Shown one piece after another: positions 1-33,114 of a stretch of DNA of 33,114 bases. This DNA comes from an uncultured bacterium (GTDB lineage Bacteria; Verrucomicrobiota; Kiritimatiellia; RFP12; UBA1067). The notes below the pieces were generated by a model that worked only from the letters and a program-made list of their open reading frames with translations, was not told the origin of the DNA and did no database searches. The position numbers and the translations under genes are program-made. Position 1 is the stretch's first letter. Every line of letters begins with the position of its first letter. Location of the stretch: assembly GCA_902779565.1 (NCBI GenBank), contig CACZCD010000014.1:1-33114 (forward strand), in the 5' to 3' direction.

Positions 1-1
1 T

Positions 2-502
2 CATTCCGCTGGTGTCGGTGCCCTCGTGCAAGCCGTCCTGCCTGTTGGCTAAGTTCATAAAGCGCTTCATAAGTCCAGCGTCGACGAACGGAGCGTCGTT
101 GAGCGAGATTACCCCCGCCGCCTTCGGGCGCAACATGTCGTCGAGGTTCACGCCGATCTTCTTCGCGTAGCCGGGATCAAGCGCATGCTCCGCATCGATG
201 AACGCGGCGATGCCGCCGTTCTTCTGCGCGTTCGCCACCACGTGCAGGGCGAGGGTCGTCTTGCCGCTCGACTCCTGACCGTAGCATTCCACGATGCGTC
301 CGCGCGGAAGCCCGCCCACGCCGAGCGCGAGATCGAGCGACAGCGCGCCCGTGGAAATCACCGGGATGTCCGCGTGGGCATGGTCTCCGAGCTTCATGAT
401 GGAAAGCTCGCCGAACTCCTTTCGGATCTGCGACAGGACGGCGTCCAATGCCGTGTTCGTCTTCTTCGCCGCTTCGTCCGTCTTGTCTTTCTTCTCTGCC
501 AT
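2..502 (-). CDS. recA: RecA recombinase, N-terminal part only, with non-RecA 3' sequence
   Basis: The first ~124 residues are clear RecA, the strand-exchange ATPase of homologous recombination and SOS induction. Visible are the N-terminal helix region, the [17 protein letters not shown] segment, Walker [10 protein letters not shown] at residues 75-83 (canonical GPESSGKTT, so Pro to Gln) and [22 protein letters not shown]. After DDML at residue 124 the frame stays open to the window edge (167 codons). The sequence [19 protein letters not shown], followed by [13 protein letters not shown], is not RecA: the SQPDTGEQ segment and Walker B region expected here are absent. The start ATG at 502 has GGAGG upstream at 508-512. 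The break could be an assembly junction near a contig end, a rearrangement or a fusion. The RecA identity of the 5' part is certain; the rest is unexplained. Confidence 0.85.
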
Positions 503-528
503 CTTAACCTCCATTTGTGTTAGCGCGA

Positions 529-537
529 ATTATACCA
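529..537 (-). promoter_or_regulatory. Extended -10 promoter for recA
   Basis: The minus strand reads TGGTATAAT, an extended -10 (TG-N-TATAAT). It predicts a start near 522 and a ~20-nt leader holding the GGAGG ribosome site. No convincing -35 box is visible. The same nonamer recurs before other genes in the window. Confidence 0.7.
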
Positions 538-594
538 CAATTTGCCCCCTGCGTTCCGCAAAGGCAACAGATTTTGTCGAAGGGTACCATCGCC

Positions 595-798
595 ATGGCG
601 GGCGGCAAATGGATCGTGCTTTCGCCAGAAGGATTCTCCACGCGATGGCATCCGCCGCGCGAGAAGGAGCGGTTCTGCGCCCAAGGCCGCATGCTCTTCC
701 TTTCGCTCTACGAAGCCTCCACCCGAAAGCCAACGCGCAAGATGCTCTATGAGCGCTGCCATGAAATGATCGACCTTGTCATGGCTAAGCTTTCATAG
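595..798 (+). CDS. Small hypothetical protein or gene remnant (67 aa)
   Basis: This short plus-strand frame encodes MAGGKWIVLSPEGFSTRW, then a basic stretch and a helical end (YERCHEMIDLVMAKLS). I do not recognise the family. The residue mix looks protein-like, with few rare residues and an amphipathic C-terminus, and it reads like the tail of a larger protein. Upstream frame (from 517) is open but runs into the recA promoter region. No good ribosome site precedes 595 (only a weak GAAGGG). It may be a degraded remnant or a non-coding frame. Confidence 0.3.
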   Translation: MAGGKWIVLSPEGFSTRWHPPREKERFCAQGRMLFLSLYEASTRKPTRKMLYERCHEMIDLVMAKLS

Positions 799-869
799 GC
801 AACATGACACGTTATGGGCGCACTTTCATGCGAAGGAAGAATCGTCAAACATTCTTACAAAGGGCTATC

Positions 870-902
870 GCACCGCCAGAAATAAATGAAATCTAGCGGT
901 GC
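870..902. other. Stem-loop between the small ORF and the membrane protein gene
   Basis: GCACCGC at 870-876 pairs with GCGGTGC at 896-902, with two further pairs after a 1x1 mismatch. It lies where transcripts from the flanking convergent frames would end. There is no U-tract on either strand, so a terminator role is only possible. Confidence 0.35.
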
Positions 903-926
903 TTCAATGGTTCCGTCCCTTGACAC

Positions 927-1754
927 TTATTCCGTAATGTACCACTTATCACCTATCTTTTTAACCACAATGTGATCAAAGGTCGTTTTCCCATCTGAGT
1001 CTGTAACAGAGACTGCTACTTGAACACGCCCGTCCTCTAATGTCATTTCTCGTCGAATGATATTGCCAACTATTTTGTCCGCCATCTCCATCTGCTGATT
1101 CGTTATGGCTTTTTGTAGATTACTTTTTTGCAGTTTCGTCAATTTACGCCCATGAAGATCAGCAGACAACTTGATAAAATCGTCTACATTATAATCCTCG
1201 TTAATATGGCTAACAATATTTAGAAAAGATTCTGCCGTTTTTTCTGGTGTGGATTGGTCTAGGTCCGATGAACTTTCATCGGACGAATCTTCATTGGACT
1301 GAACACCCACTGCCGCGAGGATCTTGCTCCAATCGTTATCCATCATCTCTGCGTTGTCAAGCATGACTTTTTGACCATCGTAGATAACAGACAATGAATA
1401 TTGAACATCTATTGGATTTCCTCCATAGACTATATTGTCGTCGGAGCTTCCCTTCTTCCGGGCCTGCATGATAACCGTGGCATACCCCTTATAACTATTT
1501 GATGATCCTTCCTTCACCAAACTAACTTCCTTTACCGAACATACGCGTGCAAATTTCTTGAGATCTTCGGTTTTGGCAAGAGACTCCTCGATCAGTTCTG
1601 ATGTGGCCTTTTCGATAGATGCCACATCGTCACCCAAAAGGCTTGTTTTTATGACATTCCAGTTCCATGCTATGACAGCAATGATGAATACAGCGCTTCC
1701 GGTCAACGATAACGCTTTGTACCATTTGGGTGTGTTGTTTTCCTCTTTGTTCAT
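927..1754 (-). CDS. Hypothetical single-pass membrane protein with extracytoplasmic domain
   Basis: A 275-residue protein of no recognised family. The N-terminus is a short polar cytoplasmic segment, then one hydrophobic segment at about residues 15-34 (LTGSAVFIIAVIAWNWNVI), then an acidic, Ser/Asp-rich soluble part. Residues ~150-168 form a low-complexity linker (SNEDSSDESSSDLDQS). The last ~105 residues, ending in VVKKIGDKWYITE, resemble the NTF2-like DUF4878/lumazine-binding type of small exported domain; this is similarity by eye only. The start at 1754 has AAGGAAG about 9 nt upstream. The gene is clearly more AT-rich than its neighbours, which suggests recent acquisition. No functional claim is made. 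Confidence 0.75.
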   Translation of the reverse strand: MNKEENNTPKWYKALSLTGSAVFIIAVIAWNWNVIKTSLLGDDVASIEKATSELIEESLAKTEDLKKFARVCSVKEVSLVKEGSSNSYKGYATVIMQARKKGSSDDNIVYGGNPIDVQYSLSVIYDGQKVMLDNAEMMDNDWSKILAAVGVQSNEDSSDESSSDLDQSTPEKTAESFLNIVSHINEDYNVDDFIKLSADLHGRKLTKLQKSNLQKAITNQQMEMADKIVGNIIRREMTLEDGRVQVAVSVTDSDGKTTFDHIVVKKIGDKWYITE

Positions 1755-2196
1755 GATTTGTCTTCCTTGTGCCCTCGTTCCGTTTCACAGTCGGAGAATC
1801 GGGCTTGTTCTCTTTCCGTGTCGCCACTGACGGTCTGACACGAATCGAGGATAAAAGAAAACCTCTCTTCGTATCTCACGAGAGGTCGTAGTAAAAACCT
1901 TGAAAGAAATACAAAGAGAGGCAAACGCTTGCGCGTTCCTCTGCCAAGTATCGTCTTTCGTGAAGTTTACTACGTTTCTCGTGACGACTGCTTTGCAGCA
2001 TTGCTTAAATCATCTTCCTCCTTGCGGAGGTCAGTTATATCCACCGGTCGCAGACCGCCGCGAAGCGGTCGCTAGAGTGGTGCGGATTTCTCCCCGCCTT
2101 ATTTATCGCGCCGAAGCATCGAAGATGCGTAAGAGGATCGTTTTAACTGTCTATTCTCTTTCTTCCTTTCAATTCCAGTTCACGATTTGAGATTGG
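1755..2196. other. Gene-free interval with a dense run of stem-loops (possible structured RNA)
   Basis: No convincing gene lies in these 442 bp. Between 1861 and 2128 there are at least six short palindromes: ACCTCTC/GAGAGGT (1861-1867 with 1880-1886); AGAGG-CA-AACGC paired with GCGTTCCTCT (1917-1942); CTGC-TTT-GCAG (1988-1998); CCTCC-TTGC-GGAGG (2017-2030); GACCGC-CGCGAA-GCGGTC (2053-2070); and GCATC-GAA-GATGC (2116-2128). The density and small loops suggest a folded RNA or a mobile-element relic. Strand and class are unknown. Confidence 0.45.
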
Positions 2197-2592
2197 CTAC
2201 AAAAAGTCTGCCATATTGGGAGGGGGCTGTGTTGGTTCCGGCGGCAGTGTTGCGGCAACCGCCTTCACTTTTCCATATTCAACTGGAATGTCGTTTTGCA
2301 GTATATCCCAAATGGTATCATAATCTATGTCGGCATAGTCATGCACGATCTTATGCCTGACACCAGCAAGCCCCTTCCAGTCCACGTCAGGATTCTGGGC
2401 GGCAAACTCACGGGTGATGTTATTAGCCGCCTCACCCAATACCATCAAATTGAAGAGGATCATCTCCGTCGTGCCTTCATGCCGTCGCAATTGTTCGCGC
2501 TCCAAGCCCCTGCTAAGCTCAGTAATCCGTTCCATTGCATCGAGCATGTGACGGACGCGCGAATCATCACGATAAAGCGAAGGATCGGTCAT
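2197..2592 (-). CDS. hepT: HepT-like ribonuclease toxin (DUF86)
   Basis: A HEPN-superfamily protein of the DUF86/HepT family, the toxin half of the MntA-HepT system. The diagnostic RX4HXY catalytic motif is intact as RHKIVHDY at residues 79-86 (Arg79, His84, Tyr86). The preceding helical region NLMVLGEAANNITREF is typical of the family. The start is chosen at 2592 because its ATG overlaps the mntA stop as ATGA (2589-2592), which implies translational coupling; an upstream in-frame start at 2613 would give 138 residues but lies inside mntA. In characterised systems HepT cleaves RNA (tRNA in some) and is silenced by MntA-mediated AMPylation of the motif tyrosine. The Pro-rich C-terminus (PPEPTQPPPN) is unusual but probably peripheral. 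Confidence 0.9.
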   Translation of the reverse strand: MTDPSLYRDDSRVRHMLDAMERITELSRGLEREQLRRHEGTTEMILFNLMVLGEAANNITREFAAQNPDVDWKGLAGVRHKIVHDYADIDYDTIWDILQNDIPVEYGKVKAVAATLPPEPTQPPPNMADFL

Positions 2593-2888
2593 ACCGGCAC
2601 GGCCTCTCTGCAAACACGATGAGCAAAACCAAGCGAACTGGGCAGGATACGCGAGGAAACAAGGTCGACCCGGCTTCCAAGCAGTTTTTCGTATGCGGAT
2701 GACATTGCACGTTCATTTCGCCAACTATACTCACCCGGCATCCACTTTACAAGAAAATCCACGTCACTGCCGGGGCGCTCCTCCTTGCGGGCACAAGAAC
2801 CGAAGACCCAAAGCTTTTCGGCTTTGTGCCTTCTCGCGATAGCGTATATCTCATCACGCTTCGCACGTATCTCGTCTAACATGCACAT
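2589..2888 (-). CDS. mntA: MntA-type minimal nucleotidyltransferase antitoxin
   Basis: A 99-residue minimal nucleotidyltransferase of the pol-beta superfamily. The GSX10DXD motif is complete: GS at residues 30-31, then ten residues, then DVD at 42-44. By family knowledge it uses ATP to AMPylate HepT and neutralise it. It is the first gene of the pair and ends with an ATGA overlap into hepT. Two in-frame Met codons (2888 and 2882) are possible starts; neither has a ribosome site. The TGGTATAAT element at 2903-2911 would put the mRNA start near 2896, only 8-14 nt upstream, so translation is nearly leaderless. Confidence 0.9.
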   Translation of the reverse strand: MCMLDEIRAKRDEIYAIARRHKAEKLWVFGSCARKEERPGSDVDFLVKWMPGEYSWRNERAMSSAYEKLLGSRVDLVSSRILPSSLGFAHRVCREAVPV

Positions 2889-2902
2889 TTGAAAACGAGA
2901 AT

Positions 2903-2911
2903 ATTATACCA
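2903..2911 (-). promoter_or_regulatory. Extended -10 promoter for mntA-hepT
   Basis: TGGTATAAT on the minus strand, 15 nt from the first mntA ATG. The predicted transcript begins near 2896 and has no Shine-Dalgarno. The element lies just beyond the uxaC stop codon, so uxaC readthrough would also enter mntA. Confidence 0.65.
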
Positions 2912-2949
2912 TTTTCTCGCGGTCAGGGAGCGGACCGGATGGACACCGG

Positions 2950-4356
2950 TCAGGCCTTGCCGCCGAAGAAATAGTTGTTTGCGTTGTTGAAGGAGATGTC
3001 GGAGACGATCTTGCCGAGCCACTTGATGTCGTTCGGAATCTCGCCGCGCGCGACCTCCTCGCCGAGCTTGCCGCAGAGGATGCGGCGGAAGTATTCATGG
3101 CGCGTGTAGGAGAGGAACGAACGCGAGTCCGTGAGCATCCCCACGAAGTTGCCGAGGCAGCCGAGCGCGGAGAGCGCCTCGATCTGCTTCTTCATGCCGT
3201 CCTTCTGATCGAGGAACCACCATGCGCTGCCGAGCTGGAGCTTGCCGCGGTCGGGCCCCTTCTGGAAGCAGCCCATGAGCGTGGCGAGCATCTCCGTGTC
3301 CTTCGGGTTGAGGGAGTAGAGGATCGTGCGCGGAAGCGCGTCCGCCTGCTCCAGACGGTCGAAGAGACGCGAAAGCGACTCCGTCACCGACCAGTCGCCG
3401 ATGCAGTCGAAGCCGGTATCCGGCCCCAGGAGCTTGAACATCTTCGTGTTGTTGTCGCGGAGGCAGCAGTAGTGCAGCTGCGTGGTCCAATTGGCCTTGG
3501 CGTCGGCCTTCAGCCCCTCGAAGAGCCACGCGCTCTTGAACTTGAGCGCCTCTTCGGGCGTGACCGCCTTGCCGCCGCGCAGCTTCTTGAAGACACGGCG
3601 CACTTCGGCCTCGGTGTAGGGCGCGGCGAAGATCTCGGTCACGCCATAGTCGGAGATCACGCAGCCCGCCTTCTCGAAGAACGCATGTCGCTTCGCCATC
3701 GCATTGAGGAAATCGTCGTACGTCTTCACCGGCATCTTCGCGGCGGCGACGAGCTTGTCCATCCACGCGTTCCACGCCTTGACGTTCTCGACCTTCGACG
3801 CCTTGTCCGAACGCCACGCCGGCAGAATCTTCGTGCCGAACGGTTTCTTCGCGATGGCGAGATGGTGCTCGAGCGAATCGACGGGATCGTCGGTCGTGCA
3901 CACGACGCGCACGTTAGACTTCTTCATCAGTCCGCGCGCGGAGAAGCCCGGCTTCTTCATCTGGGCGTTGCACTTCTTCCAGATCTTCTCGGCCGTCGCG
4001 CCGCAGAGACGGTCATCAACACCGAAGTAGCGCTTCAGCTCAAGGTGCGACCAGTCGAAGAGCGGGTTCTTGACGAGCACTTCCATCGTCTCGGCGAACT
4101 TCACGAACTTGTCGTGCCAGGAGCCATTGCCGGTGACATACTTCTCGTCCACGCCATTGGAGCGCATCTGGCGCCACTTGTAGTGGTCGCCGCCCAGCCA
4201 GACCTGCGCGATATCCTCCCAGCGCTTGTCCTCCGCGATCTCCACCGGCGGCAGATGGCAGTGGTAGTCGATGATCGGCATCTTCTCGGCATAGCCGTGA
4301 TAGAGTTCCTTTGCCGCCTTGGTGGTCAGCAGAAAATCGTCGTTGATGTATCCCAT
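2950..4356 (-). CDS. uxaC: Glucuronate (uronate) isomerase
   Basis: A 468-residue protein of the UxaC family, matching the usual ~470 aa. It interconverts D-glucuronate/D-fructuronate and D-galacturonate/D-tagaturonate, the first cytoplasmic step of uronate catabolism. The family hallmark IIDYHCHLPP is at residues 28-37, with metal-site histidines 32 and 34. Further conserved segments are RVVCTTDDPVDSL, LPAWRSDK, QLHYCCLRDNN and the C-terminal WWFLDQKDGM / GMLTDSRSFLSYTRHEYFRRILC block. The start at 4356 is set by AAGGAG 6 nt upstream; a longer frame from 4419 runs through the promoter and is rejected. It has its own promoter (4385-4393). A GACCGG/CCGGTC stem (2933-2951) overlaps its stop. 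Confidence 0.97.
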   Translation of the reverse strand: MGYINDDFLLTTKAAKELYHGYAEKMPIIDYHCHLPPVEIAEDKRWEDIAQVWLGGDHYKWRQMRSNGVDEKYVTGNGSWHDKFVKFAETMEVLVKNPLFDWSHLELKRYFGVDDRLCGATAEKIWKKCNAQMKKPGFSARGLMKKSNVRVVCTTDDPVDSLEHHLAIAKKPFGTKILPAWRSDKASKVENVKAWNAWMDKLVAAAKMPVKTYDDFLNAMAKRHAFFEKAGCVISDYGVTEIFAAPYTEAEVRRVFKKLRGGKAVTPEEALKFKSAWLFEGLKADAKANWTTQLHYCCLRDNNTKMFKLLGPDTGFDCIGDWSVTESLSRLFDRLEQADALPRTILYSLNPKDTEMLATLMGCFQKGPDRGKLQLGSAWWFLDQKDGMKKQIEALSALGCLGNFVGMLTDSRSFLSYTRHEYFRRILCGKLGEEVARGEIPNDIKWLGKIVSDISFNNANNYFFGGKA

Positions 4357-4384
4357 TGTTTTCTCCTTGGTTGTAATGGGCGCT

Positions 4385-4393
4385 ATTATACCA
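4385..4393 (-). promoter_or_regulatory. Extended -10 promoter for uxaC
   Basis: TGGTATAAT on the minus strand predicts an mRNA start near 4378 and a ~22-nt leader that includes AAGGAG. It lies between the tetR stop (4486) and the uxaC start, so uxaC can be transcribed separately from the upstream genes. Confidence 0.7.
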
Positions 4394-4485
4394 TAAAACG
4401 GCACGCGGCGAGGGCACATTCGTCATCGCCAGCAGACTGTGGCGCGGCACCCCAAAACGCAGGGGCAATGGCGGGGCAACAGCCG

Positions 4486-5076
4486 TCAGGCGAGGAGCGC
4501 CGCGATCATGGCGCTGAAACGCCGCTTGGCGGCGCGGGGCTCCGCCTCCACGCCGAGCAGCACGCGCAGCGCAACGGATTCCATGAGCGCGTACAGGGCG
4601 TCCGCGGCATCATCGGGATCGACGTTACGCCGCAGCTCCCCGCTGGCGATTCCTTCCGCAATCAGCGTGCGGAGAACGACACGGAAACCGCCGGTGAACT
4701 GTTCGATCTTTGCGGACATATCCTCGCCCGTGCGCACCATCGAGAACACGAAATCGAAGATCGCGAGGAAGAAGGCCTTCTTGCCATGGAGCACGTCGAC
4801 CACCATCGCGCACGCCAGCTCCAGGCGTTTGGCCACGGGCAACGGCTTCACAACCACCTTCTCAAGTTCGCGCTTGATCCGGGACGTCGTGCCGTGGATG
4901 GCTTCATCGAAGATCTCGCGCTTGGTCTTGAAGTATCGGTAGAGAGCGGTGCGTGCGATGCCCGTGGCTTCCGAGATGTCGAGGAAGGAGACCTTGGCGT
5001 AGCCCATCCGCGCAAAGAGCTCCAAGGCCTTCTCCACGATCAGCCGATGCCGTTCTTTATGGTTCACGAGCGCCAT
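4486..5076 (-). CDS. TetR/AcrR-family transcriptional regulator
   Basis: A 196-residue TetR-type repressor. The N-terminal DNA-binding domain has the family signature VSFLDISEATGIARTALYRYF (about residues 29-49) followed by KTKREIFDEAI. Residues ~60-196 form an all-helical ligand/dimer domain that cannot be assigned to a ligand. It lies 66 bp downstream of the nagA-like gene in the same orientation and upstream of uxaC, so it plausibly controls the uronate/amino-sugar genes around it; that is inference. I saw no long inverted repeat upstream to name as an operator; only a short AGTT-A-AACT palindrome is present near 5109-5117. Confidence 0.93.
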   Translation of the reverse strand: MALVNHKERHRLIVEKALELFARMGYAKVSFLDISEATGIARTALYRYFKTKREIFDEAIHGTTSRIKRELEKVVVKPLPVAKRLELACAMVVDVLHGKKAFFLAIFDFVFSMVRTGEDMSAKIEQFTGGFRVVLRTLIAEGIASGELRRNVDPDDAADALYALMESVALRVLLGVEAEPRAAKRRFSAMIAALLA

Positions 5077-5142
5077 ACGCGTGTCGATAAGCTGGTGGTT
5101 GATCGTTAGTTAAACTGCTCCCTAAACATTCAACCGTCACCT

Positions 5143-6057
5143 TCAAACGCCGATGAGCGCGCGCGGATTGTCGCGCCCGATCGCTAGACACTCCTCCTGC
5201 GTGAGGTCAATCCGCCGCTGAAGCAGCGTCATCATCGCCGCCATCGGCGTGGTCGCGCCAACCAGACAGTTGCGTGCCGGATTCCACAGGAGCCCGTTCG
5301 GTTCAAGCCGCGCATGGGCGCCGCACACCTCGTACTCCCCCGGCGGCATACCCGCCGGATACTGCGCATCGGAGACGGCGATGAGCCGACGGAGCGGCAC
5401 CGCCCGCGTAAACACCTTGAGCATGGTGTCGGGGAGGTGGTGCCCGTCCGGAATGAACATCACGCTCGCGCGATCCTCGGCGAGAGCCGTGAAGAGAATG
5501 TTCTTGTGGCGGGGGATCATGTTCGGGAGACCGTTGCCGAGATGCGTGAACGCCTTCGCGCCCGCCTCGATGCAGGGCGCGATCTCCTCCGGCGTGGCCG
5601 CCATCTGATGCCCCAGCGAAACCGCCACGCCCTGCGCGGAGAGCGCCGAGACGAACGCCGGCATGCCGGGAATCTCCGCCGCCACGGTGATGAGCTTCAC
5701 CAAACCGCCGCACGCCTCCTGATAGCGCGCGAAAAGCTCTAAGGACGGCTTCGCCACCCATTCGATCGGATGCGTGCCGACGGCGCCCAGTTCTGGCGAA
5801 ATGAACGGACCTTCCAGATGGATACCGAGGATGTTCCGCTCGCAGCGCGCGCTGCGCTTCCGGGCCTCCGCAATCACGCGCAGGGTTTCGACGGCCACGT
5901 CAGGATTGCCGGTGACGATCGTGGGCAGATAGCCCATCGTACCGTCCGTCTCGAGACGCTCCGTGACCGCGATCACCTGCTCCACCGTCAGCCCCGGCGC
6001 GTTGAAATCCACGCCGCCGTAGCCGTTGATCTGGAGATCCACCCATTCCGCCTTCAT
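5143..6057 (-). CDS. nagA: N-acetylglucosamine-6-phosphate deacetylase-like amidohydrolase (short form)
   Basis: An amidohydrolase of the NagA family, which removes acetate from N-acetylglucosamine 6-phosphate. The barrel motifs are in order: DLQINGYGGVDF (7-18), HLEGPFIS with metal-ligand Glu82, SLGHQ with His150, THLGNGLPN with His172, DGHHLPD (204-210) and VSDAQ with catalytic-type Asp230. At 304 residues it is ~75 shorter than typical NagA (~380) because it starts directly at the first barrel strand and lacks the N-terminal beta-sandwich segment. The start is ATG 6057, spaced 8 nt from AGAGG; a TTG at 6063 is too close to that site. It is 14 bp downstream of the isomerase gene, hence co-transcribed. 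Specificity among N-acetyl-hexosamine phosphates is not certain. Confidence 0.88.
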   Translation of the reverse strand: MKAEWVDLQINGYGGVDFNAPGLTVEQVIAVTERLETDGTMGYLPTIVTGNPDVAVETLRVIAEARKRSARCERNILGIHLEGPFISPELGAVGTHPIEWVAKPSLELFARYQEACGGLVKLITVAAEIPGMPAFVSALSAQGVAVSLGHQMAATPEEIAPCIEAGAKAFTHLGNGLPNMIPRHKNILFTALAEDRASVMFIPDGHHLPDTMLKVFTRAVPLRRLIAVSDAQYPAGMPPGEYEVCGAHARLEPNGLLWNPARNCLVGATTPMAAMMTLLQRRIDLTQEECLAIGRDNPRALIGV

Positions 6058-6071
6058 GCCCAAGACCTCTT

Positions 6072-6887
6072 TCAGCGAAGCGAATCGATCATGGCCCGGA
6101 AGTAGCCGAGCGATTCCGGAATCCAGAGCGGATCGCCCTGGATGCCCTGGTATTTTCCGAAGGCGCCGGCAAGCTCAAGCCCCAGACAGCCATCGTACCC
6201 CACATCACGCAGAGCTTCGAAGATGGGACGGTATGCGATCACGCCGTTCGGCGCGGATACGCCGGCGGAGCCGTTGTTGCCCGGATTGATGTTCCGGATG
6301 TGACCGTCGAAGATTCTCTTGTGATAGGTGCGCACGACCTCCGCCACGTCCAGACCGTCCGCATGCGTGTAGGCGATGTCCATGCAGAAGCCCATGCGCG
6401 GATCGAGATCCTTGATGTACTCGTAGGTGGAGACCACCGTCGCATAGAGGTCGGGGTTGCCCGTCTTCGGATTCGCGCCGTGGTTGTGGATGGCGAACTT
6501 GATGTTGTACTGGGCGGCGAGGTCCGAACACACTTCGCACATCTTGCGGCTCGAAACCGTCTTCACCTTGCCGTCGACCGACTTCTTCTCGCCCGGCACG
6601 CCCACGAGCACGCCCACGCCCAGCGCCGCCGTGTAGTCGAAGAACTTCTTCGCCTCGTCCGGGGTGGTCATGGAGATGGGGCCTGCGCCGTAAGGCGTTA
6701 CGCCGTGGTCGGCGCATTTCCGCTTGAACTCCGCAATCTGCGCAGCCGTCGCGTCGAACGGAAGATGGAAGTTCTTGACGCACAGATAATGCACATCGAA
6801 CTTCTCGAGTTCCTTAAGCGTCTGGTCGATGCTAAACTTGTTGTAGGTATAGCCCGCCATCGCGAGATGAAATTTTATCTGTTTCAT
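6072..6887 (-). CDS. Sugar phosphate isomerase/epimerase (xylose-isomerase-like TIM barrel)
   Basis: A 271-residue AP-endonuclease-2/xylose-isomerase-like TIM-barrel protein of the IolE/hydroxypyruvate-isomerase/epimerase group. Visible metal/active-site segments are FAIHNHG, GFCMDIAYTHADG, FDGHIRNIN and GCLGLELAG near the C-terminus. Many relatives have been annotated as inosose dehydratase or sugar 3-epimerases; the substrate cannot be read from sequence. The start is the ATG at 6887. The longer frame from 6905 translates the promoter itself (TGG-TAT-AAT) and is rejected. The -10 element lies exactly 6 nt upstream, so the mRNA is probably leaderless. It leads a unit with the nagA-like gene and perhaps tetR. 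Confidence 0.9.
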   Translation of the reverse strand: MKQIKFHLAMAGYTYNKFSIDQTLKELEKFDVHYLCVKNFHLPFDATAAQIAEFKRKCADHGVTPYGAGPISMTTPDEAKKFFDYTAALGVGVLVGVPGEKKSVDGKVKTVSSRKMCEVCSDLAAQYNIKFAIHNHGANPKTGNPDLYATVVSTYEYIKDLDPRMGFCMDIAYTHADGLDVAEVVRTYHKRIFDGHIRNINPGNNGSAGVSAPNGVIAYRPIFEALRDVGYDGCLGLELAGAFGKYQGIQGDPLWIPESLGYFRAMIDSLR

Positions 6888-6893
6888 GGCGCA

Positions 6894-6902
6894 ATTATAC
6901 CA
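6894..6902 (-). promoter_or_regulatory. Extended -10 promoter giving a leaderless mRNA
   Basis: TGGTATAAT on the minus strand, with a 6-nt discriminator (TGCGCC) and then the ATG at 6887. Standard -10 to +1 spacing places transcription start on the A of the start codon. No Shine-Dalgarno can exist in this transcript. Confidence 0.7.
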
Positions 6903-6932
6903 CAAATCCCGAATTTCGGGGGGACGGGGATC

Positions 6933-8468
6933 TCATTTTTCGTGGGGAATGCGATAGAGATGAAGGTTCCTGAACACGGTCTTTTCGCCCGGCCGGTTGT
7001 TCGCGCACATCACCACGGAGAGCGAGACCGTGCCGACCGGCGCCCGAAACACGCCCTTGCCCACACGCTTCGTCACGCTCTCCGCCTGCGGATTCAGCGC
7101 AAAACGGTACGCGTTCGGCTTCACGTACTTGCCGGCCGAATCCTTGTAGCTCACGTTCACGGAAGCGCTTGTGCCCTCGGCCTCGAGCGACACCGCGAAC
7201 CATTCGCCGCCCGTCACACCCTCCGCCCGCGCAATCTTCCAGCCATTCGTCACTTCATAGACGCCCTCAGCCACAAGATTGGAGACGGCACCGCATCCCG
7301 CGAGCTGCGCCTTGTAGTGGTCGAACGCCGCCGCCGGATCCTTGGCCGAGCGGATCGCGACCTCAAGATCGGGGATGCACGTCTTCCACGGAAGATTCTT
7401 CTGGCGCGAATCCCCAAACTTCCGGTCCTTCCACGCAGTCCACACGCGCTTCTCGCCCCAAAACCACATGTAGCCGCCCGAGGTCTCGATCGCCTGTGCC
7501 ATGTCCCGGCGGAAGCGCTCGGCACGCGAGCCGTCCGTCGGTCCCTTGTACCACTTCGCGTTCTCGTCGCTGATGAACATGTCAAGGTACATCGCAAATC
7601 CGGTGCTCACCTGCGTGCGGAACTTTTCGCGGTTCTCCGGCGCGACGAGCGGAAGCGTCTTGTGGGCGTTGAAGAACGCGGCGGCGCGGTAGCCGCCCGT
7701 GTCGGCGTCGTAGCGGTAGGAGTTCTCGTCGCCGTCCACCATGCGCGCCCCCGGCGGCAGGACATCGAGGATGCCGTTGAGGAAAGAGGGCCAGAGCGCC
7801 TCGGCGTCTCGCACATGACCCGCCACGTCCGCGCCGGTGTGGTGCGCGTAGTGCGGCACCATCGAGAAGAGCCAGTAGGAGTAGATCACGGCATCGGGGA
7901 ACTCCGCGAACACGCGGGTGAACAGCTCGCGCCCGCGCCGGCGCACAAGCCCGCACAGTTCATGGTACGGCAGCTCCTCCGCGCGCCGCTTGAACTGCTT
8001 CACCTTGTGGTAGTCCTCCGGATCCATGCTCAGGCCCCGAAATCCGCTCGCGCGCGCCACACGGGCCACGATCGCCATGTTGTGCGCGATCCGGCTCCAC
8101 GCGGCGTCGTCCGTCCAGTCAATCCGCGCGCGCGGCGCGCAGAACGATTTGGCGAAGCAGGCCCGCAACGAACGGTGCGCCGTCGCCTTGCGGAACACCG
8201 GGATCTGCCGGTCGAACACGTCCTCCGGCCAGGGCGGATCGCCCATGATCGTGCGCGTGGAGACCTTGCGCCGATCCTTCGTCCACCCGGTAAGCGTGAC
8301 GCCGATCCCGTCAAGCGGCGTCTTGTCCAGCTCGTCGGCCTGAGCGAGCAGCATCTCCGGCGACACGCCGGCGAACTCCCATCCGAACGCGATGCACTCA
8401 CGCGCCGCCTCCGCCGTCCACGCCGCCGCGCAAACCGCCGCCGCAAACACCATTCCTCTCATCTGCAT
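6933..8468 (-). CDS. Exported protein of unrecognised family, possible glycoside-hydrolase-like barrel
   Basis: A 511-residue protein with an N-terminal signal peptide (MQMRGMVFAAAVCAAAWTA, likely cut near AEA-ARE at 21-23). I do not recognise the family. Residues ~25-370 alternate strand-like and helix-like segments, with acidic patches such as GFRGLSMDPEDY and YMWFWGEKRVW that would suit a TIM-barrel hydrolase. The last ~110 residues look like a beta-rich carbohydrate-binding or discoidin-like module (GEWFAVSLEAEGTSASVNVS). AAGGAG 8 nt upstream supports the 8468 start. It lies between an SSS symporter and a sugar isomerase, which suggests a role in extracytoplasmic sugar release. The catalytic assignment is inference. 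Confidence 0.85.
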   Translation of the reverse strand: MQMRGMVFAAAVCAAAWTAEAARECIAFGWEFAGVSPEMLLAQADELDKTPLDGIGVTLTGWTKDRRKVSTRTIMGDPPWPEDVFDRQIPVFRKATAHRSLRACFAKSFCAPRARIDWTDDAAWSRIAHNMAIVARVARASGFRGLSMDPEDYHKVKQFKRRAEELPYHELCGLVRRRGRELFTRVFAEFPDAVIYSYWLFSMVPHYAHHTGADVAGHVRDAEALWPSFLNGILDVLPPGARMVDGDENSYRYDADTGGYRAAAFFNAHKTLPLVAPENREKFRTQVSTGFAMYLDMFISDENAKWYKGPTDGSRAERFRRDMAQAIETSGGYMWFWGEKRVWTAWKDRKFGDSRQKNLPWKTCIPDLEVAIRSAKDPAAAFDHYKAQLAGCGAVSNLVAEGVYEVTNGWKIARAEGVTGGEWFAVSLEAEGTSASVNVSYKDSAGKYVKPNAYRFALNPQAESVTKRVGKGVFRAPVGTVSLSVVMCANNRPGEKTVFRNLHLYRIPHEK

Positions 8469-8536
8469 GACCGCTTCTCCTTGTTACCGCATCGTCATCA
8501 TGAAACCGCCAAACGCCATACGCAACGGACCCGCCC

Positions 8537-10024
8537 TTAACGCCCCTCCCGGGCCGCGAACACGGCGGCGAGGCGTTCCGCCTCCGTGGCTTTCGGACGC
8601 GGCGTGAGCAGCGAAACCGTCATGCCGGCGGCGAGCGCGATGGCGGTGGACGGAATCGCCGGTCCGCCGAACGTGAGCCGCACCCAGTCGGCAAAGGCCG
8701 GCACCAGCAGCACGACGAGTCCAAAGAGCGTTCCGGAAAGGACCGAAGCATACGCCCCCTGCCAGGTGGAGCGCCGCCAGAAGCGCCCCAAAAGCATCGT
8801 CACGCCCACGCCCGGCAGCAGCGAACCGACCACCTTCTGGAAGTAGGCGATCACGTCCCCCACGAAGAGCGTGATCACGAAGGCGATTGCCAAGGCCACG
8901 ACAAGCGCAATGCGGCTCGCACGCGCGTAGTTCTTCTCGGAGATGCGCCGTCCCGTGAGCGAGGGGATCACGTCCGTGAGCAGGATCGTCACGCCGGAGA
9001 TGGCGTCGGAGCCGCCAGAGCTCATCGTCGCCGACATGCCGCAGATGAGGAACATGAGGCCGATGGCCGGTCCCAGCACGTTTGTCGCCATGTAGGAGAA
9101 CGCGTAGTCGCCCGATTCGAGCGTGTGGCCGTTGTGGACCATGATCGCGTAGGCGCTCATGCCGATGAGCGCGGTGACGAAACTCCAGACGAACATCATG
9201 CCGCTCTGTCCGAGAAACGCCCGGCGCGCCACCTTCTCGTCCCGCGAGGTATAGATGCGCGTGCGGTAGGTCGGCGTGCCCACCACCCCCATCACCGTGG
9301 AGAAGACGAGCGCGATGGCCGCCAGCATCCCGTAGCTGCCGAGACCGTAGAAGCCCATCGCCCCCGGCTTGCCGGCGGCGGTGAAGACGTTGGCGATTTC
9401 GGAGTACCCGCCCGCGAGCGGCAGCGCCTTGATCGCGATGAACGAGAAGCCGCCGATGATCGCGCAGAACTGGATTACGTCCGCCTTCACGACGGCGACA
9501 TAGCCGCCGATGAACACATACGCGCCGAACCCGCACACCGTGATCAGCTTGCACCAGGTGGGGTCGATGCCGAGGACGTAGGAGAGGTACTTCGAGCCGC
9601 CGTTCACGTGGTTGCCGATCCAGATGATCTCGATCACGAACATCATGAAGCCCATCAGCTGCCGCACCCGCCGATCGCCGCCGTAGTAGTACTGCGCCTC
9701 CTCGCTCATCGTGATGAAGTTCTTTCCGCGGATCGGCACGAACGTCGTGAGGATCAGGAGCCCCAGCGCACTGCCCAAACCGAAGATGGCGCCGCCCCAG
9801 CCGTGGTTGAACCCGTCGCCGATCGCCCCTATCGAAGAACCTGTGCCGATGATGGTCGCGCCCAACGTGCAGAAGATGAGGAAGAGGCTCATGTCGCTGC
9901 CGCCGGTGAGGAACTTCTCACCCTCGCGCTTTCCGCGGCTCCCGAAGAAGCCCACACAGATGACGAACGCCATCCAGACGATGAACCCGCCCAGAAAGAG
10001 CGGTATGTATTTCGGATCAAGCAT
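8537..10024 (-). CDS. Sodium:solute symporter (SSS/SLC5 family)
   Basis: A 495-residue polytopic inner-membrane protein of the SSS family, which couples Na+ influx to uptake of sugars, acids or other small solutes. About 13 hydrophobic segments are visible, starting with IPLFLGGFIVWMAFVICVGF. The FLTGGSDMSLFLIFCTLGATIIGTG region matches the family TM1-TM2 pattern with its conserved glycine-rich loop, and a Gly/Ser-rich MSATMSSGGSDAISG segment follows later. The start ATG overlaps the upstream dehydrogenase stop by 8 nt (ATGCTTGA), so the two are translationally coupled. Coupling suggests the symporter imports the dehydrogenase's substrate or its precursor. The substrate itself cannot be named. 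Confidence 0.93.
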   Translation of the reverse strand: MLDPKYIPLFLGGFIVWMAFVICVGFFGSRGKREGEKFLTGGSDMSLFLIFCTLGATIIGTGSSIGAIGDGFNHGWGGAIFGLGSALGLLILTTFVPIRGKNFITMSEEAQYYYGGDRRVRQLMGFMMFVIEIIWIGNHVNGGSKYLSYVLGIDPTWCKLITVCGFGAYVFIGGYVAVVKADVIQFCAIIGGFSFIAIKALPLAGGYSEIANVFTAAGKPGAMGFYGLGSYGMLAAIALVFSTVMGVVGTPTYRTRIYTSRDEKVARRAFLGQSGMMFVWSFVTALIGMSAYAIMVHNGHTLESGDYAFSYMATNVLGPAIGLMFLICGMSATMSSGGSDAISGVTILLTDVIPSLTGRRISEKNYARASRIALVVALAIAFVITLFVGDVIAYFQKVVGSLLPGVGVTMLLGRFWRRSTWQGAYASVLSGTLFGLVVLLVPAFADWVRLTFGGPAIPSTAIALAAGMTVSLLTPRPKATEAERLAAVFAAREGR

Positions 10025-11096
10025 AGTGGCTTTCCCCCATCAGCGCCGCGACGACCGCATCGCCTACCTGAGAGGTGGTGGCGGTGCCGCCCAGGTCGGG
10101 CGTGAGGCATTTCCGCTCCAGGAGCAGGCGCTCGATCACGTCGAGAAGCTCCTGCGCCAACGCGCCATGCCCGAAGAAGTCGAGCATCTGGCTGGCGCTC
10201 CAGACGGTTGCGAGCGGATTGGCGAGCCCCTTGCCCGCGATGTCCGGCGCGCTGCCGTGGATCGGCTCGAACATCGAAGGGAAGGCGCGCTCAGGGTTGA
10301 GGTTCGCACCGGCGGCGAGTCCCATGCCACCGGCGATCGCCGCGCCAAGATCGGTGAGGATGTCGCCAAAGAGGTTGGAGGCCACGACCACCTGAAAGCG
10401 CTTCGGATCCTTCACCATGAACATCGACGCCGCATCCACGAGCAGCGAATGCGTCTCCACATCCGGATACTCCGCACCGACCTCCTTGAAGACCTGATCC
10501 CAAAAGACCATCGAGTAGTTGAGCGCGTTCCCCTTCGAGATGCTCGTGAGCGTCTTCTTCTCGCGGCGGGCGAGCTCGTAGGCATAGCGCATGATCCGCT
10601 CCGTGCCCTTGCGCGTGAAGACGCCCTCCTGCACGACCCGCTCGTTCGGTTCGCCACGATGGTTCCACGAACCGGAGCCGGCGTACTCCCCTTCGGAGTT
10701 CTCGCGGATGAACACCATGTCCACATCCTCGCGCCGCACATCCTTGAGCGGACACGGCGCGCCCTTAAGCAACTTCACCGGACGCACGTTCACGTACTGG
10801 TCGAACCCATGCCGGATGGCCAAGAGCAGCCCGCGCAGGGACACATCGTCGGGGACGCCGGGATAACCCACGGCGCCGAGGAAGATCGCATCGAATCCAC
10901 GCAGCGTCTCCAGGGCGTCGTCAGGCATCATGCGCCCCGTCTTGAGGTAGTACTCGCACCCCCACGGAAAGCGCTCGAACGCGAAACGAAACGAGCCGTC
11001 GCGCGCCGCCGCCGCGTCAAGGACCTTGACGCCCTCATCTATCACCTCCGGGCCGATGCCATCGCCCGCAATCACCGCAATCCTATGCGTCTTCAT
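10017..11096 (-). CDS. Tartrate/D-malate-type dehydrogenase (isopropylmalate dehydrogenase family)
   Basis: A 359-residue beta-decarboxylating dehydrogenase of the IDH/IPMDH family. Visible features are IAVIAGDGIGPEVIDEG at the N-terminus, YVNVRPVKLLKGAPCPL and IRENSEGEYAG (both typical of tartrate/D-malate dehydrogenases such as TtuC/DmlA), the Lys region SISKGNALNYS, the metal-site stretch VASNLFGDILTDLGAAIAGG, and MFEPIHGSAPDIAGKG before the NAD-site. It likely oxidises a 2-hydroxy-dicarboxylate with NAD+ and decarboxylates it in the cytoplasm. Leucine biosynthesis (leuB) is less likely given the context and RPVKLLKG motif. The start at 11096 has AGGAG 6 nt upstream. It overlaps the symporter start by 8 nt. 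Confidence 0.9.
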   Translation of the reverse strand: MKTHRIAVIAGDGIGPEVIDEGVKVLDAAAARDGSFRFAFERFPWGCEYYLKTGRMMPDDALETLRGFDAIFLGAVGYPGVPDDVSLRGLLLAIRHGFDQYVNVRPVKLLKGAPCPLKDVRREDVDMVFIRENSEGEYAGSGSWNHRGEPNERVVQEGVFTRKGTERIMRYAYELARREKKTLTSISKGNALNYSMVFWDQVFKEVGAEYPDVETHSLLVDAASMFMVKDPKRFQVVVASNLFGDILTDLGAAIAGGMGLAAGANLNPERAFPSMFEPIHGSAPDIAGKGLANPLATVWSASQMLDFFGHGALAQELLDVIERLLLERKCLTPDLGGTATTSQVGDAVVAALMGESHYA

Positions 11097-11157
11097 TTCT
11101 GCTCCTGTTGCCTTCGGAAAATTCTCCACCGCCGCCCAAGACGAAAGAACCGCGGCC

Positions 11158-12102
11158 CTACTCCCAGGTCATCGTGCCGTCTTCGGCCACGGAAACCTTG
11201 CGGCGGAAGTCGATGGCGTGGCTCACGGGAATGTGCCCGTAGGCGAAACCGTCATACGCGGGCTTGCCGATCTTCTCCACAAACGCGCGCTTGGCGCGCG
11301 CCACCTCTTCCTGCGCGGCGGCAAGTTCGTCCCCCGACAGCGTGCGCTTGCGGCCTTTGCCCTCGCGGCCCGGCGTGACGTCGCCAAAGATCACGCCCGC
11401 ACAATCCTTCAGCCATCCCGAAGCCGCGATTTCGTCCAGCTCTTCGGCGATCTTCTTTGCCGAGGCCGAGTTGTTGCGTTCCAGAAACACCACCCTTCCG
11501 GCGGCATCGCACGCCCAGTTCGTCTTGATGCCGAGCCTCACGAGCGCGATGTGCCCTCCGCACGGCAGACCCGAAAAGGCGCCCGGACGGATTGCCCGGA
11601 GCTTGGCCGGCGGCTGCGGATCGCCCGCGATCGCCCTCTTGAGCCATTCGAACGTATCCCCTTTCGCATACAGCAGATGGCTGATGGAAGAGCCGGAGAA
11701 CGGATGCCCGGCCTTCTCCTTCGCCATGGCGTTGAGGATCATCGTGATGTTGCTGAATCCAAGCACGCGCTGGTCGCGCGTGCGGAGACGATTCCAGTCG
11801 AGAAGCGGCAGGATGTTCTCGGATCCCGAACCGCCGCGCGCGCAGATGACCAGATCCACATCGGGATCCATCCACATCTCCTCAAAGTCCGCCGCGCGGT
11901 CGGCGGCGGACGCCTGCGTCTTGAAATTGAGACGCTTGGCGAGCTTGATGCGGTAACCAGCCGCCTTGAGGGCCTCCACACCCGCGTCGAAACGCGCCTT
12001 CGGCTGGATGCTCGCGGGCATGACCACGCCGACCGTACGGATTTCAGGCGGGAAGCAGTTGAATGCCGTCGCCGCCGCCAACAGGATTGCAAAACAGTTC
12101 AT
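11158..12102 (-). CDS. S66-family (LD-carboxypeptidase-like) serine peptidase, possibly exported
   Basis: A 314-residue S66 peptidase homologue, related to LdcA (muropeptide recycling) and MccF. The Ser-Glu-His triad positions are recognisable: Ser117 in GFSNIT, Glu209 in VVFLERNN and His290 in FAYGHIPV. The usual Asp after the serine (GxSD) is Asn here. RGGSGSENILPLLDW matches the family's ARGGYG...LLD region, and GLPCGGH the SG...GGN region. The first ~16 residues are hydrophobic (MNCFAILLAAATAF) and could be a signal peptide, although no basic n-region is present. A TGATATACT element ends 7 nt before the ATG, so this gene too appears leaderless. In a catabolic neighbourhood it may act on peptidoglycan peptides; this is uncertain. 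Confidence 0.85.
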   Translation of the reverse strand: MNCFAILLAAATAFNCFPPEIRTVGVVMPASIQPKARFDAGVEALKAAGYRIKLAKRLNFKTQASAADRAADFEEMWMDPDVDLVICARGGSGSENILPLLDWNRLRTRDQRVLGFSNITMILNAMAKEKAGHPFSGSSISHLLYAKGDTFEWLKRAIAGDPQPPAKLRAIRPGAFSGLPCGGHIALVRLGIKTNWACDAAGRVVFLERNNSASAKKIAEELDEIAASGWLKDCAGVIFGDVTPGREGKGRKRTLSGDELAAAQEEVARAKRAFVEKIGKPAYDGFAYGHIPVSHAIDFRRKVSVAEDGTMTWE

Positions 12103-12109
12103 GGTGCGT

Positions 12110-12118
12110 AGTATATCA
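12110..12118 (-). promoter_or_regulatory. Extended -10 promoter (TGATATACT) for the S66 peptidase gene
   Basis: The minus strand reads TGATATACT, a one-step variant of the window's recurrent TGGTATAAT. The discriminator is 7 nt, which puts the mRNA start at or 1 nt before the ATG. It lies in the 27-bp gap after the DASS transporter stop. Confidence 0.55.
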
Positions 12119-12129
12119 AAAATGCCACG

Positions 12130-13413
12130 TCAGTTTGACGCGGGGTTGAAAAACGGATACAGGAGCGGTAGCAGGATCATCGACAGGATGAAGGCGGCCG
12201 CGCTCAGCGCCAGTCCCGGCTTGAGGAAGTCCTTGAAGCGGAGATTGCCCGGCACGAGAATCATCGAGTTCGCCGGTATCGCGAGCGGCGTGCAGACGGC
12301 CACCGACGAGGCGATCAGCACGGCGATGACGACGGCCCGCGGATCGGCGCCCAGCGTCTGGGCGATGCTCCAGCCGATCGGACAGAAGAGTGCGCAGGTG
12401 GCGGTGTTGCTCATCACCTGCGTAAGTCCCCACACGGTCAGCCAGAGGATCGCCATGAGGAGGAGCGGACCATGTCCGTCGGCGACGGAGATCACGGCGT
12501 GGGAGATGCGCTCGGCGGCACCCGTCTTCATCATCGCCCCGCCCAGCGGCGTCATGAACGACAGGAGGAAAACGGCCTGGAGGTCGAAGGCCGCAAACGC
12601 CTCCTTCTGCGTGATGACGCGGAACAGCACCACCGCCATCGCGCCGACGCAGGCGGAGATATGCATCGGCGGAAGCGACTTCACGTAGTCGGCGGCGATC
12701 ATCGCAGCCACCGTGAGGATAAGCGTCGCCAGCGTGAACCAGCCCTTCCAGTCGGTGCGGCGCGATTCCTTCGAAGCGTACTTCTCCGCTTCCGGGCTCT
12801 CGTGCGCCGGCAGGATCTTCGGCCCCAGCAGCGCGTAGAACGCGGCGGCGGCCAGAAGCAGCGGGATGCCGATCTTGGCGTACTCGAAGAACGTGACAGA
12901 CATCGTGCCCTCAGAGAACTTCTCGATCGTCTCCTTGGCGATCAGGTTGCCAGGCGAACCGATCACCGAGATGTTGCCGCCGATCGTCGCGCCGGCGGTG
13001 AGCGGGATCAGGAGACGGCTCGGCTTGATGCGATGTGCCGCCGCCACGCCCATGACGATCGGGATCAGCACCGCCACTGTGCCCGTATTCGAGACGAAAC
13101 TCGACACCGTCCCGGAGAACAGCATGACGGTGAAGATGAGCGTGCGTTCGCCAGGACAGAATCGGAACAGCGCCGCGCCGATCTTCTCCGCCATGCCGGT
13201 CTTGAACAACGCCGCCCCGATCACGCTCATCGCCACCACGAGGATGATGCTCTGCCCGACAAGCGGCGCGAAGATCTCCTTCGCCTCGATCACGCCCGCG
13301 AAGTACAGCGAGACGGGAACGGCAAAGACCAGCAGCCCCATCGGCAGCACGTCCACCACGAACAGGATGGTGGCCAGCGCAAAGATCAGAAGCGTGATGT
13401 TGGCTGGTGTCAT
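12130..13413 (-). CDS. DASS/SLC13-type anion transporter (dicarboxylate/sulfate)
   Basis: A 427-residue membrane protein with about 11 hydrophobic segments. It carries the duplicated Ser-Asn-Thr signature of divalent anion:Na+ symporters: SNTGTVAVLIPI (SNT at 108-110) and SNTATCALFCPI in the second half (about 345). These loops bind Na+ and the carboxylate or sulfate substrate in the DASS family. It is shorter than many SLC13 proteins (~470-550), mainly at the N-terminus. It follows the ceramidase-like gene by 47 bp and is probably its co-transcribed transporter. Start 13413 has a weak CAGGGA site. Candidate cargo includes dicarboxylates or sulfate; the pairing with a tartrate/malate dehydrogenase 1 kb downstream hints at dicarboxylates. 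Confidence 0.88.
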   Translation of the reverse strand: MTPANITLLIFALATILFVVDVLPMGLLVFAVPVSLYFAGVIEAKEIFAPLVGQSIILVVAMSVIGAALFKTGMAEKIGAALFRFCPGERTLIFTVMLFSGTVSSFVSNTGTVAVLIPIVMGVAAAHRIKPSRLLIPLTAGATIGGNISVIGSPGNLIAKETIEKFSEGTMSVTFFEYAKIGIPLLLAAAAFYALLGPKILPAHESPEAEKYASKESRRTDWKGWFTLATLILTVAAMIAADYVKSLPPMHISACVGAMAVVLFRVITQKEAFAAFDLQAVFLLSFMTPLGGAMMKTGAAERISHAVISVADGHGPLLLMAILWLTVWGLTQVMSNTATCALFCPIGWSIAQTLGADPRAVVIAVLIASSVAVCTPLAIPANSMILVPGNLRFKDFLKPGLALSAAAFILSMILLPLLYPFFNPASN

Positions 13414-13460
13414 TCCCTGTTATGTCCCTTGCGGTTCACACACTTACAGATGCCGCTCTG

Positions 13461-14867
13461 TCACTTGCTCCACTTCCACTGCTTGTACATGCCGGGCATG
13501 TTGACGATGGGAGGCTGCTGGTTGTCGGGATAGGGATCGTCCTCGGTGTCGGCCTCGGGGAAGATCTTCCGCCGCAGATCAATCATGGCATCCTGCGCCG
13601 TCTTGACCATCGTGAGCGTGTCGGCCGAGGCGAAACGGTGGCTCTGCGCCTCGTAGCCGCCCGCCGCCATCAGGTTCATGGGCGTCACGTAGCCCGTATA
13701 TCCCGTGGCGACATACGCGATAAAGGTGCGCGCGAACGGGCTGTTCCACTTGATCTCCAGCCCGAGTTCGCAGACGACCTCGCCCGGCAGCCCCACGAAG
13801 CAGACGTCGCCGACGGCGATGGTCTGCACCTCGAACGTCGCCGTGTCGCTCCCGTAGAAGTCCCGCCATTTCTTCCGCAGACGCGACTTGAAGGAGCGGA
13901 TCACCGCGCCGACGCGCGGCTGCTGGATGGCGAAGCGCTCGCGGCAGCGGTTCATGGAGATGATGCTGAAGATCGACTGCATCGCCACGGCCTCGCCCAC
14001 GCGCTTGGCGGCGGCGTTGCCGCACTCGTCGTCCTTCGTCACGAGATCGCCCGCCGCGCCCTGCACGAACATCGCCTTCGCGCCGGTCTCGCTCTCGATG
14101 TAGCGACGGTAGAATCCCGGGAAGTCGGAGGAGATGCGCAGTCCGCCAAGCCCCGGCGCGTGGGCCGTGAGCGGATGAGCCGCCCAGTTTCCCACGACAT
14201 AGACGGGACCCGTGGGGCCCAAAAGCGCCACCGTACCGACCTCGTGGTCGGCAATGCCGGTCGTGAGCTTGTGGAGGATCGGCCGGTGCGCGTTGAACGT
14301 GGCATGGTTGTCCTCGGTCGTGTAGCGGCGGTTGCGGTTCTCGTAGCACTGCGCGGAATGGTAGCCGATCACGTATTCGCCCCACTCGCCTTCCATCATC
14401 TTGCGGGCGGCCGCGTCGAGACGCTGGTAGAGACGCTCCATGTAGCGCATGTCCACGCTATCGGGGGACTCGTTGAACACCTTCTCGCCGGAGAGCGCCG
14501 CATTCTTGTTGAACATGCGCGTATGAGGCCCTTGATGGGTGTGCGTGCAGGAGACCATGACCGCATCCTCCGGCGTGCCGGTGATGGCCGAGAGCTGCTT
14601 GCGGACGCGCTTGATCGAGTCGTAGTCCATCCCCAGCAGGTCCAAGGACACGAGGAGGATGCGGTTCGTCCCGTCATTGAGACAGAGTCCGCTTGCCAGA
14701 AGGTTGTCGTACTTCGCGACGGAAACGTCGTTCGGTCCATAGCCGGCGATCAGGGTTCCGATGTCCGGCGTGATGTCCGCCTCGAACCATTTCGCCTTGA
14801 TCTTCGCCGGATCCGCCGAAACGACGGCGGCGAGAAGCGCGGATGTGAGTAGAATTTTCAGTTTCAT
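13461..14867 (-). CDS. Exported neutral/alkaline ceramidase-like hydrolase
   Basis: A 468-residue exported protein of the neutral/alkaline ceramidase N-terminal family. A signal peptide is clear (MKLKILLTSALLAAVVSA). Family motifs are FEADITPDIGTLIAGYG near the mature N-terminus, SLDLLGMDYDSIKRVRKQL, the zinc-type CTHTHQGPH, NWAAHPLTAHAP and QGAAGDLV. Only the N-terminal catalytic domain is present; the C-terminal Ig-like domain of true ceramidases is missing. Many bacterial relatives of this size act in unknown pathways, often in glycan or cyclitol loci, so ceramide is not a safe substrate call. AAGGAG lies about 9 nt before the ATG. It sits 22 bp after the PHP gene in one transcription unit. 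Confidence 0.85.
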   Translation of the reverse strand: MKLKILLTSALLAAVVSADPAKIKAKWFEADITPDIGTLIAGYGPNDVSVAKYDNLLASGLCLNDGTNRILLVSLDLLGMDYDSIKRVRKQLSAITGTPEDAVMVSCTHTHQGPHTRMFNKNAALSGEKVFNESPDSVDMRYMERLYQRLDAAARKMMEGEWGEYVIGYHSAQCYENRNRRYTTEDNHATFNAHRPILHKLTTGIADHEVGTVALLGPTGPVYVVGNWAAHPLTAHAPGLGGLRISSDFPGFYRRYIESETGAKAMFVQGAAGDLVTKDDECGNAAAKRVGEAVAMQSIFSIISMNRCRERFAIQQPRVGAVIRSFKSRLRKKWRDFYGSDTATFEVQTIAVGDVCFVGLPGEVVCELGLEIKWNSPFARTFIAYVATGYTGYVTPMNLMAAGGYEAQSHRFASADTLTMVKTAQDAMIDLRRKIFPEADTEDDPYPDNQQPPIVNMPGMYKQWKWSK

Positions 14868-14889
14868 GCCTTGTTCTCCTTAGATATTC

Positions 14890-16326
14890 TTAGATGGATG
14901 GGTTGGCGTACGGCTGCGTCCAGGCGACATGCAGCCCTTGCGGATGAAGTGAAGCCGTGCAGAGCGGCACCCCCACCTCCTCGATGCGGGCGCGCACGTA
15001 AAGGTCATTGGACTCCATCGTGTAGGAGGCGCGGATCGCCTCGCCCGGACGGGCCACGACCGTCTTCACGACCTTTCCGATCTTCTCGTCGTAGATGTTG
15101 ATCGTCCGCTCGAACGTCGTCTCGTCCTTATGGTTGTCCGGCCGCACCACGGTCGTGGCGACGGGCTTCTCGGAGAAGTCGCGCTTGCTGACGATGAAGC
15201 GCACGGTCCGCTCCCGCTGGCCGGCCGGCACGGCAACCTCCAGACGCCCCGCCGACGGATCGAACGCGACATCCTCCGGCTCCAGTCCCTCGCATGTCAC
15301 GAAGTCGCCTGCGCGCATCGCCGCGATCAGCGACGCCGCGTCCAGCGATCCGGCCCGCACGAGCGACCAGGCGTTGCCCGGCATCAGCATGTTGCCCGGC
15401 TCGCCGCGGTAGCGATGGGTGTCGTCGGTGCCGATCCCGTAAAGGAGCGGCAGCCCCCTCCGCATCCGGAAGGCGTTCGCCACATCCCAGAAGCGGTCGG
15501 TATCGAAGCCATCCATCGGGAGCCCCGCGCCCGGCGCGAACGGCGAACCGTTGTTGCAGACCTCAAAGAAGCGAAGGAGAGGATTCTCGACCACGACCTC
15601 CGGCCCCACGTCATACCAGGTCCAGATGGGATGGTTGAGAATGAAGAGATGCGGCGTGGCCCGTGCCTTCGCGACCGCCGCCACCTCCTGCGCGTGCGCA
15701 GCGAGAAACGACGCGAGCGGAATGTCCTTCTCGCGGCGATTGAACCCCTTCTCCAGATAGCTCGGCAGGAGCTGCGGGATGTTCACGTAGTTCATGTGGA
15801 GCTGGTTGCGGCGGCCATTGGCGTAGTCCACGCTCCGCGTAGCCTCCACGTTCGGCAGGAGCAGGAACTCCTCCGGCGCGTTGAACCGCGCCGACAGCTC
15901 CGTGAACGTGCTGAGACGAGCCTCGATCCCCCCGTCGGCGTTCTTGCGCGTGACAGCATCCGGGAATGCCTTCACGTATTCGTCGAAATAGCGGTAGTTG
16001 ACCGTCGGCTGATAACGGTATTTGATGCTGCCATCGTTCCGGGGCTTCTTGAGGGCGGTGCCGTCCCCGACGATGGAAACCCAGCGGTCGGTGTCTTCCT
16101 GAAAGACATTGTGATCGCTCAGCCCGAGAAAGTTGTAGCCGCGGCTCTTGTACCAGAAAACGGCCTCCTCGGGGAACGCCCGGCCGTCCGACCAGAACGT
16201 GTGGCAATGGAGATTGCCCTTGTACCAACGTTTGCCGCCGGCGTTTGCTGCGCCGCCCATCCGGCAGCCGGAGAGAGCGGTGAACGCCGCCCCCGCGCCA
16301 AGGAACCCTCTTCTCGTGATGCTCAT
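14890..16326 (-). CDS. Tat-exported PHP-domain lipoprotein
   Basis: A 478-residue protein with a Tat leader (MSITRRGFLGAGAAF) that runs directly into a lipobox, ALSGC with Cys21, so it is probably a Tat-translocated lipoprotein. After a short linker comes a PHP (polymerase and histidinol phosphatase) metal-dependent hydrolase domain: GNLHCHTFWSDG at 38-48 (His40, His42, Asp47), LSDHN at 69-73, and later ILNHPIW and GTDDTHRY. The family hydrolyses phosphoesters through two or three metal ions. The C-terminal ~130 residues are beta-rich. Start 16326 has AAGGAG about 10 nt upstream. It sits between a tannase-like gene (56 bp upstream) and a ceramidase-like gene (22 bp downstream). The substrate is unknown. 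Confidence 0.87.
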   Translation of the reverse strand: MSITRRGFLGAGAAFTALSGCRMGGAANAGGKRWYKGNLHCHTFWSDGRAFPEEAVFWYKSRGYNFLGLSDHNVFQEDTDRWVSIVGDGTALKKPRNDGSIKYRYQPTVNYRYFDEYVKAFPDAVTRKNADGGIEARLSTFTELSARFNAPEEFLLLPNVEATRSVDYANGRRNQLHMNYVNIPQLLPSYLEKGFNRREKDIPLASFLAAHAQEVAAVAKARATPHLFILNHPIWTWYDVGPEVVVENPLLRFFEVCNNGSPFAPGAGLPMDGFDTDRFWDVANAFRMRRGLPLLYGIGTDDTHRYRGEPGNMLMPGNAWSLVRAGSLDAASLIAAMRAGDFVTCEGLEPEDVAFDPSAGRLEVAVPAGQRERTVRFIVSKRDFSEKPVATTVVRPDNHKDETTFERTINIYDEKIGKVVKTVVARPGEAIRASYTMESNDLYVRARIEEVGVPLCTASLHPQGLHVAWTQPYANPSI

Positions 16327-16382
16327 GTTTCTTTTCTCCTTCGATAATTTATCGTCACGCACGAACGCGCTCGTGCTTCAAA

Positions 16383-17987
16383 CTACCAAATGCCCTTGGT
16401 TTTCGTCTCAAGGCACATTGCGTCTATGCGGGGGACGCCGCGCGGACGCATCTCCAATCTCCACGCGCCGTTTCCATCCTGAGTGTACAGCCCGGGATAT
16501 GGCGCTACCGGCATGTCCACGCTGCCGTCCGGCCATTTGACGGACAGCTTCTCCGGCGCCTTGCCGCCCTCGCACCAGTCGATAAGAAGCTTCTTCATCT
16601 GGGGGCCTGACGGTGAACCGGTCATAATGCGCCCCTTCCCACCTCCGTGCGCACATCCGGGAATGCAAAAGAGCCGCAGAAACTTCGACACCTCGCCGAT
16701 GCCGCCGTGCGCCTCGCAGACGCGCTCGTAGTAGTCGATTATCGGGCTCGGCGGAATGGTCTGGTCCTCCCACCCGGTTGTCATGATTATCTTCCCTCCA
16801 CGCTTCACGAAGGCGGAAATGTCGGTAGAGCATGCATTGAACTCCGGCGTGAACTCCTTGAGATACATGTCGATCTGGTCGAATCCCACCTCGTTCCAAC
16901 GCGACTGCGGGAACCCTCTGCCCGCCAGAAAGTGCGGCAGGGAAAGGAGACTTCCCCAATGGAAGTTCACGCCGCTGTTGGTGCCAGGCGTGAATCCGTT
17001 GAAGTAGCATCTGCCGTTGTGCATCAGCGGCATGTAGATGGCCTTGAGCCGGGCAAGCCTGTCGCCTTTGGCAAGAGACGGCAGTTTCCTTGCGACGAAC
17101 GCAAGGAACTCGTCTATCTCCTTCTCCGAAAAGCGTCCGTCGGCGATGATATGCCCGGCGTACGGCTTCGGATCCGTCTTCGCCCGGAACTCGATCGCGG
17201 CATCGGCCACGGCCACCAGATCCTCCTTCGTGAAGAGCGCCTTCCCGTCGGCATCGTGGGTCTGCCGCCAGAGATGCCAAAGTGCAATCTCGTTGACCTC
17301 CGCATTGTTGTCGGGGAGCACGGAGATCACACCGTCGTAGTCCTCGGGGAAGCGCAGCACCTCGCCCATGCCCTGACGTCCGCCGGTGGAGCCGCCGTTG
17401 AAGTAGGCATGTCTGCAGGGCCGCCCATAGAACGCCGTCACGATCCGCTTCCCGTAAACCGTCATCAGATGCGTCGCGCGCCAGTGAAAATCGCGCAGGA
17501 CGCCCTCTGCCCACGGGATTGACTTGTCATGGTACTTCTTGCTCGCCACGGTTGTGCCAAGGTCTGTCGTGACGGCGGCGGTGTCCATTGCAACATACAT
17601 GTCCAAACCTGGAAGCGATCCAGCGCGACCGCTGTTGCCCTGTCCCCATAGCCGTCCGTCCCAGCGCTCCGGCAGCGGCAGCACCGCACGGCACTTTATG
17701 TCGCTGCCCTTCTCCGGCACAAGCGTGAAATCCACCCGCACGAACGCGCCGGTAACGGACACGTTCTCCTTCACTTCGGAACGCCACATCTCAAGTGGAT
17801 CCTTACCTTTCGGGTCAGACTTCAGCCGAAGAGACACGTCCGTGACGGTGCAGATGCCGTCTGCAACCGCCCGAACCTTCGCGAACGCCGCCTCTATCGA
17901 CGCCTGATCGGCGGATTGAGCGGAGACAGCAAACAGAACCGCCACCGCCATTGCCGCAGAAGCGGCCAGAAACTCTTTCCTTGTCAT
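16383..17987 (-). CDS. Exported tannase/feruloyl-esterase-like hydrolase lacking the usual Cys pair
   Basis: A 534-residue exported serine esterase homologue of the tannase/feruloyl esterase family, which cuts phenolic esters from plant polysaccharides or tannins. The N-terminus is a Tat-like leader with Arg-Lys in place of Arg-Arg (MTRKEFLAASAAMAVAV). The nucleophile elbow is NGGSTGGRQG (Ser200); the Asp lies in GWEDQTIPPS (Asp408) and the His in CIPGCAHGGG (His447). In characterised members Cys residues directly next to the Ser and His form the CS-D-HC disulfide. Here both neighbours are Gly (199 and 448), a matched loss. AGGAGG 7 nt upstream fixes the 17987 start. It lies just downstream of the winged-helix regulator and a 7-bp repeat array. 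Confidence 0.88.
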   Translation of the reverse strand: MTRKEFLAASAAMAVAVLFAVSAQSADQASIEAAFAKVRAVADGICTVTDVSLRLKSDPKGKDPLEMWRSEVKENVSVTGAFVRVDFTLVPEKGSDIKCRAVLPLPERWDGRLWGQGNSGRAGSLPGLDMYVAMDTAAVTTDLGTTVASKKYHDKSIPWAEGVLRDFHWRATHLMTVYGKRIVTAFYGRPCRHAYFNGGSTGGRQGMGEVLRFPEDYDGVISVLPDNNAEVNEIALWHLWRQTHDADGKALFTKEDLVAVADAAIEFRAKTDPKPYAGHIIADGRFSEKEIDEFLAFVARKLPSLAKGDRLARLKAIYMPLMHNGRCYFNGFTPGTNSGVNFHWGSLLSLPHFLAGRGFPQSRWNEVGFDQIDMYLKEFTPEFNACSTDISAFVKRGGKIIMTTGWEDQTIPPSPIIDYYERVCEAHGGIGEVSKFLRLFCIPGCAHGGGKGRIMTGSPSGPQMKKLLIDWCEGGKAPEKLSVKWPDGSVDMPVAPYPGLYTQDGNGAWRLEMRPRGVPRIDAMCLETKTKGIW

Positions 17988-18009
17988 CTTCTTTCCTCCT
18001 TTTTCTAAA

Positions 18010-18106
18010 ACTACCAACTAGCAACTACCACTAGCAACTAACCACTAATCACTAACCACTAACCACTAGCAACTAGCCACTAATCACTAACCACTAGCCA
18101 CTAACC
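18010..18106. repeat. Heptanucleotide tandem repeat, consensus ACTARCC
   Basis: Fourteen consecutive copies (one 6 bp, the rest 7 bp) of ACTAACC, ACTAGCC, ACTAGCA, ACTAATC or ACTACC. The array fills the gap between the tannase-like gene and the regulator. It also supplies the last codons (Val-Ser-Gly) and TAG stop of the regulator, so it has overwritten that gene's 3' end. Confidence 0.95.
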
Positions 18107-18813
18107 ACCTCCCAATGTCCATTCTTATCCGCACCGACGCGCCGAATCTCCCCCGCCGTCTGAAGATCCTTCATCTTCCGTGCAATCCATCGAGGCGAAA
18201 CCTGCAATATCTCAGATAGCTCAATCTTCGTAATGAACGGATCCGCCCTTATGTTCTGCTTTATCTGTTCAGAAAGGGAATCGGAATTTCGAGTGCACTG
18301 AACAGAACCATCTGCGTGATTTACAGTGCACTCTTTTCCAGATAACGAAATGAATCTATCGGCCTTCACTCCATATTTAACAATTTCAGCAACCCGTTTT
18401 TGCAAGAAATCCTCAATCTTGTGAAGCCGGTCAACCGGAAGATTGTAATACTTATGCCGCTTGAAGCGAAATCCCTTTAGCTTTTCAAGTCGCTTCATCA
18501 TTCCTTGCGTAACACCACCGGAAAATCCAAGCCATCTCTCATACAAAGCGGGCATGATATGGCCGATGAACTTTCTCAAATCCGAAAACTCATCATGCCG
18601 TTGGCCGGGTCTATACAGGGCCAGAGAGAACAGTCCATAGCCATTGTCGAATATCGGCGCCGCGCACATCCAAAGCGTCTCATCGCTTGCGACACCCTGC
18701 ATCTCAAGCGGTAGGAACTTCCGCTCGGCGTCATTCACAGAGACAACGCGCACGCCTTGCGGCTCAACCCACTCGAATCGCAGCAGCTCCCTGTCTCTAT
18801 GCCTTAAAATCAT
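18094..18813 (-). CDS. Winged-helix DNA-binding regulator, N-terminal domain unknown
   Basis: A 239-residue protein. The last ~65 residues form a winged helix of the type found at the end of Fic/RecG-like regulators: SLSEQIKQNIRADPFITKIE, then SPRWIARKMKDLQTAGEIRR, GADKNGHWEV. The N-terminal ~120 residues (MILRHRDRELLRFEWVEPQG, then LPLEMQGVASDETLW and IPALYERWLGF-like segments) are not recognised; a distant likeness to HipA-type N-terminal regions is possible but unproven. The gene is more AT-rich than its neighbours. It starts at 18813 with its -10 element 6 nt upstream, so the mRNA is predicted leaderless. It leads the tannase-PHP-ceramidase-DASS cluster and may regulate it. The stop is inside the ACTARCC array. 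Confidence 0.8.
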   Translation of the reverse strand: MILRHRDRELLRFEWVEPQGVRVVSVNDAERKFLPLEMQGVASDETLWMCAAPIFDNGYGLFSLALYRPGQRHDEFSDLRKFIGHIMPALYERWLGFSGGVTQGMMKRLEKLKGFRFKRHKYYNLPVDRLHKIEDFLQKRVAEIVKYGVKADRFISLSGKECTVNHADGSVQCTRNSDSLSEQIKQNIRADPFITKIELSEILQVSPRWIARKMKDLQTAGEIRRVGADKNGHWEVVSG

Positions 18814-18819
18814 GTCATT

Positions 18820-18828
18820 ATTATACCA
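18820..18828 (-). promoter_or_regulatory. Extended -10 promoter giving a leaderless mRNA
   Basis: TGGTATAAT on the minus strand, a 6-nt discriminator (AATGAC), then the ATG at 18813. This is the same geometry as at 6894-6902. Confidence 0.7.
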
Positions 18829-18873
18829 CTATCATCCATCAAGCGCACGCAGATAACAGAAAAAGATTCGACT

Positions 18874-18910
18874 GCGTCCCAGAGCAACCAGCGAGGTCGC
18901 TCTGGGACGC
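18874..18910. terminator. Strong palindrome, probable terminator of the LamG-phosphoesterase unit
   Basis: A perfect 12-bp stem: GCGTCCCAGAGC (18874-18885) pairs with GCTCTGGGACGC (18899-18910), with ACC/GGT adding three inner pairs. It lies 24 bp after the phosphoesterase stop. On the minus strand it is followed by AGTCGAATCTTTTTC, a weak, displaced U-tract. An 8-bp direct repeat AAAAGATT flanks it (18861-18868 and 18916-18923), so an inserted palindromic element is an alternative. Confidence 0.55.
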
Positions 18911-18933
18911 AAGGCAAAAGATTATCGCATGAT

Positions 18934-20394
18934 CTATGCAGTGAACCAATCGGTTGAGATGGCCGTGCCTTTCTTCCCGAAGCAGCTGCAAGGCCTCACG
19001 ACAAAACGCCAGGCGATGGTCGCGCGCGGCGCGCCATCGTTGATCTTGAACGGTTTCGGCAATTCATCCTTCGCGAACACGCAGGTGACGGTCTTTGAGT
19101 CCTTCCGTTCTGGCAGGTAGAACTTCGGCGAGAAGACGCGCTTCACAAGATACGGACGCTCCACATCGAAGTCTCGCGCCTCGCAGGTCACCTCAAAGTC
19201 ATAGGCGCGCGCGAGGCTGCCCTCCATCTTCCTCACGTTGGGGAACTCGACCACGACCTGATCGACCTCCTCCTTGCGGCGGTTCTTCCCGCGCCGCTCC
19301 GACACCTTCACCGTCGCGCCGAAGGCGAACTGCGGCACGGGAAGACGTCTGGATCTTTCCGCGTAGGAGCATCCATGCCCCGTGCCGTTCGACCACGGAA
19401 CGACCCAATCCGCGCCAAGCGGCTGTTTGTCGGCGAGATCGTACCGCGCGAAGATGATCGCATCGTCATAGACGTCCATCGTCATCGCCGGCGCGCCGTC
19501 CGGCGCCCAAATGAAGTTCATCTGGGACGTCTTGGGATCCTCCACGCCAAACGTCCGAGAATTCTCCCGTCCGCCGTTGATGCTCGTATAGCGGAGCGAA
19601 CCGGCGTTGACGCATGTGAACTCGCCCTGCCAGAGCGAACGCTCGTCGAGAATCGGCGCATGGGAGTGTCCGGTGATCGCCACCGCGTTCGGGAACTCCT
19701 TGAGCGCGGCGGTGATTGTGCCATCGTCGCCGCTCCACACGTAGGGGATCGTCCCCTTCGGATGCGGATGCTGCAGGTAGAAGAACGGCTTGGGTCCCTT
19801 CAGCTCGTCGGCATGGGCGCGGAGCCACTGCGGCGCGCCATCCACATGATAGGGACCGCGGCTCCAGCTGCCGCCGACGAACGTGTAGTCCTTGACGGTC
19901 TTCTTCCAGATCGGCTCCCACGGCTCCTTGAACAGCTCCTCCCAGAACGTCTTGCGGTTGTCGCCGAGCTGGATGGCATTGGCGTCCATCCATTCCTTGC
20001 TCTTCGTCTTACCTTCGGGATACGAATACTTGTGCCCACCGATGTCGTGGTTGCCGTAGATGAAGAGCTTTTCGACGGGTTTGCCGTCCGCGCCCTTGTT
20101 GTCCGGGAACACCTTGAACCACGTATCGGCCACGATGGCCAGCTGCGGCTTCACACCGCCATCCGCAAGATCGCCGGTAATGCACACGCCATCGACGCCG
20201 ATGGAACGGAAATGCTCGAGCGCTAGCCGGAAACGCTGCGCGACCTCTTCGCTCGTCACGTGGATGTCGCTGACAATCCCGATCCGGAGCCGCCGTGTCC
20301 CCGTCGCCAATCCCACGCCTTGCGCAGCGGCCAGACCCCTCCCGGCAAGAGCGGCGAACGCCGCCCCGGCCCCAATGAAGTCACGCCTTGTCAT
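18934..20394 (-). CDS. Tat-exported calcineurin-like metallophosphoesterase
   Basis: A 486-residue protein with a classic twin-arginine leader (MTRRDFIGAGAAFAALAG). The catalytic domain has every metallophosphoesterase block in order: SDIH (Asp43, His45), TGDLAD (Asp75), GNHD (Asn116, His117), a mid-domain LQHPHP and TGHSHAP. It would hydrolyse a phosphomonoester or diester outside the cytoplasm using two metal ions. The C-terminal ~170 residues are a separate beta-rich region of unknown role. ATG 20394 is preferred over GTG 20400 because AGGGA is 9 nt from it. It follows the LamG gene by 20 bp, so the two exported proteins are probably expressed together. The natural substrate is unknown. 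Confidence 0.92.
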   Translation of the reverse strand: MTRRDFIGAGAAFAALAGRGLAAAQGVGLATGTRRLRIGIVSDIHVTSEEVAQRFRLALEHFRSIGVDGVCITGDLADGGVKPQLAIVADTWFKVFPDNKGADGKPVEKLFIYGNHDIGGHKYSYPEGKTKSKEWMDANAIQLGDNRKTFWEELFKEPWEPIWKKTVKDYTFVGGSWSRGPYHVDGAPQWLRAHADELKGPKPFFYLQHPHPKGTIPYVWSGDDGTITAALKEFPNAVAITGHSHAPILDERSLWQGEFTCVNAGSLRYTSINGGRENSRTFGVEDPKTSQMNFIWAPDGAPAMTMDVYDDAIIFARYDLADKQPLGADWVVPWSNGTGHGCSYAERSRRLPVPQFAFGATVKVSERRGKNRRKEEVDQVVVEFPNVRKMEGSLARAYDFEVTCEARDFDVERPYLVKRVFSPKFYLPERKDSKTVTCVFAKDELPKPFKINDGAPRATIAWRFVVRPCSCFGKKGTAISTDWFTA

Positions 20395-20414
20395 GGACAC
20401 GATTCCCTGATCTG

Positions 20415-23000
20415 TTACCGAATGGAAATCACCGTGCCGTTCTTGGTGACATGCAGCATCTGGTCAACGCTCAACACGCCCTTTGAGACGCGCACCTCAT
20501 CGATGTAACCGTTGTAGCGCGAACCGATAGCGAAGCTGGACGTTCCGTAGTCGCCACATTCAAGCTCGCCCGTGAACGTCTTTGTCTCGCCAAGCTGTAC
20601 GTAATCCCTATAGAATTTGCAAAGCGTATTTCCGTTTCCGTCTGGCTCGTAGGTGACGGCGACATGGTGCCAGTGGCCATCCGCAAAACTGACGGTGTCG
20701 TCTGGGTAGTAGAGCGGCTGGCTGCTGCCGTTGTTGTCCATAAGAACATAGAGGCTGCCGGATGTCTGATGATAGCCGACACCCCACAGGCGCTCGCCAT
20801 CGGTGTCGGCGCCGTTTGCGTTGCCGTATCCACGCACAATGGTTGCCCACGCCTTGGCCTGACCCGGCGTCCCCTTCATGAAGAACTCGACCGTCATCGA
20901 CTTCATGTCTCTTTCCAGAAGCACGTTGCGCTCAAAGAACAGCCTTTGGGCGGAAGTATCGGCAGACGTATCGCCCGAACCGTACGCGCCCGAGAAATAC
21001 ATCGAGGAAGCATTGGATTCGCGGAGCACATTGCCGTTCCCGTCTATCAATTTCCCGCCCGGAACACCGGGAACGGTCGGTGAATACACCATTGAAACCG
21101 TCGTGGCCGTTGACGATCCATCTGGAACAGCGGCATCACTCGGTTCAACGCTCAAATCGCCCTCAAAACCAATCCATTCTCGCGTCGAAGAGGCTGCAAG
21201 CTCCTCGCGCGCCGCCGCATCCAGCGCATTGCCCGTCATCAAGAACTCCTGAGGCGCCAACGCGCGCCGAGTAATGCGGAATTCGTCGATGGAGAGGTGA
21301 TGCAACGCACTGGCGTTGTTTCCGCCCCAGCCATCGCCAATCTTGAGCGTGGCGTAACCGCTTTTCGTGCTGACACTGGACGCAAGCACGAAATTCTTGT
21401 GGACACGGACAAGCCTCCTGTCCACGTAGAAAGCAGCCGTCTGACGCGCACGATCGACAACAAGAGCGACATGATGCCATGCGCCGCCGACAATGTCGGC
21501 GATAGGCACGTAAGAATCATTCCACTTTGCGATTTCAGTCGTGATCCCGTCCTCATAATCGGCAAGAGACCCCTCCGAAGCGAGTCGGCAGTAAAGCCAA
21601 GAACCGGTTATGTATAGCTGAATCGTTCCAGCCCCCTTGGCGCCGGAATTTTCGACAAGAATATAGGACGTGCTTGTTGGCGTCGTGGGAACCTTGAGAT
21701 AAAACTCCGCCGTGAAATCTCCAGCCGAAATAAGATGTTCGTTGTTGTTCTTTGAATAATCGTCGATGAGGACGTGCCTGGCCTTTTCTGGATAGGCGGG
21801 ATTGTTGGTGTACGTCCAGCAACCAGTGTTGGCAATGGCGTTTGCGGCGAATATGCCGGCATGAAGCTCGTTGGAGACGACAGCTGACGCGCCTGTGTCA
21901 AGCCTCGGATAAACACCTGCGCTAATCGTGCTCAACGACAGGTTGATCAGCGCGGCATTCGTGGAACAGGCGCTGTTGTGGAAGATTGCCTGGCCAACTG
22001 TGCCAAAGAACTTGTCGGCCGAGAACTCGAACCAGTTGAACGGAAGATAAACGGCCGTGTCTGCATCGGAGGCGTGGGTGTCAATGCCTCCGACGCGCAG
22101 GAACTTCTCCGGTGGCAGCGCCTCGTCGGAAATGCGCACCTCGTCAATGCATCCGGGCCAATTGCCGTATGTGGCCGCATCGAAGCCACCGATGCAAAGT
22201 TTGCTGTTGTCGCCGCTACCGTAAACAAGCCCGTTGGACCAGGCAATGGACGTTATCAGCACATAATCGACGTACGCACGAACCGTAGAACCATCGTAGG
22301 TAATGGCAAGATGATGCCACTTGCCGTCCACAATGTTTGGGCCGCCGGCTGAGGGTGTTGGCGTGTAGAAATAACCGCTGCCGCCTCTTCCTGAACCGAG
22401 AGTTCCACCGTTAAAGTTGTTTGCCGAGTTATTGACGTCGGTCATGTGCACCATCAATCTGCCGTCCGTTTGCGCACGGATACCCCATGCCAGATCACCG
22501 GCCGTCGGTCCGTTGCGCATGACAACGATGCTGGACCAGCCATTCGCAAGCGTTTTTCCCTCTGGCATCTTGACCATACATTCTGCGGTTAAATGCGTAC
22601 AATGCAATTCCGCGTTATCGTCAACGCAAATAATTGAAGCGGTTCGAGCACCCGTATCGTTAGAGGAACGTACCCACATGCAGCGGTTATCTTCTCCTCG
22701 CGCGCCAGTGACAGGATCGAACCAGGAGACGCACGATGGCGTTCCGTTCGTCCAAAGCGGCATATAGTTACCAGAGTCCTGAAGTCTGAATGCGGTGCCC
22801 GTAATCTGGTATGCCCGGCCTTTCAATGATTCTGGGTCGACCGAATTTACAACGGCATACACCTCTTCGCCGCCCTGCATGGCTGTTCCATTCGCCCCTT
22901 CGTTGAAGTGGTACCAGGCGACCGTCTTTGCCTGAAGGCTGAATAGGCTGGCGGCAATCGCGGCAACCGCGATCAATAACTGCATTTTCGACTGTCTCAC
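20415..23000 (-). CDS. Exported triple-LamG (concanavalin-like) protein
   Basis: An 861-residue exported protein with a signal peptide (MQLLIAVAAIAASLFSLQA inside the first 24 residues) and three LamG/laminin-G-like jellyroll modules. Each module carries the family's WHH strand (228-230, 508-510, 777-779) and an IDE(V/F)R(I/V) end motif (285, 571, 833). The modules bind carbohydrate or act as surface adhesion domains; no catalytic domain is visible. GTG at 23000 is the likely start because AAGGAGG lies 6-7 nt upstream, whereas the later ATG (22985) has none. Base composition is lower in GC than the catabolic genes. It is co-transcribed with the Tat metallophosphoesterase from the promoter at 23069. 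Confidence 0.92.
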   Translation of the reverse strand: MRQSKMQLLIAVAAIAASLFSLQAKTVAWYHFNEGANGTAMQGGEEVYAVVNSVDPESLKGRAYQITGTAFRLQDSGNYMPLWTNGTPSCVSWFDPVTGARGEDNRCMWVRSSNDTGARTASIICVDDNAELHCTHLTAECMVKMPEGKTLANGWSSIVVMRNGPTAGDLAWGIRAQTDGRLMVHMTDVNNSANNFNGGTLGSGRGGSGYFYTPTPSAGGPNIVDGKWHHLAITYDGSTVRAYVDYVLITSIAWSNGLVYGSGDNSKLCIGGFDAATYGNWPGCIDEVRISDEALPPEKFLRVGGIDTHASDADTAVYLPFNWFEFSADKFFGTVGQAIFHNSACSTNAALINLSLSTISAGVYPRLDTGASAVVSNELHAGIFAANAIANTGCWTYTNNPAYPEKARHVLIDDYSKNNNEHLISAGDFTAEFYLKVPTTPTSTSYILVENSGAKGAGTIQLYITGSWLYCRLASEGSLADYEDGITTEIAKWNDSYVPIADIVGGAWHHVALVVDRARQTAAFYVDRRLVRVHKNFVLASSVSTKSGYATLKIGDGWGGNNASALHHLSIDEFRITRRALAPQEFLMTGNALDAAAREELAASSTREWIGFEGDLSVEPSDAAVPDGSSTATTVSMVYSPTVPGVPGGKLIDGNGNVLRESNASSMYFSGAYGSGDTSADTSAQRLFFERNVLLERDMKSMTVEFFMKGTPGQAKAWATIVRGYGNANGADTDGERLWGVGYHQTSGSLYVLMDNNGSSQPLYYPDDTVSFADGHWHHVAVTYEPDGNGNTLCKFYRDYVQLGETKTFTGELECGDYGTSSFAIGSRYNGYIDEVRVSKGVLSVDQMLHVTKNGTVISIR

Positions 23001-23068
23001 GTTGACCTCCTTCAGGATGTTTTTTTTTCAGATGTGATTTTTGAAGCTCTTTTCCCCTGTTGCGGATT

Positions 23069-23077
23069 ATTATACCA
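23069..23077 (-). promoter_or_regulatory. Extended -10 promoter for the LamG-phosphoesterase unit
   Basis: TGGTATAAT on the minus strand, mRNA start near 23062, and a ~62-nt leader with an A9 run and AAGGAGG before the GTG start. It separates this unit from the HGSNAT-like gene that ends at 23105. Confidence 0.65.
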
Positions 23078-23104
23078 TAAACGAACGCTGCCGTTTCTAT
23101 AGCC

Positions 23105-24190
23105 CTACACTCGCAGAAAGATTTTGTGCCGGTAGAGGAAGAACAGCACAAGCCACCGGAGAAGGACGAAGCTCACCTCCATCAGCAAAAATCCCCACAC
23201 CTCGGGCAGAAGCCCCGCCACGCCACCGAACACCTTCCGCCCGAACGTCGGGAAGCTCCACGCCCACTGGAGCAGATAGATCGTGATGGCGTTCATGCCA
23301 ATGACCTTGAAGAAGAAACACCACCTCGTCCAGCCGCGCACATCGACAATCCAATACAGCGCCCCCAGCATCGCGAACGAGATGCCGCCCGTCAGCAGGA
23401 TGTAGGTGGGGCTCCAGATCGACTTGATGCACGGGCAGCCGGTCAGATACACAAGGCCCGCGCCGGCAAACGCCGCCGCCGACCAAATGAACAGGTTCGC
23501 CGTCTTGCGGTTCCCCGAAACGTCTTCCCTCTCCAGGACCTGCCTGGCAAAGACGCCGAGATAGGCGGACGAAATGCAGCCGAACATCTGGAAGAATCCC
23601 TCGGGGCCATATTTGTCCGGCACGCGACCGCCCAGCCATTTGTCGAACGTCAGCAGAAAGTTGCCGTCGCCCCACGGATTGTGTCCGGGCGAGAAGACAA
23701 ACGGCAAGAACTGCGCGGCCGCCCAGTAGCCCAGGAAGCAAGCCGCCGCGAAAATCCAGCTGCCCTTCTTTCCGAAGTACAGCGTGCCCAGCGCGGCGAC
23801 TGCCCAGCCGAAGCCGATACGGCCCAGGATCGAATTGAAGCGTACGTGGGCGAAGTCGAAACTCAGCAGTCCGAACAGAACCGCACCCAACACGAACAGG
23901 GTCGCAAAACGCCGCAGGATGTCTAAGGTGATGCGCCACCTCGGCAATCCGCGTGCCCTTCGGCTCGCAAGCGAGAACGGCCACGAAGCACCGGCGAGAA
24001 ACAGGAACAGCGGAAATATGAGGTCGTGGTGGTGGAAGCCAATCCAGTCCACATGCGTCATCTGGACGGCAAGGAAATCCGTGACCGGAGAGGGCAACGC
24101 CTTGGCAAGTGCAATGACCACGCCCGCCCCGCCCGTGATCCAGAGCATGTCATAGCCACGCAGAACGTCTATGGCGAGAACTCTTTTCAT
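23105..24190 (-). CDS. HGSNAT/DUF5009-like membrane acyltransferase
   Basis: A 361-residue polytopic membrane protein of the DUF5009 / heparan-alpha-glucosaminide N-acetyltransferase group. The N-terminus RVLAIDVLRGYDMLWI and the HVDWIGFHHHDLIFPLFLFL block (46-65, with the His cluster 53-55) are characteristic, followed by a later CIKSIWSPTYILLTGG segment. About ten transmembrane segments are visible. The eukaryotic relative carries acetyl groups from cytosolic acetyl-CoA across a membrane to terminal glucosamine. It starts 9 nt after the glycyl radical enzyme stop, so it is the last gene of that operon. An acetyl-transfer role on extracytoplasmic glycans is plausible next to an exported deacetylase but unproven. 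Confidence 0.85.
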   Translation of the reverse strand: MKRVLAIDVLRGYDMLWITGGAGVVIALAKALPSPVTDFLAVQMTHVDWIGFHHHDLIFPLFLFLAGASWPFSLASRRARGLPRWRITLDILRRFATLFVLGAVLFGLLSFDFAHVRFNSILGRIGFGWAVAALGTLYFGKKGSWIFAAACFLGYWAAAQFLPFVFSPGHNPWGDGNFLLTFDKWLGGRVPDKYGPEGFFQMFGCISSAYLGVFARQVLEREDVSGNRKTANLFIWSAAAFAGAGLVYLTGCPCIKSIWSPTYILLTGGISFAMLGALYWIVDVRGWTRWCFFFKVIGMNAITIYLLQWAWSFPTFGRKVFGGVAGLLPEVWGFLLMEVSFVLLRWLVLFFLYRHKIFLRV

Positions 24191-24199
24191 CGTGAGACC

Positions 24200-26530
24200 T
24201 CAAAATCCTTTCATTACGCTCTCGGCACGACGGATGTAGGCATCCTGCTCGGTGCGCGAGAGGTCGTTCCAGCGGACGTTCCATCCGCACACGCGCACCT
24301 GCAGGTTCTCGTACTTCTCAGGATGCGCCTGCGCATCCTTCAGCTCCTCCGCGCTGAAGACGGTGAACTGGATCACGCTGCCGCCGTTCCTGTGGAAGAT
24401 CTGAACGAGCGTACGCATCGCCCGAAGGCCCTTCTCGCCAGAGCAGACGGACGGATGCAGCATCATGTCGAGCGGATAGTCAGCGGGCAGCTTCGTCACG
24501 TCGGACGCGGCAAGCGTATTGACGAGCGCCGTCGCGCCCTCCGTATCCACACCCATCGTCGGCGAGAGGTTCTTGCTCATCTCTTCGCCGGCCTTGCGCC
24601 CGTCCGGCGTCGCGCCCGTCTTGGCCCCGAGGTGGATGTACTGCCGCGCGCAGTGGCCGGACGCGAAGAACACGCCGCCCCGCGAATTGGGCTTGCCGTT
24701 GAGCTGGGCCGCGTACGTATCGATCAGCTCCGCGCCCAGCGCGTTCGCCTCCGGATCGTTGTTGCCCCATTTGCGCTTCGAGCGCAGCATCCGAAGACGC
24801 AACGGCTCATGCCCCTTCCAGTTCGCCGCCATCACTTTACCCAGTTCGGCAAGGGACATCTCCCGCTTCTCGAAAACGATTTCCTTGACGGCCAGCAACG
24901 CATCGACCGCCGTGCCGAGACCCGTGGCGAGGATGGACGAATTGTTTCCGCGCGGGCATCCGTTTGCGAAGCCGTCCCGGCGCGTCTTGAGCGCGTGCTC
25001 GGTGGAGAGCGTCATCAGGTTCGCGGGGTTGACCTCCGGCAGCACCTTCTCGAACTCAAAGGCGACCTTCCGGCACCGGTCGGTCACGTCGGCGAGGCGC
25101 CGGAGATATTCAGCCTTGAATGCGGCAAAGTCTCGGTAGGGCGCGTTATCCTTAACGCGCCGTTCGCCCGAACTTGCGGCGGCTTGAGGACAAGCCGCCC
25201 TACCATTCCTCGTTCCCCGTTCCCCATTCCCTGTTCCCCGTTCCCCATCCCCCGCGCATTCCGCGAGCATCTTTTCGATTGGCTTCAGGAAGTTGATGTG
25301 CCCCACGCCCGTACCGTTGACGCTGTCGCGGAGACCGAACTCGTAGCAGCCGCGCACAACCATCGTGCGGCAATCCTCGTCGCTCGCGCCAGACCATTTC
25401 TTGAGCGCACGCGCGGTCGGCTCCTCGCCGATGAAGGAAATGGAGCGATGGCGGCGCGCCATGTCGAGCATCTTGTCCCACGCCCAGTCCGGCGTATTCG
25501 GCGCGACCTTCACGAGGAACTTCGGCGTGGTGAGCGCACACGCGTCCATCACCTCGAGGATGATTTTCGAGACGTGGTTGAACGCGCTCGTACCGTCCGG
25601 ATTCGTGCCGCCGAATCCGACGGGCTGGTTCCAGTAGTTCGAGACGGACCCCCACTGCCAGAGGAAATGTTTCAACTGCTCCCGGAACTCGGTTTCCGTC
25701 GTGCGTCCGGCGGCAAGATCGGCTTCGTAGTACGGCGTGAGAAACACGTCCAGCTCCGTGAGAGACCGGCACTGGATGCCATCCAGGTGTTCCGAATAGA
25801 AGAAGTAGAGCCACACGAACATCATCACGTCATACGCCGTCTGCGGCGGTCCCTTGCGCAAACGCTCCAGGCAGGCGATTTCTTTTTTCAACCGTCCCCC
25901 GTTCCCCGTTCCCCGTTCCCTCTTCCTTCCTTGCGCGATGAAGCGGTCGAGACCCGCAAGCATCGCATCCATGGCAATCGCGAGTCCCTCGTAGAACGGA
26001 TCATCCTTCACGGCATACTTCGCCAACCGCGCCTTCAGACCCGGGAAGCCGAGCTTCAGGATGACGCGCCAGTCGGGGACGGAGTGGTCGAAGTCCTGCC
26101 ACATGTTCCAATCGCCGGCGGCATTGCCCGCCCCCCATTCCTTCCGCACCCATTCGGGAAGCATCTTGGCGTTGACTTCCGCCGCGCGCTTGCGCTTCGT
26201 CTCGGCCCAAATCGGAAGCGACAGCCGATTCCAGACGGCGATCGCGGGGAACCAGTCGAACGGCGACACGTCAATGGACTGTTCGCGCACCTGTGCGGCA
26301 AAGCATTTCGCCTTCGTGATGCGCCACGATTCGCCAGCCGCCTTGCCCTGCTCGGCGATTTCCGCCAATCGCTTTGCAAGATCCTCCTGTCCCAGCCCCG
26401 TCGTCTTATCCGTCACATCCTGACGGAACTTGCGTCGCAGATAGGTATCGGTGTCCGTGATGTCCGCGACGTAGGGATCCCACCACGTCGTGTCGAGATA
26501 GCTCTTCTGCTTCGATCTGGACGCGGTCAT
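24200..26530 (-). CDS. Glycyl radical enzyme (pyruvate formate-lyase-like), substrate unknown
   Basis: A 776-residue glycyl radical enzyme. The radical site is the Gly749 motif RVCGWNVRWNDLS near the C-terminus (canonical RVSGY). The thiyl Cys and general base lie in VRGCYEFG: Cys395, Tyr396, Glu397. Dehydratases and lyases usually have GCVE here, so Tyr is unusual; it is not a true PFL (no Cys-Cys). Other family blocks are LDVFLTPYY, RWHRS-type MARRHRSISFIGEEP and TPDGRKAGE. No signal peptide is present. Two in-frame insertions are coded by repeats: residues ~202-216 and ~427-463, rich in GERGTGNG. Its ATG overlaps the activase stop (ATGA), and the HGSNAT-like gene follows by 9 nt. The reaction cannot be assigned. 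Confidence 0.92.
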   Translation of the reverse strand: MTASRSKQKSYLDTTWWDPYVADITDTDTYLRRKFRQDVTDKTTGLGQEDLAKRLAEIAEQGKAAGESWRITKAKCFAAQVREQSIDVSPFDWFPAIAVWNRLSLPIWAETKRKRAAEVNAKMLPEWVRKEWGAGNAAGDWNMWQDFDHSVPDWRVILKLGFPGLKARLAKYAVKDDPFYEGLAIAMDAMLAGLDRFIAQGRKRERGTGNGGRLKKEIACLERLRKGPPQTAYDVMMFVWLYFFYSEHLDGIQCRSLTELDVFLTPYYEADLAAGRTTETEFREQLKHFLWQWGSVSNYWNQPVGFGGTNPDGTSAFNHVSKIILEVMDACALTTPKFLVKVAPNTPDWAWDKMLDMARRHRSISFIGEEPTARALKKWSGASDEDCRTMVVRGCYEFGLRDSVNGTGVGHINFLKPIEKMLAECAGDGERGTGNGERGTRNGRAACPQAAASSGERRVKDNAPYRDFAAFKAEYLRRLADVTDRCRKVAFEFEKVLPEVNPANLMTLSTEHALKTRRDGFANGCPRGNNSSILATGLGTAVDALLAVKEIVFEKREMSLAELGKVMAANWKGHEPLRLRMLRSKRKWGNNDPEANALGAELIDTYAAQLNGKPNSRGGVFFASGHCARQYIHLGAKTGATPDGRKAGEEMSKNLSPTMGVDTEGATALVNTLAASDVTKLPADYPLDMMLHPSVCSGEKGLRAMRTLVQIFHRNGGSVIQFTVFSAEELKDAQAHPEKYENLQVRVCGWNVRWNDLSRTEQDAYIRRAESVMKGF
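25136..25203. repeat. Inverted pair of GTAG-type REP hairpins inside the glycyl radical enzyme gene
   Basis: Plus strand: GTAG (25136-25139), then GGCGCGTTA-TCCT-TAACGCGCC (25140-25161). Minus strand: GTAG (25203-25200), then GGCGGCTTG-TCCT-CAAGCCGCC (25199-25178). Both have perfect 9-bp stems and the same TCCT loop, head-to-head with a 16-bp spacer. GTAG before a hairpin is the hallmark of REP sequences mobilised by RAYT transposases, and the paired arrangement is BIME-like. No RAYT gene is in the window. Confidence 0.85.
25205..25253. repeat. Heptanucleotide tandem repeat (GTTCCCC-type) within coding sequence
   Basis: Seven exact-length heptads: ATTCCTC, GTTCCCC, GTTCCCC, ATTCCCT, GTTCCCC, GTTCCCC, ATCCCCC. 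The first base follows A-G-G-A-G-G-A, giving a 21-bp higher-order period. Because 21 is a multiple of three, it is translated as a repeating Gly-Glu-Arg-Gly-Thr-Gly-Asn type peptide. It starts 2 bp beyond the REP pair. Confidence 0.95.
25894..25921. repeat. Second GTTCCCC heptad array in the same gene
   Basis: Four heptads (GTCCCCC, GTTCCCC, GTTCCCC, GTTCCCT), coding for the ERGTGNGG stretch around residues 205-212 of the glycyl radical enzyme. It is the same repeat type and orientation as the array ~640 bp away. Confidence 0.9.
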
Positions 26531-27378
26531 GGCATCTCCTCTTTCGGCGGCATCGTATCCTTCAGACCAAGCGCAAGGTATTTCGATCGGGCGTAGTCAT
26601 AGTATTCAAGGTTGACGATCGACGATTCGGGGATGCCAATCGAATGGAGGTAGCGGTGACGGGCGGCGAGATCGTCTCCATCCGTACACCCCGGCACCGC
26701 GAGGCAGCGCACCTCCATCTTCGCCTTCGCCGCCACCAGCCGTTCGAGGTTCTTTCGGACGACCTTGTTGGAGACCCCCGTGTACTTCACATGCAGCGCG
26801 TCATCATCCGCCTTGTAGTCGGGCAGCCACATGTCGGTCACGGGCAGCAAGGCCTTAAGGGCGGCGGGCGGTGCGTAGAGCGACGTATCGAGACAGGTGT
26901 GGAGCCCAGCCGCCTTGAACGCCTTGAAGAGTTCCGCCGCCCATTCCCAGAAAAAGAGCGGTTCGCCGCCAGAAAGCGTCACGCCGCCGCCCGACTCGTC
27001 GTAGAACGGCTTGTCCTCTAACGCCTTGGCGACGATCTCGTCGATCGTCATCGGCTTGCCGTAGAGCTTCAGCGCCCGCGTCGGACACGTCGCCTCATCC
27101 ATTGTGCACTTCGCGCAATGCTTGCAGAGATGCTGGAAACGCGCCCACTGCGCTTCTGTCTGGATGGATTCGGGATTGTGGCACCAGATGCACTTCAAGG
27201 GACAGCCCTTCACGAAGAACGTCGTGCGGACTCCCGGTCCGTCGTAGATGGCCATCCGCTTCGTATCGAGCATCAGCGGCGTCTTCAGGGCACGGCCGCC
27301 CACGGTCACGGCCGCGACGAGACGCGGACCTCCCACCGCAAACGCGGCCGATGCCACCAAGAATTCCTTGCGCGTCAT
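26527..27378 (-). CDS. Glycyl radical enzyme activase (radical SAM) with a Tat-like N-terminal leader
   Basis: A 283-residue radical SAM activase that installs the glycyl radical on its partner. Features are IYDGPGVRTTFFVKGCP, the CX3CX2C cluster at Cys59/63/66 (CPLKCIWCHNPES), an inserted CKHCAKC...C motif (Cys85/88/91/98) for one further Fe-S cluster, and SGGGVTLSGGEPLF. The oddity is the first ~28 residues, MTRKEFLVASAAFAVGGPRL followed by VAA, a Tat-like leader almost identical to that of the tannase-like protein. Activases normally begin close to the IYDGPG segment and are cytoplasmic. GGAGG 7 nt upstream supports this start (27378); an open frame further upstream (27486) lacks support. 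Its stop overlaps the enzyme gene start as ATGA. Confidence 0.92.
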   Translation of the reverse strand: MTRKEFLVASAAFAVGGPRLVAAVTVGGRALKTPLMLDTKRMAIYDGPGVRTTFFVKGCPLKCIWCHNPESIQTEAQWARFQHLCKHCAKCTMDEATCPTRALKLYGKPMTIDEIVAKALEDKPFYDESGGGVTLSGGEPLFFWEWAAELFKAFKAAGLHTCLDTSLYAPPAALKALLPVTDMWLPDYKADDDALHVKYTGVSNKVVRKNLERLVAAKAKMEVRCLAVPGCTDGDDLAARHRYLHSIGIPESSIVNLEYYDYARSKYLALGLKDTMPPKEEMP

Positions 27379-27424
27379 TCCCGATCCTCCGTTGCAACCA
27401 TCACCAGACAAGAGCATCAACCTC

Positions 27425-29392
27425 CTACTTGATGCCGCCCGATCCTTCCGGGAACGGCACGGGGGTGCACGGCGTGCAGAGTTCACCGTTCTCGCAAATC
27501 GCCATCTGAACGGCCTTTGTGTACTTGTCGGCCTTCACGCCAATCCGTGCGACAATCCGGTTGGTTCCCTTTCGTACGGGAATCCGCATGCGGGATCTTC
27601 CGACCGGCAGTTTGGCGCCGTTCAGGAACACGGCGGCCTTGCCGTCGCACACGGCAATGTTGGTCAGCATCTCCACATTCGCCCCGGCGTCCGCCGCAAA
27701 CTGAAACGCGAAAACCGTTGCACCGGCCGGCGTGGCGGCCGCCGTCTCGGCCTTTGACATGCTACGGCCACCCGGCGTCACGAGATACCATGCACCAGAA
27801 GGATTGGCCGGAGGCGAAAGCCACTTCACGTCATCGCCCAACGGCGACAGCGGCCCCGTCTCCGCCGACAGCGCCATCAGCTTCCCGTCGTCAATCGTGG
27901 CCGCCGGCACGATCCCCGTCCAGCGCACAACGTCGCGCGGCGTCATTCTCTTCGGGACCTCCACCGTGGAAACCGTCCACAGGCGCGCCCGTTCATCGCC
28001 CTGCGAGAAGTCAAGGGAGGCGGCGTACAGTTCGCTTCCCGACGGATACACCATCTTCTCCGCCGCCCCACCATCGATCACGCGTTCGACACTCGAGCCC
28101 GCATCGACGGAGGTAATGAGGAACGTCCGGCGACGGTCGCTGAACTCAGGCGGCAGATGCACCACGCCGTAAACATCGCGCAACGCCACGGCGGAGCCAT
28201 TCCGGAACGTCACCGTCACCTTGCGCGCGGCAAGGTCCGGGACGACCTTCAGCGCCAGACCCGGCAGCTTTTCGCACATTCCATCCGCTCCGGCAAGCCC
28301 AACCTTCGCCACAGTGTGTCGCGAAGCGTCATGCGGAAGCGTCCACGTGCCGTTCGCGCCGCGCGCAAGCGGCTTGCCGCCACATTCGACGCCTGACGGC
28401 TCCTTTGAAAACGAGAGGGAAAGCGGTATCCCGTCACCCAACGCGGCCGGATCGAAACGGCGCACCACAAACACGGCGCGGCTTCCCGTCGCCGCCTGCC
28501 GCGCCACCGAACCGTTCAGCGCCGAATAGCGGTATGCCCCATATTCGTAGTCGTTCAGCTGCACCCAGTCGTCGCGCACACAGTGTTTCTTCAGCCACGC
28601 CTGCTGCTTGGCGTTCCCCGCATCGTCGCACCAGGAATGCGTTCCAAGGGTGATTCTGGGGGCTCGCGGTGACCGGGCCGCAACCGCCATCTGGGCCTTG
28701 AGCCCGGCTTGGAACCTGTCGTAGTTCGGATTCTTGTCATCGGCGGAAAAGCGGTTTGCCGGATACAGAAGATCGTCCGGGACGCCCACATCGGCGATGG
28801 GATTGTCGCCCGACACCCAAAGTCCGCACTCGGGGAGCATCTTCACGGCCAACGACTTGATCCGGCTATCCATCCACCTGTTCTGGTACCAGCCATACGG
28901 CGAGGCATACGAGACCACGGAATGGTCCGTATCGCACTCCAGATCGATCCGGCAGCGGAGGAACTGGGCGAACATCGCCTCCGGCGAGAGATCAAGGACG
29001 AACGGATGCGTCACCGTGTGGTTGCCGATGGCGTGACCGCGACGGATCAACTCCCGGATCCCCGCGATACGGAAACTCTGCGGGGCCTCGCGTCTCGTCC
29101 CGCTCACGATGTAGAACGCACCCTTGACGCCGATCTGCTCCAACATGGCGGCCTTGGCGAGATGGCGCGGATTCGTGTCGTCCCAGCGCGTGCCGAACGA
29201 ACACGCCGCGCCGCCGGGCAGCGATGCGATAACGGCTTGTGCGGCCGCGGCATCCGCCGGCGTCGCGAAGGTGGCCGTCACGGTCTGCGTGTATTCCGGG
29301 AATCCGAGGGGATTCTCCGCGAAGCATGCCGCCCCTGCAACCATCATCGTTCCGAGGGCAGCGAGCGCTTGGCGTTTGAAGGGTCTCTTCAT
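27425..29392 (-). CDS. Exported polysaccharide deacetylase-like (NodB/CE4) protein
   Basis: A 655-residue exported protein (signal ALAALGTMMVAGAACFA near residues 9-25). Residues ~60-290 are a NodB-type domain: the Asp pair appears as TRWDDTN (Asp71, Asp72) instead of TFDDG, the metal histidines as NHTVTH (His125, His129), and a late THSWCDD could supply the final His. The family removes N- or O-acetyl groups from glycans. The ~360-residue C-terminal part is beta-rich, with a likely carbohydrate-binding region at the end (FLNGAKLPVGRSRMRIPV). It follows the alpha-galactosidase gene by 16 bp and precedes the activase by 46 bp. Diverged motif 1 means activity should not be assumed. Confidence 0.85.
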   Translation of the reverse strand: MKRPFKRQALAALGTMMVAGAACFAENPLGFPEYTQTVTATFATPADAAAAQAVIASLPGGAACSFGTRWDDTNPRHLAKAAMLEQIGVKGAFYIVSGTRREAPQSFRIAGIRELIRRGHAIGNHTVTHPFVLDLSPEAMFAQFLRCRIDLECDTDHSVVSYASPYGWYQNRWMDSRIKSLAVKMLPECGLWVSGDNPIADVGVPDDLLYPANRFSADDKNPNYDRFQAGLKAQMAVAARSPRAPRITLGTHSWCDDAGNAKQQAWLKKHCVRDDWVQLNDYEYGAYRYSALNGSVARQAATGSRAVFVVRRFDPAALGDGIPLSLSFSKEPSGVECGGKPLARGANGTWTLPHDASRHTVAKVGLAGADGMCEKLPGLALKVVPDLAARKVTVTFRNGSAVALRDVYGVVHLPPEFSDRRRTFLITSVDAGSSVERVIDGGAAEKMVYPSGSELYAASLDFSQGDERARLWTVSTVEVPKRMTPRDVVRWTGIVPAATIDDGKLMALSAETGPLSPLGDDVKWLSPPANPSGAWYLVTPGGRSMSKAETAAATPAGATVFAFQFAADAGANVEMLTNIAVCDGKAAVFLNGAKLPVGRSRMRIPVRKGTNRIVARIGVKADKYTKAVQMAICENGELCTPCTPVPFPEGSGGIK

Positions 29393-29408
29393 CGTCTTTC
29401 CCGAATCG

Positions 29409-31553
29409 TCACTGGCATTTCGCGCAATCGACGGGACGCATCTTCACGAGCTTGGTCGCGTGCGCCGGCACCGTCACCGCGTAGAAGCCGGAATGCTTCC
29501 CCTCGCACTTCTGACGCCAAAGATCCTTCACCCAGCATTCGCCTTCCAGCCCCAGCTCCGCAAACGACACCTTGATCTCACGCGCGAAGGGATAGCGGTT
29601 GACGAGCGCCACAGCCGTGAAGCCCTTGGTGAGCGGACGCGTCCAGACGCTCTCCGCATCCGTGTGCCGGATGCGCCGTGCCGTCCGTCCGAGACGGTCC
29701 TGGCTCACTGCGATCACTTCGTCATTGGCGAGAATGCTCTTCGTGAAGCCGTCCAGCCCCGTGAGATCGCAGCCGATCAGCAGCGGCGAACCGAGCATCG
29801 CCCAAAGCGAAATGTGCGTGTACTGCTCGTTCGGGGTCAGGTAGGTCGGATGATCGCTGCCGAAGGAATACTGCTGGCCGACGATCAGCATGTCCGGATC
29901 GGCCCACCAGCCAGGGCGGTTGTACTTCCAGTGTTCGGCACCGATGCGCCCTTCGACGGCCAGCTCCATCCACACCCAGGAATCCTTCAGGTCGCCCCAG
30001 CTGCGCCAGCACTGTCCGCCGACCTTGTCGCCCCACTGCTCGGTATGCGCCATGCCGTACTGGCAGAAGGAATAGAGAATATCGCGATTCTGCTTCTTCA
30101 GGCATTCGCCCATGAGACGGTACGGTTTGATGTAAGCCTCGCGGACCGACAGATCTTCCATGGTATCGTTAGCGAAATGATCGCGCCCCGTCTCCTTCTT
30201 GAAGATGTCACGATAGCTGCACCAGTCGTACTTGATGTAGTCGAAGCCCCATTCGGCCCAACGCTCAGCATCCTGAAGTTCATGCCCATAGCTGCCCTCG
30301 CACTTGCCGCACGTGAGCGGACCCGGCGAAGAGTAGAGCCCCGCCTTCAGCCCGAGCGAATGGATGTAGTCCGTCAGTCCCTTCATGTCCGGGAACGAAC
30401 GGTTCGAAAGGATCCGCCCCTGCGCGTCACGGGCCGGACCAATCACGTCCTCGCGACCGCCGAAGTCGTTCTTGCGCATCTCCACGCGCGGGCAACCGGA
30501 ATTGTTCATCTCCCACCAGTCATCGAGGTTGACATAAGCCCAGCCATGGTCCGCAAGACCGGAATCGTCCAGCGCCTTGGCCGCCGCCTTGGCCTTCTCC
30601 GCCGTCAGACGGTAGCAGAGCGTGTTCCAGCTGTTCCAGCCCATCGGGGGCGTCAGCGCGATCGTGTCGCCGACGGCGAGACGGATCGTGCGCGTCGCCT
30701 TGCCCTTCGCGTTCTCGGCCGTCACTTCGATGTCGTAGTCGCCGGGCTTATCGGGCGCCACGCCGCGCAGCACGCCCTTCTCGTCCAACGTCACGCCCGT
30801 CGGCAACCCCTTCGCGGAGAACCGCATCGGACGCACACCCGAAGTCGCCACACGGAAGATGACCGGATGCCCCGGCCGCACACCCCAGATGTCCGCGCCG
30901 TTGATGGACGGCTCGGGCTTCTCCGGCGGCGTGAGGATGCCGAGCTGCATCGTCAGCGCCGGATCGTTCACGGCTTCGAGAATCGCCCCCTTCTCGTAGG
31001 CGAAACGCGCATCGAGCCAGTCCCCATGCGCCGAATCGAAGGCCGTCCACGCCGTACCGCCCGTTGTCTCCAGAACAATCTCTTTCGCCCCCGTGAGATC
31101 GACATGCACGGCGACGGGCTTCTGCCCAAGCTTCAGGTCGCCGGATTTCCACACGACGCGCCCGTCGGCCCAGACCTTGAAGCTGGCCGTCGGCTTGCCG
31201 TAGCTCTTGCCGGGATTGATGTCCTTCGCCTCGTCGTCAATGGCCACGAGTGCGTCAAACGCCGTCACCTTCCCGTTCGCGCGGAAGAGAATCCCGCTCT
31301 CGGCGCGTGTCCCGAAGCCCCGCTCATACGTCTTGCCGCCGACCGTGAGCGCGCGTCCGCCCGCAGACTTCTTCGCCTGCATCCGCTTGCCCAGTCCGCA
31401 CGTGGCACCCGAGAGGTCGAACGTATCCACGTAGGCGACACCCGGCGCCTCGGCCCCCGACTCCCACAGCATGCATCCGCTGATCGCCAGCAGCGCCAGC
31501 GCCAACAGGATCTTTCCGCAAAGCCACGCACCGACATTTCTTTTCGTTGCCAT
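29409..31553 (-). CDS. Lipoprotein alpha-galactosidase, NPCBM + GH27
   Basis: A 714-residue lipoprotein (lipobox AISGC, Cys27). Domain order: NPCBM carbohydrate-binding module (~38-185), a small Ig/cadherin-like linker (~225-293), GH27 catalytic barrel (~300-600) and a C-terminal beta domain. The catalytic set is complete: PPMGWNSWN at 302-310, substrate-binding Asp344/345 in NLDDWW, nucleophile Asp443 in IKYDWC, acid/base Asp521 in WRSWGDLKDSW and Asp554 in ADPDML. It retains galactosides' alpha linkage in product, as GH27 enzymes do, and acts outside the cytoplasmic membrane. AGGAG 7 nt upstream sets the start. It leads the five-gene operon from the promoter at 31588. Confidence 0.95.
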   Translation of the reverse strand: MATKRNVGAWLCGKILLALALLAISGCMLWESGAEAPGVAYVDTFDLSGATCGLGKRMQAKKSAGGRALTVGGKTYERGFGTRAESGILFRANGKVTAFDALVAIDDEAKDINPGKSYGKPTASFKVWADGRVVWKSGDLKLGQKPVAVHVDLTGAKEIVLETTGGTAWTAFDSAHGDWLDARFAYEKGAILEAVNDPALTMQLGILTPPEKPEPSINGADIWGVRPGHPVIFRVATSGVRPMRFSAKGLPTGVTLDEKGVLRGVAPDKPGDYDIEVTAENAKGKATRTIRLAVGDTIALTPPMGWNSWNTLCYRLTAEKAKAAAKALDDSGLADHGWAYVNLDDWWEMNNSGCPRVEMRKNDFGGREDVIGPARDAQGRILSNRSFPDMKGLTDYIHSLGLKAGLYSSPGPLTCGKCEGSYGHELQDAERWAEWGFDYIKYDWCSYRDIFKKETGRDHFANDTMEDLSVREAYIKPYRLMGECLKKQNRDILYSFCQYGMAHTEQWGDKVGGQCWRSWGDLKDSWVWMELAVEGRIGAEHWKYNRPGWWADPDMLIVGQQYSFGSDHPTYLTPNEQYTHISLWAMLGSPLLIGCDLTGLDGFTKSILANDEVIAVSQDRLGRTARRIRHTDAESVWTRPLTKGFTAVALVNRYPFAREIKVSFAELGLEGECWVKDLWRQKCEGKHSGFYAVTVPAHATKLVKMRPVDCAKCQ

Positions 31554-31587
31554 TTCGTACTCCTTTATTCTTTAATGAACGGTAGAA

Positions 31588-31596
31588 ATTATATCA
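31588..31596 (-). promoter_or_regulatory. Extended -10 promoter (TGATATAAT) of the GH27-glycyl radical operon
   Basis: TGATATAAT on the minus strand predicts an mRNA start near 31581 and a ~28-nt leader with AGGAG. A back-to-back TGTGGTATAAC occurs on the plus strand at 31605-31615, so the region may fire in both directions. Confidence 0.65.
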
Positions 31597-31662
31597 CAAA
31601 ACATTGTGGTATAACCGAAGCGTGGCGATTTCGCCCGCCCGCCGCTTCCCAAAGACCAAAAT

Positions 31663-31739
31663 CCAACTTCCAACTCTCAACCCGGATCGTGGCCCGTCCG
31701 TTTTAAGTCCGTTGCCCGTCCGTATCTTGTCCGTGTGGA
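31663..31739. repeat. Short heptad run and four 11-bp GTCCGT repeats in the divergent intergenic region
   Basis: The 313-bp gap between GH27 and the AAA ATPase gene (31554-31866) holds no gene. CCAACTT, CCAACTC, TCAACCC (31663-31683) are three 7-bp units. Then GTCCGT begins at 31696, 31707, 31718 and 31729, exactly 11 bp apart, with variable 5-bp spacers. One helical turn spacing would suit a multi-site operator; a decayed tandem repeat is the alternative. Confidence 0.75.
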
Positions 31740-31808
31740 GAAATGAAAACGATCTACCGCCAACTTCATGTGCATCAACCGCGCATATCAAATTCGGTAA
31801 AAACTATA

Positions 31809-31837
31809 CTGACATGCGTTATGCAATTTGGTATAAT
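31809..31837 (+). promoter_or_regulatory. Promoter of the AAA ATPase gene
   Basis: CTGACA (31809-31814, five of six matches to the -35 consensus), a 17-bp spacer ending in TGG, and TATAAT (31832-31837). Start is predicted near 31844, with AAGGAGG at 31854-31860. It is the only promoter in the window with a good -35 box as well as the extended -10. Confidence 0.8.
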
Positions 31838-31866
31838 ACGCGGCATTGAAAAAAAGGAGGAATCTC

Positions 31867-32973
31867 ATGGCACCTTTCAAATACGGCATGATCGTAGATG
31901 GTGAGAACTATTGCCCACGGCCCGAGCTGGCGCGGCAATTCTCAAAACTGGTCGCGGCGGGTCTCAATGTAGTTGTCCAGGGCGAACGCCGCATGGGGAA
32001 GACCTCGTTCGTCCGCGAAACAATCCGGGCAATGCGCGGAATGGAGCTTGTGTACATCGATCTCTATTGCGTGAAGAGCATTGAAGAGTTCTGCCGCCGC
32101 GCGGTCGCCGCCGTCGCGGACCTCGACCGAAGCGCGGGATTCCTACGACGGACGGCACAGCTGATCGCAAACCTGCGCCCAGTCCTGACGATCGACCGGG
32201 ATACGGGCGTGCCGCAGCTGACGGTTGATTCAAAGTCGGCGAACAGCGTTGCTTCGCTCGAAGATGTCATGGACATGATCTCCGTACATTCCAGGAAACG
32301 CCGCCTTTGCGTCGTGTTCGACGAATTCCAGGATGTTCTGGAATTGGCCGATTCCGACGTCCTTCTGGCACGGCTCCGCGCAAAGATCCAGTTCCAGAAC
32401 AAGATTCCGCATATCTTCCTCGGAAGCGTCCGAAACAGAATGCACGAGATATTCGATTCGCCGAAAAGCCCATTCTTCAAGTCCGCAACTTCATTTAGCG
32501 TCGGTTCCATCGCTGCGGACGATTTCAAGCACTTCCTGACGGAACGCTTTAAAGTGGCCCGCCGCAAAGTCTCAGATGCCGCGCTTGACCGCATTCTTGC
32601 GATTTCGGACGGAATCTCCGGCGACGTGCAGGAGCTGTGCGAGACGATCTGGCTCGCAACGGACACGGGGGCTGCGATTGGCGATGCGGAAATCAACGCC
32701 GGACTCCGGCTCGTCTTTGCCCGCGAAGAAAAAGCGTTTGGCCCCACGCTCTCGCGCCTCACGTCCATTCAGGCGGCGGTGCTGAAGGGACTCGCCCGCT
32801 CGACGGACATCAAGCCGTTTTCCGGAGAATTCATGTCCGAATGCGGCATACGCAACGTCGGCACCGTCACGCGTGCACTTTCGCGCCTTTCATCGGACGA
32901 AATCATATACGAATACGCCGGATCATGGCACTTCACCAATCCGTTCTTCAGGGAATGGCTCAAGACGACCTGA
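31867..32973 (+). CDS. AAA-type ATPase (archaeal-ATPase/ORC-like family)
   Basis: A 368-residue STAND/ORC-like P-loop ATPase. Walker A is GERRMGKTS at 39-47; Walker B is LCVVFDEFQDV with Asp152-Glu153; a sensor-type GSVRNRM follows. The C-terminal ~90 residues (SRLTSIQAAVLKGLARS, then GTVTRALSRLSSDEIIYEY) form a winged helix, and the end HFTNPFFREWL is the typical finish of the 'archaeal ATPase' group. Such proteins are widespread in Bacteroidota and PVC genomes, with no well-defined function. AAGGAGG 6 nt upstream makes 31867 the start; an upstream TTG at 31846 would read the ribosome site as protein and is rejected. It is the only clear plus-strand gene and is divergent from the GH27 operon. 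Confidence 0.92.
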   Translation: MAPFKYGMIVDGENYCPRPELARQFSKLVAAGLNVVVQGERRMGKTSFVRETIRAMRGMELVYIDLYCVKSIEEFCRRAVAAVADLDRSAGFLRRTAQLIANLRPVLTIDRDTGVPQLTVDSKSANSVASLEDVMDMISVHSRKRRLCVVFDEFQDVLELADSDVLLARLRAKIQFQNKIPHIFLGSVRNRMHEIFDSPKSPFFKSATSFSVGSIAADDFKHFLTERFKVARRKVSDAALDRILAISDGISGDVQELCETIWLATDTGAAIGDAEINAGLRLVFAREEKAFGPTLSRLTSIQAAVLKGLARSTDIKPFSGEFMSECGIRNVGTVTRALSRLSSDEIIYEYAGSWHFTNPFFREWLKTT

Positions 32974-32988
32974 CGCTCTCGCATCCAT

Positions 32989-33096
32989 TCACAATGACGT
33001 ATTCTGCTTGCCCTCATACACGTAGGTGCCTCCCTCAACCACCTCGGCAAGAAGTGTTTCCGCCGCCGCAGAAGCTCCGGCGGACAAGTCGCCTTC
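32989..33096 (-). other. Possible C-terminal gene fragment at the right edge
   Basis: A minus-strand open frame of 35 codons ending in VVEGGTYVYEGKQNTSL and a TGA at 32989. An in-frame TGA (33097-33099) closes it upstream, so it is either a short remnant, a frameshifted gene end, or chance. No ribosome site is visible. Confidence 0.2.
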
Positions 33097-33114
33097 TCAT
33101 CCCTCGACAAATCC

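Follow-up and report, generated by a model that had tools for sequence, protein, structure and literature searches.

The REPIN has been described as a unit of two inverted REPs, and the RAYT as a Y1/HUH transposase bordered by REPs (PMC3116915, PMC2817692). In the classical situation REPINs lie between genes and each RAYT gene is free-standing, with a start and a stop of its own, whereas the elements considered here lie within the frames of host genes. GTAG REPs within genes have been published for several bacteria (Di Nocera et al, 2013; PMC3733652); Opitutus terrae, a verrucomicrobium of the same superphylum as our bacterium, has the most of them. These GTAG palindromes, often in inverted pairs, lie in frame in genes such as uvrA and code for 20-30 residues; the paper is confined to REPs, and the text searched mentions neither RAYTs embedded in frame nor heptad arrays. 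Another parallel is offered by the Rickettsia palindromic elements (Ogata 2000, 2002, via PMC10969869), which are palindromic selfish DNA translated in unrelated proteins, but they belong to another sequence family, measure ~150 bp and are given no link to a RAYT there. Their likeness to the present insert is one of behaviour only. Cyanobacterial heptanucleotide STRR repeats are dispersed arrays of a 7-bp unit; the heptads found here differ in their unit, GTTCCCC, and in lying mostly in frame inside genes. Inteins are mobile coding DNA that occupies essential genes in frame and at tolerant sites, but no splicing domain was recognised in the RAYTs described below, so that a chimeric product is predicted for them. 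The literature searched, which included few subscription papers, yielded no description of RAYT genes in frame inside host genes, and it offered nothing closer for heptad arrays or embedded transposases. The main Y1 survey excluded unexpectedly long proteins as gene fusions or annotation errors (PMC6006769), and embedded RAYTs may therefore have been filtered out earlier. We regard the in-frame REPs as a fresh case of a known kind and the embedded RAYTs as the new part, whose novelty is likely, not certain.

The locus lies in the window, by which we mean the whole stretch of 33,114 nt that was analysed (contig CACZCD010000014.1 of an uncultured Kiritimatiellia gut bacterium). Its features are as follows.

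24200..26530, minus strand: host gene, a PFL-like glycyl radical enzyme (GRE) of 776 aa (ORF and Pfam)
25346-25348, minus strand: codon of the GRE active-site Cys395 (motif GC395YE)
24284-24286, minus strand: codon of the predicted radical Gly749 (conserved residue)
26527..27486, minus strand: GRE activase, radical SAM (NCBIfam TIGR02494, above cut-off)
25136-25161, plus strand: REP hairpin 1, with GTAG tag, 9-bp stem and TCCT loop, GTAGGGCGCGTTATCCTTAACGCGCC
25178-25203, minus strand: REP hairpin 2, the inverted partner, with a TCCT-type loop
25136-25203: REPIN-like unit of hairpins 1 and 2, 68 nt, GTAG..CTAC
25206-25254, no strand assigned: heptad array of seven GTTCCCC-type copies (Tandem Repeats Finder, 7.0 copies)
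25142..25252, minus strand: whole in-frame insert, residues 427-463, ~37 aa, missing in empty-site orthologues
25892-25920, no strand assigned: second heptad array, in frame, residues ~203-212 (Tandem Repeats Finder, 4.1 copies)

The ORF is free of stops across both heptad arrays, and the main array, read on the minus strand, translates to (GERGTGN)n; the predicted peptides of the insert include GTGNGER, AACPQAAASSGER and VKDNAPYR. An earlier note on this DNA had claimed that a REP pair and heptads lie in frame in a catalytic gene. This is borne out by the unbroken ORF, by hairpins that surpass shuffled sequences and by the ~37 residues added, whose numbering as 427-463 agrees with insert-free orthologues. 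Its placing of the insert just after the active-site loop is right as to position, the distance being ~32 residues beyond GC395YE; the second heptad array had been overlooked. The strict pattern GTAGGGCGNNNTNTCCTNA matches twice in the window, once at each hairpin, and never in 100 dinucleotide shuffles. The folding energy of the hairpin region as a single strand is -25.8 kcal/mol; shuffles average -13.5 kcal/mol (z = -5.4), and 0/200 of them do as well. RNA folding of the transcript region gave z = -1.2, which is not significant. The element shares with GTAG REPs the GTAG at both outer ends, the 9-bp stems, the 4-nt loop and the existence of dispersed copies. In the AlphaFold model of the window protein, for which 17 relatives were supplied, residues 429-462 have pLDDT < 50 and lie between helices 416-426 and 468-495, so that the insert looks like a disordered loop; the second heptad array lies where helix 178-207 turns into helix 212-226. 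The window also holds, at 18009-18108 between two minus-strand ORFs, an unrelated period-7 minisatellite (ACTAACC/ACTAGCC), an 18-mer of which has a single match among the loci examined (G006 L047:306-323).

The host protein matches PF02901 (PFL-like, 1.2e-57) and PF01228 (Gly_radical, 6e-20), and Cys395 and Gly749 show no variation across 18 relatives. It thus has what characterises a glycyl radical enzyme, namely both domains, the cysteine, the glycine and a nearby activase, and the adjoining activase supports the prediction that the gene encodes a working GRE. The fold resembles HypD, PflD and the diol dehydratases by structure match; the protein falls below every equivalog cut-off, and its substrate class is therefore left unnamed. 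In G006, three tandem GRE paralogues lie close to the orthologue of the window gene (L047).

Alignment with orthologues from related Kiritimatiellae, as the earlier note had advised, sets the insert borders at ~427/428 and 463/464, the reference being insert-free orthologues (e.g. L122, L126, L132, L133, G003). Several orthologues run from EKMLAEA through a few linker residues into the DFxxFK helix, where the window is ~37 residues longer; at the codon level the join falls between GGG GAT and CGA GAC TTT. Both GRE loops hold unrelated inserts in other species, each derived from that species' own repeats. At the 427-463 loop, one REP without a RAYT is present in G029 (at the DNA level) and in G040, which belongs to the genus of G036 (at the peptide level). 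In the G036 orthologue itself, a complete RAYT with a Y1_Tnp domain and the HUH motif PNHVH lies in the GRE frame at this loop, bordered on both sides by REP hairpins of GCGACGACGCCCTCGTCGTCGC type; this GRE spans two contigs that break within REPs and share an exact overlap of 55 nt. As judged from the alignments, the GRE loop 427-463 is a permissive site and a hotspot for inserts, and what enters it is lineage-specific repeat DNA, not conserved protein sequence. G006 carries heptads without REPs at the same site, from which we infer that the REP pair was probably added to a site that already held the heptads. The composite would then probably represent two events; the earlier note had taken it for a single element, although its reading of the composite as in-frame coding DNA stands.

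In the genome of the window it is the rule for REPs and heptads to lie within genes, and most of the copies sampled are in frame there. The strict REP pattern with a gap matches 11 times and a heptad triplet 267 times (overlaps counted), and neither has any match in the reversed control; the genome search for the GTAG hairpin proposed earlier thus found 11 strict copies. Inverted REP pairs of 56 nt occur at three further loci and one of 53 nt at another, so that, like a REPIN, inverted REPs with a short spacer are dispersed as a unit at unlinked loci. Of the 30 heptad arrays that the examined stretches contain, 16 or more fall within Pfam-bearing ORFs. The GERGTGN peptide is read in frame in carA, uvrA (twice), ileS (twice), gltB and a Glu/Gln-tRNA ligase, as well as in a NuoF-like protein, UxaC, an FGGY kinase and PfkB, and a GT2 gene likewise carries a heptad array. 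The REP peptide GRAACPQAA..ERRV(K/E)DNAPY is in frame in carB, two GH2 enzymes, a PD40 protein, a protein kinase and the GRE, and one REP unit in an apolipoprotein N-acyltransferase is read in another frame. The carB insert is missing in G010 and is replaced elsewhere by other inserts, the same pattern as in the GRE. The coding behaviour ascribed to the composite in the earlier note is therefore upheld, but an intragenic REP is neither rare in this genome nor without published precedent (PMC3733652). The idea that the length of the REP unit encodes frame compatibility was set aside: each of the five pairs has a length of 2 mod 3, but that length is identical in three of them and another pair is not within a long ORF, which is too little to decide on. 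As for the RAYT that had been expected, none of the relevant clade was found beside the window REP type (GTAGGGCG..TCCT) in its own assembly, a 322-contig MAG in which three weak Y1 matches (G000:C26, C251, C66) do not adjoin that REP type; the full RAYT at the G036 loop is the counterpart that was recovered. The missing gene is weak evidence since repeats break contigs in such a MAG, and the lack of a cognate RAYT in an incomplete assembly is the reason why we name the unit REPIN-like and not REPIN.

We propose, with considerable confidence, that RAYT-type single-strand insertion, followed by selection that keeps in-frame events in disordered loops, best accounts for these data. RAYTs are HUH transposases acting on single-stranded DNA, and insertion of the IS200/IS605 type leaves no target duplication. 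RAYT (HUH/Y1) transposases would thus move REPs as single-stranded DNA, host bases being neither added nor removed; most insertions into genes would be lost, and the survivors would be those that are in frame, stop-free and in permissive loops. The insert of the window would be what is left of two repeat families, both dispersed and non-autonomous, that entered a solvent-exposed GRE loop: first the GTTCCCC heptad array and then the GTAG REPs as a REPIN-like inverted pair. Its translation would give a disordered loop, tolerated by the enzyme. Against this model weigh the failure to find a RAYT beside the window REP type in its assembly, the low REP copy number, with ~11 strict copies in the genome, and the fact that slippage or recombination, and not transposition, could have spread the heptads.

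In the strongest competing explanation the insert is translated neutral ballast that in the case of the window owes its spread to replication slippage and recombination, and nothing to a transposase. The heptads are a classic slippage sequence and the cognate RAYT was not found in the assembly; yet the REP pairs keep a conserved design and length (53, 56, 56, 56 and 68 nt) at unlinked loci, and relatives possess RAYT genes bordered by their own REP hairpins, one of them at the GRE loop, which makes this explanation rather unlikely. A genuine protein loop, selected for its usefulness to the GRE and only incidentally resembling REPs, appears less probable again. The earlier note had held that unrelated DNA at the same loop of orthologues would point to such a protein loop. 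Judged by this the outcome is mixed: many orthologues do have some insert there, but these are lineage-specific repeats that differ wholly between species, and several orthologues are empty; moreover, the same DNA recurs in unrelated genes and the hairpins are far stronger than chance.

The insertion model with selection for frame receives a wider context from the RAYT genes of relatives. A profile (A1) was built from five sequences, the RAYT of G036 and four relatives. Searches with it covered the order, class and phylum as well as one more family, and many RAYT copies were found to sit in open frames of 600 to >2,000 residues. By hand count in one family, 33/85 RAYTs lie in frames >= 600 aa, as opposed to 0/79 copies of DDE_Tnp_1 in the same 79 genomes, whose longest frame is <= 553 residues. 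These open-frame counts were checked against host families in a subset of ~20. RAYTs stand between two halves of the same named host family in UxaC (L168, L169), FAD_binding_2 (L171, L172), an SNF2 helicase (L091), HsdR (L095), Eco57I-type enzymes (L170, L173), leuS (L258, L261, L262, L263), valS (L268), xseA (L252), metH (L259), ispG (L257), priA (L253, L256) and a B12 radical-SAM protein (L254). For some further loci the host match was verified for one side, upstream in L179 and L260 and downstream in L266; in the M28 peptidase (L097/L178) the insert is near the N-terminus and the verified side is the downstream one. Two cases were left out of the count: L096, where the frame of a DUF1016-type nuclease holds REP peptides together with a RAYT from a different clade, is apparently frameshifted, and in L167/L143 (DUF1156) the RAYT has its own stop and is not in frame on both sides. 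The embedded copies have the characters of RAYTs, that is, a Y1_Tnp domain with HxH and REP hairpins alongside: they match PF01797 and NF047646, two of them above the NF047646 cut-off, PxHxH is present in 10/11 with A-N-H-V-H seen by eye in L095, and REP hairpins occur at 8/9 of the loci scanned, L091 being without any 8-bp stem.

The leuS product, LeuRS, is essential. The RAYT-bearing copy is the sole leuS in G504, G506, G508 and G530, and in L258, L261, L262 and L263 the RAYT occupies position ~360-370 of the leuS profile; leuS is clear in the 2175 aa frame of L258, but that frame (L258:2300-8824) extends ~1,100 residues beyond the LeuS match. The tolerance of RAYT inserts of ~180-390 residues in leuS and the GRE would be explained if the insert were untranslated, through ribosome bypass or through RNA or protein splicing (introns, byps, inteins). 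In that case, however, the frame need not be kept, yet in all 11 inserts tested the host frame has 0 stops, with 1-15 stops in each of the other five frames, and no self-splicing feature was noticed; we hold this possibility to be very remote. An assembly chimera or a frameshifted pseudogene is the least credible reading, despite the MAG data and the G036 contigs that break in REPs, since the same kind of insert recurs in many independent assemblies, including the single-contig genome G558 (ispG) and the 7-contig genome G199 (xseA, priA), and host families match on either side of the inserts.

The same filter that retains in-frame REPs may also have let whole RAYT genes without their own stop codon settle in frame, the transposase then being made as part of the host polypeptide. 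In none of 17 embedded RAYTs is there, within 40 codons, a start codon preceded by a Shine-Dalgarno-like motif; this scoring covered embedded copies alone, and the missing start signal can be taken as no more than a hint. The RAYT embedded in the UxaC pair has a dN/dS of 0.08 at dS ~1.2 against 0.23 for the host, which suggests that the RAYT protein is under constraint while embedded. It can be hypothesised, with somewhat better than even confidence, that RAYTs with an in-frame lifestyle exist phylum-wide: these would have no stop and apparently no start signal of their own, reside in essential genes such as leuS, reach expression solely as an additional domain within a host enzyme and see their loops re-invaded by different RAYTs, the REP pair of the window being the non-autonomous counterpart. 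Mobile DNA in coding sequence is expected to be lost to selection; here it is found in frame in housekeeping enzymes genome-wide, and a transposase is carried inside the sole leucyl-tRNA synthetase of four species. Such cases open to testing the questions of how REPs and RAYTs persist, why RAYTs look vertically inherited, and how selfish DNA becomes a source of new protein loops and domains.

On the RAYT tree, the embedded copies fall on about seven separate branches. Identity at the leuS site is 48-58% among the RAYTs, whose synonymous sites are mostly saturated, and 69-86% among the LeuS hosts. The RAYTs have thus diverged further than the proteins that carry them, and for this reason a single ancestral insertion was given up as the simplest reading; the pattern suggests repeated insertion or replacement at this loop. 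Eco57I-type methylases from three families of the order (L170, L173, L174) carry closely related RAYTs in the same loop; between L170 and the other two, identity is 69-76% for the RAYTs but 39-45% for the hosts, a hint that homing or transfer took place. In L176 and L179 the two halves of the RAYT occur in swapped order within one open frame, with REP peptides between them.
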